Origin: Anabaena sp. UHCC 0204
GTDB taxonomy: Bacteria > Cyanobacteriota > Cyanobacteriia > Cyanobacteriales > Nostocaceae
DNA length: 64,000 bases
Assembly (NCBI RefSeq): GCF_009711975.1
Contig: NZ_VIKW01000002.1
Coordinates: 1 to 64,000, forward strand
Direction of reading: 5' to 3'
Part shown: one piece after another, positions 1 to 64,000 of the stretch
Numbering within the stretch: the stretch's first letter is position 1
How the letters are laid out: each line of letters begins with the position of its first letter
Notes under the pieces: model-generated
Told to the model about the DNA's origin: nothing
The model's database searches: none
What the model saw: only the letters and a program-made list of their open reading frames with translations
Translations under genes and position numbers: made by a program

Positions 1-517
1 TCACTAGTTTTTCGTCTGCTGTCACTGCTACTGCTTGTACCCAATGATTATGACCTGAGAGGGTGCGGAGTAACCTTCCTCCTGCTTGGGTGAGACTGGG
101 GGTGAGGGGACGCAACCAAGGGTGAGGGTGAGTTTTTTGTGCTTGGGTTAATAGGGTTTGCATTGCTGGGGTGTTGATGGTTTGTAACCTTCCCCATAAT
201 TGACTTACTAATTGTTGTTTATCCTGGGTGACAATATGTGCAGACAGTCGCAAAGCACTTTGAATATATTTTAAGGTTTTGGTTTGGTCTGGGTGGGTTG
301 CGGTTTGGGTATCATCTAATAAATCATAATCTTCAATTAATGCTTGGATACCAAAGTCAGGATGATTGATTTTGTTAGATATGAATTGATAATCTGTGAG
401 GGTTTGGAAATATTTGGTTAAATTATCGGAGTTTACCAAATTATAAGGATATCTACCCAAATAAGCTTTTTGGGAATAGGATTTTTTTGATGATGATTTT
501 TTGGTAATTGTTGACAT
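1..517 (-). CDS. WD40-repeat protein, N-terminal part (runs off the window)
   Basis: This gene is not closed in the window: it starts at the ATG complement at 515-517 and continues past base 1. The visible 172 residues begin MSTITKKSSSKKSYSQKAYL, followed by a helical linker containing the motif FGIQALIEDYDLLDD. That linker is typical of the segment preceding the propeller in cyanobacterial NTPase-WD40 proteins. At the edge the first WD40 blade begins (LLRTLSGHNHWVQAVAVTADE). WD40 propellers act as protein-binding or ligand-sensing scaffolds. The gene lies directly downstream of the NACHT-type NTPase at 734-2362 on the same strand. The pair looks like a single NACHT-WD40 protein that exists here as two genes. 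The ligand and exact function are unknown; the family call is solid. Confidence 0.85.
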   Translation of the reverse strand, partial: MSTITKKSSSKKSYSQKAYLGRYPYNLVNSDNLTKYFQTLTDYQFISNKINHPDFGIQALIEDYDLLDDTQTATHPDQTKTLKYIQSALRLSAHIVTQDKQQLVSQLWGRLQTINTPAMQTLLTQAQKTHPHPWLRPLTPSLTQAGGRLLRTLSGHNHWVQAVAVTADEKLV

Positions 518-543
518 AAGATTTTTAATAAAAATTAATATCT

Positions 544-712
544 GTAGGTTGGGTTGAGGTCAGGAAACCCAACATTAAATTGGGTGTGTGCTTGTGCTTC
601 GCTAACTACCATCTCAATTTTTCCTTTTGAATCAATAAGCAATCTTCAAGTCTTTGCGATTGCTGCGCTACACTTTGTTTTGTTGGGTTGCGCTTCGCTT
701 AACCCAACCTAC
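544..712. repeat. MITE-like element with 12-bp perfect terminal inverted repeats
   Basis: The ends are exact inverted copies: GTAGGTTGGGTT at 544-555 and AACCCAACCTAC at 701-712. Internal palindromic copies of the GTTGGGTT/AACCCAAC core occur near 566-574 and 682-689. The same ends recur at 8590-8664. No coding capacity is seen. It occupies most of the spacer between the NTPase and WD40 genes. Confidence 0.7.
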
Positions 713-733
713 GGAAATTCTAAGATTTTATGA

Positions 734-2362
734 TCATCCTTGTATCCTCTCCCAATAATCAACAATGTGCTGATTTACTTCTTTAAATAAGTTGCGGGTT
801 GGTTTCAATTCTCTTTTCGCTTTCAAGAAATCTAAGAAACTAGCATGATAGATGCTGTAACAAATATCTTCGTCTATGGTTTGCGGTTTCAAATATTCAA
901 TCCATTCATTTAAAATATCATCCACATCACATTCATCTTCATTAACGATATCAAACATCATCTCACTGGATATTGGTGTACCAATTTCCACTAAAATAAA
1001 CAGAATCATTACTTTGATTTTTTTAGATGAATCATTCATTTTCATCCGTTCCCAATGAGTTTGATAATAATTCTGTAAACCTTGGGGTAATTGGGTTAAA
1101 TTCAAATCATTATATTTACCCTCTGCGATAGCTGGTAAAACATAGCGCAGGTACATAAAATTATTGTCGCTTTTGGTTGCTAACTGATTTACAAAAGCGT
1201 CGGGAGTGATATGTTTGGTTTCTATCCAAGTTTGTAATCCGTCTTTGTGTTCTGGATCATTTTTTAAACAGAAGCGAATATATTCTTGAATATCATGCTG
1301 ATTTTCTTGGTCATATTTACTATCAGTTAAATCTAAAGATTCTTTTTTCAATCCTTCAGTATAGAGTCGTTCTTTATTTGGTTCATAACGTCGTCTAGTC
1401 AGGAAGAAATAAACATGATTTGGTAGAGTTTTCGGTAAATATAAAATATTTTCTCCTCCTGGTTCTTGTTTGACTTCATCCAGTGCATCAACGATAATGA
1501 TTAATTTTTCATTGGTGGTTATTTTTTCAGTTGCTTTTACCAGTAATGTTGATAAATCATCCTTGTTAACATTTGTTAATTGATAGCGGTGAATCAGTTG
1601 TTGACGAATACTTTCCAGAAATAATTCAGGACTATTATGATTTTCTTGTAAGTTGTTGAAATAACAAATTGTTTTATGTTCAAAAACGTATTTTGCAGCG
1701 ATGGTACTTTTGCCCATTCCCGCATCACCGATAACTGTAAAATAGCCTTTTTTATTGGTGTTGATGAAGTTTTCAAAGGCAGCAAATACAAATTTGCGAC
1801 CGCAGAATGATTTGATTTTTTCGATGATTAGTGATTGAAATTCTGGTGGATAATCATATCTTTGATTGTCTGAATTTTCCAAGTTCTTTAAATAGCGATC
1901 ACGTAAAACTTCCGAAGGTGTTCTCGTGCGTCTAGCTACGCTGACAAAAACTTGATAAAATTCTTCAAATTCTTGACGAATATTAATATTTTCTAATTCT
2001 CTTATTTCATCTCCCAAAGTATTCCAATCTAGAAAATGTTCTATTTCTGGAGTAAAAATTAAGGGATGATCGGCATTAAAATCTTTCCAGAAAGCTTTTT
2101 GAATTTCTTTTTCTCTAAAAAGTTTCAGTAGTGGCTCAGGCTTATATACTCCATATTCTATTAAAGCATAGACGTAAACGCTAATAGTATCATTTGGCGG
2201 TTGAATCGGATCAAGCCTTAATTCTATTAAGATATTTTTAATTACAGTTTCATTCCGTTGTGCTTGCTTGATAGCCAGGGTAGCAGTTACAGGAGCAATT
2301 TTAGCGATCGCACTAATTACTGAATTTATTTCCATTTCAGCGATAATATGACAGAAATTCAA
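734..2362 (-). CDS. NACHT-type P-loop NTPase (STAND/NLR-like)
   Basis: This 542-residue cytosolic protein has a Walker A motif GDAGMGKST (residues 212-220), a Walker B motif ending IIIVDALDEV (about 288-297) and a sensor-1-like FFLTRRR. This is the arrangement of NACHT/STAND signalling ATPases. Residues 1-170 form a helical N-terminal region (MEINSVISAIAKIAP and on) that may be an effector or adaptor domain; its family was not recognised. Residues 340-540 are the helical region that follows NACHT domains. The protein stops where a WD40 sensor would normally follow, and a separate WD40 gene begins 217 bp downstream. A second in-frame ATG at residue 11 is a plausible start. STAND ATPases of this kind include bacterial NLR-like antiphage proteins. 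A defence role is inference; alternatives are transcriptional or developmental signalling. Confidence 0.85.
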   Translation of the reverse strand: MNFCHIIAEMEINSVISAIAKIAPVTATLAIKQAQRNETVIKNILIELRLDPIQPPNDTISVYVYALIEYGVYKPEPLLKLFREKEIQKAFWKDFNADHPLIFTPEIEHFLDWNTLGDEIRELENINIRQEFEEFYQVFVSVARRTRTPSEVLRDRYLKNLENSDNQRYDYPPEFQSLIIEKIKSFCGRKFVFAAFENFINTNKKGYFTVIGDAGMGKSTIAAKYVFEHKTICYFNNLQENHNSPELFLESIRQQLIHRYQLTNVNKDDLSTLLVKATEKITTNEKLIIIVDALDEVKQEPGGENILYLPKTLPNHVYFFLTRRRYEPNKERLYTEGLKKESLDLTDSKYDQENQHDIQEYIRFCLKNDPEHKDGLQTWIETKHITPDAFVNQLATKSDNNFMYLRYVLPAIAEGKYNDLNLTQLPQGLQNYYQTHWERMKMNDSSKKIKVMILFILVEIGTPISSEMMFDIVNEDECDVDDILNEWIEYLKPQTIDEDICYSIYHASFLDFLKAKRELKPTRNLFKEVNQHIVDYWERIQG

Positions 2363-2556
2363 ATATCACTAAATTTTAACTTTTAATTGCGAATTTTTTC
2401 TCGATATCTCCGAAAAAGAATCTAAGTAAGATTAAGATAGAGGCAGAGCATCATAAACTACATTCCTAGTCTCTGACCAGGAACGAGATACGGGGTAGAG
2501 TTTAATGGATTGCGATCGCTCTTTAATGACAGAATTAGAAGGGTTTCTGGAGATTT

Positions 2557-5448
2557 CTATTGTATTTCTACAGTCCCCTTATAGCCATCAATGCGGACTT
2601 CCTGCCCATCTTGAAGCAGATATGTCGCCCCACGCACATCCATGACGGCAGGGATACCGTATTCACGGGCGATAATTGCCCCGTGAGAAAGTTTACCACC
2701 AGCTTCGGCAATTAACCCCCCGGCTTGAACTAGAACCGGGGCCCAACCGGAATCAGTGTAAGGAACTACAAGGATAGTATTTTTATCAATATCATGTGCG
2801 TCTTCCAAGGTGCGTAATACTTTTACCCGTCCTTGGATTTGTCCTTGACTGGCAGGAATTCCTAATAGGATGTTGTCAGAGGTATCAATAACGGGGGCAA
2901 TGGGGGGAGGTGGGTTATGTCCGTAAACGACGGGGGGAATTTGGGGAATCTGACTATCTTGGAGAAATTGCGATCGCCTATTTTCTACTAATTCTAATAA
3001 GTGATGCTGAAAAACCACGTCTGGATTGATGACTAACTGGCGAATTTCATCTAACTCTAAAAAGAAAATATCTCCTGCTTTGAGTAACACTCTAGACTCA
3101 AGCCAAATTTGTTCTAAAGCTAAAAATGTCCAGCGCAATTCGGCTAACAATCGGGAATAAACTTCTGTCACTCTGCCTTTGAGATCAACTCTTCTTTGGA
3201 CTAAATTGGCCTGTTGGGAACGGGAATCATCTGATTTTTGCAGTTCACTGGTTTTCAATAACTGGACAAACAATTGTTTAACTATTTGGGGATTTTCTCG
3301 CCAAGTGGGAACGGAAATATCTGTACCAACTTCACTCAAATAACCATAATCCTGAATCAGTTCTTCAATTTCATACAAAATTCTTTCCCCTTCGGGAGTT
3401 GTTGCCAATTTCTTGAATATTTGTTCTGGTTCACGCTGATAGTCAATATCATCTAATATTTGTCTAGCATCAGCAGCCAGTAGAGTCATAGCTCTTAATG
3501 ATGCTACCTCTGGGGTGACACTGTTATCAATTTGTTCTTCTTTCATCCCCAATACTGATTGACGGATAGCGGCACTCAAGGGGGCTAAAATGCTGTAATA
3601 AGTACCCCGATGTAATAAATCGAGAATTAAATCTATTCTGGTTAATAACTGATCTAGTGATAATTCAGTAATGACGACGTTGGATAATTGGGTTAATCCG
3701 GGAATGAAGACTTGACGATAATCCCATTTAAAGTCTTTTTCTAAATCAATTTCTCGCTTGAGTAACTTTGTCAGTCCTGGTAAATTGGCTAATGTGGAAT
3801 CTAGAGGGGGTTTACTCATGCTTGCACCTCTAGTTAAAAAGTCCAGACTTTCTGGGGGTAATCCCATTCCCAAAAATATTTCTCCTAACAAGGAAGCGTT
3901 AAAGTAGGCTCTAGAGTAATGCAGTGTTGCTGTTTTGGCAAAATCTAAGCCATTAGCGCGATCGCCTAACACGATACTAAAAATTTCTCCCCACACACCA
4001 CAGGTTAAAGGGGAATTAACAGACCAAGTTAAGGGATGAATAACTCCAGGAATTACCTCAGCAGCGATTTTTCTTGTCCATAATGGTAACAGCGTGGTGA
4101 TGGGTCTTGCTTGTAATACCCAGAGATTTTGACCATCATAACTCCATTCAATATCTTGGGGAATGCCAAGATAACGCCTTTCTAAGCGACGGGCTAGGTA
4201 TGCAACTTGCTTAATTAATGATTGCGGGATTTTGCCATTTCCTTGAAATTGAAGACATGATAATTTTTCATCCCCAGCAATCACAACTTGATATTCTTCT
4301 GGTGTGACTTTTCCCGATACGATTTGGGTGGGACTCCCGGCCACGGCTTCGATAACTACAGCTTCACCTTGTTGGGAAATGGGATCTCGACTAAACGCTA
4401 CGCCGGAGAATACGCTTTGGATTTGTTGTTGAATGAGTACCCCCATTGCGGCTTCTGCTGAACTGCTATGGCGGCGATATTCGATGGCGTTGGGATGATT
4501 GTAGGAGGCTTGGACTTGAGCGATCGCTTGTCGGAGTTCTTCTTTAGTAGTAACGTTTAAAATTGTTTCATACTGTCCCGCGGCTGATGCTTGTTCTGAG
4601 TCTTCCCCAATGGCGGAAGATCGCACTATTAACGGTGAAAGTGGAGATGGTTGCAGAAATTCAATCAGATCGCTGGGATCATCATCAGGAGTTAATACCC
4701 AACCTTTAGGAACTGCATAACCCCAACGTTTAATTTGTGATAATGTCGCGGATTTAGCTCCTACTACTCCCCCATCTAATTCATCATCTAGGGTGATGAT
4801 CCTATTCTCATTCTTTAAATATTGGATCACCTGTTGGGATTCTGGATTTGCTTCTTCAACTGAGAGGTTGAGATCATCGGGGATTTGGTTATAAATCCAA
4901 TAAAGTAACCCCGCTAAGGCAAAAGCAGCGATGATTCTGGGTAAATCCTGGGAATGAATAATACCCACCAGTAGAGGAAATATGACTAATATCCCTAATT
5001 TAATTGTTTCTTTGGAGCGCGTAATCAGAAAGCCAATGCCCGCTAGTAAGCTGACAAAGGCGGTGACGAGGGGATCATGTGCCAAAAATCCCCAAGCGAC
5101 GTTTGTCGTCCCTGCGCCTTTTGTAGCGGCGTATCTACCTATGACTAAGGCTATTAAAGCTATTATTTCCCAAAATGGTTGTAAAGGAAAACAATACTGG
5201 GCTAGTGTTACTACCGCAATTCCCTTGAGTGCTTCGGAAACTACACAGATACTTCCTGCTAACTTACCGCCGTGATAAAAGGCGGCTGAAACGCTAATGT
5301 TTCCTGTCCCGATATTCGCTAATTGCTTACCACTTAGGGCATAAGTAATCCAGGAAATTAGCGGTATTGCCCCTAAAAGTGGACAAAAAATTAAAATAAT
5401 TAAGATACCTAAAAAATTAATCATTATTATTATTAAACCAGTGATCAA
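2557..5448 (-). CDS. Membrane PlsY-like domain fused to a PEP-synthase/rifampicin-phosphotransferase-like dikinase
   Basis: This 963-residue protein has two halves. Residues 1-200 form about five to six membrane segments resembling the glycerol-3-phosphate acyltransferase PlsY, but the family motifs are degenerate (IGTGNISVSAA instead of the GSGNIGATN type; GRYAATKGAGTT instead of the GH...KGGKG type). Residues 215-465 are an ATP-grasp nucleotide-binding domain of the PPDK/PEP-synthase type (KSATLSQI, VRSSAIGEDSEQASAAGQYE, VFSRDP, WVLQARPIT). A helical middle region of about 400 residues follows. Residues about 875-963 are the swivelling phosphohistidine domain (AEAGGKLSHGAIIAREYGIP, with the catalytic His). 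There is no C-terminal PEP-binding TIM barrel, so the order resembles rifampicin phosphotransferase more than PEP synthase. The protein is inferred to be membrane-anchored and to transfer phosphate to an unknown, possibly lipid, acceptor. Confidence 0.8.
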   Translation of the reverse strand: MITGLIIIMINFLGILIILIFCPLLGAIPLISWITYALSGKQLANIGTGNISVSAAFYHGGKLAGSICVVSEALKGIAVVTLAQYCFPLQPFWEIIALIALVIGRYAATKGAGTTNVAWGFLAHDPLVTAFVSLLAGIGFLITRSKETIKLGILVIFPLLVGIIHSQDLPRIIAAFALAGLLYWIYNQIPDDLNLSVEEANPESQQVIQYLKNENRIITLDDELDGGVVGAKSATLSQIKRWGYAVPKGWVLTPDDDPSDLIEFLQPSPLSPLIVRSSAIGEDSEQASAAGQYETILNVTTKEELRQAIAQVQASYNHPNAIEYRRHSSSAEAAMGVLIQQQIQSVFSGVAFSRDPISQQGEAVVIEAVAGSPTQIVSGKVTPEEYQVVIAGDEKLSCLQFQGNGKIPQSLIKQVAYLARRLERRYLGIPQDIEWSYDGQNLWVLQARPITTLLPLWTRKIAAEVIPGVIHPLTWSVNSPLTCGVWGEIFSIVLGDRANGLDFAKTATLHYSRAYFNASLLGEIFLGMGLPPESLDFLTRGASMSKPPLDSTLANLPGLTKLLKREIDLEKDFKWDYRQVFIPGLTQLSNVVITELSLDQLLTRIDLILDLLHRGTYYSILAPLSAAIRQSVLGMKEEQIDNSVTPEVASLRAMTLLAADARQILDDIDYQREPEQIFKKLATTPEGERILYEIEELIQDYGYLSEVGTDISVPTWRENPQIVKQLFVQLLKTSELQKSDDSRSQQANLVQRRVDLKGRVTEVYSRLLAELRWTFLALEQIWLESRVLLKAGDIFFLELDEIRQLVINPDVVFQHHLLELVENRRSQFLQDSQIPQIPPVVYGHNPPPPIAPVIDTSDNILLGIPASQGQIQGRVKVLRTLEDAHDIDKNTILVVPYTDSGWAPVLVQAGGLIAEAGGKLSHGAIIAREYGIPAVMDVRGATYLLQDGQEVRIDGYKGTVEIQ

Positions 5449-5506
5449 TAATCAGTGGTCAGTAGTTATAAACCACCAACCACTGACAAATTTTTATGCA
5501 AGAAAT

Positions 5507-5647
5507 CTAGCCTAGTGCATAAGCAGCAGTAAGCGCCCAAAGAATAAGAGCAGCAATTGATCCTAACAGGACAACAGTAGAGATGGTGACGAGTTTAGGT
5601 GAATCTGCACCTTCAAATTTCATGATTCCGCGATTTAAATCGGACAT
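5507..5647 (-). CDS. 46-aa single-span membrane protein, probable photosystem II protein Psb35
   Basis: This short gene encodes 46 residues beginning MSDLNRGIMKFEGADSPKLV, followed by one transmembrane helix (VTISTVVLLGSIAALILWAL) and a short tail. A purine-rich stretch (AGGAGGC in the coding sense) lies upstream of the ATG at 5645-5647. The N-terminal signature NRGIMKFEGADSP is highly conserved in cyanobacterial small membrane proteins, which I recall as the Psb35 (Synechocystis Ssl2148) family. That family associates with the CP47 module during photosystem II assembly. That the gene is coding is well supported by codon structure and motif; the Psb35 name comes from memory and should be checked. 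It is transcribed alone, away from the SGNH hydrolase gene. Confidence 0.75.
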   Translation of the reverse strand: MSDLNRGIMKFEGADSPKLVTISTVVLLGSIAALILWALTAAYALG

Positions 5648-5850
5648 TGTTTTCTAAGCCTCCTTGATTACAGGGCTAATCTGTCCGTTCTGATTTTAAT
5701 CTTTCTATCGGCAAATGGTGTTAAATTCTTATTATGATTTCCTGGAGGCAAGGGGGAATCAAGATCATTCTTCGCCTCTACTTACTCTGTCTTCAACAGT
5801 TGGGCAGATTAGTGTAATTTAATACTGTGGCAGTTTGGAGATGTTGACAG

Positions 5851-6792
5851 GTGAAAGAAATCATCATCATTATTTTGGCTGTGGTAGTGGGTTTATTGGT
5901 AGCAATGGAGTTAGGATTGCGATCGCTGTTTGGTTTTGGTAATCCTTTAATTTATATCAAGGATGAGCAAATTGGCTATTTATTAGCACCGAATCAACGG
6001 ACTAAAAGGTTTGGAAATCGCATTGAAATTAATCAGTATTCGATGCGGAGTCCAACTATCCCAAAAATACCATCACCTTCAACTTTGCGAATTCTCCTTT
6101 TAGGAGATTCTATCGCTAATGGTGGTTGGTGGACAGATCAGGAAAAGACTATTTCTAGTTTGCTGATGAATTCTTTGGGATTTACTAGTCATACTCAACA
6201 GGTTGAAGTCTTAAATGCTTCTGCTAATTCCTGGAGTCCCCGCAATGAATTAGCCTATTTACAAAAGTTTGGGACTTTTAACGCCAAGGTGGTGGTATTA
6301 CTAATTAATACTGATGATTTATTTGGTACTGTACCTACTTCTTTACCTGTAGGACGCGATCGCAATTATCCAGATCATAAACCACCTTTGGCAATTATAG
6401 AAGTATTACAACGCTATGCTATCAAGCAAAAGCCAATTCCCGAAATCCAAGCTTTAAATAATGAACCAGGGGATAGAGTTGGGATTGTTCTGGAAGCAAT
6501 TGCTAATATTAAAACTTTAACTCAAAATAACAATTGTCAATTAATTGTGGCTATGACTCCCCTATTAAGAGAAATTGGTGAATCGGGTTCTCGTGATTAT
6601 GAAGTTCAAGCTCGTCAGCGATTGAGTGATTTTCTCAAAGTCAATAAAATTACTTATATAGATTTTCTGCCAATTTTCCAAGCCCATTCTAATCCCAAAG
6701 GTCTTTATCAAGACCATATTCATGTTAATTCGTTAGGTAATAAATTAGTCAGTCAAGAAATTGAAAAAGCACTTGTGGAAATTTTGAATTAA
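5851..6792 (+). CDS. Membrane-anchored SGNH/GDSL hydrolase
   Basis: This 313-residue protein starts at a GTG. It has a single N-terminal signal-anchor (about residues 4-20, IIIIILAVVVGLLVAME), which places the catalytic domain outside the cytoplasmic membrane. The SGNH fold is marked by block I GDSIANGG with the nucleophile Ser87 and by block V DHIH (Asp288, His291). SGNH enzymes hydrolyse or transfer ester groups on lipids or polysaccharides. The membrane anchor suggests a cell-envelope glycan or lipid substrate (inference). The gene stands alone between the Psb35-like gene and a repeat-rich spacer. Confidence 0.85.
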   Translation: MKEIIIIILAVVVGLLVAMELGLRSLFGFGNPLIYIKDEQIGYLLAPNQRTKRFGNRIEINQYSMRSPTIPKIPSPSTLRILLLGDSIANGGWWTDQEKTISSLLMNSLGFTSHTQQVEVLNASANSWSPRNELAYLQKFGTFNAKVVVLLINTDDLFGTVPTSLPVGRDRNYPDHKPPLAIIEVLQRYAIKQKPIPEIQALNNEPGDRVGIVLEAIANIKTLTQNNNCQLIVAMTPLLREIGESGSRDYEVQARQRLSDFLKVNKITYIDFLPIFQAHSNPKGLYQDHIHVNSLGNKLVSQEIEKALVEILN

Positions 6793-7138
6793 AGTGAGTG
6801 GGTTATGGAAATAATATTTTAACGATAGCGAAGCGTGGCGTTAGCCATACCGCAGAGGCGCAGAGATCACAGAGGTAGAGGAAGAAGAGATATAGGATAT
6901 GGGCTTATGAATCACTTGTGTGGTTACATATTTTTTAGTATTTCTATATTCACGTAAGTTGCTAATTAGATCAATTGTCAGAATCACTATGTCCAGGATT
7001 TAAGGATATACAGGATGAAAACTGGAATTTTATCACCAATCACCAATTGGTTACTGAGCGATAGCCTGCGTGGCGAAGCCATAGTCGAAGTACCAGCCTC
7101 CACTAGATAACTAGCAACTTGTGTTATTACCAAAATGA
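6793..7138. other. Repeat-rich spacer without genes
   Basis: The spacer holds REP-like fragments (GCGAAGCGTGGCGTTAGCCATA near 6828 and a relative, GCGATAGCCTGCGTGGCGAAGCC, near 7058) and one copy of the 43-bp GGAT repeat at 6975-7017. A relative of the second REP-like motif occurs at about 42328-42352. No coding signal was found on either strand. Confidence 0.6.
6975..7017 (+). repeat. 43-bp dispersed GGAT repeat, copy 1
   Basis: It runs from TTGTCAGAATC to TATACAGGATG, with GGAT spaced about 9 bp apart. By direct alignment it matches the copy at 12734-12776 at 39 of 43 positions. Other copies are at 11297-11339 (inverted) and, in part, at 11134-11148. Confidence 0.8.
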
Positions 7139-7756
7139 TTAATTGTCTTTAATCCAAAGTGCTAAACCACCACCACGTCCACGCGCCGCAATCAAATCTT
7201 CGGTAACTAAAAAGAACGCGAAAAAAGGTAATTTAGCTATAGGTTGAGCATCAAAATTGCTGTCTTTATCTTTACCTGAAAAAATCGCTTTATTCACAAA
7301 CATCCAGTTAAATAAACTAATTTGTATTTGGGTAAAATCAAAAGCTAATAAATTCTTTTTTCCTAAATATTTGAATGGTCCGGTGAGTTTAAATAAAATC
7401 GCGCCCAGTTGGACTTGATTCATAATTTCCCCTTTTCCTAAAGCCTGTTCTTCTCTGGTACTAAAGCCAAGATGAATTTTTATGAATTTTGGGACATACC
7501 TACCCTTACCTATAATAATTCCTCCCCGGTTTCTGACTTTTTTAGTACCAGTAGCAAAACAAAGTCGCCATTTACCACCCAGAGATTCAAAGGGATAATT
7601 TAGTTTTTGCAACTTGGCGGTTTTTTCCGCTGCTAACAACGCATTAACTACTACTTCAGCCGCAGGAAGTTGACTTCCTTCTCGATACGCAGTCGCAGTA
7701 TGAGATAAAAGGTTGATAAAGTCAGTGGTAGTGTTAGAGATTAAATTAGCTGTCAT
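7139..7756 (-). CDS. PAP/fibrillin (plastid lipid-associated protein) family
   Basis: This 205-residue protein has the features of the PAP/fibrillin lipocalin-like fold: an early GGKWRLCF strand motif and a conserved C-terminal closing motif RGRGGGLALWI. Members bind lipophilic molecules such as carotenoids and plastoquinone in thylakoid-associated lipid particles. In cyanobacteria they are linked to photoprotection and membrane lipid homeostasis. No signal peptide or membrane span is seen, so it is probably peripheral to thylakoids. It is a single gene flanked by spacers. The family call is firm; the specific ligand is unknown. Confidence 0.85.
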   Translation of the reverse strand: MTANLISNTTTDFINLLSHTATAYREGSQLPAAEVVVNALLAAEKTAKLQKLNYPFESLGGKWRLCFATGTKKVRNRGGIIIGKGRYVPKFIKIHLGFSTREEQALGKGEIMNQVQLGAILFKLTGPFKYLGKKNLLAFDFTQIQISLFNWMFVNKAIFSGKDKDSNFDAQPIAKLPFFAFFLVTEDLIAARGRGGGLALWIKDN

Positions 7757-7943
7757 AAAAGTATTTTTGAGGGAATGATGGCTATATTTTGCTTAGAAGC
7801 TAACTTGATTGTAACGTTTTTTTAATTAGTTTCTTAATACTTGTATAATGGAAATACAGTTTTTAGCTAAAAACTTGATCAATTGTCTTTGGTGTGGCTT
7901 GGGAAGTGAAATAACTCACCTGTAGACATCATGAGGTAGAGAT

Positions 7944-8492
7944 ATGGATACTAAACAACTCCTGAAATTATATAAATCGGGAGAAAGGAATTTTCAGGGT
8001 GCAAATCTGCACAAAGCTAAGTTAAATCATGTTGATTTGCGAGGAAGTAATTTAGAAGCAGCAGATTTAAGCGGTGCGGATCTCAGTCAAGCCAATTTAG
8101 CTGGTTGTAATTTCAATAGAGCAAATTTAACTAATGCTGATTTAAGTAGAGCAAATTTACAAAATGCAAACTTAAGTGAAGTAAATTTAATTGGTGCTGA
8201 TTTAATTAAAGTCAACCTGAAGAAAACTAACTTGAGTCGTGCTGATTTGCGAACTGCAAATTTAACTTTAGCAAACTTAGCCGGTGCAAATCTCAGTCAA
8301 GCAGAAATGAGTGGTGCTGACTTTAGAGGTGCTAATCTCCATAAAGCTAATTTAATTGATAGCAATATCAATGAAGCAGAATTTATCGGTGTTGATTTAA
8401 CAACAGCAATTATTACTGAAGATGAAATCACAGGAGAAATTTTGCATATAGGTTTATCCCATACATGGATAACTTGGGCTGGTAGTTATTAA
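7944..8492 (+). CDS. Pentapeptide-repeat protein
   Basis: This 182-residue protein is built almost wholly from A(D/N)Lxx pentapeptides (residues about 18-155, for example ANLHKAKLNHVDLRGSNLEA), which fold into a right-handed quadrilateral beta-helix. The N-terminus (MDTKQLLKLYKSGERNFQG) is the usual cap of cyanobacterial members. The C-terminal 30 residues leave the repeat and include the segment TWITWAGSY. No enzymatic domain, signal peptide or membrane span is visible. The function is unknown; such proteins are abundant in filamentous cyanobacteria. Confidence 0.9.
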   Translation: MDTKQLLKLYKSGERNFQGANLHKAKLNHVDLRGSNLEAADLSGADLSQANLAGCNFNRANLTNADLSRANLQNANLSEVNLIGADLIKVNLKKTNLSRADLRTANLTLANLAGANLSQAEMSGADFRGANLHKANLIDSNINEAEFIGVDLTTAIITEDEITGEILHIGLSHTWITWAGSY

Positions 8493-9084
8493 TATTTTGA
8501 CAACTTGCTATTACAGGTTTGCAAAATCAAGATTACACCAACTTAAAAAACCATAGGATAGATACTAATACTATTCGGTTAAGAGTTTTGTAGGTTGGGT
8601 AGAACGAAGTGAAACCCAACAAAAATCGGTAAATGTTGGGTTTCCTAATATCAACCCAACCTACCTGATTGAATAGATACCAATATTCTCCAGTTAAGAA
8701 TATTTGTAGGTTGGGTAGAACGAAGTGAAACCCAACAAAAATCCATAAATGTTGGGTTTCCTAATACCTGATTGAATGTTTTTAGCTTAACCGACAAGTA
8801 TTGAGATAGATACATATTTATGGGTGGGTTTTCCTACCCTTTCTTTTATGAAAATTGATTATAAATAAGTAAGTAAAATGTCCGCTTGCGCGGACACTTC
8901 AGGGCTTCTGTCACTTTTATTGGCTACAATCATGTCTGGAACATGATGCTTTTATTGTTGATGATGATCATAAAAAAATCAAGTCTTTCCCAGATATAAA
9001 CTAGACATAATTAAGTGAATTATATCTGGATATCAAATGCAAATTTCCCAAGTTTAAAGGATATTATTATTAATATAAAAAACA
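8493..9084. other. Intergenic region with repeats and a small hairpin
   Basis: There is no gene here. It contains the two GTAGGTTGGGT elements at 8590-8771 and a perfect 6-bp-stem hairpin TGTCCG/CGGACA at 8879-8896. An AT-rich stretch leads to the end of the cobJ gene. No promoter could be assigned. Confidence 0.6.
8590..8771. repeat. Two tandem GTAGGTTGGGT palindromic elements
   Basis: Unit 1 (8590-8664) begins GTAGGTTGGGT and ends AACCCAACCTAC. Unit 2 (8706-8771) repeats the first 60 or so bases nearly identically, including AGAACGAAGTGAAACCCAAC, but lacks the closing arm. They are relatives of the element at 544-712. Confidence 0.8.
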
Positions 9085-10788
9085 TCATTCCTGAGAGTTA
9101 TATCGGCGAGAAGTATAAACCCAAACCTTATTCTCACCGTGCTGGATTTGTCGCGTGTGGGAAGAACCGATAATAATCACAGTTCGCATATCTGCTAATG
9201 TCGGTTCTAACTCTTCTAGGGTAATAACCTTGACTTGTTCTCCCTTTCTCCCTAAATTTCGTCCTAGAATGACTGGAGTATGGGGTTTGCGGTGTTCTAG
9301 TAAAATCTTTTTTGCAGCAGCTAGTTGCCAAGTGCGTTCTTTTGATACAGGATTATAGAGAGCGATCGCTAAATCACTGGTAGCCGCAGCAGTAATCCGT
9401 TGAGCGATGATTTCCCAAGGCTTCAAAATGTCCGATAGGGAAATCACACAGAAATCATGCCCTAAAGGCGCACCAATAGTGGCTGCGGCGGCTTGCATGG
9501 CGGAAATACCAGGGGCAACTTGAATATCAATTGTTTGCCATTCTGGTTTATGATATTGCTCTAATACCTCAAAAACCGCCGCCGCCATTGCGTAAATACC
9601 AGGGTCGCCTGAAGATACAACTGCTACATATTTGCCAGTTGCGGCTAACTCTAGCGCCTGATATGCCCTTTCAGCTTCTACTCGATTATCTGATTCATGG
9701 ACGCGCTTACCATCGGCGAGAGAACCAATTAAATTAATGTATGTTTTATAACCTACTAAATCCGTTGCTGCTGCCAAAATTTCCTTTACTTGCGGTGACA
9801 TCCATTTTGACGCACCTGGACCCGTACCAATAATAGCTAATTTTCCCTGGGCTTGTCCTCTAGTCGCAGGGTTAATAATTTGAGTGGAAATGGCAACGGC
9901 AATAGAGGAAGATGGAGATGAGATAATTTGAGCATCTGCACCTGTAACCGCTAAGATCAATTCTGTTAATTGATTTTCTGGAAAGAAGCGGGTAGGAACT
10001 CCTAAAGCCTTAGCTATAGCTTGAAGTTGGGAATTATTAGCTAAGTGAAGAGGTGCAAATATTCCCGCTACGGCTTTAGCTGCTAAATTAGATTCTGCGA
10101 GGATTTGCTGAATTTGGGTAATTGTGTTTGGTTCTGGGTGAGTGAGGGAAATTGCTATTTTCGCAGGATGATAAACTAAACAATTAGAGTCATAATTACC
10201 TAAATTCTCGGTAATTTGAATAGTTAACTCGCCATTTTCATCAATAGGTAAATTACTCTCACTCAACCAAGGCGCTATTCCCTCTAACTTGACTTTTCTC
10301 CCAGCTAATAAATCAGCAATGAATTTTTTCCCATGTTCTGGGTTAGCTAAATGATATCCAGGCGGAGGAGATAACAAAGCGGTATGAAAGCGGATATCTC
10401 CTGTGGTGGTAATTGCTGGTTTTGTATTTAGGGCTTCGCCAATATGACGCGCTAAATCATTTACGCCACTTAATCCACCCAAAAGCGGTACAACAGCACT
10501 ACCATCTTCAGCTACAGCTAAAATGGGCGGTTCTTGCCCTTTATCCATTAGCAAAGGTGCAATTGTTCTAATGAGAATACCAGCCGCACAAATCCCAATT
10601 ATTGGTGTCCCAGCGGCGAATAATTCCCGCAAGGTTTCGCCAAAGTTTATAAAGCTAATATCAACATCATCAGTCCGATTAACTAAACCATATAGTTTCG
10701 CACCTGGTAAGCAATTGGTGATTTTTCGCCCCACGATAACGCTATTTTGACTCAATACTACAACCGCAGGGGCTAATTTTGTGTTCAT
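9085..10788 (-). CDS. cobJ: CbiG-CobJ fusion: cobalt-precorrin-5A hydrolase / precorrin-3B C17-methyltransferase
   Basis: This 567-residue bifunctional enzyme acts in cobalamin ring contraction. Residues 1-300 are CbiG-like (N-terminal ICAAGILIRTIAPLL and GGLSGVNDLA; C-terminal GVPTRFFP). Residues about 315-567 are the SAM-dependent CobJ/CbiH methyltransferase, with the glycine-rich start KLAIIGTGPGASKWM and the motifs VVSSGDPGIYAMA and EVAPGISA-type VAPGISAMQAAAA. The fused arrangement is known in cyanobacteria. It is on the same strand as cobG-cobH-cobI but separated from cobI by about 2.6 kb of foreign-looking sequence, so it may have its own promoter; no second riboswitch is seen upstream. 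Confidence 0.92.
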   Translation of the reverse strand: MNTKLAPAVVVLSQNSVIVGRKITNCLPGAKLYGLVNRTDDVDISFINFGETLRELFAAGTPIIGICAAGILIRTIAPLLMDKGQEPPILAVAEDGSAVVPLLGGLSGVNDLARHIGEALNTKPAITTTGDIRFHTALLSPPPGYHLANPEHGKKFIADLLAGRKVKLEGIAPWLSESNLPIDENGELTIQITENLGNYDSNCLVYHPAKIAISLTHPEPNTITQIQQILAESNLAAKAVAGIFAPLHLANNSQLQAIAKALGVPTRFFPENQLTELILAVTGADAQIISSPSSSIAVAISTQIINPATRGQAQGKLAIIGTGPGASKWMSPQVKEILAAATDLVGYKTYINLIGSLADGKRVHESDNRVEAERAYQALELAATGKYVAVVSSGDPGIYAMAAAVFEVLEQYHKPEWQTIDIQVAPGISAMQAAAATIGAPLGHDFCVISLSDILKPWEIIAQRITAAATSDLAIALYNPVSKERTWQLAAAKKILLEHRKPHTPVILGRNLGRKGEQVKVITLEELEPTLADMRTVIIIGSSHTRQIQHGENKVWVYTSRRYNSQE

Positions 10789-10952
10789 AAAGGTGATAGG
10801 AAATAAGGAAAAAATAATCAGCCATATTTGCTAATGAATCAAGATTATCACCATAATTTTCAGAAATTGACAATGATTTTTAGTATAATTCATAGATACT
10901 GATGTTTTTTAATCATTTATCTAACACAATATTCTCAGTGTTTGATAATTAA

Positions 10953-11180
10953 CAATATTTTCAGAAACTTCCAGTTCAAGAATTTATTGAAGGACATGAT
11001 ATTACTGAAAAAATTACTTTTGGTACTCCTCTAATTGAAGATATAGTTATTAAATTGTTGATAGCAATTTTAGAAGTATTAGCTTATATTCATAGTGAAG
11101 GTGTAATTCATCGAGATTTAAAACCTAATAATCAAGGATTTACAGGATTTTATTATGTTAATTTTTTTAAACCTTCTTGA
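10953..11180 (+). pseudogene. Remnant of a eukaryotic-type Ser/Thr protein kinase
   Basis: A 75-codon open stretch without a start codon encodes a kinase fragment: VQEFIEGHDITEKI (hinge region) and YIHSEGVIHRDLKPNN (catalytic loop HRDLKPxN). After PNN the reading runs into AAGGATTTACAGGAT (11134-11148), which is the core of the 43-bp GGAT repeat, and then stops. The N-lobe (glycine loop, VAIK lysine) and the DFG segment are missing. It is a clear decayed relic on the strand opposite its neighbours. Confidence 0.8.
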
Positions 11181-11296
11181 CAATTTTCACCCTTGAGAAT
11201 ATCGGTATATAGAGTCAGTTTCAGGATTGACAAAATCGTAGAACAATAAAATTTATCAAAAATTTCCCAAATCTCATCCAACTAACCACAATTAAA

Positions 11297-11339
11297 CATC
11301 CTGAAAATCCTTTAATCCTGGTTATCCTGATTCTGACAA
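11297..11339 (-). repeat. 43-bp dispersed GGAT repeat, copy 2 (inverted)
   Basis: The reverse complement matches 12734-12776 at 38 of 43 positions. It ends 5 bp beyond the stop codon of the protease-TPR gene. With copy 3 it forms a pair of inverted repeats enclosing that gene. Confidence 0.8.
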
Positions 11340-11344
11340 AAATA

Positions 11345-12730
11345 CTATTGTTGTAATTCTCTAATTCTATCTTGGGCGATTTTCAACCATTTTTCATTAC
11401 CTCCTTGCTGCTGATATAGTCTCACAGCTTGTTGAAAGTCAGATATTGCTTTAAATTTATCACCTAAAGCAGCATAAGCATTTCCCCTTCCATGATAAGC
11501 ATAGGCATCATTAGGATTAATCTTAATAGCTTGGTTGTAATCTGTTATTGCTGCTTGCTTATCTCCTAAATCAGAACGAGCATTTCCCCGGCTGATGTAG
11601 GCTATGGCATAGTTAGGATTAATCTTAATAGCTTGGTTGTAATCTGCGATTGCTGCTTGCTTATCTCCTAAAGCAGAACGGGCATTTCCCCGGTTGTAGT
11701 AGGCATAGGCATAGTTAGGATTAATCTTAATAGCTTGGCTGTAATCTGTTATTGCTGCTTGCTTATCTCCTAAAGCAGAACGGACATTTCCCCGGTTGTA
11801 GTAGGCATCGGCATCATTAGGATTAATCTTAATAGCTTGATTGTAATCTGTTATTGCTGCTTGCTTATCTCCTAAAGCAGAACGGACAACTCCCCGGTTG
11901 TAGTAGGCTAGGGCATCGTTAGGATTAATCTTAATAGCTTCCTCAAGAGCTATAATTGCCCCTTTATAATCACCTTTAGCATACTTATCAGCAGCCAAAG
12001 CAAAATAATCATCAGCCTTTAACCCCCCACCCTGGGGCTTTATAGGTGTACCCACACCCGACGCAATTCGTAGATAAGTATTAATAGGAACAGAAGCATA
12101 TCTATCTGTATTTTTTTCTTTATTTATATCTATCAATCCATTAATGCCAATCAACTCACCTTGTTGATTTAGTGTAGGACCTCCACTCATCCCCTTTAAG
12201 ATTTTATTAGTATAAAGTAAATTATATCCACCATCTATAGTAGCTTGAGTAGCATTAGCGTTAATTTGTCCATTTCGACATTCATACAAAAAAGTATTAA
12301 TCCCACCTGTTTTGGCAGGAAAACCAGCCGTATAGACATTATCCAGACGTTTAGCACTATCAGAATTACCTATTTTCGCTACTTGATAACTCTTGTTACT
12401 ATTAAACTGCACCACTGTTAAATCTATATTTGCCCCCAAGGGTTGCAGACTGCTTACATTAATTGAATAACGTTGTCCATCGGCAGTTATCAGGGTATAT
12501 TTTAAACTTTTATCACTGACATTATGAAAGGAGGTCAGGACTGTATAGGTATTACCATCACGTTTGATGATAGTTCCCGAACCACTATTTTTACTATCAA
12601 TCAAAACGGTGATTTTTTGGGCTATTTCATCAATTTCTTTGGTACATAGTGAATTTTGGGATCTGGCTGGGGATGCGAGACTAATGGATGTAAGAATAAA
12701 TAAAGTAGGAATAGTATATTTATAATTCAT
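11345..12730 (-). CDS. Secreted trypsin-like serine protease with C-terminal TPR repeats
   Basis: This 461-residue exported protein has a signal peptide at residues 1-24 (hydrophobic LFILTSISLA, then PARS). A trypsin/HtrA-like domain follows with the triad His69 (TSFHN), Asp103 (ANIDLTVV) and Ser182 (KGMSGGPT). From about residue 240 there are about six 34-residue TPR units (YYNRGVVRSALGDKQAAITD and variants). There is no PDZ domain. The TPR coding DNA is a nearly identical 102-bp tandem repeat, which suggests recent expansion. The gene is tightly enclosed by 43-bp inverted repeats (11297-11339 and 12734-12776), leaving no room for an ordinary ribosome-binding site outside the repeat. It probably degrades or senses periplasmic proteins; the substrate is unknown. 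Confidence 0.9.
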   Translation of the reverse strand: MNYKYTIPTLFILTSISLASPARSQNSLCTKEIDEIAQKITVLIDSKNSGSGTIIKRDGNTYTVLTSFHNVSDKSLKYTLITADGQRYSINVSSLQPLGANIDLTVVQFNSNKSYQVAKIGNSDSAKRLDNVYTAGFPAKTGGINTFLYECRNGQINANATQATIDGGYNLLYTNKILKGMSGGPTLNQQGELIGINGLIDINKEKNTDRYASVPINTYLRIASGVGTPIKPQGGGLKADDYFALAADKYAKGDYKGAIIALEEAIKINPNDALAYYNRGVVRSALGDKQAAITDYNQAIKINPNDADAYYNRGNVRSALGDKQAAITDYSQAIKINPNYAYAYYNRGNARSALGDKQAAIADYNQAIKINPNYAIAYISRGNARSDLGDKQAAITDYNQAIKINPNDAYAYHGRGNAYAALGDKFKAISDFQQAVRLYQQQGGNEKWLKIAQDRIRELQQ

Positions 12731-12733
12731 ATA

Positions 12734-12776
12734 TTGTCTGAATCAGGATGTCCAGGATTTAAGGATTTACAGGATG
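12734..12776 (+). repeat. 43-bp dispersed GGAT repeat, copy 3
   Basis: The best-preserved copy, TTGTCTGAATCAGGATG through TTACAGGATG. It lies only 3 bp upstream of the protease-TPR start codon and so occupies its ribosome-binding region. Confidence 0.8.
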
Positions 12777-13002
12777 AGGTTTATTGGTAAGTCTTTGCTA
12801 TAATTTTAATGTATCTTTTATTTCTCACATTTCCATCAGGGCGCGATTTTTTTTCTTTGCTGTTGATATTTTTCTATACATTTGTTATCATAGTATAGAC
12901 GAGGAAGAACTAGATTTATTGCATAAGCGAGATTAATCAAAACTAATGAAAATTATTTGGGTTGAGTCGTACCCAACCTTAAATTTCATCAGTTTTAGGT
13001 TT

Positions 13003-13302
13003 TTATTCCTGGGGTAAATTTTCCAAGTATCTATCAAAATCAATCATAATGTTGTCTGAACCATTGGCGGTGACAATGTTACTATTATTGGCAGCAGTAA
13101 TGTTAAAGAGTCTTGCAGCAATATCTTGACCCTTATTTCTTGATCTTGTGGTTAGGGTAAATAATAAATTAGTGCGATCGCAAGAGTAATAAACATATTT
13201 TACAGCACAGATTACAGGTTGCTTATTAACCGTACCAATAATAATTTTCTTCAATGTCCCATTATCATAACTTCTCTGAAATCTTGATGATACTTCATCA
13301 CT
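13003..13302 (-). pseudogene. Truncated COP23-domain protein (C-terminal half)
   Basis: The open frame reads upstream past the possible TTG start at 13254 as far as 13302. It encodes SDEVSSRFQRSYDNGTLKKI and then IIIGTVNKQPVICAVK and NLLFTLTTRS. This matches the C-terminal half of the cyanobacterial COP23 (circadian oscillating protein) family as I know it, including the conserved RFQ...YDNGTL and GTVNxQPVIC segments. The signal peptide and N-terminal half are gone; a stop codon lies at 13303-13305. It is most likely a decaying gene. COP23 genes often sit near secreted protease-TPR genes, as here. Confidence 0.65.
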
Positions 13303-13422
13303 TCAGAAAACTTAAATACTGATTAGGGCTTGGTGAATAAAATCAGAAAACTTGAATAGATAAGGATTTCATGTTTTTTGAAGCTCAAAAAGTGTGAGAT
13401 TTCTGCTTAATTTTCCGGTAGT

Positions 13423-14130
13423 TCACAATTCATTTTTAGTAGGAATAACAATCATGGAAAAATAAGGAACTTCCTCTGGGTTAACTTCATCTAGAGGTAA
13501 TATGCGTTGTTGCGTAGTTGTGGCGCGTTCAATATATCTCGCCCGTGAAGCTAGTCCTAATTCATGGAGAATATCTCTAACTTTAGGAAAATGACGACCA
13601 AGTTTCATAATGGCCGCAGCGTCAGTGGCGAGAAGTTGGCTAATTAAAGCCTCTCTAGGTAGTGGTGCGGGTAAAACGGTGAGAACATCATTGTAATAGG
13701 TGAATGGTAAACCCAAAGCAACAGGACAAGCCATGAGAGAAGAAACTCCAGGAACGACTTCTGTTTTGTATTTTTGGGCTAACCGGGTAAAGAGGTACAT
13801 AAACGAACCGTAAAAAAACGGGTCTCCCTCGCAGAGAACAACCACATCTCGACCGGCGGCTAAATGGTCAGCGATGGGTTGTGTTTCTTGATCATAGATA
13901 GATTTAGCCTTTTCTGGTTCTAAGGCGCGAGGAAGATGAAATAGTACCTCAATTTGATCACCGGCAAGATAAGGAGAAACAATTTTTCTGGCGATACTTT
14001 CTTTGTCTGTAGCTGATTGATAAGCGACAACTGGGACAGAACGGAGGAGACGCAAGGCTTTTAAGGTGATGAGTTCAGGGTCTCCAGGTCCCACACCAAT
14101 TCCATAAAGACGACCTCCAGAATTATTCAT
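13423..14130 (-). CDS. cobI: Precorrin-2 C20-methyltransferase
   Basis: This 235-residue SAM-dependent tetrapyrrole methyltransferase converts precorrin-2 to precorrin-3A. It begins with the family motif RLYGIGVGPGDPELITLKAL and contains LCEGDPFFYGSFMYL and EVVPGVSSLMACPVALGLPF. The length is normal. The ATG overlaps the stop codon of cobH by one base (TAATG), so translation is probably coupled. It is the last gene of the cobG-cobH-cobI operon, under the upstream B12 riboswitch. No defects are seen. Confidence 0.95.
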   Translation of the reverse strand: MNNSGGRLYGIGVGPGDPELITLKALRLLRSVPVVAYQSATDKESIARKIVSPYLAGDQIEVLFHLPRALEPEKAKSIYDQETQPIADHLAAGRDVVVLCEGDPFFYGSFMYLFTRLAQKYKTEVVPGVSSLMACPVALGLPFTYYNDVLTVLPAPLPREALISQLLATDAAAIMKLGRHFPKVRDILHELGLASRARYIERATTTQQRILPLDEVNPEEVPYFSMIVIPTKNEL

Positions 14131-14756
14131 TATTCTTCCTCACTGGCTAGGGCGTTAACGGCAGCAGCAGCGATCGCACTTCCGCCCCTTCTGCCATGTA
14201 AAGTTATAAATGGGACATTGCGGCTATCTGCGGCCAATGCGGCTTTTGACTCGGCTGCACCCACAAAACCCACAGGAAAACCTAATATTAATGCCGGTCT
14301 AGGTACTCCTTCGTCTAGCATTTCCAATAACCTAAATAGGGCTGTAGGTGCATTCCCAATCACGACTATCGCCCCCTCTATATGGAAACGCCATAATTCT
14401 AAAGCAGATGCTGATCTTGTATTTCTCAGTCTTTTAGCTAGTTGTGGCACTTCTGGGTCATTGAGGGTACAGAGAACTTTATTATTTTTGGGTAATCTTT
14501 TTCTGGTCACTCCTTCGGCTACCATGCGACAATCACACAAAATTGGTGCGTTGGCAAGTAGGGCTTTTTTCCCTGCTTCTACCGCTGTGGATGAATATGC
14601 TAAATCGTTAACGATATCCGTCATTCCACAGGCATGAATCATCCTCACCACAACTTTAGATACATCTTCCGGGAATCCTTCTAGATTGGACTCTGACCGA
14701 ATAATTTCAAAGGAATTACGATATATTTCGCTACCATCACGGATATAATCAAACAT
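14130..14756 (-). CDS. cobH: Precorrin-8X methylmutase
   Basis: This 208-residue enzyme (CobH/CbiC) moves a methyl group from C11 to C12 to form hydrogenobyrinate or cobyrinate. Hallmarks are VVRMIHACGM with the catalytic His, ILCDCRMVAEGVTRKRLP, IGNAPTALFRLLEML and the glycine-rich FPVGFVGAAESK followed by LHGRRGGSAIAAAAVNAL. It overlaps the end of cobG by 8 bp and touches cobI at its stop codon, as in a tight operon. It is complete and ordinary. Confidence 0.95.
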   Translation of the reverse strand: MFDYIRDGSEIYRNSFEIIRSESNLEGFPEDVSKVVVRMIHACGMTDIVNDLAYSSTAVEAGKKALLANAPILCDCRMVAEGVTRKRLPKNNKVLCTLNDPEVPQLAKRLRNTRSASALELWRFHIEGAIVVIGNAPTALFRLLEMLDEGVPRPALILGFPVGFVGAAESKAALAADSRNVPFITLHGRRGGSAIAAAAVNALASEEE

Positions 14757-16278
14757 GGGATTTTAAGATTGTAAACGTTAAATTTGGGCTGGATTTGCTA
14801 AATAATTGGTTTAACTGGTGGCTGTGACGATCAATAAATTGTCCAAAGGATTCATGTAAGCTTAGACGTTCTTTTTGATACAATTCCAACATTTGTCGAA
14901 TCAGAGCAGGAACTTTGTCTAAAGTTACATATTCATAGAGTAAATGACCAAAAACATAAACTTGATAGGCTGGAACAGTTTCATTTGCAGTTTCGAGAGT
15001 AACACCAAATAAGGTAATATCAGCTTGAGTGTGTTGAGCGCAAGATTTACTGCAACCACTAAAGTGAATATTCACTGGGGAATCTAGAATCATAAGATTT
15101 TCTAGGTGTTTTGCCAAGTTTAAGGCATCTTTTTTGGTTTCTGTGGCCGCAGCAGCACAACCCCGTTTCCCGGAACAAGCTACTAAGCTACTTTTGATAT
15201 CGGTTGGTGAAAAGTTTAACCCTAAGTTGGTAATTTTTTGCTCAACTTCTATAATTTGATTTTGGGGAATATCGGTTACTAACAGGTTTTGCCAAGGTGT
15301 TAACCGGATATTATCATCACCATATCTTTTCGCAATATTAGCTAAACCTCTAATTTGCCAGCTTTCTAATCGTCCCAAGGGTACGACTATACCGATATAA
15401 TATAATCCGGTTTGGCGTTGCGGATGAATGCCAAGATGATTTTTTTCTCGCAAAGTCGCAGAGTCACAGAGAGAGTTTTTTCTGATATCAAATATATTCG
15501 GGCTTAGTTTTTCTTTGACTTGCTGAATATAGTTTTCAATTGTGATGTTATTAATGATTTCTCGTAATCTTGCTTTACGATGGGCTTTAGTATCTATGTG
15601 TTTGAGGTATGTTTCAGCTAATGCTGCTAAAACTTGGATAGATTCTTCTGGTTTTAATAAAATTCCTGTGTCTTTACTTGCTTCTCCTTTCTCTCCATAA
15701 CTGAGATATAACCGTAAATAGACATTACTGTGATCTAATTCTGCTGCCAATATAATATCATTGGGTTGATATTTTATCGCAACTTTGCCTCCACCATCAA
15801 AGCACACACTAAATTTTGCCGATAGATCACAAAGATGAGAATTTGCGGTAATATATTCTTCCCAAGCTTTCACTAAAGGACGAGTATCTATTAATTCTTC
15901 TGTGTCAATACCCGCTGTGGGACTGGTCATAATGTTGCGGATATGATCTATATTGGCATTGCTAGAACCTAAACTAAATGTTTGTAATTGTTGGAGAACT
16001 TCTATATTTATTGTTTGTTTGATTTCTCTAATTTGGATGTTAGCGCGATTAGTAATATCAATATATCCACTACCATAATTATCAGCGATATCTGCAATAA
16101 TCTGACATTGTTGATAATTAATAATTCCCCCTGGTATTCTTAACCGATAAAGAAAACCATCTTGAGCCGGTGTGGTGTAAAATAAACCTGGGCAAGCAGT
16201 AAATGGAATTTGCAAAATTATGACTCCTTCTCTGTGTGACGCAGAGACAGAACTTAGTGAACAGTCTAGAGTTGGCAT
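14749..16278 (-). CDS. cobG: Precorrin-3B synthase, sirohaem [4Fe-4S] protein
   Basis: This 509-residue protein of the nitrite/sulfite reductase fold catalyses the oxygen-dependent step to precorrin-3B. Cluster/sirohaem ligands are visible as ACSGKRGC (C-x5-C) and GCSKSC (C-x3-C). Two ferrodoxin-like half-domains are evident: the N-terminal one contains YGSGYIDITNRANIQIREI, and the second contains YGDDNIRLTPWQNLLV. The start ATG at 16276-16278 lies inside the 3' end of the cobalamin riboswitch, which favours translational control. CobG implies the aerobic route, although the downstream CbiG-CobJ fusion belongs to mixed-route cyanobacterial sets. It is the first gene of the operon. Confidence 0.92.
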   Translation of the reverse strand: MPTLDCSLSSVSASHREGVIILQIPFTACPGLFYTTPAQDGFLYRLRIPGGIINYQQCQIIADIADNYGSGYIDITNRANIQIREIKQTINIEVLQQLQTFSLGSSNANIDHIRNIMTSPTAGIDTEELIDTRPLVKAWEEYITANSHLCDLSAKFSVCFDGGGKVAIKYQPNDIILAAELDHSNVYLRLYLSYGEKGEASKDTGILLKPEESIQVLAALAETYLKHIDTKAHRKARLREIINNITIENYIQQVKEKLSPNIFDIRKNSLCDSATLREKNHLGIHPQRQTGLYYIGIVVPLGRLESWQIRGLANIAKRYGDDNIRLTPWQNLLVTDIPQNQIIEVEQKITNLGLNFSPTDIKSSLVACSGKRGCAAAATETKKDALNLAKHLENLMILDSPVNIHFSGCSKSCAQHTQADITLFGVTLETANETVPAYQVYVFGHLLYEYVTLDKVPALIRQMLELYQKERLSLHESFGQFIDRHSHQLNQLFSKSSPNLTFTILKSHV

Positions 16279-16455
16279 TCTGACTTACTCAATTTTGAAT
16301 TTGGGATTAAGTCCTGTTTGGGAGATTTCTAACCCCCAATAATCTTAAATTTCCCATCTCAAATTGCTTTACAGCTGCGGCACAGTCTCGGAATTAAACC
16401 GAAGTTTCCCAACTCTAAGATTTAGAAGTCTACCATAAGATGGTATTTTTGGCTT
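16271..16455 (-). promoter_or_regulatory. Cobalamin (B12) riboswitch
   Basis: In the coding sense it carries the family core GGGAAACTTCGGTTTAATTC, directly followed by CGAGACTGTGCCGCAGCTGTAA (together positions 16364-16406). This matches the conserved AdoCbl aptamer pattern GGGAA...CCG...CTG.CCCGCAACTGTAA. The 3' element AAGTCAGAATGCCAAC matches the terminal AAGCCAGGAGACCTGCC-type box and contains the cobG ATG. Total length is about 185 nt, normal for the class. It controls cobGHI, most likely by hiding the start codon when B12 is bound. Confidence 0.88.
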
Positions 16456-16488
16456 TGAATATTTTATTTATATCTTTTATGATTCTGA

Positions 16489-16514
16489 TAGAGACGTTCC
16501 ATGGAGCGTCTCTA
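16489..16514. terminator. Hairpin between parA-like gene and riboswitch
   Basis: A perfect 8-bp stem, TAGAGACG/CGTCTCTA, with a 10-base loop follows the stop codon of the ParA gene (16549) and precedes the riboswitch leader. There is no clear T run, so it is either a weak terminator or a dispersed palindrome. Confidence 0.45.
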
Positions 16515-16548
16515 TTGATCACCAAATATCTAAATCACAATACCTAAT

Positions 16549-17466
16549 TTACAACTTCTGCAACAACTCCTGAGTTAACTGCATAAATGCTTTAGAACCG
16601 GCTGTATTTGGACTCAGTAAAGAAACAGGCATAAAACTATCAACAGCTTTAGCTACATTAACATCAACTGGTATTTGCGCTTTACAGATTTTATCTACTC
16701 CAAAATCCTCGACAACTCGGTGCATTACCTGTTTATAATATCTGCCATTCAGTAAATTTGCGCTGGACATACTAAAGACAATTCCCAACATTTTAATATC
16801 TATCTTAGCTTCGTGTTCATGACTATCTTTTAATTGGGCAATGCGTCTTTCTAAAAGTTGAATACCTACCACAGATAACGGTTCTGGTTTGGCTGGGAGA
16901 ATGTAGAAATCGCTACTAGCTAAAGCACTACGAGTCATTAAATTATAGCCAGGAGCGCAATCTAAAAGAATAAAATCATATTCATCCTTTACAGGGTTTA
17001 AAATATCTCTAATTAAGACTCTTTCAAAGCGATTCCAAATAGTTTCAAAATCCTGTTCTCCCAAAGCTACGGATTGATTATGTAGCATTTCCGAAACCAC
17101 AAATTCATCATATAAGTCTATATCTCCTGGTAATAAATTTAATCCGGGAAGATTACAAACTTGAGGTTGAATAATATCATGAATCGTCAATTTTGCCCCA
17201 GGTTCAGGGTTAATAATTTCATCTATCAAATATCTAAATGTCTTTCTTTGTTTGCGACGTTTGGCAAAATCCACAGGTGACATTAAACTCAGTGTGGCAC
17301 TAATTTGACTATCTAAATCTAAAACAAGTACCTTTTTACCGTGATTTTTTGCCAAACAGGTAGCTATATTCACAGTGAGGGTGGTTTTACCGACTCCACC
17401 TTTCATGTTTGCGGTTGCAATTATATATCCCATTTTGAGTTCCTCTGCTGACGCTTTCCCAATCAT
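16549..17466 (-). CDS. ParA/MinD-family ATPase
   Basis: This 305-residue protein has a deviant Walker A motif KGGVGKTT near residue 22, a Walker A' region VLVLDLDSQISATLS and a Walker B region FILLDCAPGYNLMTRSA, as in ParA/Soj partition ATPases. A better start may be the internal ATG giving MGYIIATANMKGG. No partner ParB gene or centromere-like repeat is adjacent. It is the last gene of a same-strand series starting at 23158, 87 bp after the nuclease-translocase gene, so it may belong with that system rather than being a chromosome partition gene. ParA-type ATPases position DNA or protein complexes; the cargo here is unknown. Confidence 0.88.
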   Translation of the reverse strand: MIGKASAEELKMGYIIATANMKGGVGKTTLTVNIATCLAKNHGKKVLVLDLDSQISATLSLMSPVDFAKRRKQRKTFRYLIDEIINPEPGAKLTIHDIIQPQVCNLPGLNLLPGDIDLYDEFVVSEMLHNQSVALGEQDFETIWNRFERVLIRDILNPVKDEYDFILLDCAPGYNLMTRSALASSDFYILPAKPEPLSVVGIQLLERRIAQLKDSHEHEAKIDIKMLGIVFSMSSANLLNGRYYKQVMHRVVEDFGVDKICKAQIPVDVNVAKAVDSFMPVSLLSPNTAGSKAFMQLTQELLQKL

Positions 17467-17553
17467 GTAGCGTACATATTATCTAATAAATTTTAACTTT
17501 GATTAATTTAACCTTTTGGGGGATGTGGAAAAGTATCAAACGATTTTAACCAC

Positions 17554-20187
17554 CTAAACTAACGGTAGCTGAATAGTTTGTGCTAATAAGCTTTGAAGAC
17601 GTTGTAGTTGCGAACCAACTTGGTAAACTAAATCACCTTTGCCTAATAAATAAGCTGCTGTTGTTTCTTTTCCACCCAGAATAATGCATGAATCTGCTTG
17701 GCTGGAGGTACGCAGGGCGACTCGTCCAGGTAAATTAGCACGGATAATTGGGGTGACAATGCTGGCTTCTGGACGTTGTGTGGAAATAATCAGATGAATG
17801 CCAGCGGCTCTTGCCATTGCGCCTAAACGTTTGATACTTTGTTCTAATACGGTGCGAATTTCTTTTTCTGCCATAAAATCGGCATATTCATCAAATATAC
17901 AGACTATACGCGGTAAAGCTTGGGAAGAATGTTGATTATAGGTAGTTAAATCTGCACATTTAGCTTTTTCAAATTTTTGATAGCGAGATTCCATTTCTGC
18001 AACTAGTTCTTGCATCAATTCTACGGCGCGATCGCTATCTTTGACAACTGGTGAATATAACCATGACATTTGCTCAAATTCGGGAAATGTTACCCGCTTG
18101 GGGTCAACTAAGGCAATTTTTAAATGTTGGGGAGAATGACAATAGAGTAAACTGAGAAGGAGCGATCGCAAAAACTCACTTTTTCCGCTTCCTGTTGTTC
18201 CCCCAACCAAAAAATGACAAGTATTCGGATCTGATAAATCAGCCTCTAACAACTTACCATCAATACTCACCCCAATGGCAATTTTTACGGGTGCTGTTGG
18301 TGGTAAAAATTGTTTTTGAATATAATCTTCAAATTTGGCAATTTGCCTATCTGTACGTGGTAAATCAATACTCACATAACCAGCTTGGGGAGCAATTAAA
18401 GGCGGATGTTCTAACCCCAACTGTACTTGTAAATCAGCCGAAAATTTCAGCAGTGAATTTACTCTTATACCCAGATTTGGTTTAAGTTTCACTCGGATAA
18501 ATGCTGGACTTACAGCAGCACCTTGATATTCAACACCAACACCAAAAGATTGCAAAGTATTAACCAAAGCTTCCCCTATTTCATCAGCATTAATAGATGT
18601 ATCTTCCTGACTTTTAAAAGTATCTGAAAAACCTCTCTCCAAACCTCTCTCCTGCAAGGAGAGAGGCTTTGAATTCTCCCCCTTCCCTGGTAGGGAAGGG
18701 GGTTGGGGGGTTAGGTTTCGTGTTGGATTTTCTTCAACACTAAAAAAAGTCTGACACTTTTGTTGTTGCGGGCAAATTTCACATAAATGAGGTTGAGTTG
18801 TAGCTGGTGGTGGGTTAGAATTGGGAGATTCCCAACTCAACCATTCTTGCATTTGTAATAATTTGTAGGGAATTAATTGATGAACCGTATTTTCTAGCTG
18901 TTCCCAAGAATATTTGTACTCTTTAAACTCTGGTAAAACACAATAAACAGCAGAATCAACAGGTGCTTTTTTCTTCTTCCATAACATATAACTATAGAGA
19001 GAAACTTGAGCTAATTGTGCTGAAGGATCTACAGATTGATAGGTTTTAAACTCCACCATACAAAGGCGTTTGAGTTCAAAGTTAAAAACTAAACAATCAA
19101 ATTCACCTCTTATCAGTTGCTTTGTACCATCTGGTAAATTAAAGTAATATTCTAAACTGCGTTCTTCACTAATAAAAGTATTCTGAATAACTGTTTCTGC
19201 ACTACAATAATGGCGATTGATTACTAACAATTCAGTAAAGTTTTTAATTAATCCTTGTAATCCTTGCCAAACTTGTAATAATCCAGGGGCTTTACTATAA
19301 TCTTGACTAATAGTATCTTGTAAATAAGGAAAGAATTTAATTTGATAGAATAATTGTTGAATTTTTGATGTTAGTTCATCTACATTTAATTGTGTTGCAG
19401 ATGGATTCAATAAAGTTTTAAATCTGGGTTCAATTAGCAGTAAATTAATAAAATCATCTGCTAGTTGGTGAAAGACATTACCAATACCCGTAATGGCATC
19501 TTTAGGAAAGAATATTGCTTTATAATTAAAATTATGATTTAGATAAAATAGTCGAGGACATTCAAAAGCTAATCTAACTTTAGTCGGAGTTAAAGAAGAG
19601 TTTTCAGATTTATGATTTACCATATTAAATATATTACTGATAGCATCAGGATTGGATATTTCCAGTAAGCGACGATGAACAGCAGCTAAATAAACTGTAT
19701 CCATTGCTGCATAGTTTAGCTGTTTTTGAGTCAGAGGACGTTTTCCCCAGTCGCTTGTTCCTTCTTCTGCATCTACATTAGAAAAGTAGCAGAGTTCAGT
19801 AGCTAAAGTTTTTAGTTTTAAGTTGGTAGTTTGTAAAACTTTACGTTTAATTTTTTGGGCTAATTTTAAAGTACAGGTAACATTTTGGGCTTGAGTTTTG
19901 CCCAGATATTTTAAATCAAAACCCGCACTATGAAATACTTTTTCAATTTGCGGATTAACCATAATTTGGTTAATGAAATATACAGCCAAATCAGGTTTAT
20001 CTAAAACATCAAAAATGTAAGCAGATTCACCAGTTAAATCTGTATAATCAGCCAATACCTGAATTAGTGCTAATTTTGGTTTATCGGTATACCAATCAGC
20101 AATTTCCGTATCTATCCATAGGGTTTTAGATAGGGATAGTTGGGAAATTTGCTGGTAAATTTCAGAAGCTTCGCTCAGGTAGTGCAT
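17554..20187 (-). CDS. Fusion: DEDD exonuclease, Cas4-like Fe-S nuclease and FtsK-type DNA translocase
   Basis: This 877-residue protein joins three DNA-acting domains. Residues 1-180 are an RNase D-like DEDDy 3'-5' exonuclease (Asp26/Glu28 in WIDTEI, Asp91 in AGFDLKYL, Tyr159 and Asp163 in LNYAAMD). Residues 200-480 are a RecB/Cas4-like PD-(D/E)XK nuclease (His240; GEFD with Asp364; VEFKT with Glu379 and Lys381; QVSLY). Four cysteines are placed for a 4Fe-4S cluster (Cys210, then CEICPQQQKC: 469, 472, 478). Residues 535-877 are an FtsK/SpoIIIE alpha-beta motor (Walker A GGTTGSGKS 662-670; Walker B VCIFDEYAD) with neither membrane domain nor gamma domain. All catalytic residues are present. 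A palindromic repeat is inserted in frame at residues about 491-520, in the linker. Processive DNA degradation is inferred. Confidence 0.88.
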   Translation of the reverse strand: MHYLSEASEIYQQISQLSLSKTLWIDTEIADWYTDKPKLALIQVLADYTDLTGESAYIFDVLDKPDLAVYFINQIMVNPQIEKVFHSAGFDLKYLGKTQAQNVTCTLKLAQKIKRKVLQTTNLKLKTLATELCYFSNVDAEEGTSDWGKRPLTQKQLNYAAMDTVYLAAVHRRLLEISNPDAISNIFNMVNHKSENSSLTPTKVRLAFECPRLFYLNHNFNYKAIFFPKDAITGIGNVFHQLADDFINLLLIEPRFKTLLNPSATQLNVDELTSKIQQLFYQIKFFPYLQDTISQDYSKAPGLLQVWQGLQGLIKNFTELLVINRHYCSAETVIQNTFISEERSLEYYFNLPDGTKQLIRGEFDCLVFNFELKRLCMVEFKTYQSVDPSAQLAQVSLYSYMLWKKKKAPVDSAVYCVLPEFKEYKYSWEQLENTVHQLIPYKLLQMQEWLSWESPNSNPPPATTQPHLCEICPQQQKCQTFFSVEENPTRNLTPQPPSLPGKGENSKPLSLQERGLERGFSDTFKSQEDTSINADEIGEALVNTLQSFGVGVEYQGAAVSPAFIRVKLKPNLGIRVNSLLKFSADLQVQLGLEHPPLIAPQAGYVSIDLPRTDRQIAKFEDYIQKQFLPPTAPVKIAIGVSIDGKLLEADLSDPNTCHFLVGGTTGSGKSEFLRSLLLSLLYCHSPQHLKIALVDPKRVTFPEFEQMSWLYSPVVKDSDRAVELMQELVAEMESRYQKFEKAKCADLTTYNQHSSQALPRIVCIFDEYADFMAEKEIRTVLEQSIKRLGAMARAAGIHLIISTQRPEASIVTPIIRANLPGRVALRTSSQADSCIILGGKETTAAYLLGKGDLVYQVGSQLQRLQSLLAQTIQLPLV
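18628..18717. repeat. Palindromic repeat inserted in frame in the nuclease-translocase gene
   Basis: Two adjacent palindromes, CCTCTCTCC..GGAGAGAGG (about 18645-18666) and CCCCCTTCCC..GGGAAGGGGG (about 18679-18702), are read as TPQPPSLPGKGENSKPLSLQ. It falls exactly in the linker between the Cas4-like and FtsK domains, leaving both intact. Confidence 0.75.
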
Positions 20188-20253
20188 TCGTGTACTTTTG
20201 GATTTATGAAAAAAACTAGCAGATTGGGCAGCATATTTGATTGTACTTAATTA

Positions 20254-22260
20254 TTAATTTGGTATCCAACATACTGACTGTTTTTCTGGTTTCTCATTGG
20301 GGGGAATAATTTTAATTTTATTCTCCTGACATAATTCTTCCAGCAGAAGCTCCACGTTTAAATCTTTCACAAAATTAAATCTCTCTTCTGCTTTATCCGT
20401 TAATAATTTTCGTCCCAATATTTGATTAGTTTGAACTAAATTAAACAAGAATTCTTTGACCATCTTTTTATACTTTTCATCGTCAGGACCTGGATTTTTA
20501 GTAAAAAATCCTAACTCTTGTAATAAATAGCATTCTCGCATAATTTCAGATGCGCGAATTAAACTTTCTAATTCCTCTAATTTGATGATTTTTGTATCAA
20601 CTACCAACTCACCCGCACAAGCTGCATTTACTAGATTATGATAAGTTACCAAGTAATGAACAGAATTTAAATCTGGTTGAATTCTACGATGATCGGAATT
20701 TGTGAATATTTCAGTAAATATTTTGTTGCCCACTAAATCAGTATTGCCAACATTTTGCGCTCTAATTAAGTAGAGTGTATTACACAATTTCCGTTGTACT
20801 ACTTTATGGCAAGCCTTCATTATATAACAGAATGTAGTCATATTTGCTTCTTCTGTCCAAGTGATTCCGATTTTTTCGGTTTGATCAGGAACTTGATAGC
20901 TGAATGAATACTCAGCATAAGTAGAGCTAGGTAATAGTTTTGGTTGAATATTTCTCACTTGCAAAGCTGATAAAGTTTCTTTCAACATTCTCACGAGTTC
21001 TACTGAAGAGCATTGACTAATGTGAGTAATTCTTTTCTCAACTTTCTGAAATTCATACAACCATAATAATTTAAATGCTGCAACTAAGTCTATCTTGTCT
21101 ATTCCTCCTTTATATTTTTGAATTAATTCCTTACCTAGTTGCAATACTTCACGAGGCAAAACTTTGCCTCCAGGAAATTCTTCTTTGAGAGAGTGTTCAG
21201 TTAATGGGAAAATATCAGAACTTGGCTGAGATTTTACTTGAGTATGTAGTGGATAAAGCCGAGTTGCCCACAATGATTTGGCTTGTTCCAATGTGATGCG
21301 TTTAAGAGAAATTTTTGTATTAACTCTGTCTAAATCAGCATCTGGAATTAGCTTTTTATTTTGATTCCATGTACTATTAATAATACTGATAATTACCAAC
21401 ATTCCTTGCCATTGTTCATTATGAATAGTAGAATTAGCACTGAATAAAGTCGGTAAGTCAATAGAGTTATTAGCTAACTTAGCAATATTGTCTAGTTGAT
21501 CAAAACACCAAACAATTGGTTTAGATTTAGCCGAAATTTTACTAAAATTTGCTAATATTTTTCTAGCTGCGTCTTCAGTATCAATTGAACGTCCAACTCC
21601 CAGATTTTTTAAACTATCTTGATCAAGGTTGTCACCTTTTAACCATTCACAGGCTAAGTAGTGTAATTTAGGGTTAGTTAATTGATATAAAACTCCAAAG
21701 AACTCATGAGCATTGTATATCCCTAGCAGTCCTAATTTATTTTTCAAAATATCAATAAACTGCTGTCTTTCTCTAAGGTAAGAGCCATTGTCATTAACTC
21801 CAGTCCTCTTTATTTTCTCAATTAAATTTTTTTCTTCAGCTTCTAACCCATTTGAAATACTAGAAAAACAGCTTTTTAGCCATAGTAATAACTGTGAATC
21901 TTTTTGTCCATCAGGAGATTTAACGAGGCTATCAACTGTATATCTTAAAATGTGTCGCCAGATATATTGACTTTCGACAAACGGTTCAATATAAACAAAA
22001 AATGCCTGTGAATTCAATATTTTTTTGAGCCGTCCTAAGAAATAAGTTTTTCCAACTCCAGCATCACCAGCAAGAATAAGAGTACGAGGAATGCGATCAT
22101 TAGATACTTGTTTTAAAACTTTTTCTATCTCTACTAACGCCTCTTGATGGATAGATTCTACTGTGAGTGCTTTTTCTTGTGTCTCCTTCCAAAAGTTAGA
22201 GGACGCAAAATTATCGAATGGATTGATAGATTGCTTAATAATTTCTTCGATAAATGCCAT
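20254..22260 (-). CDS. Large AAA+ / ORC-like ATPase of the nuclease-translocase cassette
   Basis: This 668-residue cytosolic protein has an N-terminal P-loop ATPase: Walker A GDAGVGKT (residues 65-72) and Walker B PIVWCFDQLD (248-257). A region near 285-300 (GMLVIISIINSTWN) fits sensor 1. The layout resembles ORC/Cdc6- or KAP-type ATPases that act on DNA or as signalling switches. Residues about 430-668 show no family I recognise and may hold a target-binding domain; the end (VKDLNVELLLEELCQENKIK) looks like a winged helix. It lies 66 bp upstream of the FtsK-fusion gene and 43 bp downstream of the 284-aa gene, all on one strand, so co-transcription is likely. The role is inferred to be loading or licensing of the translocase-nuclease. 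Confidence 0.75.
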   Translation of the reverse strand: MAFIEEIIKQSINPFDNFASSNFWKETQEKALTVESIHQEALVEIEKVLKQVSNDRIPRTLILAGDAGVGKTYFLGRLKKILNSQAFFVYIEPFVESQYIWRHILRYTVDSLVKSPDGQKDSQLLLWLKSCFSSISNGLEAEEKNLIEKIKRTGVNDNGSYLRERQQFIDILKNKLGLLGIYNAHEFFGVLYQLTNPKLHYLACEWLKGDNLDQDSLKNLGVGRSIDTEDAARKILANFSKISAKSKPIVWCFDQLDNIAKLANNSIDLPTLFSANSTIHNEQWQGMLVIISIINSTWNQNKKLIPDADLDRVNTKISLKRITLEQAKSLWATRLYPLHTQVKSQPSSDIFPLTEHSLKEEFPGGKVLPREVLQLGKELIQKYKGGIDKIDLVAAFKLLWLYEFQKVEKRITHISQCSSVELVRMLKETLSALQVRNIQPKLLPSSTYAEYSFSYQVPDQTEKIGITWTEEANMTTFCYIMKACHKVVQRKLCNTLYLIRAQNVGNTDLVGNKIFTEIFTNSDHRRIQPDLNSVHYLVTYHNLVNAACAGELVVDTKIIKLEELESLIRASEIMRECYLLQELGFFTKNPGPDDEKYKKMVKEFLFNLVQTNQILGRKLLTDKAEERFNFVKDLNVELLLEELCQENKIKIIPPNEKPEKQSVCWIPN

Positions 22261-22303
22261 AAATTTGCACCAAAAATAAGAGCAGTAATGATTGAGGATC
22301 TTT

Positions 22304-23158
22304 TTAGTTTAAAGTAATAAAAAACACTAAACTACCTTGACGTTGGAATATTCCTGCGTCTAGCTGTTCAGATGTAAATTTGTCAGGTTCAGCCAAGGTA
22401 CTCAACTCAATGTGGTTGTTAACTTGCAACCGATACAAAGCCTGATCTAATTCTTCCCTTGACATTGGTGGTTGTAACTTTTGCCGTAAATGGAAAATGG
22501 GTAAATAATTCTCTGTACCCAGTTCTTGGTCTAATTTCTCGATAAGTTGTAAAATTTCTTCATCACTGGGATTGATGATAGTTTCTACACTTGATTGTTT
22601 ATTGGTAGGTAGTGGAACAGAAACTTGTTCTGGCTTAACCCGTAAATTCTTCCGTAAAAAGCGCAGATAATTACCCAGCAATTCCAAACTAATAACAGGG
22701 TTAGCGCCTTTATTGGGAATATATTCATCCCGCAAAAACTCAATCCCTCTTTCAGTCAGCCAAACCTCAGCTTTAATTCTTTGAATTTTGATTTCTGCTG
22801 AAATTAAACCCCGTTCATTCAAGCTTTTCAATATCTCGGCTCGTTCCGCAGCTTTCAGAGAAGTAATTTCACTGGGGGCGATTTTAGCAGTAGCTTTACT
22901 GAGTTTATCCAACACCTTACGTTCTTTATCAGTGATGGGTAACTCGGCTGGGTCTAGTTTCAACAGAGCCTGACCAGGAGGTAAAATTTTAACTGTGGCA
23001 ATCTCACGCGAATAGTCTACCAGTTCGCGATCGCCTAAGTCTCGACAAATTTTGTTTTTCTCACTTTTAAAACCATCAAAAGTGCTGGAACTCAAGCCAG
23101 TGCGATAATTGGGACATCCCAACAGCTTTAAGATAAACTTTAACTCTTTCGTTTCCAT
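22304..23158 (-). CDS. Winged-helix-like protein, first gene of the nuclease-translocase cassette
   Basis: This 284-residue cytosolic protein was not assigned to a named family. Two segments look like winged-helix modules: residues about 75-150 (LPITDKERKVLDKLSKATAK through LTERGIEFLRDEY) and the C-terminal 80 residues (LPIFHLRQKLQPPMSREELD through FFITLN). The middle is charged and helical. It begins the minus-strand series followed closely by the AAA+ ATPase (43 bp). A perfect 10-bp inverted repeat lies about 70 bp upstream of its start. It could be a DNA-binding specificity subunit or an autoregulator of the cassette (inference). Confidence 0.7.
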   Translation of the reverse strand: METKELKFILKLLGCPNYRTGLSSSTFDGFKSEKNKICRDLGDRELVDYSREIATVKILPPGQALLKLDPAELPITDKERKVLDKLSKATAKIAPSEITSLKAAERAEILKSLNERGLISAEIKIQRIKAEVWLTERGIEFLRDEYIPNKGANPVISLELLGNYLRFLRKNLRVKPEQVSVPLPTNKQSSVETIINPSDEEILQLIEKLDQELGTENYLPIFHLRQKLQPPMSREELDQALYRLQVNNHIELSTLAEPDKFTSEQLDAGIFQRQGSLVFFITLN

Positions 23159-23228
23159 ACGGGTAGTCTTGCTGTATTTGACACCTGACTACTTTAGCGC
23201 GAATCACAAAAAATTAACACACGTTTTC

Positions 23229-23263
23229 TATAGTAACTCTAATTAGTATGATTAGTTACTATA
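23229..23263. promoter_or_regulatory. Inverted repeat in the divergent promoter region (possible operator)
   Basis: The arms TATAGTAACT (23229-23238) and AGTTACTATA (23254-23263) are perfect 10-bp inverted repeats separated by 15 AT-rich bases. The site lies between the divergently transcribed cassette (start 23158) and the glycosyltransferase gene (start 23433). Confidence 0.5.
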
Positions 23264-23432
23264 TGCTGCAAATTTTTATTACTCCCTGAAGAGAAGTTTA
23301 CCTCCACACCTAGCGCACAATATTAAACTGCATATATTTTTTCAGAAAAATTTTATACAAATATTAAATAAATTCCACCATACCGCGAGATTTATATGTA
23401 TCATCTTTGAGATGATCAGATAATTCAAAACT

Positions 23433-24683
23433 ATGAATATCCTCATGCTATCTTCCACATTTCCCTACCCACCCACAAGGGGAGGAACGGAAATTAGGAC
23501 TTTTTATTTACTCAAGTACCTGCGTCAACGTCATCATATTACCCTGGTAACACAGCGTGATACCTATGTAACAGATACAGAAATTGCCGAATTACGTAAT
23601 TATGTTGATGATTTGGTAATTTTTCCCCGTCCTCTTCCTAGTAGTAACTTCTCAGGAATCCTCCAAAAAATCCAGCGATTTAGTACATTTTTAATTCAAG
23701 GAACTTCCCCCAATGTTCTGAACCGCTATTCAGTAGAAATGCAGCAATGGATTGATAAATTTGTCGAATCTGGTAAATGTGATGTCATTACCTGTGAACA
23801 TAGCGTTAACGAAATTTATATCCGTCCCCATTTCAAGAACCAGGTAAAAACCATAGTTGATGTTCATAGTTCTGTTTATGCAACTTGTCTGAATCAGTTA
23901 GAAACTGGTACAGCCGAAAATAAACTGCGAGATAGTTTATACTTACCCCTTTTACGTCGCTATGAAAAAGGATTCTGTCCTAAATTTTCTGATATTGTAG
24001 TCACCACAGAAGAAGATAAAATCCAATTTCAAGAATTTAGCAATCAACAAGCAATTCCCGTAATTCCTAATGGCGTAGATTTAGATTTATTCCCTATGCG
24101 GAATCATGATCCTGGTGGATATCGGCTAATTTTTATTGGAGCAATGGATTATATCGCCAACATAGACGCAGCGCGATTTTTTAGTCAAGAGATATTACCA
24201 GAAATTCAAAAAAAGTATCCCGATACAGTTTTTGATATCGTCGGTTCTCGTCCTGTTCCCGAAGTCTTAGAACTGCAAAATCAACCAGGTGTAAATGTTA
24301 CAGGTAGAGTCCCTTCCATGGTGGAATACCTGCACAAATCTGCCGTTTGTGTCATCCCTATGCGAACAGGATTTGGGATTAAAAATAAAACCCTAGAAGC
24401 CATGGCCGCAGGCGTTCCCGTAGTAGGAAGCGATCGCGGTTTGGAAGGATTAGCAGTAGATGGCAAAACAACGCCATTACGCGCCCTTCGAGCCAATCAG
24501 CCCGGAGAATATGTCACCGCAATTTCTCAACTATTTGAAAAACCAGAACTACGACTAGAACTTTCTCTTCATGCAAGAAAACTCATAGAAAGTGAATTTA
24601 CATGGGAAATTGCTGGTCAACATTATGAACAAATTTGTTTAGGTAAAAAGAATTTCTCACCTTTTACCCGTGCCAATTATTAA
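23433..24683 (+). CDS. Glycosyltransferase, GT4/GT-B family
   Basis: This 416-residue GT-B fold enzyme has an N-terminal acceptor domain beginning NILMLSSTFPYPPTRGGTEI (glycine loop) and a C-terminal nucleotide-sugar domain with VIPNGVDLDLFP, LIFIGAMDYIANIDAA and FGIKNKTLEAMAAGVPVVGS. These are the retaining GT4 signatures, including the donor-binding acidic region. It is probably involved in exopolysaccharide or lipopolysaccharide assembly at the cytoplasmic membrane; donor and acceptor are unknown. It is a single gene divergent from the nuclease-translocase cassette. Confidence 0.88.
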   Translation: MNILMLSSTFPYPPTRGGTEIRTFYLLKYLRQRHHITLVTQRDTYVTDTEIAELRNYVDDLVIFPRPLPSSNFSGILQKIQRFSTFLIQGTSPNVLNRYSVEMQQWIDKFVESGKCDVITCEHSVNEIYIRPHFKNQVKTIVDVHSSVYATCLNQLETGTAENKLRDSLYLPLLRRYEKGFCPKFSDIVVTTEEDKIQFQEFSNQQAIPVIPNGVDLDLFPMRNHDPGGYRLIFIGAMDYIANIDAARFFSQEILPEIQKKYPDTVFDIVGSRPVPEVLELQNQPGVNVTGRVPSMVEYLHKSAVCVIPMRTGFGIKNKTLEAMAAGVPVVGSDRGLEGLAVDGKTTPLRALRANQPGEYVTAISQLFEKPELRLELSLHARKLIESEFTWEIAGQHYEQICLGKKNFSPFTRANY

Positions 24684-24701
24684 CTTACTCAGGATAAAAT
24701 A

Positions 24702-24905
24702 ATGAATAATTATGTCCATTGTCCGCGTACTTGTTTACTCCAAAAATCAGCAAACAATGAGCAAATAAAAGAACAAGGATTATGTGATTTCTGTTGGAAT
24801 GAATACTGTTTTTGTTGGTCAGAATACTGTTTAAACGAATGGTATGAACTACAAGTAAAACATGACAATCTAAAAAGTAAACATCATACAAAAGATAAAA
24901 ACTAA
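24702..24905 (+). CDS. Small cysteine-rich hypothetical protein
   Basis: A 67-residue open frame starts 18 bp after the glycosyltransferase stop codon, with a modest AGGA 10 bp upstream of the ATG. It has seven cysteines, five within 20 residues (CDFCWNEYCFCWSEYC), and a basic, hydrophilic tail. No family was recognised; a metal-binding role is conceivable but unproved. The opposite-strand frame is less convincing because it overlaps a repeat. It may be a real small gene or chance. Confidence 0.35.
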   Translation: MNNYVHCPRTCLLQKSANNEQIKEQGLCDFCWNEYCFCWSEYCLNEWYELQVKHDNLKSKHHTKDKN

Positions 24906-24978
24906 AATAGACTTTTTGCTTCCTCTGCGTTTCTGCGCGAAACAAAAAATTGTGGGTTAGGCTAATAACCTACCCTCA

Positions 24979-25689
24979 TCAACAATAATCCAAAATCATA
25001 TCCCACTCATCTTCAGATAAAGGTTTCACCTCTATTTCCATCGCAAAACAATCACAAGCAGCCGCAATTAAAGCATTAATTATTGTTTCTTGATTAATAG
25101 TTTGAGGAAACTTTGCAGAACTGAAATACTCTTGATCAAATACTTTTTTAAACAAATCCGGATCAGGATTTAACCGCATAGAACCATGTTGGAGAACCGC
25201 GTCACCTTTGCGTAATTGGGCGCTACCAATTAGTTTAGAACCATCAGCTAAAACTAAATCTGCACCTGTAGCCGTCCCAAAACAATTAGGATTGTGGATA
25301 TAACCGCGTCCAGCTTGGCCATAGTACAACTCCACACCGAGCGATCGCCATCCTTGAATCAAAAACTCACAAATCTTTGCATACACATCTAGACGATTTC
25401 CCCCTAGTCCAGATGTCACTACACTGTAAGTTAAATCACCTTGATGTAAAACCGCCCTCCCACCCGTAGGACGACGCACTAAATCCAATTTTTCGCCGTT
25501 CCAAGTTAAATTTTCCCAAAATTCGGGATATTGACGTTGATGATAACCCAGAGAAATTGCAGGTGGCGACCAAGTATAAAAACGTAAAGTTGGCGGATGT
25601 TTTCCCGACTCATGCTGTGTTAATAACCAGCGGTCAACAGCCATTTGGATATTACCGGAAGCTGCTAAAGTAGGAATAAGTCGCCACAC
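24979..25689 (-). CDS. Lipoate-protein ligase A family (BPL/LplA/LipB)
   Basis: This 236-residue cytosolic enzyme attaches lipoate (or octanoate) to E2 and GcvH domains. It shows the family signature RRPTGGRAVLHQGDLTYSVV and the substrate-lysine motif DGSKLIGSAQLRKGDAVLQH. The length matches the short, single-domain LplA type. The next gene upstream (the YbjN protein) ends 27 bp away on the same strand, so the two may be co-transcribed. Octanoyltransferase versus ligase activity cannot be told from sequence alone. Confidence 0.88.
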   Translation of the reverse strand: MWRLIPTLAASGNIQMAVDRWLLTQHESGKHPPTLRFYTWSPPAISLGYHQRQYPEFWENLTWNGEKLDLVRRPTGGRAVLHQGDLTYSVVTSGLGGNRLDVYAKICEFLIQGWRSLGVELYYGQAGRGYIHNPNCFGTATGADLVLADGSKLIGSAQLRKGDAVLQHGSMRLNPDPDLFKKVFDQEYFSSAKFPQTINQETIINALIAAACDCFAMEIEVKPLSEDEWDMILDYC

Positions 25690-25716
25690 CTGCTGAATCC
25701 CCCAAACTAAAATTAT

Positions 25717-26196
25717 TTAAACTGCACTAAATTCAGCTTGCAGATATTCATCATTATCATCAGCGATAGTTGCAACGATAGTAATGATCCGGGAAACTTC
25801 CCCTGGAGACAATTCTGCTAAGGTGCGTGTAGAAATCACAACTACTTGATTGTTAATAATCCCAAAACGGGCTTCAAAGGTACTTACGCAGTTCAACTCT
25901 AACAGGTATCGCGTTAATCTGGGTTCATCTTGAACAGGTAACTTGAGTACCGCAGACCAAACAGTGATAGTATCTTCGTCAGTAGTCCCCGTCAACTGTA
26001 CGAATACTTCGACACTGCCATACTGGAATTTCCACAGATATTCACCTTCAGCAGAATGGCTAACCATTGCACTTTGATCTTGTGCTAGGGTGTCAATCAC
26101 ATTTTCAATGACTTCCACATGGTTTAGTCCTGTGGTTTCCTCAATAAGTTGATCCACCAACTGATCTGGGGATTGGGTTTCTAGGTAGCTTGCCAT
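25717..26196 (-). CDS. YbjN-domain protein
   Basis: This 159-residue acidic cytosolic protein resembles the YbjN family, which shares the fold of type III secretion chaperones. It contains the alternating strand pattern YLWKFQYGSVEVFVQLTG, then LTRYLLELNCVSTFEARFGI and the closing helix SRIITIVATIADDNDEYL. Cyanobacterial members are widespread; they are thought to be chaperone-like or regulatory, without a proven partner. It is divergent from the Rieske oxygenase gene, sharing a 45-bp promoter region. Confidence 0.75.
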   Translation of the reverse strand: MASYLETQSPDQLVDQLIEETTGLNHVEVIENVIDTLAQDQSAMVSHSAEGEYLWKFQYGSVEVFVQLTGTTDEDTITVWSAVLKLPVQDEPRLTRYLLELNCVSTFEARFGIINNQVVVISTRTLAELSPGEVSRIITIVATIADDNDEYLQAEFSAV

Positions 26197-26241
26197 ACAG
26201 ATTTTTTTCTAATAATATAGTCACTGCTTTAATCTACTATC

Positions 26242-27309
26242 ATGCTACCAAAAATGCCAGAATCTACCTTGCCTGTCGTCCAAAGTCGAGATGTGAGAAC
26301 ATTAGGTATTAACCCTGATCATTGGTATGTAGTTGCCCGTAGTAGTGAAGTTACAAATCAACCTTTGGGGGTAAAGATTTGGAAACAAGCGATCGCACTC
26401 TATCGAGATAGTACAGGAAAAGTTCACGCTTTAGAAGATCGTTGTCCTCACCGTCAAGTTAAACTCAGCCACGGGCAAGTAATTGGTAATGACCTAGAAT
26501 GTGCATATCACGGTTGGCGCTTTGGTGAATCAGGTAAATGTACAGAAGTTCCTTATTTAGCAACAAATCAAAAATTACCAACTTGTCAACTTCGTACTTA
26601 TCCAGTCCAAGAACAAGATGGCTTTATTTGGCTATTTCCTGGAGACAGTGAACCAAGCGTAGAACCATTGGGATTACCTGAATGGGAGCATTTAAACTAT
26701 ATTGCTACCGTTGCCATTATTCACTGTCAAGCCCATTATTCCTACTTGATAGAAAACCTCATGGATATGTATCATGGGCATTTACATCAAGATTTACAAG
26801 CATGGGCAGCAGCATCACTAGAAAGTATTGATGAAGATCACAGCCAAATTCATGCCCATTACACAGCCCAAAGTTATTACCAAATAGATAAAATTTGGTC
26901 TATTTCCCAACTATTTTTTCCCGGTTTGAGGCGTTTACATCCAGAACCATTAGATGTAAGTTATGTTTACCCTCATTGGGTATCAACATTAGGTAAAGAT
27001 TTTAAAATTTACTGTTTACTGTGTCCTATCAACGAGACTGAAACCAAAGCCTACTTGATCCACTTTACATCTTTAAATGCCTTTTGGCGGTTACATAAGC
27101 TACCGATTTGGTTTAGAAGGTTTATTAAAGACAGTTTATTTGGTGTAGCCCAAAAATTACTCGATGGTTTAGTAATCCAAGATATAAAAATGATGGAAGA
27201 GGAACAATTAGCTTATTTACAGCATCAAGGGATACGGAACTATGAGTTAAATCCTGCATTGGCTAGTGTCCAACGATTGATTAAAACTCAAGTTGACAAA
27301 TTGGGGTGA
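26242..27309 (+). CDS. Rieske non-haem iron oxygenase, alpha-subunit type
   Basis: This 355-residue protein has a Rieske [2Fe-2S] domain with C68-x-H70 (DRCPHRQVKLS) and C87-x2-H90 (CAYHGW). Its catalytic domain has the mononuclear iron site in ENLMDMYHGHLH (Asn172, Asp175, His178, His182). Such enzymes hydroxylate, demethylate or cleave rings, including chlorophyll-type substrates (PaO/CAO/Tic55 relatives). No C-terminal CxxC of the PaO/Tic55 type and no membrane tail is obvious, so it is closer to general ring-hydroxylating oxygenases. The substrate is unknown. A separate reductase is not encoded nearby. Confidence 0.85.
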   Translation: MLPKMPESTLPVVQSRDVRTLGINPDHWYVVARSSEVTNQPLGVKIWKQAIALYRDSTGKVHALEDRCPHRQVKLSHGQVIGNDLECAYHGWRFGESGKCTEVPYLATNQKLPTCQLRTYPVQEQDGFIWLFPGDSEPSVEPLGLPEWEHLNYIATVAIIHCQAHYSYLIENLMDMYHGHLHQDLQAWAAASLESIDEDHSQIHAHYTAQSYYQIDKIWSISQLFFPGLRRLHPEPLDVSYVYPHWVSTLGKDFKIYCLLCPINETETKAYLIHFTSLNAFWRLHKLPIWFRRFIKDSLFGVAQKLLDGLVIQDIKMMEEEQLAYLQHQGIRNYELNPALASVQRLIKTQVDKLG

Positions 27310-27423
27310 CATCTGCTAGAAGGTTTGAGAATCTTACGGAGAAAAAAAACAAAAAATTTCTTCGATTTTTCCGGATTAGCCAAAAAATCTGCGATTATTG
27401 TTACACTGAATTTAATAAGCACT

Positions 27424-27804
27424 ATGAATATCAAACTTGATCACAGCACCCCATGTCATTTAACTTCCTTCTTTGCCCTCTTAATTAAAGAAGGTCTTTC
27501 CCCTAATCAAATCGTCCTTGGCATTGTTCAATTAGCCACACAGACTCATGAGTTAGATGGGATGATGGCATCAGCAGATTGTCTGCGGTTGTTATTGGTA
27601 CTCATGCCAGCAGAAACCTGTGCTAAAGGCGTTTCCGAATATATTTCATCTTTAGCAGCAGACGGAATTTCTACTTTAATGTTATTAGATGCTCTAAGTC
27701 TAGCTTGCTATGTTTGTGGACAATCAGATGAAGCTAACCTAGTTCACTTAACTTACAAGAGATTACAAGCTGATGCCATCATCTCCGAAATGCTGCGTGA
27801 TTAA
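27424..27804 (+). CDS. Conserved-looking hypothetical protein
   Basis: The protein probably starts at the ATG at 27424 (MNIKLDHSTPCHLTSFFALL, 126 residues); the frame is open further upstream from 27325, but that part is basic and unlike a protein start. It is largely alpha-helical with repeated hydrophobic stretches (VLGIVQLATQTHELDGMMAS, CLRLLLVLMPAE) and no membrane span by eye. No family was recognised. It lies 114 bp downstream of the Rieske oxygenase gene on the same strand. Confidence 0.65.
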   Translation: MNIKLDHSTPCHLTSFFALLIKEGLSPNQIVLGIVQLATQTHELDGMMASADCLRLLLVLMPAETCAKGVSEYISSLAADGISTLMLLDALSLACYVCGQSDEANLVHLTYKRLQADAIISEMLRD

Positions 27805-28306
27805 AAACTAAGTTATTAACTTTCCATACTTTTTTCACAACTCAACTATTTTCAAGTTAATTTGTACTCGTACAGTTCAATGCTGGACTGAATATATCCG
27901 TTTGTTCACTAGGCAATCGGTCAAATACTATCTATATATCTTTTTTGCGATTCTTAGCCACTTGCTGTTAAAATATTGGCAATGGCTGTTACTTGAATGT
28001 CGCAATATTCTCCTGTGTTTGACAGCACCGCATCTATCGTTTCTTGTCGGGTTCAGAAGTGTCTCATGCTGGAGTAAATCCACACATCAATAACTTCCTA
28101 ACTTTCTCCTTCACCCTGTTGATATTCCATTAAAGCTGTAAATTAAAATAGTTGTCTGCCAAATTGCCAAAATATTAGATCATTCTGGGAACATTTCGGG
28201 AATTATATATTTTGCACATGAAGCGAGCATTTGGTTTTCAGAAGTCAGGAAGAAGGTGACAGGTTACAGGTGACAGGTGACAGACAGGGAGGAGACAATA
28301 ACGTTT

Positions 28307-28425
28307 GTAGGGGCGAAGCATTCGGGTGATTAATTATCGGTTTTTTCCCAAGTTTATTTTCCGAATGCTGATGCTTCCAGCACGCTTCGCGAACGCCCTT
28401 AAACCGAATGCTGATACTTTCAGAT
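28307..28425. repeat. Palindromic GTAGGGGCGAAGCATTCGG element, copy A
   Basis: It begins GTAGGGGCGAAGCATTCGGG and returns with the complementary CCGAATGC and CGAACGCCCTTA motifs. The same roughly 120-bp unit recurs at 41992-42118. No ORF. Confidence 0.75.
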
Positions 28426-28487
28426 TCCGTCAAGGATACGCGCCTACGAATCCTATTATTTATTTGCTGAAAATTTTTATTTCCATT

Positions 28488-28534
28488 AAAAAACGCCTGG
28501 GAGTGTTGCCGTGTTTCCACCCCAGACGTTTTTT
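28488..28534 (-). terminator. Bidirectional intrinsic terminator after purH
   Basis: The stem CGCCTGGG/CCCAGACG (one G-U type mismatch) is flanked by A6 on the left and T6 on the right, so it can end transcription in either direction. It lies about 210 bp beyond the purH stop codon. Confidence 0.65.
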
Positions 28535-28747
28535 AAACTTGCTCCTCACACACAAATATAACTTATCACTATTTTAGTTAATTGGCAAGTAGCTTATGCA
28601 ACATTTTTTAAAATAGTTTCAAGAAGGGAACAGGGAGCAGAGGGGCAGGGGGCAGGGGCAGGGGAGCAGGGGGCAGGGGAGAGAAATAAAAAGAAATATT
28701 CTTTTCCCAATTACCAATCACCAATCACCAATCACCCATTACCAAAC

Positions 28748-30271
28748 CTAATGTAAAAAGTGCCGTACACCAGTTACAACCATGAGTAAACCGAGTTCAT
28801 TAGCGGCTTTGATAGAATCTTTATCGCGGACACTTCCCCCTGGTTGGACAATGGCGGTAATTCCGGCGGCTGCGGCGGCTTTGACGGTATCATCGAAGGG
28901 GAAGAAGCCGTCACTAGCTAGGAATGCTCCTTGGGCTTTTGCTCCGGCTTGTTCGATAGCGATTTTTGTCGAACCCACACGGTTCATTTGTCCAGCACCT
29001 ACGCCCAAAGTCGTGCGATCGCTCGCAATTACGATAGCATTGGATTTAACGTGTTTGCAAACTTTCCAAGCAAACAGTAATTCAGCTAACTCACTGGGAG
29101 TAGGTTGACGTTCCGTGACAACTTGCCATTGAGTAGGATCGGCAATGATATCATCAGCAGATTGGACTAAAAACCCACCTGCGATCGCTTTCACAGTTTC
29201 TTTGGGTCCAGTCAGCAAATCTGGTAAAATCAAAACTCTGACATTACCTTTTTTAGTTAAAATTTCCTGAGCTTCTTCATCACAACCAGGAGCAACCACG
29301 CACTCCAAAAATGTCTTAGTTAATTCCGTCGCTGTCGCCGCATCAAGAGGACGGTTTAAAGCTACAATTCCCCCAAAAGCCGAGATAGAATCAGCATTGA
29401 AGGCTTTTTGATAAGCGTCAAAAATAGTTTCCGCTTCCGCAGTTCCACAGGGATTAGTATGTTTGATAATTGTCGCTGCGGGACTTTCCGTAAATTCAGC
29501 AATTATCCGCCGTGCAGCTTCCAAATCTACCAAATTATTGTAACTGAGTTCCTTACCTTGCAGTTTAGTCGCTGCTGTCCAACCAATGGGGGTACTTCCC
29601 GTTTGATACCATGCTGCGGGTTGGTGAGGATTTTCTCCATAACGCAAAGATTGGAGTTGTGTACCAGAAACAGTAAATTCTTCAGATTGTGTTCCAGCTA
29701 AATAAGCTGCGATCGCATTATCATAACTAGCAGTATGCAAAAATCCCTTTAACGCGCATTTTTGGCGAAACTCTAAAGAAGCTTCCCCATTTTGGCGTAA
29801 TTCTTGTAAATACTCACCATATTGGGCAGGATCACATAATACCGTCAAATGGGCGTAATTTTTCGACGAAGCCCTTAACATTGCCGGACCACCAATATCA
29901 ATTTGTTCCACCGCGTCAGCTAAAGTAACACCAGGTTTAGCAATGGTTTCTTCAAAAGGATAAAGATTAACTACCACCAAATCAATCGGCCGAATTTGGT
30001 TATTTTCTAAATCCGTGACATCTTGTGCCACATCCCGCCGTGCTAAAATACCGCCATGAATGCGAGGATGAAGAGTTTTTACCCGACCACCTAAAATTTC
30101 CGGTGAACCTGTATAATCAGAAACCTTAGTAACTGGTATTCCTGCATCTTTTAGGGTTTTGGCTGTTCCCCCACTGCTGATGATATCAAAGCCAAATTCT
30201 TCAACCAAACTCCGGGCTAAATCAATTACACCAGTTTTATTAGATACACTCAGCAGGGCTAAACGTGCCAT
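28748..30271 (-). CDS. purH: Bifunctional AICAR transformylase / IMP cyclohydrolase
   Basis: This 507-residue enzyme performs the last two steps of IMP synthesis. The N-terminal IMP cyclohydrolase (MGS-like) domain begins ARLALLSVSNKTGVIDLARS and has SSGGTAKTL and GGRVKTLHPRIHGG. The C-terminal transformylase domain has the catalytic IIKHTNPCGTA (Lys-His) and AFGGIVALNRP; the end VVTGVRHFLH is canonical. Length and motifs are normal. It is a single gene transcribed away from the esterase gene at 30462. Confidence 0.97.
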   Translation of the reverse strand: MARLALLSVSNKTGVIDLARSLVEEFGFDIISSGGTAKTLKDAGIPVTKVSDYTGSPEILGGRVKTLHPRIHGGILARRDVAQDVTDLENNQIRPIDLVVVNLYPFEETIAKPGVTLADAVEQIDIGGPAMLRASSKNYAHLTVLCDPAQYGEYLQELRQNGEASLEFRQKCALKGFLHTASYDNAIAAYLAGTQSEEFTVSGTQLQSLRYGENPHQPAAWYQTGSTPIGWTAATKLQGKELSYNNLVDLEAARRIIAEFTESPAATIIKHTNPCGTAEAETIFDAYQKAFNADSISAFGGIVALNRPLDAATATELTKTFLECVVAPGCDEEAQEILTKKGNVRVLILPDLLTGPKETVKAIAGGFLVQSADDIIADPTQWQVVTERQPTPSELAELLFAWKVCKHVKSNAIVIASDRTTLGVGAGQMNRVGSTKIAIEQAGAKAQGAFLASDGFFPFDDTVKAAAAAGITAIVQPGGSVRDKDSIKAANELGLLMVVTGVRHFLH

Positions 30272-30461
30272 AATTCCCCAGATTCCTTTGGACTAAATTG
30301 CTTTCTGTGAAGAACATTCTACCGAAAGGTTGCTCAGATTCATAATTAGCTTGGGGAGTAGTAGCAAAATATGAAAATGTCCAGAACAGAGAAAAAAGTT
30401 TGGAAATGTGTACTGGATTGACACGCGGTATACTGTATCTGCATTAATTCCTCAATTACTC

Positions 30462-31088
30462 ATGACTCCAACATTAGATTTTATTAGGGTTTCTCCACCA
30501 ACAAACAAAACACCAGACGCTTTAATCGTCACTTTGCATGGTTGGGGTGCAAATGCTCAAGACGTTGCATCTTTGATACCTTATGTCAACTTACCAGAGT
30601 ACGAGTTTCTTCTCCCAAATGCTCCTTATCCTCATCCCTATACTGATACAGGTAAAGCATGGTATGACCTGCGGACAGAAACTATGTATGATGGATTGGT
30701 AGAAAGTAAACAACTGCTCATAGATTGGTTGCAATCTTTAGAAAGTCATACAGGTGTGCCATTATCGCGCACAATTTTGAGCGGATTTTCTCAAGGTGGA
30801 GCGATGACTTTAGATGTAGGATTAAGCTTACCTTTGGCTGGTTTAGTCGTGATGAGTGGCTATTTGCATCCTAGCGTAGCCATGTTGAATAAAGGCATTT
30901 TTCCGCCGACATTAATCATGCACGGGACACAGGATGAAGTTGTACCGCTAAAAGCTGCAATTAAGTCCAGAGAAGTTACAGAATCTCTAGGAGTAAATGT
31001 GGAGTATCATGAATTTGCAATGGGACATGAAATTAATTTACAAATGCTAGAAGTGTTACGAACTTTTGTTATCAACACAATTAGTTAA
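30462..31088 (+). CDS. Carboxylesterase/phospholipase-type alpha/beta hydrolase
   Basis: From the ATG at 30462 this is a 208-residue protein (MTPTLDFIRVSPP); the frame continues upstream but the extension looks non-coding. Catalytic elements are the nucleophile elbow GFSQGGAM, the acid in HGTQDEVVPL and the His in MGHEINLQ, as in the small carboxylesterase/acyl-protein-thioesterase (COG0400) family. An LHGWGANAQD oxyanion region lies near the start. It is probably cytosolic; the natural ester substrate is unknown. Confidence 0.88.
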   Translation: MTPTLDFIRVSPPTNKTPDALIVTLHGWGANAQDVASLIPYVNLPEYEFLLPNAPYPHPYTDTGKAWYDLRTETMYDGLVESKQLLIDWLQSLESHTGVPLSRTILSGFSQGGAMTLDVGLSLPLAGLVVMSGYLHPSVAMLNKGIFPPTLIMHGTQDEVVPLKAAIKSREVTESLGVNVEYHEFAMGHEINLQMLEVLRTFVINTIS

Positions 31089-31243
31089 CTAAAGTTACAA
31101 AAATTTTACAGATTCGGGTAAAAATCACAAGAATTTTTACAAATTTAATGCTCATTAGTGAGTAAGATAGATCAGGTGGAAGCTTTTAGAGCAACTCCAC
31201 CCTAAGCTGAATACAAGTGCTGCAAAAGGGAGGGGCAAAAATT

Positions 31244-31456
31244 ATGAAAACTCTAAGCATTTCCAAAACAGAAATTTCTGCTATGACTGCAACCGAGGTG
31301 CAAGAATTAGCTACACGGCTAGAATTAGATAACTATAGTAATGCTTTTGAGGGTTTGAATGATTGGCATTTACTCCGAGCAATTGCTTTTCAGCGTCCAG
31401 AATTAGTTGAACCCTATATCCACCTCTTAGATTTAGAACCCTACGACGAAGGCTAA
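31244..31456 (+). CDS. DUF2555 family protein (cyanobacterial)
   Basis: The start at ATG 31244 is preceded by a strong GGGAGG ribosome site and gives 70 residues: MKTLSISKTEISAMTATEVQ and so on, ending LLDLEPYDEG. The segment SNAFEGLNDWHLLRAIAFQR is the conserved core of DUF2555, a cyanobacteria-specific family without an assigned function. It is acidic and has no membrane span. It lies 73 bp upstream of coaBC on the same strand and may be co-transcribed with it. Confidence 0.88.
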   Translation: MKTLSISKTEISAMTATEVQELATRLELDNYSNAFEGLNDWHLLRAIAFQRPELVEPYIHLLDLEPYDEG

Positions 31457-31528
31457 GAATTTTAGATTTTGGATTTTAGATTGGGTTTGAGGGACTATTA
31501 TCAAAGATAATTGGAATTTTGCCCCAAA

Positions 31529-32749
31529 ATGCCATCATCTATAAATTCTCAATCTAAACGGGTTCTTATTTGTGTAGGCGGTGGTATCGCCGCCTATAAA
31601 GTCTGTGAATTGGTTTCTACTCTATTTAAATCTGGGCTAGAAGTGCGAGTTATTCTCACTAAATCTGCTCAAGAATTTATCACTCCTTTAAGTTTAGCAA
31701 CTTTATCTCGTCATCAAGCTTATACTGATGAGAATTTTTGGCAACCAATCTATTCTCGTCCGTTGCATATTGAGTTAGGTGAATGGGCTGATTTAATGGT
31801 GATTGCGCCTTTAACTGCTAATACTTTGGCTAAATTAACCTATGGTATGGCGGATAACTTACTAACAAATACCGTTCTCGCTTCTACTTGTCCCGTGTTG
31901 TTAGCACCAGCCATGAATACAGATATGTGGGAACAGGTGGCGGTACAAAGAAATTGGCGGCAGCTATTGACAGATGGTAGATTTTATGGTATTGGTACAG
32001 CATCGGGTTTATTAGCGTGCGATCGCATTGGTGCTGGTAGAATGGCAGAACCCGCCGAAATATTTGTTTATATTCAATCTTTATTACACACCCAAGGAAT
32101 CAGAGATTTAGCTGGGAAACAGGTTTTAATCAGTGCTGGGGGAACGAGAGAATATTTAGACCCCGTGCGATTTATTGGCAATCCCTCAACTGGTAAAATG
32201 GGTTTAGCATTGGCACAGGCTGCGCTGCACAGAGGGGCAAAAGTAATATTAGTCCATTGTCCTGCCAGTTGGGAAGCACCTTTGGGAGTAGAAGCAATTC
32301 CCGTAATTAGTGCAGACCAAATGCAGCAGGTCATGTTAAAGCATTTAGCCAATGCAGATATAATTATCATGTCAGCCGCAGTTGCAGATGTCAAACCTAG
32401 AGATTATAGTAGCGAAAAATTGCCCAAGCGATCGCTCCCCGAAAACCTAGCACTCGCACCAGTAACAGATATTGTGGCTGAAATCGGAAAACTCAAACAA
32501 TCTCATCAATATTTAATTGGTTTTGCAGCACAAACGGGTGATATTGTCAAGCCAGCGCGGGAAAAATTGCAAAGGAAGAAATTAGATGCAATTGTCGCCA
32601 ACCCGATTGATAAAGTTGATAGTGGTTTTGGGAGTGATAATAATCAAGCTGTGTTTTTAGACAAAGAAGGGAAAGAGGTAGAAATTCCAGCTTGTTCTAA
32701 ACTAGAAATGGCTCATTATTTGTTTGATTTTGTTGTTGGTAATTTGTGA
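31529..32749 (+). CDS. coaBC: Phosphopantothenoylcysteine decarboxylase / phosphopantothenate-cysteine ligase
   Basis: The ATG at 31529 ([20 protein letters not shown]) is the likeliest start. The N-terminal CoaC (flavoprotein) half has [14 protein letters not shown], the His-containing [28 protein letters not shown] and the lid cysteine in [13 protein letters not shown]. The C-terminal CoaB half has [20 protein letters not shown] and [14 protein letters not shown]. Together they make 4'-phosphopantetheine for coenzyme A. About 406 residues, normal for the fused enzyme. Confidence 0.95.
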
Positions 32750-32781
32750 AGAATTCTGGAGGTGTTATTAGTAAAAAACTT

Positions 32782-34356
32782 TTAACCAGCCCTCATTAAT
32801 ACTGGCACTAATTTCAACCCAAACTCTTCATCAAAAATTCCTTTTTTATAATCTAAACTCCACATTTCCAAAGCACATTCATCATTACTTAAAGATGGGA
32901 AAATGAACATCTTCATTTCCTTAAAATTCGGAAAATATTCACATTGAATATGAGAAATAGCACCTATTTGTCTTCTATCCAAAGCCACAGCTAATCTTAA
33001 AATGGCGCTGAGTTGATTAACCATTTGGCGATGTTCTTTATGTAAGAGACTACGATAGTTGTCGTGTTTTTTCTTGGGTGGAGATTTGCGGTGATAACGG
33101 GCTATATTGGCGATAATTTCGATTTCGGTTTCATTATAACCGAGTAATTCGCCATTTCTAATTAAGTAGTATGAATGTTTGTGGTGGGAAGAATGGCTGA
33201 TATAGTGACCACAATTATGTAAAATCGCCGCAGCCCAAAGTAATTGGCGTTCATCTACACTCCAATTATGTAGTTGTCCTTGGGTTTGATCAAATATACT
33301 AAAGGCAAAAGCGGCTACACGCTCGCTATGTTCTAAATTAGTCTGATATTTTTTGGCAACTTTTAATACACTGCGGTGGCGGATAGAACTTTGAAACCGT
33401 AATCTATTATCAATGAAACCATGGGTTAGCATCCAATCTACAATTACACCTTCTCGGAGCGATCGCTCACAAACTGTGACGGATTCTACGCCTAACAAAG
33501 TCATAGCTTCCTGGAGAATTACTGCTCCCGAAAGTATAACTTCTGACCTCTTTTCTGGCATCCCCGGAATAGTTGCCCGTTCGACATTAGTCATCTTTCG
33601 CAAGCGATTTACCCAGGTTCGCAAGTCTTGAAGACTGAATTGATAGCCGTTGAGAGTAGAAGGAACAAGACCTAATTTTTCTCTAGCGTGAATAGTAGCT
33701 ATAGTTTCAATTGTGCCAGATGTGCCGATTAACTGGGGAGAATCGCCAATTTTGAAGTTTGCTAAAATCTCTTCCACAGAACGTTCTAGCATTCCTCTAG
33801 CGTAGGCTTGGAGATATTTAAATTCAGTTTCTGTGATGGGATCAGAGTTAACTAATTCCCCAGTTAATCGCACCGCACCAACTTTCGTACTAGTCAGACA
33901 ACGAGGTTCTTCGCTATCTCCTAAAATCAATTCTGTTGAACCACCACCAATATCAATAATGATGTGAGGTAGGTTATTAAATTCCATCCCCGACAAGACA
34001 CCTAAATAGATGCGTCGGGCTTCTTCAGGACCAGAAATTAAGTCAACAGTTAAACCAACTTCGGTTTCAACTTTGTGGATAAAATCTTTGCCATTAGGAG
34101 ATTCGCGGACGGCGCTCGTAGCAACAGCGACAATACTATCTACACCCAAGCTATCAGCCAGGGTTTTGAATCTTCCCAAACAAGCGATCGCCTTATCTAT
34201 GACTTCTGGTTTTAGTTCTCCAGTCACCAGATTGCGATCGCCTAATCTTACCGTTTCCTTTTCTCTCGTCACAATGCTAAAAGATGGTAATGTGGGTTCA
34301 ATTTTCACCACCACCATGTGTAAAGAATTTGTCCCAATATCAATGGCTGCAATCAT
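32782..34356 (-). CDS. ppx: Ppx/GppA exopolyphosphatase family protein
   Basis: This 524-residue protein begins AIDIGTNSLHMVVV (phosphate-binding loop 1) and has IIDIGGGSTELILGD (loop 2) of the ASKHA-fold Ppx/GppA phosphatases. A C-terminal HD-like helical domain follows (HNCGHYISHSSHHKHSYYLI). The enzyme hydrolyses polyphosphate and/or pppGpp; the two activities cannot be separated by sequence here. Length fits the long, two-domain type. It lies 56 bp downstream of the Ski2-like helicase gene on the same strand. Confidence 0.92.
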   Translation of the reverse strand: MIAAIDIGTNSLHMVVVKIEPTLPSFSIVTREKETVRLGDRNLVTGELKPEVIDKAIACLGRFKTLADSLGVDSIVAVATSAVRESPNGKDFIHKVETEVGLTVDLISGPEEARRIYLGVLSGMEFNNLPHIIIDIGGGSTELILGDSEEPRCLTSTKVGAVRLTGELVNSDPITETEFKYLQAYARGMLERSVEEILANFKIGDSPQLIGTSGTIETIATIHAREKLGLVPSTLNGYQFSLQDLRTWVNRLRKMTNVERATIPGMPEKRSEVILSGAVILQEAMTLLGVESVTVCERSLREGVIVDWMLTHGFIDNRLRFQSSIRHRSVLKVAKKYQTNLEHSERVAAFAFSIFDQTQGQLHNWSVDERQLLWAAAILHNCGHYISHSSHHKHSYYLIRNGELLGYNETEIEIIANIARYHRKSPPKKKHDNYRSLLHKEHRQMVNQLSAILRLAVALDRRQIGAISHIQCEYFPNFKEMKMFIFPSLSNDECALEMWSLDYKKGIFDEEFGLKLVPVLMRAG

Positions 34357-34412
34357 CTTTTTTGTTATTTTGTAGTTGGGCTGAAGTCCTAAATTTTGGA
34401 ACTGTATCTACC

Positions 34413-37094
34413 CTATTCCGTCACCTCATTGACAGGAAACCTATCAATTAACTGCATTGCCCGTTGAGCATTACGCCGCAACACATCTGGTAAATTAGGA
34501 ACATGAGGAATCTGGGATAATAAATCTAGAGTCCGGCGTAAAATTCGCACCACATCCCCTTCATCTAAAGTAGTTTTGCTACATAACACTTTCCACTCTA
34601 CCCCCAGCGCCCACTGTTCTACCAAGGAAATCAAGTTAATAAAGCGAGTTTCCAAACCTACCGGTAAAGCCACACCATGACGATACTGCACCTTTAACAC
34701 AGAACGGCGAATAGGTTGCAATGTTAACCAAGCTGCATCTGCTTCTTTCGAGAGATTAAAATCAATCTTTGTATCTGGACGGGGGGTTTCAGTCACCAAA
34801 GCAGCTACCACTGCCGCTAAGTGATGAGGACCAATATTGTCTAACTCGCCACTGGAAAGAACTAAACCTAACCACAACTCATTTTCCCCGCGAATAGCTG
34901 CCGCAACTTGTCCTAATTTCGTGGGAACTAAATTATCCAGACATTCAAAGGACTGTAAAATCTCAATTAAACAGAGAAACTCCTCCCAATATCTTTGAGA
35001 CTGGAGTGCTACTTGCTCTTGCAAATGTTCCAGTTCTGCTTCTAATTCGACACAACGCGCCCTACCTTTAAAGATATTGGCAATATTCCCCGATTTATAG
35101 ATGGGATGGTTTTCTAATTGCTCTTGAACAGCAGTTACCCGACTGAGTTGTTCTCGTACTTCTGTGGGCAGATGGTTAAATTCTTCAGGGTTGGGTATGC
35201 TTTGAGCAACAGCAAGAGTATTTTCATCACCACGGATAGATTGTCCACGTTTCAAGCTCAGTTCTGAAGGTGGGATCAGATCAGTTGGTACTTCCACTCG
35301 TGGCAGTTCCGCATATAAATCTAATATATCTGCTGAAGTTGCCACATACCAACGGTTATTTTGCCCTAAGCAGATAAAGTACGAAGTTTGACCGGCACTC
35401 ACAGCTTTATCAATTAATACTGCTGTAATTGGCAGGGGTGAAATTGCATTTTTATCATGGATACTTAACATAGTTCCAGATATAGCAAAATCGAGCATCA
35501 TGGCCAATTGGGCTTGTCGGTCTTCATGTGCTTGCTCTTGCAGGGTTTTGAAAATCTGCCGTTCTACCTTGAGACGTTGGCGCAATTTTTCATATACCAT
35601 CAATTCATTTTCATCAATGGTGGATAATTGTGCCTGAATTTGTGATAGTTCGCCTTGTACTTGGGCTATTTCTTCAAAATCTGGTTGCAGATGCAAATTG
35701 GACATATATTGTCCAAAACTGCGTTCTATCAGTTCTCTAGCTTTTTCTATGGTGTGGGTTTGCAGCAGGTTCAAGACCATGCCGTAACTGGGTGTAAACT
35801 GACTAACTAGGGGATCTGGCTGGGATGTAGCTAAATATGACGCTTCTTTTGCTCCTTCAAAGGGAGTTTGCAATGTCACCACATAACCTTGTAGATCCAT
35901 GCCCCGACGACCGGCTCGGCCTGCCATTTGCAGGAATTCCGAAGCATTTAGTAAGCGGTGTCCGTTGTCAGTGCGTTTGGAAAGAGTAGAAATGACTGTT
36001 GTCCGCGCAGGCATATTAATTCCCGCTGCCAAGGTTTCGGTAGCGAATACTACTTTAATTAATCCTTGTTGAAAAAGTTCTTCTACTAGTCCTTTCCAGG
36101 CGGGTAAGATGCCAGCATGGTGAGCAGCCACACCTCGATACAGTGGGGCTATTTGTCCAGACCGACCAGCATCGGGATTTCGGCTTAAAAAGTCATCAAT
36201 CTGTCGGCGGAGGATTTGGGACTCTTCATTATTAACTAACCATAAATCACCAACTTCTTCTACTGCTTTATCACAGCCCCGACGACTGAAGATAAAGTAA
36301 ATTGCTGGTAGCATATCCCGCTGTTGAAGTTGGCTCAGGGTATAAATAAGACCAGGCGGTTCTGGTCTACCAGCTTTGCCTTTTTCCCAAAATCCTTTTT
36401 TACCCCGTTTGACTAAGCGGGGGTTAATTTTGGTATTAGTTTCATTTAATAACGGAAATAAACCTTTGGGATTACAAAAGTTAAATTCTAAGGGGACGGG
36501 ACGAAAATCCGAGTAAATTAGGTCTGTTGGTCCATGAACTTGATTTAGCCAACTGGTGAGTTGGTCACTGTTGGCAACAGTAGCAGAAAGGGCTACAAGT
36601 TGGACGGAACGGGGACAATAAATAATTGATTCTTCCCAAACTGTACCGCGTTGGCGATCGTTCATGTAGTGGCACTCATCTAGCACCACAGCCTCAACGT
36701 CTGTCAAAGAGATGCCAATTTGACCTATGGGCGTGCCATAGAGCATATTGCGGAAAATTTCTGTGGTCATGACCAAAATTGGTGCATCCCTGTGAATGGA
36801 GGCATCTCCGGTCAGGAGTCCAACTTGATCATAGCCAAATTTTTCGCGGAAGTCGCGGAGTTTTTGATTAGATAACGCCTTTAAGGGAGTGGTATAAAAT
36901 ACCCGTTTCCCGCGAGATAAGGCGCGATAGATAGCATATTCCCCGATGAGAGTCTTTCCTGAACCTGTAGGCGCACAGACAACAACTGAGCGGTCAGCAT
37001 TGAGGGAGGCGATCGCTTCTTTCTGGAATTGATCTAATTCAAAGGGAAATATTGACCCAAGGTCAATTTCATTAGAGGAGATAGAATAGTTCAC
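34413..37094 (-). CDS. Ski2/Mtr4-like DExH-box RNA helicase
   Basis: This 893-residue superfamily-2 helicase has motif I APTGSGKTLIGEYAI, motif II DECHYMND, motif III LSATVANSD, motif V ATETLAAGINMPARTTV and motif VI QMAGRAGRRGMD. The C-terminus (residues about 720-880) resembles the DSHCT helical domain of Ski2/Mtr4 proteins. In cyanobacteria these are thought to act in RNA turnover, probably with PNPase or RNase partners (inference). It may form an operon with the downstream ppx gene. No truncation is seen. Confidence 0.93.
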   Translation of the reverse strand: MNYSISSNEIDLGSIFPFELDQFQKEAIASLNADRSVVVCAPTGSGKTLIGEYAIYRALSRGKRVFYTTPLKALSNQKLRDFREKFGYDQVGLLTGDASIHRDAPILVMTTEIFRNMLYGTPIGQIGISLTDVEAVVLDECHYMNDRQRGTVWEESIIYCPRSVQLVALSATVANSDQLTSWLNQVHGPTDLIYSDFRPVPLEFNFCNPKGLFPLLNETNTKINPRLVKRGKKGFWEKGKAGRPEPPGLIYTLSQLQQRDMLPAIYFIFSRRGCDKAVEEVGDLWLVNNEESQILRRQIDDFLSRNPDAGRSGQIAPLYRGVAAHHAGILPAWKGLVEELFQQGLIKVVFATETLAAGINMPARTTVISTLSKRTDNGHRLLNASEFLQMAGRAGRRGMDLQGYVVTLQTPFEGAKEASYLATSQPDPLVSQFTPSYGMVLNLLQTHTIEKARELIERSFGQYMSNLHLQPDFEEIAQVQGELSQIQAQLSTIDENELMVYEKLRQRLKVERQIFKTLQEQAHEDRQAQLAMMLDFAISGTMLSIHDKNAISPLPITAVLIDKAVSAGQTSYFICLGQNNRWYVATSADILDLYAELPRVEVPTDLIPPSELSLKRGQSIRGDENTLAVAQSIPNPEEFNHLPTEVREQLSRVTAVQEQLENHPIYKSGNIANIFKGRARCVELEAELEHLQEQVALQSQRYWEEFLCLIEILQSFECLDNLVPTKLGQVAAAIRGENELWLGLVLSSGELDNIGPHHLAAVVAALVTETPRPDTKIDFNLSKEADAAWLTLQPIRRSVLKVQYRHGVALPVGLETRFINLISLVEQWALGVEWKVLCSKTTLDEGDVVRILRRTLDLLSQIPHVPNLPDVLRRNAQRAMQLIDRFPVNEVTE

Positions 37095-37190
37095 TCAATC
37101 ATAATTTACAACCAGACTATCCACTATCATAACGTGATTAGTGGTTTGCTACGTTGAGAACAAAAGCACAAGTTGTGGCGATATTTCGAT

Positions 37191-37242
37191 CTCATGTTTA
37201 AAAACATGAGTTTTTTCCGTTCCCTGTTAGTTCCCTCTGAAC
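37191..37242 (+). repeat. CTCATGTTT hairpin element with T run, copy 1
   Basis: A hairpin CTCATGTTT/AACATGAG is followed by T6 and CCGTTCCCTGTTAGTTCCCT. An inverted relative with the same stem and flanking GTTCCCTGTT...TTCCCTCTGAA lies at 57979-58040. It looks like an intrinsic terminator, but no plus-strand gene precedes it, so a dispersed repeat is the better call. Confidence 0.65.
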
Positions 37243-37382
37243 CAAAAGACTGACCGGCTCTACCTTCTGCCACTGTCTAGCTCTGTTGAACGCACGTTAT
37301 ATTAACTCTTGACAGTAAAAATAGGCGAATGAGAGTTTACCTCTTTCACCTTGGTAACTATTTTGTAAAATATCTTGACAAC

Positions 37383-37922
37383 TTAACTCAAATGATTCTC
37401 TAACAAGGAAGCGATCGCTTCTGGATGAACTTTCTTGTATTGCTTTTTACCTAACATCAAAACACAATTGGGGGCGCTACTACAGCGTTTTTGACAATCG
37501 GTGTGTTCAATGGTCACTTTATCCGATAAACCGCGATCGCACAAGGTTTTTTCTAAGTCTGATAATAACCCCTTTCCACCCCGTTTCATACAACCAGATT
37601 TTTGACAAACCATAATCTTGGCTTTCGGTTGAGGAAGGGGATTTTTGAGTAAACAAAAACCAACTGCTTGAATTTGATAAGGTTGGAGTTTTAGTTTATG
37701 GCTGCGGGGGTTTAATTTACTAATAGCATCTATGCGAATTTGTTCACCGGGAACTAAAGATGAAACTAGGGAAAAACGTAAATCTTTGGGAATTTTAACT
37801 TTGATATTTCCCCCAGAAATTGCTAACTGGAGATGTTTACATTTCCCAGCTTGTTTACCCACAAACCCTAAAAACTGTCCCTCAATATTCAATTCCGATA
37901 ATGTCAGATATTTTTCACCCAT
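37383..37922 (-). CDS. Thioredoxin-like [2Fe-2S] ferredoxin-domain protein
   Basis: This 179-residue protein has an N-terminal beta-rich domain (1-95) with no recognised name. Its C-terminal half is a thioredoxin-like ferredoxin: VCQKSGCMKRGG with Cys residues near 107 and 112, then TDCQKRCSSAPNCVLM with further cysteines, the pattern of the [2Fe-2S] domain in hydrogenase/NuoE-type proteins. It probably carries electrons in the cytosol. It lies 128 bp downstream of nifT on the same strand, which could tie it to nitrogen fixation, but this is inference. Confidence 0.8.
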   Translation of the reverse strand: MGEKYLTLSELNIEGQFLGFVGKQAGKCKHLQLAISGGNIKVKIPKDLRFSLVSSLVPGEQIRIDAISKLNPRSHKLKLQPYQIQAVGFCLLKNPLPQPKAKIMVCQKSGCMKRGGKGLLSDLEKTLCDRGLSDKVTIEHTDCQKRCSSAPNCVLMLGKKQYKKVHPEAIASLLENHLS

Positions 37923-38049
37923 TTGCGATAACTCAATTTTTTCAAATAGAAAATAATCGGCTCTTCATTAGCAATTGACAATTCCCTCCAAAAAAGGAAG
38001 AGGTAAAAATATATTTTTACCTTTTACCTTCTTTGTATTTATGAGAACT

Positions 38050-38253
38050 TTAAGAAAGTCGTTTAGCTTCAACAGTTAGAGGTAAACGGCTTTTATCTGG
38101 TAATTCACTAAATTCTAATTCCCAACCATTAGCTAAAGTGAGGATTTTACCTGCTTCACCATCTGTTTGTTTAACTACTTCTTCTTCTAAGTCTTTTTTA
38201 GCGACATAGACAACCAAAGTACCAGCATCATTCATTCGGAGCATTACTTTCAT
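38050..38253 (-). CDS. nifT: Nitrogen-fixation protein NifT/FixU
   Basis: This 67-residue protein begins [20 protein letters not shown] and has TLANGWELEF, the signature of the NifT/FixU family. Its biochemical role is unknown; it is found with nitrogenase maturation genes. It overlaps the end of nifZ by 26 bp, which indicates translational coupling. It is the last gene of nifV-nifZ-nifT. Confidence 0.93.
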   Translation of the reverse strand: MKVMLRMNDAGTLVVYVAKKDLEEEVVKQTDGEAGKILTLANGWELEFSELPDKSRLPLTVEAKRLS

Positions 38254-38515
38254 GTGTTTCCTCAGCAGATTCTAGTTCTCTTTTTCGACAACCGATGATG
38301 TACCCTGTTTCCAAAAAATGTACAGCATAGATATAATAAGCTTGCAAAAATGTGCCAATGCTAGATACATAACCAACATCGCCAATTTTTGCTAACACTT
38401 CCCCAATTTCTCTGCCTGGAAAAGTTCCATCGTTTTTGATTAGTTTCTTAACTCGAACTTTTTGACCAATTTCAAAAATGGGTTGCGAGTCTAGTTCTAT
38501 TTCATCACGTTGCAT
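38228..38515 (-). CDS. nifZ: Nitrogenase P-cluster assembly protein NifZ
   Basis: This 95-residue protein has the NifZ SH3-like core ([20 protein letters not shown] and [17 protein letters not shown]). NifZ helps mature the second P-cluster of the MoFe protein. The C-terminal tail is acidic ([14 protein letters not shown]). It overlaps nifV by 11 bp and nifT by 26 bp, forming one tight operon. The length is typical of cyanobacterial NifZ. Confidence 0.93.
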
Positions 38516-39641
38516 GGGAATACCTTTTTTCGCTGACTAAATTTAATAATTCTTCTGTAGTGAGACTGCGTTTTTTGAGGATTGATTGCTGACGGACTAC
38601 ATCTAAAACAGCTTGGGTTTCTTCAGAATCAAGAAAGATTCCGTGCTGTTCTAATACATTAGATAATGAATGCCGACCAGAATGTTTACCTATTACTAAA
38701 CGCCGTTCCCAACCCACATCTTCAGGAGAGAATGGTTCATAAGTAACGGGGTTTTGCAATACACCGTGAGCATGAATACCTGACTCATGAGCAAAGGTAT
38801 TTTCACCCACAATTGCTTTCCAAGGTTGAACATTAGCACCTGACGCTCTAGCAACCAATTGAGATAATGCTAATAAGTGTCGAGTTTGAATCCCCAAATC
38901 AACACCATATATACATTTTAGAGCCATAATTACTTCTTCTAATGCAGCATTTCCGGCTCTTTCTCCTAAGCCATTAACGGTAGTATTTACAGATACAGCA
39001 CCAGCTTTTATTCCCGCTAAGGCATTAGCAGTTGCTAGTCCAAAATCATTATGGGTGTGAATCTCAATAGGAATTGATAGAGTTGATACTAAACGCTTAA
39101 CTTTTAGGTGAGTGCTGAAGGGATCAAGTACCCCGACTGTATCACAAAAACGAAAACGTGATGCACCCCATTCTTGTGATAAAAGGGCAACATCTTGGAG
39201 GAAATTTTCATCGGCTCTAGAAGAATCTTCTCCACCAACGGATACCCAAAGACCTTGATCTAATGCGAAGCTAATACAGTCTTTTAGTCTTTGTAAACTT
39301 ACTCGCCATTGACCATGAAATTTGGCCGCAATTTGCACTCCAGAAACAGGAATTGCGATATGTACTCGCTGTAATCCACAGGCTATAGAAGCTTTTATAT
39401 CTGATAGGACAGCCCGATTCCAACCTAATAATTTAGCTTGTAAATCTAAGTTACTAATAGCGACAATAGAACGAATTTCTTCTTCTCCCATTGCCGGAAT
39501 ACCAACTTCTAATTCATGAACACCAATGGCATCTAAGAATTGAGCGATCGCTACTTTTTCTTCTAAGTTAAAAGCAACACCTGCCGCCTGTTCTCCATCA
39601 CGTAATGTCGTGTCATTAATGATGATCTGATACATTTTCAA
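38505..39641 (-). CDS. nifV: Homocitrate synthase
   Basis: This 378-residue DRE-TIM metallolyase condenses acetyl-CoA and 2-oxoglutarate to homocitrate, the organic ligand of FeMo-co. Visible motifs are [20 protein letters not shown] at the start, VGVLDPF and the metal-binding [20 protein letters not shown], and [14 protein letters not shown]. The length fits NifV rather than the longer LeuA. It leads the nifV-nifZ-nifT operon. The gene order matches what I recall of alr1407-asr1408-asr1409 in Anabaena sp. PCC 7120. Confidence 0.95.
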
Positions 39642-39819
39642 AATCCCTCTAGCGGAGTTTTCTTGTCATATCCTTGGTCGCTACAATTCTTCTTAGGGGT
39701 AGATGTGCAGTAAATACTTGATTGTGCGAATAAATCATTAATCATGATTTACGATCCTTAATTATTACTCAAATATTTATATTGCATCTGTATGGCAGAA
39801 AACAAAAAAAGGGTATAAC

Positions 39820-39939
39820 TTATAAAGAATTTTTGGTATGATAATTTGTGGTTTTTGTAAGTAGCCAATAACCCATCCAAACATTCGCAAATACTGTAAA
39901 AAATAATATACTCATGCCAGCCACGAAGCTAGTAATCAT
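39820..39939 (-). CDS. 39-aa single-span membrane peptide in the nif cluster
   Basis: A short frame between nifV and the DUF2949 gene starts at the ATG complement at 39937-39939. It encodes 39 residues: MITSFVAGMSILFFTVFANV, then WMGYWLLTKTTNYH and a short polar end. A good Shine-Dalgarno-like GAGGT lies 7 bases upstream. One transmembrane helix is evident. No family was recognised. Its position among nitrogen-fixation genes and the ribosome site support a real small gene; it could be checked by conservation in other Nostocales. Confidence 0.55.
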   Translation of the reverse strand: MITSFVAGMSILFFTVFANVWMGYWLLTKTTNYHTKNSL

Positions 39940-39984
39940 AATTTTGACCTCATATTCTTACTAGTAATTTTTCATTTACATTAA

Positions 39985-40182
39985 CTAAGTGTGTTCTGCA
40001 AGCCAATCAAAAATTCTGTCTAGTTGTTGTAAATCCACTAAACCATATTGCCAAAGCAGCATCGGTAAAGGTCCATGATTGAACTCAGGATGTCGCGTTG
40101 CTACAGCAATATCCGCTTGGGAAAGTGCTAGTTCTTTTTGTAAAAATTGCAGTAACTTCCTATCACTACTATTAATCACCAT
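39985..40182 (-). CDS. DUF2949 family small protein
   Basis: This 65-residue protein contains the conserved DUF2949 core LPMLLWQYGLVDLQQLDRIF preceded by LLQFLQKELALSQADIAVA. The family is cyanobacterial and functionally uncharacterised; cytosolic, helical. It sits between nifP and nifV, as does asr1406 in Anabaena sp. PCC 7120 as far as I recall. This suggests a nitrogen-fixation link that remains unproved. Confidence 0.85.
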   Translation of the reverse strand: MVINSSDRKLLQFLQKELALSQADIAVATRHPEFNHGPLPMLLWQYGLVDLQQLDRIFDWLAEHT

Positions 40183-40446
40183 ATTTGGACTAATCTCAAA
40201 CTAAATCAACATCAAGTACCAGTTATTCCCATAGGCAATTACTAATTACCCTCTCTAAATTAAAGGAGTTTTAGTTTTAGCAAGCTGGGTGAACCTAAGC
40301 TTAGGTGAAATATCTTCAATGTGCAAGATAATTTGTGAGTAAACAATGACTTGAAATCAATAAGACTTCTTTGATATTCTGGTGATTAGACATTCTCAAA
40401 ATCATTAATGGTAGTCAGTAATACTAATCAAGAAATATCTTTATTT

Positions 40447-40707
40447 TTACTCAATACCATTACACAAGCAATTCTCTAACCATGTCACTAATTGACGACG
40501 AGAAGCAAAAAATTGCATTAATGTACTACGGACAAGAATTGCCTCTTGAAGGTCATTAACTTGTACGCGTAAAGACCCATCCGGGGGACAGGAACAAGAA
40601 ATCATCAACTCTTGCAATCGGTGATAAATACACCATCTATCACCTAAAGGAATTTGCAAAACTTGTTCACCGACAGTTAAAAAGTTACAATTTAGTGACA
40701 TCAGCAA
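40447..40707 (-). CDS. Small conserved protein of the nif cluster
   Basis: This 86-residue protein has two in-frame starts: MLMSLNC, or MSLNC two codons later. It is rich in hydrophobic strands (VGEQVLQIPLGDRWCIYHRL), with a cysteine pair CSCPPDGSLRVQV and a C-terminal helix. No family name was recognised. Its position, 18 bp downstream of nifP, matches the small gene asr1405 in the Anabaena PCC 7120 nifP-nifV region as I recall it. It is probably co-transcribed with nifP. Confidence 0.75.
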   Translation of the reverse strand: MLMSLNCNFLTVGEQVLQIPLGDRWCIYHRLQELMISCSCPPDGSLRVQVNDLQEAILVRSTLMQFFASRRQLVTWLENCLCNGIE

Positions 40708-40724
40708 AATTTACAGAATTGACA

Positions 40725-41456
40725 TTATTTATCATCTTGATGATGACTTTTGAGAGTTTGTACTTGTTGTTCTAGTTGTTCAATTCGGGAAAGCAAAGAA
40801 CGCAGGATACCTGCTTCTATATCCGGTAATTTGCCATGTTCTAAGGGAGAAATGCGGTTACTAGACTTCCTCGAAATAATCCGTCCAGGAATGCCCACAA
40901 CAGTGGCATCTGGAGGCACATCACGCAAGACAATAGAACCTGCACCAATACGGACGCGATCGCTAATTTGAATATTTCCTAATACTTTCGCACCCGCACC
41001 AACGACAACATTATTACCCAAGGTGGGATGACGTTTGCCGCTTTCTTTACCAGTTCCTCCCAATGTTACACCTTGATAAATTAGTGTATAATCTCCCACA
41101 ATGGCAGTTTCACCAATTACAACACCCATGCCATGATCAATAAATACACCTTTGCCAATTTTTGCTCCTGGGTGAATTTCAATTCCTGTGAAAAACCGTC
41201 CCAAATGGGAAATTAATCGGGGAATAAAACTCACTTTATGGATATGTAACCAGTGTGCAAGCCGATGTAAACAAAGAGCATGAAATCCAGGGTAACAAAA
41301 GATTACTTCTAACCAATTACGTGCGGCTGGATCACGCTCAAAAATAATCCGAAAATCACTAATTAATGACTCTAAAAAAAGTCTAGAATCTTCGGGTTTT
41401 TGTGGCTTTGTATCTACAGTCTCGGTTTTACTGATACTGTTTAAAGACTGGGGCAT
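40725..41456 (-). CDS. nifP: Serine O-acetyltransferase of the nif cluster
   Basis: This 243-residue left-handed beta-helix acetyltransferase (CysE family) makes O-acetylserine, giving cysteine for Fe-S clusters. The N-terminal helical domain contains [19 protein letters not shown]; the hexapeptide region includes [20 protein letters not shown] and [20 protein letters not shown] with active-site His residues. It is called nifP rather than housekeeping cysE because of its place upstream of nifV-nifZ-nifT. A C-terminal coiled-coil tail ([20 protein letters not shown]) extends beyond the core. Confidence 0.88.
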
Positions 41457-42131
41457 CTGTATTGTCAGGTGAAAAAATCCTGTACTGTTTTTATGCTTAT
41501 ATCAGGTAACTCCTAAACAGACAAAATCAGCGACACAGATTAGAAATATTAAAATTATTACGTTTGTACTCAATAGGTTTAAACCCCTATTGAACTGAAC
41601 TTTACATTTTCTGTTGGGGTAGGGGTACTAGCTTTTTCTCATAGGGGTACTTGTATTTTTAGGTTAGGGTTTGATCATTTATGCACTCATAACTAATCCC
41701 TTAACCTGTAAGAAGTTGCGGCTATTTAGGCAAGATATTTTCAGTTATATTTAGTTGTACTCAGGTTCTGATAAACGTCATCTTGATGACAGTGAGTATA
41801 GATTTTATGTATTACATAATACTATTATTATTTTATAGTTCTGGTATTTAAAAGAGGGATTTTTTTATTTTATTTATAGGATTTGTTGAAAAAGTTATCA
41901 GTCGTAGGGGCGAAGCATTCGGACGATAAATTATCGGTTTTTCCCATGTAGGGGCGAAGCATTCGGGCGATTAATTCTCAGTTTTTTCCATGTAGGGGCG
42001 AAGCATTCGGGCGATTAATTCTCAGTTTTTTCCCAAGTTTATTTTCCGAATGCTTCGCCCTTACACCGAATGCTGATGCTTCCAGCACGCTCCGCGAACG
42101 CCCTTACACCGAATGCTTCGCTAATATAGAC
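41457..42131. other. Non-coding spacer upstream of nifP
   Basis: About 675 bp without a gene. It holds a hairpin TCAATAGG/CCTATTGA (41570-41593), two close AGGGGTAC boxes (about 41621 and 41642), an AT-rich stretch that probably includes the nifP promoter, and the 44-bp tandem repeat array from 41904. No consensus NtcA site was found with confidence. Confidence 0.55.
41904..42118. repeat. Tandem 44-bp repeats plus palindromic element, copy B
   Basis: GTAGGGGCGAAGCATTCGG begins at 41904, 41948 and 41992, an exact 44-bp period. The third unit runs into a palindromic partner (TTTTCCGAATGCTTCGCCC and CCAGCACGCTCCGCGAACGC). The 41992-42118 part is nearly the same as 28307-28425. Confidence 0.85.
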
Positions 42132-42166
42132 AAAAAAAAGACCCCCGGTTATTGTAGACCGAGGGA
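42132..42166 (-). terminator. Intrinsic terminator downstream of nagA
   Basis: In the coding sense of the minus strand the sequence is CCCTCGGTCTACAATAACCG, then GGGGTC and T8: an 8-bp G-C-rich stem followed by a long T run. It lies about 245 bp beyond the nagA stop codon. Confidence 0.75.
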
Positions 42167-42409
42167 TTCTGCAAGTCGGAATTATCGCACAAAGACATTC
42201 GCGTACCCAGAATAACAATGCAATAACTTAAAAAAATGCCAAAATGCCAAAATCTGAATTCAGGACTAAAGTCCTGACTACAAACCTTTAATTAATTTCA
42301 CCCTGCCCTGCGGTACTATCGGTTGTCGTAAACTGCGTGGCGTAGCCATAGTCGAAGTACAGGATTTAAGGATTCAATGATTGATCCTATAAATCCTAAA
42401 AATCATAGT

Positions 42410-43561
42410 TTAGACAATTAACCGTTTCCAAGTGAGTTCTTGACTAATTTCATCCCATTTCCAGCGTAATAAATTGGCGGGTTGATTGGCGGCATAAGTT
42501 GGTAAATTGATAGCTTGTCTAGGTGCATCTGTAGCGAGGTTAATGGCTGTTTCTGCATCACAGATTCCCCATTTTACTAGATTTTGAACTCCAACTAATA
42601 ACGGTAGGGTTGTTCCGGCTAAAGTCCCATCTTGTAATCTGGCTGTACCGTTGATAATTTCAATGTGTCGGTTATCCCAAGGATAGATACCATCTGGTAA
42701 TCCTAGCGGTGCAAGGGCATCACTGACAATAAATAAGTTTTCACTGGCGCGAACAAGAATTTTTAATATCATCGGGGCAACGTGCTGACCATCAGCAATA
42801 AAGCCACAGAAGACACGAGGATCGTTCATTGCTGCACCTAGTAACCCTGGTTCGCGGTGGTGTAGGGGTGGCATAGCGTTGAAGGCATGGGTGATCATTG
42901 TCGCCCCTTGGTTAAAGACCTGTTGGGCTTCGACGGCGGTGGCTTGAGAATGTCCTAAACTGACAGTGATGCCCAAAGAACGCAAATAGGGGATAACTTC
43001 ACCTGTGCTATCTAATTCTGGTGCTAGGGTGATGACTTTGACAAAATGGGCATAGTCACCTAATACCCGTTTAACTTGATCAATAGTGAGAGGTAAAAGA
43101 TATTCGGCTGGATGTGCGCCGCGTTTGTAGTAGTTTAAAAATGGACCTTCTAAATGGACTCCCAGGATTTGTGCAGATTTGCCGGGGCTGGGGGTATAAT
43201 CGGCGAGAATGGCAAGCGATCGCTGAATATTTTCGATAGAGGTGGTGACTATGGTTGGTAAATAACCATCAACTCCGGCTTCCCATAGAAATGAGGAGAT
43301 GGTTTTCAGCATATAGGCATTTTCTGATGTTAATTCCGGAAATGCTAACCCCAGTCCACCATTGATTTGTAAATCTACACCACCTAAAGAAATCCAGTCT
43401 CCCGCTACATCTAAAACCTTTAAATCTTGTGGCGTAACTTCTTCCCATGCTGTCTTCATGGACATAATTTGTTTAATTATGCCTTTTTGGTTAACTAAGA
43501 TTCTTTGTAAATCTTGATAACCGGGTACTTTTGCATTGATAATATCTACATTTGCCAGCAT
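42410..43561 (-). CDS. nagA: N-acetylglucosamine-6-phosphate deacetylase
   Basis: This 383-residue amidohydrolase removes acetate from GlcNAc-6-phosphate in amino-sugar recycling. Visible motifs are DLQINGGLGLAFP, the metal-site HLEGPFLNYYKRGAH, SLGHSQA, THAFNAMPPLHHREPGL and the catalytic-Asp region VSDALAPLGLPDG followed by the C-terminal TLAGTTLPL and ATDAPRQAINL. Length is typical. It is divergent from purE with 83 bp between the chosen starts, a gap filled by short direct repeats. Confidence 0.93.
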   Translation of the reverse strand: MLANVDIINAKVPGYQDLQRILVNQKGIIKQIMSMKTAWEEVTPQDLKVLDVAGDWISLGGVDLQINGGLGLAFPELTSENAYMLKTISSFLWEAGVDGYLPTIVTTSIENIQRSLAILADYTPSPGKSAQILGVHLEGPFLNYYKRGAHPAEYLLPLTIDQVKRVLGDYAHFVKVITLAPELDSTGEVIPYLRSLGITVSLGHSQATAVEAQQVFNQGATMITHAFNAMPPLHHREPGLLGAAMNDPRVFCGFIADGQHVAPMILKILVRASENLFIVSDALAPLGLPDGIYPWDNRHIEIINGTARLQDGTLAGTTLPLLVGVQNLVKWGICDAETAINLATDAPRQAINLPTYAANQPANLLRWKWDEISQELTWKRLIV

Positions 43562-43644
43562 GGGTGTTATTTTGGTGATTGGTGATTGGTAATTACTCCG
43601 TTGTCAATTGTCAATTATCAATTGTCAATTATTTCCCTAATTCT

Positions 43645-44157
43645 ATGAGTCTCGAAATTGGTATTATTATGGGTAGCGATTCGGATTTGCCTACCATGAA
43701 GGATGCGATCGCTATTTGTGAAGAATTTGGTATTGTATTTGAAGTTGCCATTGTCTCTGCTCATCGTACCCCAGAACGGATGGTGAAATATGCTCAAACT
43801 GCACATCAACGCGGTATCAAGGTAATTATCGCCGGTGCTGGTGGTGCGGCTCATCTTCCTGGTATGGTAGCATCTTTAACTCCTTTACCTGTAATTGGTG
43901 TCCCAGTCGCTACTCGTAACTTACAAGGTGTAGATTCTTTATATTCTATCGTGCAAATGCCAGCAGGAATACCCGTAGCTACTGTAGCCATTGGTAATGC
44001 GAAAAATGCTGGACTTTTGGCTGTGCAAATTCTCGCTACTCACCAACCAGAATTACTGCAAAAAGTGCAAGCTTATCGGCAAAGTCTATGTGATTCAGTC
44101 ATGGAAAAGCAAGTCAAATTAGATCAGCTTGGATATGAACAATATTTGCAACAATAG
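43645..44157 (+). CDS. purE: N5-carboxyaminoimidazole ribonucleotide mutase
   Basis: The ATG at 43645 ([20 protein letters not shown], 170 residues) is the right start. The frame is open back to 43579, but that part is coded by CAATTGTCAATTAT repeats and lies upstream of the domain. PurE motifs are [23 protein letters not shown] and [27 protein letters not shown], including the catalytic His in SAHR. It converts N5-CAIR to CAIR in purine synthesis. It is followed 27 bp later by fni. Confidence 0.95.
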
Positions 44158-44184
44158 ATATTAACGTAATTTAATATATACGCC

Positions 44185-45234
44185 GTGAACCCTATTACTA
44201 GCAACCCAGCCCAAACTCAAAATCGCAAAGCAGATCATATCCGTATCTGTTTAGAAGATCATGTCCAATCTCCAGAAATCACTAATGGGTTAGAAAAATA
44301 TCGCTTTAGCCATACTTGTTTACCTGAACTTGATGGTAAAGATATTGATGTGAGTACGACTTTTTTGGGAAAACATCTCCATGCACCTTTATTAATTTCC
44401 TCTATGACTGGAGGCACAGAACAAGCGGGGATCATTAACCGTCGTCTTGCAGAAGTCGCCCAAAAATACCAATTAGCTATGGGTGTGGGATCTGTGCGCG
44501 TGGCGGTGGAAAAACCTCAAGTTGCTGATACTTTCGCCGTTCGCAAATATGCGCCTGATATTCTCCTATTTGCTAACTTAGGTGCAGTACAGCTTAATTA
44601 TGAATATGGGGTTGATGAATGTTTGCGAATTATTGATCTGATTGAGGCTGATGCCCTAATCTTACATATTAACCCTTTACAAGAATTTATTCAACCCAGA
44701 GGGGATCGGAATTTTCTCGGATTGCTTGACAAAATATCAGATTTGTGTAATCAATTGCCAGTCCCTGTGATTGCCAAAGAAGTAGGGAATGGTATTTCAG
44801 TGACAATGGCCGAAAAATTAATAGCCGCTGGAGTTCAAGTTATTGATGTAGCAGGTGCTGGGGGTACGTCTTGGGCAATGGTAGAAAGTGAACGGGCTGA
44901 AACATCCTTACAGCGGCGGTTAGGGCAAACATTTGGGAATTGGGGTATACCTACAGCCGATTGTATTACCAGTATTCGGGCAAATTGTCCCCATATTCCC
45001 TTAATTGCTTCTGGGGGTTTACGTCATGGTTTAGATGTTGCTAAAGCGATCGCTCTGGGGGCGGATATTGCTGGTTTAGCAATGCCTTTTTTGAAAGCAG
45101 CAGCATTGTCAGAAGCCGCTGTAGTAGAATTAGTAGAGGTATTAATTGCTGAAATCACCACCGTATTATTTTGCACTGGCAATAAAAGCTTGTATAAATT
45201 GAAGCAATCTCAGAGTTTACAGCGGATACAATAG
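44185..45234 (+). CDS. fni: Type 2 isopentenyl-diphosphate delta-isomerase
   Basis: This 349-residue FMN- and NADPH-dependent enzyme interconverts IPP and DMAPP for carotenoid, phytol and quinone synthesis. It starts at GTG. Motifs are [48 protein letters not shown], the Mg-binding [17 protein letters not shown] and [20 protein letters not shown]. Length and order are normal. It is likely co-transcribed with purE. Confidence 0.95.
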
Positions 45235-45250
45235 AACTAAGCTGATTTTT

Positions 45251-45314
45251 AGTCATTGGTTTTGGGCTAATGACTAATGACTAATAACTAATGACTAAAT
45301 AACTAATGACTAAT
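45251..45314. repeat. Heptamer (TAATGAC-type) tandem repeat upstream of and into sppA
   Basis: Repeats of CTAATGA and variants (AATGACT, AACTAATGAC) occur about seven times. The last copy contains the sppA start: ATGACTAAT encodes its residues Met-Thr-Asn. A second array of the same family is at 48142-48184. Confidence 0.8.
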
Positions 45315-47120
45315 TTTTTTAAACAAACCTTAGCAAGTTTAATTGGCAGTTTACTGGGACTGATGATTTTTTCTGGAGTTAGTACAGTGGGATTTTTGGT
45401 ACTGTTAATTGCAATTACAAGTTCTCAAAGTACAGCCCCAGTAGTCAAAAACAAGTCAATGTTGGTTTTTGACTTATCAATGAAAATCACCGATAGTGAA
45501 CCTAGTTCTGGTCAATTATTGCAAAAAACTTTGAGCGGTGTTGATGAAAATAACATCACACTTCGTCAAGTTGTAGAAACTATAGACAAAGCAGGGCGTG
45601 ATCAACGTATTGTCGGTATTTATATAAATGGGACAGATGCGAGTCCAGTAGGTTATGCTTCCTCCAAAGAAATCCGTCAAGCACTAGAAAAATTCCGCAA
45701 AACCGGGAAAAAGATCATTGCCTATAGTACAAACTGGAGTGAAAAGGAATATTATCTAAGTTCCGTAGCGAATCAAATCGTTGTTAATCCTATGGGAGTA
45801 ATGGAAATGAACGGTTTGAGTTCACAACCCATGTTTTTAACAGGAGCATTTCAAAAATACGGTATTGGTGTGCAGATTGTCCGGGTGGGTAAATTTAAAG
45901 GTGCAGTAGAACCCTTGATTCTCAATCAACTCAGCCCAGAGAACCGACAACAAACTCAGAAATTGTTAGATGATATTTGGGGAGAATGGCGGACATCCGT
46001 AGGAACAAGCCGAAATATACAGCCGCAGAAATTACAAGCGATCGCTAATAATCAAGCAATTTTAGAAGCCACACAAGCTAAATCTAACGGTTTAGTAGAC
46101 AAGATTGCTTACCAAGATGAAGTATTAGCAGACTTGAAAAAATTAACTGGTAAGAAGGAAACAGACTCCACATTTACCAAAATTAGTCTTAGTGATTATG
46201 CAGAAGTTCCTGGTAAAAATTCCGAATCAGACAATAAAATTGCCATTGTTTATGCAGAAGGGGAAATAGTCAATGGTAGCGGTGATAGTGGAGAAGTGGG
46301 AGGCGATCGCTTTGCGACAATCTTCACCAAAATTAGGCAAAATGATCAAATCAAATCTGTAGTTTTGCGAATTAATAGCCCTGGTGGTAGTGCTACCGCA
46401 GCCGAAATTATGCAGCGAGAAATTAAATTAACTCGTCAAGTTAAACCCGTGATTGTCTCAATGGGAGACATGGCTGCTTCCGGTGGTTATTGGATTGCTA
46501 GTGACTCCAATCGTATTTTCGCCCAAGCTAATACCATTACAGGTTCTATTGGTGTCTTTGGCGTATTATTTAATGGTCAAAAATTAGCAAATAATAATGG
46601 TATCACCTGGGATTCTGTGAAAACATCCCAATTTGCAGATCAACAAACCATTTCCCGTCCCAAATCTCCCCAAGAATTAGCAGTCTACCAACGCAGTGTT
46701 GACCGCATTTATAATCTATTTTTGCAAAAAGTTTCCCAAGGACGAAAACTACCAACTGCAAAAGTAGCAGAAATTGCCCAAGGACGAGTTTGGTCAGGTA
46801 CAGCAGCTAAACAAATCGGGTTAGTTGATGAAATTGGTGGTTTAAATGTAGCCATTGAATATGCTGCTAAACAAGCAAAATTAGGTAATGATTGGGAACT
46901 AGAAGAATATCCCCAAGTTAGGACATTTGGAGAACGGTTTTTTGGGAAACAATTAGAAGAAGCAAAAGCCAAATTAGGAATAGAAACAACTCCCACTAAA
47001 CCTAATAATCTCCTCATAAATGAGTTAGGAAAGTTTCAACAGGAAATTAGTATTTTACAAACAATGAATGATCCAAACGGAGTTTATACCCGTTTACCCT
47101 TTAACTTCAAAATTGAATAG
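45306..47120 (+). CDS. sppA: Signal peptide peptidase SppA (long, 67K type)
   Basis: This 604-residue membrane serine protease degrades cleaved signal peptides; in cyanobacteria, SppA is linked to light acclimation. The N-terminal span is LASLIGSLLGLMIFSGVSTV. Two tandem SppA domains are visible: the catalytic lysine lies in RVGKFKGAVEPL (first domain) and the nucleophile serine in GDMAASGGYWIASDS (second domain). The start lies in a heptamer repeat, so an ordinary ribosome site is lacking. It converges on pheS. Confidence 0.93.
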   Translation: MTNFFKQTLASLIGSLLGLMIFSGVSTVGFLVLLIAITSSQSTAPVVKNKSMLVFDLSMKITDSEPSSGQLLQKTLSGVDENNITLRQVVETIDKAGRDQRIVGIYINGTDASPVGYASSKEIRQALEKFRKTGKKIIAYSTNWSEKEYYLSSVANQIVVNPMGVMEMNGLSSQPMFLTGAFQKYGIGVQIVRVGKFKGAVEPLILNQLSPENRQQTQKLLDDIWGEWRTSVGTSRNIQPQKLQAIANNQAILEATQAKSNGLVDKIAYQDEVLADLKKLTGKKETDSTFTKISLSDYAEVPGKNSESDNKIAIVYAEGEIVNGSGDSGEVGGDRFATIFTKIRQNDQIKSVVLRINSPGGSATAAEIMQREIKLTRQVKPVIVSMGDMAASGGYWIASDSNRIFAQANTITGSIGVFGVLFNGQKLANNNGITWDSVKTSQFADQQTISRPKSPQELAVYQRSVDRIYNLFLQKVSQGRKLPTAKVAEIAQGRVWSGTAAKQIGLVDEIGGLNVAIEYAAKQAKLGNDWELEEYPQVRTFGERFFGKQLEEAKAKLGIETTPTKPNNLLINELGKFQQEISILQTMNDPNGVYTRLPFNFKIE

Positions 47121-47157
47121 GGATGATTATTGAGGACGGGGAAACCCCGCCCCTACT

Positions 47158-48150
47158 TTAAAACTGCTGTAAGAAACGCAAATCGCTATTATATAAACGG
47201 CGAATATCATCAATTTGATGTAATACCATTGCAAACCGTTCTACACCAAAACCGGCAGCAAACCCACTATAAACTTCGGGGTCATAACCAACAGATTTCA
47301 AAACATTGGGGTCAACCATACCGCACCCCATGACTTCTAACCAACGTCCTTTCCACTGTAAATCTACTTCGGCGGAAGGTTCAGTAAAGGGGAAATAACT
47401 GGCACGAAAGCGAATTGGTAAATCACCAAATATTGCTTGTAAAAATATTTTTACAGTTCCTTTCAGGTCTGTAAAAGTCAGTCCTTCATCTATTGCTAAA
47501 AGTTCAATTTGATGGAAAACGGCTGAGTGTGTCGCATCTACATCATCTCTGCGATATACTCGACCAGGGGCGACAACTCGAATGGGTGGTTCTTCCTTTT
47601 CCATGTAGCGAATTTGCACCGAGGAGGTATGAGTCCGCAGTAAGTTACCATCTGGTAAATAGAAGGTATCCTGCATATCACGGGCTGGATGATCTGGGGG
47701 GGTATTCAGGGCTTCAAAATTGTAGTAATCTGTTTCCATCTCTGTGCCTTGGGCAACGGTGTAACCCATGCCGACAAAGACATCTAGTGTTCTGTCAATA
47801 ATGCCATTAAGAGGATGAATTCGACCTTGGGGACGGTACATACCAGGCATGGTGACATCTATTGTTTCAGCTTCTAGCTGTGCCTGAATTTGAGCAGATT
47901 CTAAGGTGGTGCGTTGTTGATCAAGACTGTGTTGGATGGCTTCTTTGACGGTGTTAGCGATCGCCCCAATTTTTGGACGTTCCTCCGCACTCATTTGCCC
48001 CATACTTCGCAATAGCGCCCCCAATTGACCTTTTTTGCCCAAATAGTTAACTCGCAGTTCTTCTAGGCGTTCGAGGGTATCGGCGGCAGCGATCGCTATT
48101 TCTCCTTCTTGGCGTAATGCTAAAAGTTGATCCTCTAAATTATTAGTCAT
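47158..48150 (-). CDS. pheS: Phenylalanine-tRNA ligase, alpha subunit
   Basis: This 330-residue class II synthetase subunit has a short N-terminal coiled coil ([20 protein letters not shown]) and the catalytic core: motif 1 region PALDTFY-type [20 protein letters not shown], motif 2 [20 protein letters not shown], and motif 3 [15 protein letters not shown]. It binds phenylalanine and ATP; the beta subunit is encoded elsewhere. The start Met-Thr-Asn-Asn lies in a heptamer repeat array. No defects are seen. Confidence 0.96.
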
Positions 48151-48184
48151 TAGTCATTGGTGATTAGTCATTAGTCATTAGTCT
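48142..48184. repeat. Heptamer tandem repeat at the start of pheS
   Basis: ATTAGTC/GACTAAT heptamers, about five or six copies, with one interruption (TTGGTG). The first ATG-ACT-AAT codons of pheS are part of the array, as for sppA. Confidence 0.8.
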
Positions 48185-48338
48185 ATAGCAGGGAAGAAGG
48201 AATGGGGAATGATTTTATAACTAGTACAGTACGGCGTAAGTCAACCAACCATTAAGAATTCTCAAGAAGCTTGTGTAATATGCTTTTGTAATTTTTAATT
48301 TTTAATTCCGCCCTGCGGTACTAGCTCTTTCAAGGTGA

Positions 48339-49550
48339 CTAATCAATAGACATTTTTTCACTGTTAGAAAAACTTCCCAAGATGCTGTTGTATGTTTCTT
48401 CTAACTGTGCAGTATTTGACTTCAAGTTAAATTTTTGTTCTACACAAGAACGCCCAGCTATTGCCAAACTATCTCGTAATTGTTGATCCTCAAGCAAGGT
48501 TAGAATAGATTTTGCGATCGCTTCCCAGTCTCTTTCTTGGGTTAATAAACCTGTTTGTTCATGAATTATCGCTTCAGGAATACCTGCATGAACAGAACTA
48601 ATCACAGGTAATCCCATTGCCATAGCTTCTAGGATGACTATGGGCAGTCCTTCTGATTCTCCTTGAGAGGTTGTAATACTAGGCGCACAGAGTAAGAAAG
48701 ATCGCGTCATCCATTCTTTCACAATTTCAGGAGGTTGTACTCCTAGAAAACGGTAGCGATTGAGCGAATTTGCAGCTATATTTTCTAAGGTAGAACGCAA
48801 GGGTCCATCTCCAATCATAACTAATTCCACATTAGGCATTATTTTCTGGACTTGAGCCATTGCGCGAATTAAGTATTCACATCCTTTTTTTTCAACGAAG
48901 CGTCCGACAAATAATACTACAGGTTCGCGTTGAATATTAGGAACAGAAGTAAATTTATCTATATCTATCCCGATGTAATGAACTTTAATTTTTTCTGGGG
49001 GACATCCTTTTTCAATTAGTTTCGAGCGAATAAATTCAGAAACAGCAATAAAACAATCAGCTTCTTGAAAGAGGCGATCGCGTTTTTTAATATACAGTTC
49101 TCGATAAAATTGACCGCGTCTTTTTAAATAATCTAAACTATAATCATACCAGGTTTTTCTTTGATTTAAATCAATATCTGCTGTTGCATAATAACCATGA
49201 AAGGTAACAATTAAAGGGATGTTTAATTTTTTGGCTAAGGGTAGGGCTAAAACACCATCTAAACCAAAGTGAGCATGAATTAAGATGGGGGATAAGGCTT
49301 GCAGGTGTTTTATCCAATTAGGATGACAGAATTCAGCTAATTTATAGGCGGTTTTCCAAAGTTCAGGAGGGGAAACTAGTTCTCCCAAAATAATAGTTTT
49401 GTTTGGTGAAATCATGGATTTAGCACTAGGCAAGCGAGTATTGCCAACATAGAATCCAGTATGAGATGAGAAGTTCTCAACTTGAGCCGGGATAAAAGTT
49501 TCTGAGTAAGGGATTAATTGATCACGGTAGATGATTACATTTTTTTTCAT
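48339..49550 (-). CDS. Glycosyltransferase, GT4 family
   Basis: This 403-residue GT-B enzyme is the last gene of the minus-strand polysaccharide operon. It contains LIHAHFGLDGVLALPLAKKL, HYIGIDIDKFTSVP, VLFVGRFVEKKGCEYLIRAM and the donor-site ESEGLPIVILEAMAMGLPVI. It probably adds a sugar from a nucleotide donor to a growing lipid-linked glycan at the inner membrane. The exact linkage is unknown. It follows the aldo-keto reductase gene after 28 bp. Confidence 0.9.
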   Translation of the reverse strand: MKKNVIIYRDQLIPYSETFIPAQVENFSSHTGFYVGNTRLPSAKSMISPNKTIILGELVSPPELWKTAYKLAEFCHPNWIKHLQALSPILIHAHFGLDGVLALPLAKKLNIPLIVTFHGYYATADIDLNQRKTWYDYSLDYLKRRGQFYRELYIKKRDRLFQEADCFIAVSEFIRSKLIEKGCPPEKIKVHYIGIDIDKFTSVPNIQREPVVLFVGRFVEKKGCEYLIRAMAQVQKIMPNVELVMIGDGPLRSTLENIAANSLNRYRFLGVQPPEIVKEWMTRSFLLCAPSITTSQGESEGLPIVILEAMAMGLPVISSVHAGIPEAIIHEQTGLLTQERDWEAIAKSILTLLEDQQLRDSLAIAGRSCVEQKFNLKSNTAQLEETYNSILGSFSNSEKMSID

Positions 49551-49578
49551 GAGTTATTTTATTAAAAAAGAACGATAG

Positions 49579-50634
49579 TTAGACTTTTTCATGTCCTGTA
49601 AAATTATCCACATCGGCAAATAATTCTTGCAGCCTCAACAAATATTTATCAGATAATGGAGGCTGCAATAGAGAAGCTACATTAGCAGCAAGATGCTCGA
49701 TATTTCCCGTACCAAATAACACTACATCAACTCCCGGTTGATGACGACAAAAGCGATAAGCTGCATCTGTAATATTCTTAGCACCACCTTCATCAAACAA
49801 AAAATCTAGTGGTTTCTCTACGTTTAAAGTTTCCAGTTCAGCATATCCCATTTGCTGCAATTTTATTATTGCTTTTTTCAAATTTGTCGCACTACTTAAT
49901 GCTCGTCTAACAGCAAACATTGAAAGCACACCAATATTGTTAGTAGTAGCTTGGGGAAGAACTAACTTTTGTGCAGATTGATTAAGGATATTAAACCCTA
50001 TCATAATGGTATCCCAACAATCATCCTCAACAGCACGTTGTAGCATTTGATGACTTGGCTCTTTTACGAATGCTTCTGTGATACCGATAAACCGTATTTT
50101 ACCTGCATCTCGCATCTTAAATAAAACTGGAACAAGTTCTGTTAAAACGTAATCATATTGATTTATTGTTACACCGTGAAAATTATAGATATCTACATGG
50201 TCAGTTTGTAATTTTCGGAGGCTTTTTTCAACTTCTTTAACTAATTCCTTGCCAGTAATTAAGCGATCTTGATTAAGCACTTTTTTCTTAGTAGATAAGA
50301 CTACATCTTCACGCTTAATCTCCTTAATTGCTTTGCCAATAATTTGTTCAGTATTATAATCTTCGGCAGTATCAAATAAATTAATACCAAAGTCAAGTGC
50401 TGTACGGATAAGATATGTAGATTCGGCTTGACTTTTGCCTGTACTTTGACCGATTTTGCTATATCCACCACCACCTAAACCCATCACACTTACTCTGAGT
50501 CCAGTACGACCCAAGGTTACATATTCCATATTTGTCTGACTGATCTGAGTAATTAACTCATAGCTTTGTTTTGGTGGTTGTTTACCTAAATCACGGATTG
50601 ATTTTAGGAAACTTTTAATAGACTTTTTAATCAT
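49579..50634 (-). CDS. Aldo-keto reductase
   Basis: This 351-residue NAD(P)H-dependent TIM-barrel enzyme is recognised by EYVTLGRTGLRVSVMGLGGG, FDTAEDYNTEQIIGKAI (Asp and Tyr), STKKKVL (Lys) and DIYNFHGV (His), so the catalytic tetrad is complete. The first 35 residues precede the usual AKR start; an internal ATG before EYVTLG is an alternative. In this operon it may reduce a sugar-nucleotide intermediate (inference). Confidence 0.88.
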   Translation of the reverse strand: MIKKSIKSFLKSIRDLGKQPPKQSYELITQISQTNMEYVTLGRTGLRVSVMGLGGGGYSKIGQSTGKSQAESTYLIRTALDFGINLFDTAEDYNTEQIIGKAIKEIKREDVVLSTKKKVLNQDRLITGKELVKEVEKSLRKLQTDHVDIYNFHGVTINQYDYVLTELVPVLFKMRDAGKIRFIGITEAFVKEPSHQMLQRAVEDDCWDTIMIGFNILNQSAQKLVLPQATTNNIGVLSMFAVRRALSSATNLKKAIIKLQQMGYAELETLNVEKPLDFLFDEGGAKNITDAAYRFCRHQPGVDVVLFGTGNIEHLAANVASLLQPPLSDKYLLRLQELFADVDNFTGHEKV

Positions 50635-50722
50635 AAGTAAATAGATTTGTAGTTAGTAAAAAACAATTTTACAGATTTCACATTTACTAAAAACCAAATA
50701 GTGCTAGGTTATATCTTTTTGA

Positions 50723-51814
50723 TTATTTACTTCTGTTCTTCACAATATCTATCAAACTTTGATTGAGCAAAGTTCTAGATTGCATATTACTATGTCTATT
50801 TCTACCACCTCCAGTAACAACTAACCATTTACTAATCACATTAGCCATACAAGCATAAAGATTAGTTGGTAAGGATGCTAGTTCAGTCCAAGTATCTAGT
50901 TTGATGTCATAGATAGTAATTTTGGGAATCAAATCTGTATAATACTTAGAACCTTTAACTGAATGCTTCAGTGCCAGAAAAATTTGTAGGGGAAAATCAT
51001 CAATTAGTTTGTCATTTTCATGGGCAAATATATCTGTTAGCTTTTCACTCAATAAGTGGGGATTTTGATTGTTACGCCCACCGATAATAACGATGTAATT
51101 ATCTACAACAAAAGTTGATGGCTCAAAATGAGACCTGGGTTCGGGTAAACTAGCTAACTCTAACCAAGTATCTTTTTCCCAATCATAAACATGAACCGAA
51201 TCAACATCAACTGGATTAGTGTCATGGCGATGTTGACCACCAAGAGCATAGATTCTATCACCAACAGCAATGCTAGAAACATGACCTCGCGGATTTGGCA
51301 AAGGTGCTTTTTCTATCCATTCTATTCCCTCTTTCAGTGATAGCGACCAATGTTCTCCACAAGTGGTATCTCGATCTGGTGCAAATCCGCCAAAATAATG
51401 AAGTTCATCATTAATAATTTGGAGGCCACCACCTGCACGAGGTTGAGGTAGTGGGATACCCTCTGTCCAAGAATTAGCGATCGCATCATATTGCCAGACC
51501 GCATCTGTTGTCGGTCCAGGATGATTACCCACAAATCCACCAGCAAACCACACCCGCGACTCATCAAGAACTGCATTGATATGAGTAATAGGAGTAGGCA
51601 TTTCACCTAATTTAGTCCATTGGTTTGCTTCGAGATTATAGACAAATACATCTTTGGTCGCTTGCCACCTAAATGTAAAGCCACCAAAAATATAGAGTTG
51701 GTTGTTAATGACTGCTGTAGCACTTTCTAAGAGAGGAGTGGGAAGTGGAGCTACAGTTTTCCATAATTTGTGAGGTAGTGTCCAATTTTCTAATGTTTGT
51801 GTGATTGATGCCAT
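50723..51814 (-). CDS. Kelch-repeat beta-propeller protein
   Basis: This 363-residue protein has about six kelch units with the double-glycine pattern (LYIFGGFTF, VWFAGGFVG, LHYFGGFAP, IYALGGQHR, IVIIGGRNN, LVVTGGGRN), each followed by WTKL/WTEG/WLEL tryptophans. No signal peptide is seen. Kelch propellers bind proteins or sugars, and some family members are mutarotases or epimerases acting on sialic acid-like sugars. In this operon it may be a scaffold or a sugar-modifying enzyme; neither is shown. Confidence 0.85.
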   Translation of the reverse strand: MASITQTLENWTLPHKLWKTVAPLPTPLLESATAVINNQLYIFGGFTFRWQATKDVFVYNLEANQWTKLGEMPTPITHINAVLDESRVWFAGGFVGNHPGPTTDAVWQYDAIANSWTEGIPLPQPRAGGGLQIINDELHYFGGFAPDRDTTCGEHWSLSLKEGIEWIEKAPLPNPRGHVSSIAVGDRIYALGGQHRHDTNPVDVDSVHVYDWEKDTWLELASLPEPRSHFEPSTFVVDNYIVIIGGRNNQNPHLLSEKLTDIFAHENDKLIDDFPLQIFLALKHSVKGSKYYTDLIPKITIYDIKLDTWTELASLPTNLYACMANVISKWLVVTGGGRNRHSNMQSRTLLNQSLIDIVKNRSK

Positions 51815-51850
51815 AATTAATTGTTAAAAGTAATATTTCTGAGAAATTCA

Positions 51851-52372
51851 CTAACCTACAGTTTCAGTAGAGGATGATCCAACTTTGATTTTTTCTGCAT
51901 ATTCTAACATTTTCTCCCTGGCTTTTTCCGTAGCTATTTTTAATCGAGTCTGGTCAATTTTCAACAACCGAATTTGGCGATCAGGATGACGTTGCAACCA
52001 ATAATAGAGATTTTTTTCTAGTTCAAAAATTGCCCGTTCAATTTGCTCTTCAACTGTTGTTTCTGGTAAAAATAAACGCTCCTTACATTTTGGTTGACAT
52101 TCTATAAGTTGAATATGACAATGCCATTGTCCATTGATATAGGTATCAAACCTGAGAATTTCATAGCCAAGAGCATGAAATATTACAGACGGTCCTTCTG
52201 CTACATTAAGAACTTTCCAATATACCTCTAGACCGACATTCTCATCAATTTGAAAATCTACAACATCCTTTCTAATCTTGTCTTTTTTTGATTTATATAG
52301 ATGTTGTTTTCTGAGACTGCGGGCATACATATAGGAAAAAACAGAAGTTGCCAAATCACGAATAACAGACAT
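51851..52372 (-). CDS. Hypothetical protein of the polysaccharide operon
   Basis: This 173-residue protein was not assigned to a family. It starts with a basic, amphipathic segment (MSVIRDLATSVFSYMYARSL), followed by an alpha/beta core with GPSVIFHALGYEILRFDTYI and a C-terminal helix rich in Glu and Lys. No catalytic motif or membrane span is clear. Short spacing to its neighbours (36 and 17 bp) places it firmly in the operon. Confidence 0.75.
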   Translation of the reverse strand: MSVIRDLATSVFSYMYARSLRKQHLYKSKKDKIRKDVVDFQIDENVGLEVYWKVLNVAEGPSVIFHALGYEILRFDTYINGQWHCHIQLIECQPKCKERLFLPETTVEEQIERAIFELEKNLYYWLQRHPDRQIRLLKIDQTRLKIATEKAREKMLEYAEKIKVGSSSTETVG

Positions 52373-52389
52373 AGTTAATCTCGTTTTAA

Positions 52390-53355
52390 TTAATAAAGGT
52401 ATGAATATTTAGGAATCAACTTAACTATAGTGGGAAGAGAATCTTGCCAATAAACGCAAGCTTGTTTTTCTGGAGGAAGTTTTGCAGCGATCAGAGATAA
52501 TTCTTCTCTAGATAAAAGATTTCTAGCAGCCCGAAAAGGTTGATGGGGGCGACGACTTAAATAGCCAAAAGTAACTGCATGGCGAGAATATTTTGTGGGA
52601 GGTTTCCCACGATGATAAGAATGAGCCGTATCTACAATAATTACAGTTCCAGCTTTCCCTGTGTAAGTTGTTAACCAATCTTGTTGATGATTAGGTATTA
52701 GTTCTTCTATTTCTTGATGATAGAAAAATTTGTATTTATCTTTGACTTTTTTCAATAGTAATAAACTAATTTCAGGGTGCATATACTGAAAAGGTCCGCC
52801 ATCATCATCTACATCATTAAAGTAAATAATTATTTTAATAACTTTCCTGTCTTCATTGTCTATGTGCCAACGTCTAGTTGCCGTTTCTTTACCATTATTA
52901 AGACTTAAATGTGCCATGAAGGTATCATAAGCAATGGGAGCGCCGATGTAATTAGAGACAATACTGATTAATCTATCTTCAAGTCCCCAAGTAAATATTT
53001 CTGGATATTTGAGGATCTGTTCTAAATTAGACTCAATGGCAAACTTACTGCTTTTTTTCTCAGATATTTTAGTAATTTCTGTCATTAGCCTATTTACAGC
53101 TTCAACAAATTCTTTTGTGCTTGGTATTCCCAGAGATTCCAACGTAGTTATACAGATGCCTTGCTGTTTCAAAGATTCAATAATTATTGCATCATTGGCA
53201 GTAACTAATGGTAGCTGGTTATGAAAATTTTCTATATATTTTTTGTATTTAGGATAGAAAAATTTGGACTCTAGGTAACTGTTATTAACTAGAGATTGGG
53301 CTAGATTTGGAAGGCTATTTCTCAAAAATTTACGAACTAAATTTGTGTTAATCAT
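52390..53355 (-). CDS. 2-oxoglutarate/Fe(II)-dependent (PhyH-like) dioxygenase
   Basis: This 321-residue protein carries a jelly-roll 2OG-iron site: H164-x-D166 (RRWHIDNED), a distal His (His245 or His248 in TAHSYHRGK) and a 2OG-binding Arg258 (KYSRHAVTFGY). The region GGPFQYMHPE matches the phytanoyl-CoA dioxygenase-like fold. It presumably hydroxylates a sugar or lipid in the polysaccharide pathway; the substrate is unknown. Such an enzyme inside a glycan operon is uncommon. Confidence 0.82.
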   Translation of the reverse strand: MINTNLVRKFLRNSLPNLAQSLVNNSYLESKFFYPKYKKYIENFHNQLPLVTANDAIIIESLKQQGICITTLESLGIPSTKEFVEAVNRLMTEITKISEKKSSKFAIESNLEQILKYPEIFTWGLEDRLISIVSNYIGAPIAYDTFMAHLSLNNGKETATRRWHIDNEDRKVIKIIIYFNDVDDDGGPFQYMHPEISLLLLKKVKDKYKFFYHQEIEELIPNHQQDWLTTYTGKAGTVIIVDTAHSYHRGKPPTKYSRHAVTFGYLSRRPHQPFRAARNLLSREELSLIAAKLPPEKQACVYWQDSLPTIVKLIPKYSYLY

Positions 53356-53386
53356 GGTTTTTTTAATATAACTAAAGGCTCTAAAA

Positions 53387-54340
53387 TTATGTTTTATTTA
53401 ATGTAGCATTTAAAATCTTTCTTGCCTGAAGTTTAGTATAAGTAAAAATTATTTTAACCATCAAATTGAAGCGGTAGATTAATTGTGGATAATATTTCAG
53501 ATATTCTTGATATTCAGGAAGCTGAAGAGCTTCATTTAAACTGGTGTAATTAATAAGTTGAGCCAAGGAATTAGCTAAAAGTTTATCTGAAAAATTTTGA
53601 ACTTCTGGAAATCTATTTCTGAGATAGTATGCGACTTTAATATATAATTTCGATCTCTCAACCCCAATATTTTTCTTAAACGCATAAAGATTATTCCCAT
53701 GACTGCGATGAACAGCAAGTTTTTCAGGGGAAAGTATGCCCGGCGATAGATGAATTGCAGCTAACCTTAAAAAGGCATCGCTAGAAATAACAAATTGATC
53801 TGGCATTGGTAATATTTGCTTAATATTATCGCGTTTAAAACATAAACCTGTGGTGGCAGGAAACCAATAAGTTAGCAATTGTCCCTTCAATATATTTTCT
53901 CGTAGATCAACATATTCAAAGTTTTTGAGACAACGGTTTTCTGGTATTTTTAAAGGAAAACCTTTGATATCTACTTCTGCTAAATCATGAAAAATCCAAC
54001 CTGCATTGGGGTATTGATGAAATAGATCAACAATTTGACTGAGCTTTTTTACTAAGTAATAATCATCAGCATCAAGAAAGCAAATTATTTGTCCCTTACT
54101 AGCTTGAAATCCTGCGTTAAAGGCTGATGCTTGTCCCCCATTTTCTTTCAAAACAGGGATAATTTTTCCTTCATACCTACAAATAACTGCTGACGATTCG
54201 TCTGTCGATCCATCATCAACAACTATAATCTCAGTATTAGGATAAGTTTGAGCTAAGGCACTTTCTATTGCTTCTGGCAGAAAGTTTCCGTAATTATAAT
54301 TATTAATAATTATACTAACTAAGGTCTCTCCTGATTTCAT
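53387..54340 (-). CDS. Glycosyltransferase, GT2 family
   Basis: This 317-residue GT-A enzyme begins VSIIINNYNYGNFLPEAIES and has the nucleotide-binding VVDDGSTDES and the metal-binding FLDADDYYL (DxD). The C-terminus is helical without clear membrane spans. It is an inverting glycosyltransferase of the operon; donor sugar not predictable. Confidence 0.9.
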   Translation of the reverse strand: MKSGETLVSIIINNYNYGNFLPEAIESALAQTYPNTEIIVVDDGSTDESSAVICRYEGKIIPVLKENGGQASAFNAGFQASKGQIICFLDADDYYLVKKLSQIVDLFHQYPNAGWIFHDLAEVDIKGFPLKIPENRCLKNFEYVDLRENILKGQLLTYWFPATTGLCFKRDNIKQILPMPDQFVISSDAFLRLAAIHLSPGILSPEKLAVHRSHGNNLYAFKKNIGVERSKLYIKVAYYLRNRFPEVQNFSDKLLANSLAQLINYTSLNEALQLPEYQEYLKYYPQLIYRFNLMVKIIFTYTKLQARKILNATLNKT

Positions 54341-54349
54341 AATTCTGAT

Positions 54350-55330
54350 TTATGGTTTGTTCTCAAAGCGTTTTTTCACAATCCAATTTTTCCAAAAATA
54401 AAAAGGACTTAGCAAAGTATATAATATAAGTTCTCTTTCTCCAGCAGCCACTACATCTGTCGCAATTACGTTATGATACCTAAACCAGTGTAACATAAGC
54501 TTACGAAAATCATTGACAATATAAACTGGAATCATGAATGGTCTTTGCCAAAGTTCGTGTTTCAACATCCGAGTCCAATAACGACTCAATCCTACTCCAC
54601 GAAAAAATTTGAGTATATAGTCTCGTTCAAAACGAGTTTTTGGTATCCGATGGTAAATTTCCATTGCGGGATTGTACCAAATTTCCCAACCTGCTTTTTT
54701 AATATACGATAATGCTTCTATATCTTCTCCTTTGGCGGCTAGAGAATTTCCAATAGGACCTTGCAACTGTAAGCATTCTGGAACATTTTTATCCCAAGCT
54801 GATTTGCGAATTACTAAGCCAGCACCTGGAGGAAATAATCCCAAACGATTAGATAAACCATGATTAAAGCAAATCTGTTGCTCTCGCTCTATGATGGGGA
54901 AAAAACCAGCTATCCGTTCAAAATTTTCAGGAGGTTGGACTTCAAAATCTCCATGAATCCGACTTCCATACGCACCTGCTTGAGGGTATGCTTGACCAAA
55001 AGTATAGGCTGAAGCTACCCAATCTGGTGCGGGAATATTGTCATCATCTAGAAATCCAATCAGAGGAGCTTTAGCTTCTTTCATAGCTCTTTGTCTTGCA
55101 AATGAAGCACCTTGTTTCGATTCAAAGTAATAGTTAATAGGAAAATGCTTTTTCCAGTCTAGCTGGTATTGTTGAATAATCTTTGCTGTGTTATCGGTAC
55201 TATTATTATCAACTATAACAATTTCCCAGGAAATATTGTCTGTGTTGATCTGCGATCGCAGTTTCTCTAACAACTCAGGTAAGTATTTTTCTCCGTTGTA
55301 TGTGCGAATAACAACACTGAATTTGATCAT
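54350..55330 (-). CDS. HpsE-like glycosyltransferase (GT2)
   Basis: This 326-residue GT2 enzyme is the first gene of the operon. It starts VVIRTYNGEKYLPELLEKLR, then IVDNNSTDNTAKIIQQYQLD, the DDD metal motif FLDDDNIPAPDWVASAY, and the HpsE-like GAYGSRIHGDFEVQPPENFE and LFPPGAGLVIRKSAW. It closely resembles the hormogonium polysaccharide glycosyltransferase HpsE of filamentous cyanobacteria. The HpsE assignment is by motif memory. The spacing to the next gene is 9 bp. Confidence 0.88.
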   Translation of the reverse strand: MIKFSVVIRTYNGEKYLPELLEKLRSQINTDNISWEIVIVDNNSTDNTAKIIQQYQLDWKKHFPINYYFESKQGASFARQRAMKEAKAPLIGFLDDDNIPAPDWVASAYTFGQAYPQAGAYGSRIHGDFEVQPPENFERIAGFFPIIEREQQICFNHGLSNRLGLFPPGAGLVIRKSAWDKNVPECLQLQGPIGNSLAAKGEDIEALSYIKKAGWEIWYNPAMEIYHRIPKTRFERDYILKFFRGVGLSRYWTRMLKHELWQRPFMIPVYIVNDFRKLMLHWFRYHNVIATDVVAAGERELILYTLLSPFYFWKNWIVKKRFENKP

Positions 55331-55930
55331 AACATAATATGAATTAACTGTGCTATGGAGAAAAAATTTTACATAGAACTATTTAACAATTTTTGTATAC
55401 AATAACACTGATGTATACTTGTAAAAGTATACTATATAATTAGCAATAAAAAATATTAGTTCTTCAGTATCTCTGATACCAAATATAGATTTATTGATAT
55501 TCAACACTATTGCCAATTTTCCCAAATTGCCAATTTTCCCAAATAGGTCTGAAACCCAATAAAATCGTGACGATATCAATAGGGTTTCAGGGTTTTGGCA
55601 ATAAGTAGGTGGGCGTTAAAAATTGTCGTTGGGGCAAGGGAACAGGGAACAGGGAACAGGAAGAGAGTTTTGGGCGATTTTACTTTTCTTCACACATTTT
55701 GGTTTTTTCCGCTCAGGTACTTAGTATTGTGTTTTTAATAGCCAATTAATCTTAAATCAATCTATAAATTCATAAGATATACTTGTATAAGGAGATTTTT
55801 AATATTTGTGAAAGTAATTTAGCATAGTACATACAGACAACTCTTGATTTTTGCTGATGTGTGACACAAGACACTGACAAGGCAATTAAAACCAATAACT
55901 AATGACTAATGACCACTGACTCATAACAGA
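55331..55930. other. Intergenic region between the polysaccharide operon and surE
   Basis: There is no convincing gene; a 66-codon minus-strand frame at 55379-55579 looks like chance. It contains a 16-bp tandem GCCAATTTTCCCAAAT (about 55511-55543), a GGGAACA triplet repeat (about 55637-55660) and the AATGACTAAT heptamers just before surE (about 55894-55918). Divergent promoters must lie here. Confidence 0.6.
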
Positions 55931-56734
55931 ATGAAATTACTAATCAGTAACGATGATGGTATTTCTGCACTGGGGATTCGGACTTTAGCCAACACCTTAG
56001 CAGCAGCGGGTCATGAAGTAACAGTAGTTTGTCCAGATCGAGAGCGATCGGCAACTGGACACGGATTAACTTTACTTCAACCGATTCGCGCTGAAATAGT
56101 GGAATCGCTGTTTCATCCTCAAATTAAAGCTTGGGCTTGTGATGGTACGCCTTCAGATTGTGTAAAATTAGCATTATGGGCTTTATTAGATTCTCCACCT
56201 GAATTAGTGCTGTCTGGAATTAACCAAGGTGCAAATTTAGGGACAGAAATCCTCTACTCCGGTACTGTTTCGGCAGCAATGGAAGGTTTAATAGAAGGCA
56301 TTCCCAGTATTGCTTTTAGTTTAACTAGTCATACTCACAAGGACTTTCAAACAGCAGCCAAATTTGCTGAAATCCTCGTTGCCAAAATTGCCGCCCAACC
56401 TCTCCCAGATTTAATGTTACTTAACGTCAACATTCCGCCCTTATCCTGGGAAGAAATTGCCGGTGTCACCTTTACCAGACAAGGAATAAGACGCTACGTT
56501 GATGTTTTTAATAAACGCACTGACCCCAGAGGTAAAACTTACTACTGGTTAACCGGAGAGGTAATAGAAGATGTAGAACCACCCATAGAGTTAAATTTAC
56601 CAAACCACATTCCCCTTGATGTTCATGCCATTCAAGAAAAATACATCAGTATTACTCCTTTGCAATATAACCTGACTTATGGTCATGGACTTAATCAGTT
56701 ATCTACATGGGAATTGAAATTTCCTGAGATTTAA
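55931..56734 (+). CDS. surE: 5'/3'-nucleotidase SurE
   Basis: This 267-residue metal-dependent phosphatase removes phosphate from nucleoside monophosphates. It has the N-terminal [17 protein letters not shown] metal motif, [30 protein letters not shown] and [20 protein letters not shown], all canonical. Length is normal. It is a single gene, preceded by heptamer repeats. Confidence 0.96.
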
Positions 56735-57027
56735 GTAAGTTCTACCAAAGTGGAGAAAATTCTTTTCAGTAACTTTACTGAATCTTTACTAACTATTACT
56801 TAAGTAAATGTAGTAAACTAGATAGAATAGGAAGTATCAAAAAAAAAGAGTTATATGATAATTCCTAATGTCTGACTCTGACCTCTATTCAATGCCAAGT
56901 AGAGCAGTTTTATAGCCGAAAAATGTTGTTTTCATGAATAAAACTGGTAAAACAGCATACACTTAAACCAATAGAAGTCATTTGTTTTCATTATTCCCCT
57001 GCTCAGTCCAGCCAGCCAGCAATACCC

Positions 57028-57924
57028 ATGTCTAGGATAGAGAACCAATTTAACGTACAATTTTGGGGCGTTAGGGGCAGCATCCCCAGTCCAGGTCTAG
57101 ATACCGTTCGCTATGGAGGGAATACTCCTTGTGTTTCCATGCAAGTAGGCGGTAAACAACTGATTTTTGATGCTGGTACAGGATTACACGTTTTAGGAAA
57201 ATCCTTATTGTCCCAAATGCCAGTAGAGGGTCATTTATTCTTTACCCATTCTCACTGGGATCATATTCAAGGATTTCCCTTTTTTACCCCTGCTTTTATC
57301 AATGGGAATAAATTTAATATTTATGGGGCGATCGCTCCCGATGGTTCAACTATAGAACAGCGGTTGAATGATCAGATGCTGCATCCTAACTTTCCTGTCC
57401 CTTTACAGATTATGCAGTCCAACTTGACTTTTCACGACGTTCAAGCCGGACAGCCTATCCATATTGATGACATTATCGTAGAAACGGCTCATTTAAATCA
57501 TCCAGGTGAAGCAGTAGGATATCGAGTGAACTGGCGAGGTGGTGCGGCTGTTTATATGACCGATACTGAACATTATGCTGATCATTTAGATGAAAATGTA
57601 TTGTGGTTAGCTCGCAATGCTGATATCCTCATTTATGATTCCACATATACTGATGAAGAGTACAATAACCCCAAATCACCGAAAATTGGCTGGGGACACT
57701 CTACTTGGCAAGAAGCTATCAAAGTTGCTAAAGCTGCCAATGTTAAAACCCTAGTAATTTACCATCATGATCCAGCCCACAATGATGAGTTTTTAGATCG
57801 GATTGGGGAAGAAGCTCATGTTTGTTTTGCGGGTGCAATTATGGCTAAAGAAGGATTAGTTCTACCAGTAACTATTAATGAAGCTACATCAGAATCTTTT
57901 CCTACCAGCAAGTATTCGACTTGA
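57028..57924 (+). CDS. Metallo-beta-lactamase-fold hydrolase
   Basis: This 298-residue protein has the di-metal motif HSHWDH (in FFTHSHWDHIQGFPFF), further ligands in TAHLNHPGEAVGYRV, a metal Asp in YMTDTEHYAD and the late His region VIYHHDPAHNDEF. The N-terminus WGVRGSIPSPG is typical of a family sharing the RNase Z/phosphodiesterase fold. The cyanobacterial members are annotated as MBL hydrolases without a confirmed substrate; cyclic-nucleotide or phosphonate-like esters are possible. Confidence 0.88.
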   Translation: MSRIENQFNVQFWGVRGSIPSPGLDTVRYGGNTPCVSMQVGGKQLIFDAGTGLHVLGKSLLSQMPVEGHLFFTHSHWDHIQGFPFFTPAFINGNKFNIYGAIAPDGSTIEQRLNDQMLHPNFPVPLQIMQSNLTFHDVQAGQPIHIDDIIVETAHLNHPGEAVGYRVNWRGGAAVYMTDTEHYADHLDENVLWLARNADILIYDSTYTDEEYNNPKSPKIGWGHSTWQEAIKVAKAANVKTLVIYHHDPAHNDEFLDRIGEEAHVCFAGAIMAKEGLVLPVTINEATSESFPTSKYST

Positions 57925-57978
57925 GAATTGCTTAATTAGAGGGACTGCTGAAAAAGTTTTTTTGGTGACAGGTTGGCT

Positions 57979-58040
57979 TCAGAGGGAACTCTTGACGGGC
58001 AACAGGGAACAGAAAAACTCATGTTTGAGTTAAACATGAG
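57979..58040 (-). repeat. CTCATGTTT hairpin element, copy 2 (inverted)
   Basis: In the minus sense it reads the CTCATGTTTAACTC... AACATGAG hairpin, then TTTTTCTGTTCCCTGTT and TTCCCTCTGAA. It shares its stem and flanks with 37191-37242. Confidence 0.65.
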
Positions 58041-58146
58041 ATTGAAATAATGACACTGTTTTTTTCGCTGCTCGTCATCTTTTAAAAACATCTTTTTTTT
58101 GACTGAGCTTGAAACTCACCAACTAAAGTTTCTTACCTGTTACCTG

Positions 58147-58341
58147 TTACCTTTTTTGTAAAAAATCATTATCCACGAATGATGCTTTTGAAGTATAATA
58201 TTCTTCGGTTTCAACAAACCTAATTCCGTATTGTTTACACAATTGAGCAATACGGTTTTTGATTTGTGCTGTAGGGATGAGAACAAATTTTTGATTAGTT
58301 TTAGAGCCAATATTTATGGCTCTTCGGCACTTGGTATGCTA
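58147..58341 (-). pseudogene. IS200/IS605-family TnpB remnant
   Basis: An open stretch of 64 codons with no start codon encodes INIGSKTNQKFVLIPTAQIK, then IAQLCKQYGIRFVETEEYYT and SKASFVDNDFLQ. The NIG.KTNQ.FV.IP and EE.YTSKASF.D motifs are the signature of the C-terminal RuvC region of TnpB/OrfB transposon endonucleases. Everything before the motif (including the first catalytic Asp) and after it (the zinc ribbon and last Asp) is missing. It is a decayed insertion-sequence relic. Confidence 0.75.
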
Positions 58342-58677
58342 AATTATTTTGTCAAATTCCAAAACCCTTGCCATATAAGGATTTTATGTTAATTTATTGG
58401 TGAATTTGACATAAATTTGGCATCAAAAACAATGAAACCCTTTATTTATATGGGTTCTGGGGTAAATAAACTCATATTTGGCATAACAACTACCGAAGAA
58501 CCATATTTATATAGTCTTTTTACCCCGCATTCCATCCAAATATAATAGCTGCAATCTTGTTTTCAAAACAATGATTTATAAATATTCAAGCCGATTTGTT
58601 TAAATCCTAGTGATGATTAGAAATTGATAAGATGCTGGAAACGCCTGGATGCCAAGAAAAAACTGTACCAAACCAAT

Positions 58678-61600
58678 ATGAATATCTATATTGATAACCA
58701 AAATAACAATACTCTCTCAGTTCACTTTAATTGGGATTACTTAATTGCGATCATCGCTCTCAAGATCCGTCAATCCTTAGACCTGGTAACAATTTTACAA
58801 ACCACTGTGGACGAAGTGCATCAGCTTCTTCAGTGCGATCGCGTTCTGCTCTACCAGTTTGAACCAGATTGGAGCGGTCAAGTGGTGGTAGAAGCTATTT
58901 CCGACCCCCAGTGGTCATTAGTGGATCTGGTGGTACATGATACCTGCTTTGAATCCTGCTGGCTGGAAACCTATCAAGAGAAACAGATACGCGCGATCGC
59001 CGACGTTGCAGCCGCCAACCTCACCTCCTGCCATGCTGAATTTCTGGCTAAATTTCAGGTAAAAGCCAACCTGGTTGTTCCAGTGCTGCGCGAATCTCAG
59101 CTTTGGGGGTTGCTGATTGCCCATAACTGCACAGCACCTCGTCAGTGGCAGATAGAAGAGATGGAAGGCTTGGAGCAGATTGCTGTCCATCTGGGTATCG
59201 CCATTCACCAAGCATATTTGATTGAACAATTACAGACAGAAAAGGCCAAATTGGTTGCTCTGATGGCAATGCGAACAGAGCAACTTGAACAAACCAATCT
59301 TGATTTTCTGGCAGAGGTAAGAGAGCGTCACCAGCTTGAGGGAGTAGTCAGCGAGGGCGAAAAGTTTTTGCGTCAAGTGCTGAACAGTATCTTTGCTTTT
59401 GTGGGGGTATTGAACCCAAATGGGGTTTTGATCGAGGCTAACCAAGCTCCCCTGGATGTCGCTGGACTTACCCGTGAGGATGTCATTAACAAGCCCTTTG
59501 CCGATGCCTACTGGTGGAGCTACTCACCGGATGCACAGGCACAAATTCGAGAGGCGATCGCCCAAGCCCAGCAAGGAAACTCCGTGCGGTTTGATATTCC
59601 CATACAGGTGCGGGGAGGCGATCGCATCATCATTGACTTTTCCCTCAATCCCCTGCACGATGCCACCGGGCAGATCACTCATCTCATTCCCTCCGGTATT
59701 GACATCACCGAACGCAAACAAGCAGAAATTGCCCTGCGCCAAAGCCAAGATGAACGGTTTCAACTGGCAGCGATCGTGGAATCGTCTCAGGAGGCGATTA
59801 TCAGCAAAACCCTTGATGGCAGGATCACCAGTTGGAATCAGGCAGCAGAACGATTATTTGGCTATACTGCCTCCGAAGCCATTGGTCAGCAAATTACGAT
59901 GCTGATCCCACCAGAGCGCCAGTCTGAAGCCGCATTGATTTTGCAGCGCATCTTCCGAGGGGAGCGAGTTGATACCTATGAAACCCAACGGCAACACAAG
60001 GATGGCAGCTTAGTGGATGTAGCGTTGAGCATTTCCCCGATTCGGGATGAAAACGGTGTGGTAATTGGCGCATCGAAAATTGCCAGGGATATTCGCCAAC
60101 ATAAACGCCTGGAAGCCGAACGGGATCAAGCCGAACTGAAGCTGCGCCAGAGTAACGCCCAACTCGAAGATTTTTTCGACAGTGCCAGCGACCTAATCCA
60201 GAGCGTCTCTTTGCAGGATGGGCGGTTTCTCTATGTTAACCACGCCTGGCTCACTACTCTAGGCTACGAACGAGATGAACTTGCCGCCTTGACTGTATTT
60301 AACCTGATTGCCCCTGACTGCCTCCCGGATTGTCAAAGGATATTTCAGGAATTGCAATCGGGAGCAGTTGACCATGTTGAGCGATTGGCAATTGCCTTTG
60401 TCAGTAAAACAGGGCAGAAGATTCTCCTCGAAGGTAGTATCAATGTCCGCTATGAAGCAGGGATACCTATTGCCACCCGCGCCATCTTGCGGGATGTGAC
60501 AGCCCAACGTCAGGTGGAAAAAACTCTCCAAGAGCAAGCAACGATTCTCCGCATCTTCTATGAGTCGTCCCCCTTGATTCTGGGAGTGGTGGAATTGTCA
60601 GACAATGACATTCTCCATACACACCATAATCCAGCCAACCTCCAGTTTTTTGGGGTTTCGCCCGCAGCCCTCGACTATAAATGGGCTAGTGAAATTGGAG
60701 TTCCACCAGAACATATTCAACGTTGGTTATTTCACTACCATAAAAGCCAGGAGATGCAACAGCCGATTCAATTTGAATATGAACATCAAACCGAGGATCA
60801 GACTTACTGGTTGTCAACAGTAGTTCAATTTATTGGCATTGCTGACAGTGGGCGATCGCAATTTTCCTATACGGTGCAAGATATTAGTGAACGCAAACAA
60901 CTGGAAATTGAACATCAGCGTGCCGAAGCAATGCAGCGCCAGGCGGAACAAGTCAGTTATGAACTCAAACTTCTAGAGAAAATCTTAGAAATCATCTTTG
61001 CAGGCTATTGGGATTGGGATATTTATGGCAATCAAGAATACCTCAGTTCCGGCTTTAAACGGATGTTTGGCTATGATGATCACGAACTCCCAAATTTACC
61101 AAATAGCTGGCAAAAACTGATTTTTCCAGAGGATTTAAGCAGGGCATTAGCCTGTTTTGAGCAACATATTCAAAGTCATGGGGAGATTCCCTTTTATAAC
61201 GAAGTCAGATATCTTCACAAAGATGGCTCAACAGTTTGGGTAATGAGTTCGGGGCAGGTGATTTCCTGGGATGAGGACGACAAACCCCTCCGGATGATTG
61301 GCTGTCATATAAACATTACTGCTCGCAAACTAGCGGAAAATAACCTCCGCCACATTAACCTGATATTGGAAAACGCTGTAGAAGGTATTGCTCGCTTAGA
61401 TACTACTGGGAGATATATCAGTGTCAACCGCGCCTATGCTGAGATTTGTGGCTATGGTCCCGATGAATTAATCGGTCAGATATGGACGGTGACAGTTTAT
61501 GGAGAGGATTTGCCAGGACTGGAATCGGCTTATAAAACCATGCTGGAAACGGGCAAAGTCGAGGCTGAAGCCAGAGGCATACGTCAGGATGGTTCTGTGT

Positions 61601-63498
61601 TTTACAAGCAGGTGATCATGATTACTGATTATGATGAGCAGGGAAAATTCATCGGACATTACTGTTTTCTCAAAGATATCAGCGATCGCAAATACGGACA
61701 ACAGCAACTAGCCGCCAGCGAAGCCCGCTATCGTAACATCATTGAAACCACCCTAGAAGGGGTGTGGATGCTAGATGCAGAGGGCAAGACTACCTTTGTC
61801 AATCAGAGGATGGCAGATATGTTGGACTACACTGCGGATCAGATGGCAGGTACTACGCTGATGGACTTCATTGCTCTGGCTGATCGCCCCCAAGCCCAAA
61901 TCTATCTAGAACGGCGACAGCAGGGCATTGAGGAACAGCATCCTTTCAAGTTTCAGCGCCAGGATGCAACTCCTCTGTGGGCGATTGTCTCAGCTACACC
62001 GATGTTAGATGATCAAAGCAACTTCATGGGCATAACTGGCTTACTCACTGACATTACGGAACTTGTCACTGTTCAAGAGGCTCTCAAATCTTCCCAGATC
62101 CAACTCACCAGTGTTTTAAATAGTTCTTTGGATGGGATTATGGCGTTTCGGGCGGTACGCGATCACCAGGGGATGATTATTGACTTTGAATGGTTGTTAA
62201 GTAATCCCGCCGCCTGTCAACTGGTGGGGCGCTCATCGGAACAACTGATTGGTAAACATTTACTGGTGGAAATGCCTGGAAACCTCAAAGAAGGACTATT
62301 TGATGAGTATGTCAATGTGGTGGAATCAGAGAAACCTTATAAGCGAGAATTCTACTACAACCATGATGGTATTGAGTCTTGGTTTGAAAATATTGCGGTC
62401 AAATTGGAAGATGGTTTTGCTGTTACCTTCCGGGATATAACGGCAATGAGACAATCGGAACAGGCAATTCAGCAAGTGAATCAACAACTGCAAGAACGGG
62501 TTGCCGATCTTGACCAACGCCATGCAGAAATGTTGATTTTGAGCGAAATCAGCGATTTTCTACAAGCCTGTCTGACGGTGACAGAAGCCTGTGCAACCCT
62601 CAGCAGTTTGGTAGAACCCCTTTTTCCTGGCTGTTCCGGGGGAGTGTTCATTACCAATCCGTCTCGAAACCGTGTGGAAGTTATCTCATCTTGGGGCGAT
62701 TCCCTACAATCTGCACCGGACTTTCACCCCCAGGATTGCTGGGCTTTGCGGCGGGGTAGGTTGCATACTTGTAACCACGATCAATTGGGGCTACGCTGTC
62801 AGCATATCCCGGCAGGTCGGGAGATCGCCACCACTCTCTGCATCCCGATGATTGCCCAGGGTGAGACTTTGGGTTTGTTTTATCTGAGTACCAATCACCC
62901 TAATGCCCTTCCTGAAGCTAAACGGCAAATTGCTCGCACTGTTGCAGAACAGGTGGCACTGGCGATCGCTAACTTAAATCTGCGCGAAACCTTACAATAT
63001 CAAAGCATCCGTGACCCTCTCACTGGTTTATTTAACCGCCGGTATTTAGAAGAAGTTTTGACTCAAGAAATTGCCCGTGGCCAACGTAAGCAACACCCAA
63101 TCGGTGTGGTGATGATTGATGTGGATCACTTTAAGCGATTTAATGATACCTACGGTCATGATGTGGGGGACTATGTGCTGCAAACCATTGGCATACTACT
63201 CAAAGAAAGCGTGCGTGGGTCAGATATTGCCTGTCGCTATGGAGGAGAAGAAATGACCCTAATTCTGCCGGAGTCTTCCCTAGAGGAAACAAATATTAAG
63301 GCTGAAGAGATTCGAGAGGCGATCGCTACACTGATTCTTGCATACAATGGACAGCACTTGGGCAACCTCACTATCTCACTCGGCATTGCAGGCTTCCCGA
63401 AACACGGCGCAACAGGCACAGCCCTTCTACAAGCTGCTGATGCTGCTCTTTACCGTGCTAAGTCTGCTGGACGCAACCAAGTCGTAGTTGCACCATAA
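58678..63498 (+). CDS. DXCF cyanobacteriochrome - 8 PAS - GAF - GGDEF photoreceptor
   Basis: From the ATG at 58678 this is a 1606-residue signalling protein without membrane spans. The N-terminal GAF (about 30-200) has the two cysteines of DXCF cyanobacteriochromes: Asp88-Thr-Cys90-Phe91 and Cys118-His119, exactly 28 residues apart, which fits a bilin-binding blue/green- or blue/teal-sensing domain. About eight PAS domains follow (for example ILENAVEGIARLDTTGRYIS and IIETTLEGVWMLDAEGKTTF). Then come a second GAF (about 1280-1430) and a GGDEF domain with GGEEM at 1522-1526, a Met replacing the usual Phe, and an RGSD-type RxxD inhibitory site five residues before it. It probably makes cyclic-di-GMP in response to light, controlling motility or aggregation (inference). 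An upstream TTG start at 58624 is possible but less likely. Confidence 0.9.
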   Translation: MNIYIDNQNNNTLSVHFNWDYLIAIIALKIRQSLDLVTILQTTVDEVHQLLQCDRVLLYQFEPDWSGQVVVEAISDPQWSLVDLVVHDTCFESCWLETYQEKQIRAIADVAAANLTSCHAEFLAKFQVKANLVVPVLRESQLWGLLIAHNCTAPRQWQIEEMEGLEQIAVHLGIAIHQAYLIEQLQTEKAKLVALMAMRTEQLEQTNLDFLAEVRERHQLEGVVSEGEKFLRQVLNSIFAFVGVLNPNGVLIEANQAPLDVAGLTREDVINKPFADAYWWSYSPDAQAQIREAIAQAQQGNSVRFDIPIQVRGGDRIIIDFSLNPLHDATGQITHLIPSGIDITERKQAEIALRQSQDERFQLAAIVESSQEAIISKTLDGRITSWNQAAERLFGYTASEAIGQQITMLIPPERQSEAALILQRIFRGERVDTYETQRQHKDGSLVDVALSISPIRDENGVVIGASKIARDIRQHKRLEAERDQAELKLRQSNAQLEDFFDSASDLIQSVSLQDGRFLYVNHAWLTTLGYERDELAALTVFNLIAPDCLPDCQRIFQELQSGAVDHVERLAIAFVSKTGQKILLEGSINVRYEAGIPIATRAILRDVTAQRQVEKTLQEQATILRIFYESSPLILGVVELSDNDILHTHHNPANLQFFGVSPAALDYKWASEIGVPPEHIQRWLFHYHKSQEMQQPIQFEYEHQTEDQTYWLSTVVQFIGIADSGRSQFSYTVQDISERKQLEIEHQRAEAMQRQAEQVSYELKLLEKILEIIFAGYWDWDIYGNQEYLSSGFKRMFGYDDHELPNLPNSWQKLIFPEDLSRALACFEQHIQSHGEIPFYNEVRYLHKDGSTVWVMSSGQVISWDEDDKPLRMIGCHINITARKLAENNLRHINLILENAVEGIARLDTTGRYISVNRAYAEICGYGPDELIGQIWTVTVYGEDLPGLESAYKTMLETGKVEAEARGIRQDGSVFYKQVIMITDYDEQGKFIGHYCFLKDISDRKYGQQQLAASEARYRNIIETTLEGVWMLDAEGKTTFVNQRMADMLDYTADQMAGTTLMDFIALADRPQAQIYLERRQQGIEEQHPFKFQRQDATPLWAIVSATPMLDDQSNFMGITGLLTDITELVTVQEALKSSQIQLTSVLNSSLDGIMAFRAVRDHQGMIIDFEWLLSNPAACQLVGRSSEQLIGKHLLVEMPGNLKEGLFDEYVNVVESEKPYKREFYYNHDGIESWFENIAVKLEDGFAVTFRDITAMRQSEQAIQQVNQQLQERVADLDQRHAEMLILSEISDFLQACLTVTEACATLSSLVEPLFPGCSGGVFITNPSRNRVEVISSWGDSLQSAPDFHPQDCWALRRGRLHTCNHDQLGLRCQHIPAGREIATTLCIPMIAQGETLGLFYLSTNHPNALPEAKRQIARTVAEQVALAIANLNLRETLQYQSIRDPLTGLFNRRYLEEVLTQEIARGQRKQHPIGVVMIDVDHFKRFNDTYGHDVGDYVLQTIGILLKESVRGSDIACRYGGEEMTLILPESSLEETNIKAEEIREAIATLILAYNGQHLGNLTISLGIAGFPKHGATGTALLQAADAALYRAKSAGRNQVVVAP

Positions 63499-63741
63499 AA
63501 CAATAATCCCCGCCTTATAGATGCGGGGAGTATCAATTGACATAAATCCCCGTCCTAAAGTCCGAGGATTGTTTAACGCTTCATTGGGTTGTGCTATTTC
63601 GATTTAGTCTTACCATCCCTTGACGTTCATTTATACTAATGACCTATGGCAACTAGATATAGTTTACCATCGAGCCGTCCTAGAAAGCTTGTCTTGAGCT
63701 TGTCGAAGGAATGAGGCTTATACCCCATATTTTTGGTCAAT
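63499..63741. other. Spacer with two hairpins
   Basis: The first hairpin, CCCCGC/GCGGGG (63508-63528), follows the photoreceptor stop codon and may end its transcript; a second imperfect one (AATCCCCGTCC...CCGAGGATT) follows at about 63545-63569. A CTTGAGCTTGTCGAAGGAATG motif near 63692 is a common repeat. There is no gene. Confidence 0.5.
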
Positions 63742-64000
63742 TTACTTGTTAGGTTGAGGTGTCATCCGCAAATAAGGTTTAATTTCTTGATAACCTTTGG
63801 GGAATTTGGCTTTGAGGACTTCAGGATCTTTCAAAGATGGAACAATGACAACATCTTCACCATCTTTCCAGTCGGCTGGAGTAGCAACACTATAATTATC
63901 AGTTAATTGCAGAGAATCAATGACTCGCAAAATTTCATCAAAATTGCGTCCGGTGCTGGGAGGATAGGTGAAAGAAAGACGCAGTTTTTTATTGTTGTCA
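63742..64000 (-). CDS. 1-Cys peroxiredoxin, C-terminal part (runs off the window)
   Basis: The last 86 codons of a peroxiredoxin, continuing beyond base 64000. The visible part includes LRLSFTYPPSTGRNFDEILR, VIDSLQLTDNYSVATPADWK and PEVLKAKFPKGYQEIKPYLR, which are hallmarks of the Prx6-type 1-Cys subfamily. The peroxidatic Cys lies outside the window. It reduces H2O2 and alkyl hydroperoxides in the cytosol. The internal Met at 63928-63930 is not the true start. Confidence 0.9.
   Translation of the reverse strand, partial: DNNKKLRLSFTYPPSTGRNFDEILRVIDSLQLTDNYSVATPADWKDGEDVVIVPSLKDPEVLKAKFPKGYQEIKPYLRMTPQPNK

Follow-up and report, generated by a model that had tools for sequence, protein, structure and literature searches.

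A winged-helix, ORC-like AAA+, and DEDD-Cas4-FtsK operon in Anabaena sp. UHCC 0204 as a candidate cyanobacterial branch of the HerA/FtsK capture systems with a putatively exchangeable block

The question raised by this locus was what four closely spaced minus-strand genes do together in a 64,000-nt stretch of the Anabaena sp. UHCC 0204 genome (the window, meaning the whole stretch that was analysed), and whether they form a system of a known kind. The first-pass annotation had described four same-strand genes with gaps of 43, 66, and 87 bp as one module, and the coordinates of the four ORFs agreed with the arrangement and with the gaps (Table 1). The system itself is three genes, coding for a winged-helix protein (WH), an ORC-like AAA+ ATPase, and a DEDD-Cas4-FtsK fusion, and not four. 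It was judged rather probable that these three genes belong, as a branch in cyanobacteria, to the ORC/Cdc6-coupled "HerA/FtsK capture" systems and code for a counter-invader DNA-degrading machine, whose activities, DNA target, self/non-self rule, and defence role are all inferred.

Table 1. Positions of the genes and their parts in the 64,000-nt window
Feature	Position	Strand	Basis
WH gene, 284 aa, winged-helix protein	22304..23158	(-)	ORF, AlphaFold2 model, weak PDB matches
WH C-terminal segment, residues 196-284, apparently co-exchanged with the AAA+ core	22304..22573	(-)	Tree changes, partial rank correlation
AAA+ gene, 668 aa, ORC/Cdc6-like	20254..22260	(-)	ORF, model, PDB matches
AAA+ core, residues 1-390, apparently exchanged part	21091..22260	(-)	Conserved columns, segment trees
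AAA+ alpha/beta insert, residues 392-560	20581..21087	(-)	Model secondary structure and conserved columns
AAA+ C-terminal winged helix, residues ~593-668, putative edge of the exchange unit	20257..20484	(-)	Model; mixed exchange signal
Fusion gene, 877 aa: DEDDy exonuclease, Cas4-type Fe-S nuclease, FtsK-alpha, FtsK motor	17554..20187	(-)	
DEDDy 3'-5' exonuclease domain, residues 1-178	19654..20187	(-)	Pfam match, aligned fusions
Cas4-type PD-(D/E)XK nuclease domain, residues 199-479, four invariant Cys	18751..19593	(-)	
Fusion linker, residues 489-523, dispersed genomic repeat read in frame	18619..18723	(-)	
FtsK-alpha (526-610) and FtsK motor (625-866)	17590..18612	(-)	
ParA neighbour, outside the system	16549..17466 (likely start 17433)	(-)	

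Analysis of the fusion on Pfam showed DNA_pol_A_exo1 (7-175), PDDEXK_1 (199-479), FtsK_alpha (526-610), and FtsK_SpoIIIE (625-806), with E-values of 3e-26 for DNA_pol_A_exo1, 1e-7 for PF17854, and 2e-39 for PF01580, and the domain scan produced no match to a membrane or gamma domain. Twenty-one fusions were aligned (that of the window and 20 others, 53-90% identical to it). The residues D26, E28, D91, Y159, and D163, which we take to be those of a DEDDy exonuclease, were invariant, as were H240, D364, K381, and C210/C469/C472/C478 (presumably of Cas4 type) and the core residues that we assign to Walker A and Walker B of the FtsK part, while E379 was present in at least 90%. Domains and residues thus confirmed the early description of a DEDD exonuclease, a four-cysteine Cas4/RecB-like nuclease, and an FtsK-type translocase in one chain, with neither a membrane anchor nor a gamma domain matched. 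The DEDD domain was present in 65 of the 67 operons compared below and missing in 2 (60-bit cut). It may have been borrowed from an RNase D-like gene of the host's kind, since a free-standing RNase D-like protein of the host is 51% identical to it. Peptides like the linker were also found at G000:C14 and G000:C8 and in other genomes.

The predicted structure of the AAA+ protein had a pLDDT of 89 and a pTM of 0.86. Comparison with the PDB gave 13 matches at E<=0.001, of which 11 were ORC, OCCM, or Cdc6 chains and the other two p97 and DRG1; TM-scores in the same comparison were low over the whole model. The label "ORC-like" was therefore upheld by the fold. Walker A lies at residues 65-72, with K71 present in all 135 homologues, and Walker B (FDQLD, 253-257) carries Q255 where Glu is expected. 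The Walker B Asp was kept in 133 of the 135 homologues and was followed by Q in 78 (the window's protein among them), N in 54, H in 2, and E in 1. An early statement that the catalytic residues are intact throughout was hence right for the nuclease and FtsK residues, invariant in the 21 fusions, but wrong for the AAA+ protein, in which the catalytic Glu of Walker B is gone in 134 of 135. Loss of this Glu in AAA+ enzymes permits ATP binding and impairs hydrolysis. Because Walker A is intact and the catalytic Glu replaced, a role as clamp or switch is more probable for this protein than one as motor. Between the core and the C-terminal winged helix, the model showed an insert with the order alpha-beta-beta-beta-alpha-beta at residues 419-499, and no conserved D...(D/E)xK or PD-(D/E)xK motif was found in it across the 135 aligned rows. 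From the topology and from PMC10853773, the insert (392-560) is probably an inactive REase.

The AlphaFold2 model of WH (pLDDT 83.9, pTM 0.51) resembled tandem winged helices when judged by eye; its PDB matches were weak, with none at E<=0.001. At E<=0.001, a homologue of WH was found in 40 of 60 genomes, a count that takes in weak matches.

The fourth gene, coding for ParA, had been taken for a subunit of the module and was rejected as one. Its orthologue was found in 56 of the 60 genomes (E<=1e-100, the window's genome included), against 34 for the fusion. Of the 59 operons that could be judged, having at least 2 kb of sequence beyond the fusion, 27 had ParA on the same strand and no more than 1 kb downstream. 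ParA probably starts 11 codons later than called, because most linked orthologues read 294 aa. In relatives it often stands beside ileS, and ParA and ParB-like neighbours recur near the operons. The operon is flanked by a divergent GT4 glycosyltransferase and ParA, likewise in several relatives, and its chromosomal site is common to many relatives. Six neighbours in the window were assigned on Pfam to cobalamin, TPR-trypsin, nitrite/sulfite reductase, GT4, YbjN, and Rieske proteins, with no defence genes among them; the PADLOC scan of the window's proteins was confined to the four genes of the finding.

A different arrangement, an HSDR_N-ParA fusion and a ParB-like gene within ~5 kb of ParA, was present in 14 of the 60 genomes, by counts read from gene rows in which 4 genomes had no such ParA and hence no site. 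The DEDD-Cas4-FtsK fusion was present in 0 of these 14 genomes versus 34 of the 46 others (Fisher 6e-7, kinship uncorrected). This is no strict rule, because the fusion was found together with a shortened HSDR_N-ParA in two named genomes (L149 and L152), with weaker full-length HSDR_N-ParA matches in L187 and L217, and with a ParB-like gene in L194, while L159 and L165 had both kinds of operon.

The module had also been thought to match no known system, and this did not hold: its kind is described in PMC10853773, and the PADLOC profile SspH matched the FtsK part of the fusion at 5e-68. Passages of that paper (Rakesh, Aravind, Krishnan 2024) predict "HerA/FtsK capture" anti-invader systems in which an Orc/Cdc6 ATPase that carries an inactive REase as insert is combined with a nuclease, winged helices, and a HerA/FtsK motor, in one set with FtsK-alpha. 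The same passages state that the active REase is of one of two families, that a 3'-5' exonuclease is fused to FtsK in some of these systems, and that a subset has a gene of 2-4 winged helices related to DndG/SspB. Recurrence of HerA/FtsK, ORC/Cdc6, winged helices, and nucleases together is likewise stated in part of PMC12839542. The operon studied here resembles the Orc/Cdc6 branch in its Orc/Cdc6-family AAA+ ATPase, with an apparently REase-like insert before the C-terminal winged helix, in its FtsK motor with FtsK-alpha, its nuclease, and its putative winged-helix gene, and in the 3'-5' exonuclease fused to FtsK, which is found in that branch sometimes. It differs in that a four-Cys Cas4-type nuclease, the exonuclease, and FtsK are in one chain, and in that the AAA+ protein has no Walker B Glu; the passages of PMC10853773 on these systems make no mention of an exchange cassette. 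The words "cyanobacteria" and "Cas4" are absent from the main text of that paper, whose figures and data sets may show this architecture. Among the titles listed in searches of the open-licence literature, none was on an experimental test of the ORC-FtsK branch or on this fusion. Among other systems, MADS shares with the operon its mad8 profile, which matched the FtsK part of the fusion (3.3e-28), and the other MADS profiles on PADLOC matched none of the four proteins.

Comparison of the operon between close relatives showed that its genes do not vary alike. Pairwise identity within the genus was 79-97% for the fusion (13 genomes), 91-100% for ParA (14), and 66-97% for WH (13), while for the AAA+ protein it was 39-97% (15 genomes), in four classes 39-54% alike. 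The clearest pair, G003 and G015, was 96% identical in the fusion, 97% in ParA, and 54% in the AAA+ protein. In early WH their DNA was 89-96% identical; identity dropped via 78% to 58-70% over late WH and the greater part of the AAA+ gene, and was 91-100% from the last ~200 bases of that gene through the fusion.

Trees were quick trees or FastTree trees with LG models, with long branches flagged, and 67 of 79 operons (the window's included) remained after copies identical over a 400-residue stretch were dropped. The genus formed one clade on the fusion tree (SH-aLRT 97) and was split on the AAA+ tree, where forced monophyly cost 655 log-likelihood units (AU p 8e-5; the grouping was the taxonomic genus label, and the identity table was known before the AU test). 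A like split of the AAA+ protein was seen in Brasilonema, Calothrix, and Cylindrospermum, and two Brasilonema operons (L150 and L188) differed mainly in AAA+ residues 1-390. Fifty-one operons were assigned to AAA+ classes I (33), II (7), and III (11), 49 of them with WH, and 16 classless operons were left out. The three classes changed 13 times on the fusion tree; among the 49 operons with WH, they changed 15 times on the tree of WH residues 1-150 (shuffled mean 14.9) and 3 times on that of residues 196-284 (shuffled 14.9). By segment on FastTree, the changes were 13-15 for WH 1-200, 3 for WH 196-284, and 11-14 throughout the fusion. The AAA+ segments gave 2-3 changes for 1-390, 6-9 for 391-625, and 12 for 618-668, and were excluded as proof since scoring them on AAA-derived classes is circular.

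The class-free comparison used 65 operons, with fusion distance removed. Distance in the WH C-terminal segment tracked distance in the AAA+ core, with a partial rank correlation of 0.37 (0 of 500 permutations as high), and distance in the WH N-terminal segment did not (-0.05; 384 of 500 as high). The values were 0.37 (0 of 500) for AAA+ residues 391-610 and 0.27 (1 of 500) for 611-668. Within the genus (12 operons), they were 0.78 for the WH C-terminal segment (1 of 500), 0.28 for the N-terminal segment (40 of 500), and 0.45 for AAA+ 611-668 (15 of 500). Both checks on chance co-variation with the AAA+ protein, the shuffles and this partial Mantel test, were passed by the WH C-terminus and failed by the N-terminus.

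The patterns indicate that a block made of the last winged helix of WH and the AAA+ core moves between operons, and that the N-terminal part of WH stays with the species, as does the fusion. The left edge of the putative exchange unit is sharp, near WH residue 196, and the right edge is not, falling somewhere beyond AAA+ residue 390 but within the gene, because the WH C-terminus and AAA+ residues 391-668 track the core and the WH N-terminus does not. Such a pattern can come from replacement between strains or from old tandem paralogues having been sorted, and under either process a variable part would face an effector that stays constant. The second process was counted against the exchange reading, and so was L202, which carries two AAA+ lineages. 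We read the exchanged block as a recognition (or trigger-sensing) cassette. The original assignment of WH to recognition and of the AAA+ protein to loading is thereby recast: a variable part exists, and it would comprise the AAA+ core and only the C-terminal winged helix of WH.

The fusion (E<=1e-100) was found in the 34 of 60 genomes given above, in 14 of 16 genomes of the window's genus, and in 40 of 386 genomes across the phylum, all of them in the window's order; the counts of 34 and 40 include the window's genome and some fragments. Patchy presence, which had been proposed at the outset as a check, was thus seen. In 78 of 82 copies judged, the gene immediately upstream of the fusion was that of the AAA+ protein, a count that includes duplicates and is biased, many copies having been fetched by the AAA+ protein; these counts in relatives bear out a linked module of WH, ORC-like AAA+ protein, and nuclease-translocase fusion. 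The best 79 AAA+ loci in named genomes (best 80 of 214) all had cyanobacterial titles. A decayed fusion copy with stops was seen in G029 (a pseudogene), fragments in G016, and WH leftovers in G037, G049, and G050; in G016 and G028, the WH and AAA+ genes lay apart from the fusion. WH and AAA+ genes together with a DEDD-less fusion are present on the conjugative plasmid pPSE7367.01 (Pseudanabaena sp. PCC 7367), and 1 plasmid record among 72,556 had the AAA+ protein. Plasmid FtsK matches in Burkholderia, Microvirga, and Halobaculum had different gene surroundings, with dndC and dndD adjoining one of the three. In viral contigs no relative of the AAA+ protein was found, the 6 pattern matches being all unrelated, and 186 phage records had a match to the fusion, none covering 80% of it; the 15 phage matches listed were to the FtsK end, in some cases extending into the linker or the last part of the Cas4 domain. 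The tree of the fusion is for the most part in line with taxonomy. Because of the patchy and decayed copies, the plasmid copy, and this tree together, the history appears to be one of vertical descent over a long time, in which losses were frequent and some movement took place.

Chromosome maintenance is the strongest of the rival explanations, although an unlikely one: the ORC-like AAA+ protein, the FtsK motor, and the nucleases, beside ParA, would act on intermediates that arise when a polyploid chromosome is replicated and segregated, and would resolve or repair them. ParA adjoins the fusion in 13 genus members in which the whole fusion was seen (the window's and 12 others) and in the 27 of 59 judged operons, the fusion is the only match to FtsK_SpoIIIE (PF01580) in the window's genome (99.99% complete), its tree is mostly vertical, and the chromosomal site is shared. 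However, the fusion was missing (E<=1e-100) in 26 of the 60 genomes, 24 of which keep ParA, it is a pseudogene in G029, a plasmid copy exists, and the AAA+ core and the WH C-terminus appear to have been exchanged between lineages, unlike a housekeeping subunit. A role as replacement for a housekeeping FtsK, for which the FtsK family search covered the window's own genome, is weakened by the 26 genomes in which the fusion was missing at this threshold.

Less probable still is that the operon is the restriction partner of phosphorothioate (Dnd) modification, which would spare PT-marked self DNA and attack unmarked DNA. SspFGH of Vibrio does so: part of PMC8092258 reports that it damages unmarked, non-PT DNA. 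It is alike in outline, in that a Walker A ATPase and a second gene accompany a protein that ends in FtsK, and the SspH match lies on residues 508-859, in the FtsK part only. It differs in being tied to SspBCD phosphorothioation and in its SspH profiles, which span 1561 and 1766 positions and in which FtsK comes last, and SspF matched the AAA+ protein only at E 0.01. DndFGH is alike in having a winged-helix protein, a P-loop protein, and a HerA/FtsK with a nuclease, but DndF is a P-loop kinase and not ORC-like, according to passages of PMC10853773; the DptH/DndH family (TIGR03237) was found in 0 of 60 genomes, with controls equally silent, so this search says little. The phosphorothioation enzyme DndC was above cut-off in 55 of the 60 genomes and in 94 of the 386, all but one in the window's order. 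It was present in 38 of the 40 genomes with the fusion, but it is common across the order (93 of 105 sampled), and the association within the order was not significant (Fisher p 0.13). G028 and G197 have the fusion and no DndC, and DndC lies on a contig other than the cassette's.

That the genes are part of a mobile element or plasmid-stability system and not of host defence is very improbable, for although a plasmid copy exists and ParA and ParB-like neighbours recur, the chromosomal site is shared by many genomes, the plasmid record is a single one, and the three proteins include no integrase or relaxase.

The reading as a HerA/FtsK capture system of cyanobacteria was weighed with several observations counted against defence, namely the non-defence neighbours, the shared site, the mostly vertical fusion tree, the result for viral contigs, and the finding of no modification or immunity gene among the three genes. 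In such a capture system, the ORC-like AAA+ protein, its catalytic Glu gone, would be held ATP-bound, and together with WH it would clamp onto particular DNA. On a trigger, the DNA would be handed to the FtsK motor of the fusion, which would reel it in, and cutting and trimming of the reeled DNA would fall to the two nuclease domains, Cas4-type Fe-S and DEDDy. The last winged helix of WH and the AAA+ core would be the exchangeable recognition or trigger-sensing cassette, recognising target DNA or an invader's protein, with the WH N-terminus and the fusion as the constant part.

Type I restriction systems exchange the recognition part, HsdS, and keep the motor and the nuclease constant. The operon is analogous in having an apparently exchanged recognition part and a constant effector; no homology is claimed. 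We tentatively propose, as a possibility rated somewhat below even, that the ORC/Cdc6-type AAA+ protein is a swappable, hydrolysis-impaired recognition module that forms one unit with the last winged helix of WH and re-aims a constant FtsK-Cas4-DEDD shredder.

The kind of system had already been proposed, and what is new here is the putatively exchangeable block. A predicted class of FtsK-driven defence is now placed in cyanobacteria, and its specificity part is predicted with cut points, at WH residue ~196 and after AAA+ residue ~390. The question of what triggers "capture" systems also becomes a cassette-exchange experiment. If the proposal is right, replication-initiator-like ATPases are used as recognition cassettes, and cyanobacteria would have a specificity-switching DNA immune system with a logic like that of HsdS exchange.

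A second operon type was recognised from gene rows read by eye at about 21 loci, in which the winged-helix (WH) gene is followed by two AAA+ genes. The two AAA+ proteins of these operons formed two distinct clades, first-copy versus second-copy, and the Walker B position, the site of the catalytic Glu, was occupied by Q in all first copies (24/24) and by N in all second copies (22/22). An HSDR_N-ParA gene and a ParB-like gene adjoined the two-AAA+ operon on the opposite strand at seven of the approximately 21 loci (L151, L154, L155, L158, L159, L165, and L167), the available sequence ending too early in some of the others. A pair of this kind adjoined a solitary class IV AAA+ gene at locus L049 (genome G013). 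In many relatives, the chromosomal site between ParA and the glycosyltransferase GT4 held either the cassette or the HSDR_N-ParA and ParB-like pair.

The distant-cousin set comprised 13 loci (L057, L058, L092-L098, L100-L102, and L105). At 11 of them, the gene rows, read by eye, showed three genes in succession: a small member of the WH cluster, an AAA+ gene, and a gene for a c6-family protein. The single c6-family protein scanned contained DUF1802 and a borderline match to Mrr_cat, whose score of 20.6 bits fell just short of the cut-off (21). Glu was present at Walker B of the AAA+ in 4 of the 13 loci, and the motif was not found in 5. The coordinates of these and other features, including the variant domain architectures, are shown in the table.

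Coordinates of the site, variant proteins and neighbouring genes
Location	Feature
Window 17466 to 23433	Site from ParA to GT4
L096:1628-5845	Distant-cousin locus
L099:7414-9936	840-aa protein; related AAA+ fused to an N-terminal RNase_T (DEDD-type) exonuclease
L080:10508-13873	Fusion whose DEDD and Cas4 domains are separated by an additional protein-kinase-like stretch, recognised in the sequence by eye
L091:9466-12702	Fusion with an extra N-terminal DUF4145 domain
L226:9091-10740	DndC
L110:6298-10435	Pseudanabaena plasmid; cassette adjoining a SNF2-type helicase and a SWIM zinc-finger protein
Window 18619-18723	Cas4-FtsK linker

The window's own genome encoded DndC, a phosphorothioation enzyme, on a contig other than that of the window (L226, G000:C1:32000-51000), where a DndD-like ATPase was seen by eye to adjoin it. 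Within the fusion, the linker is the in-frame reading of a dispersed genomic repeat (NPTRNLTPQPPSLPGKGE...), which was also present in locus L039, with more copies in the window's genome and in other genomes.
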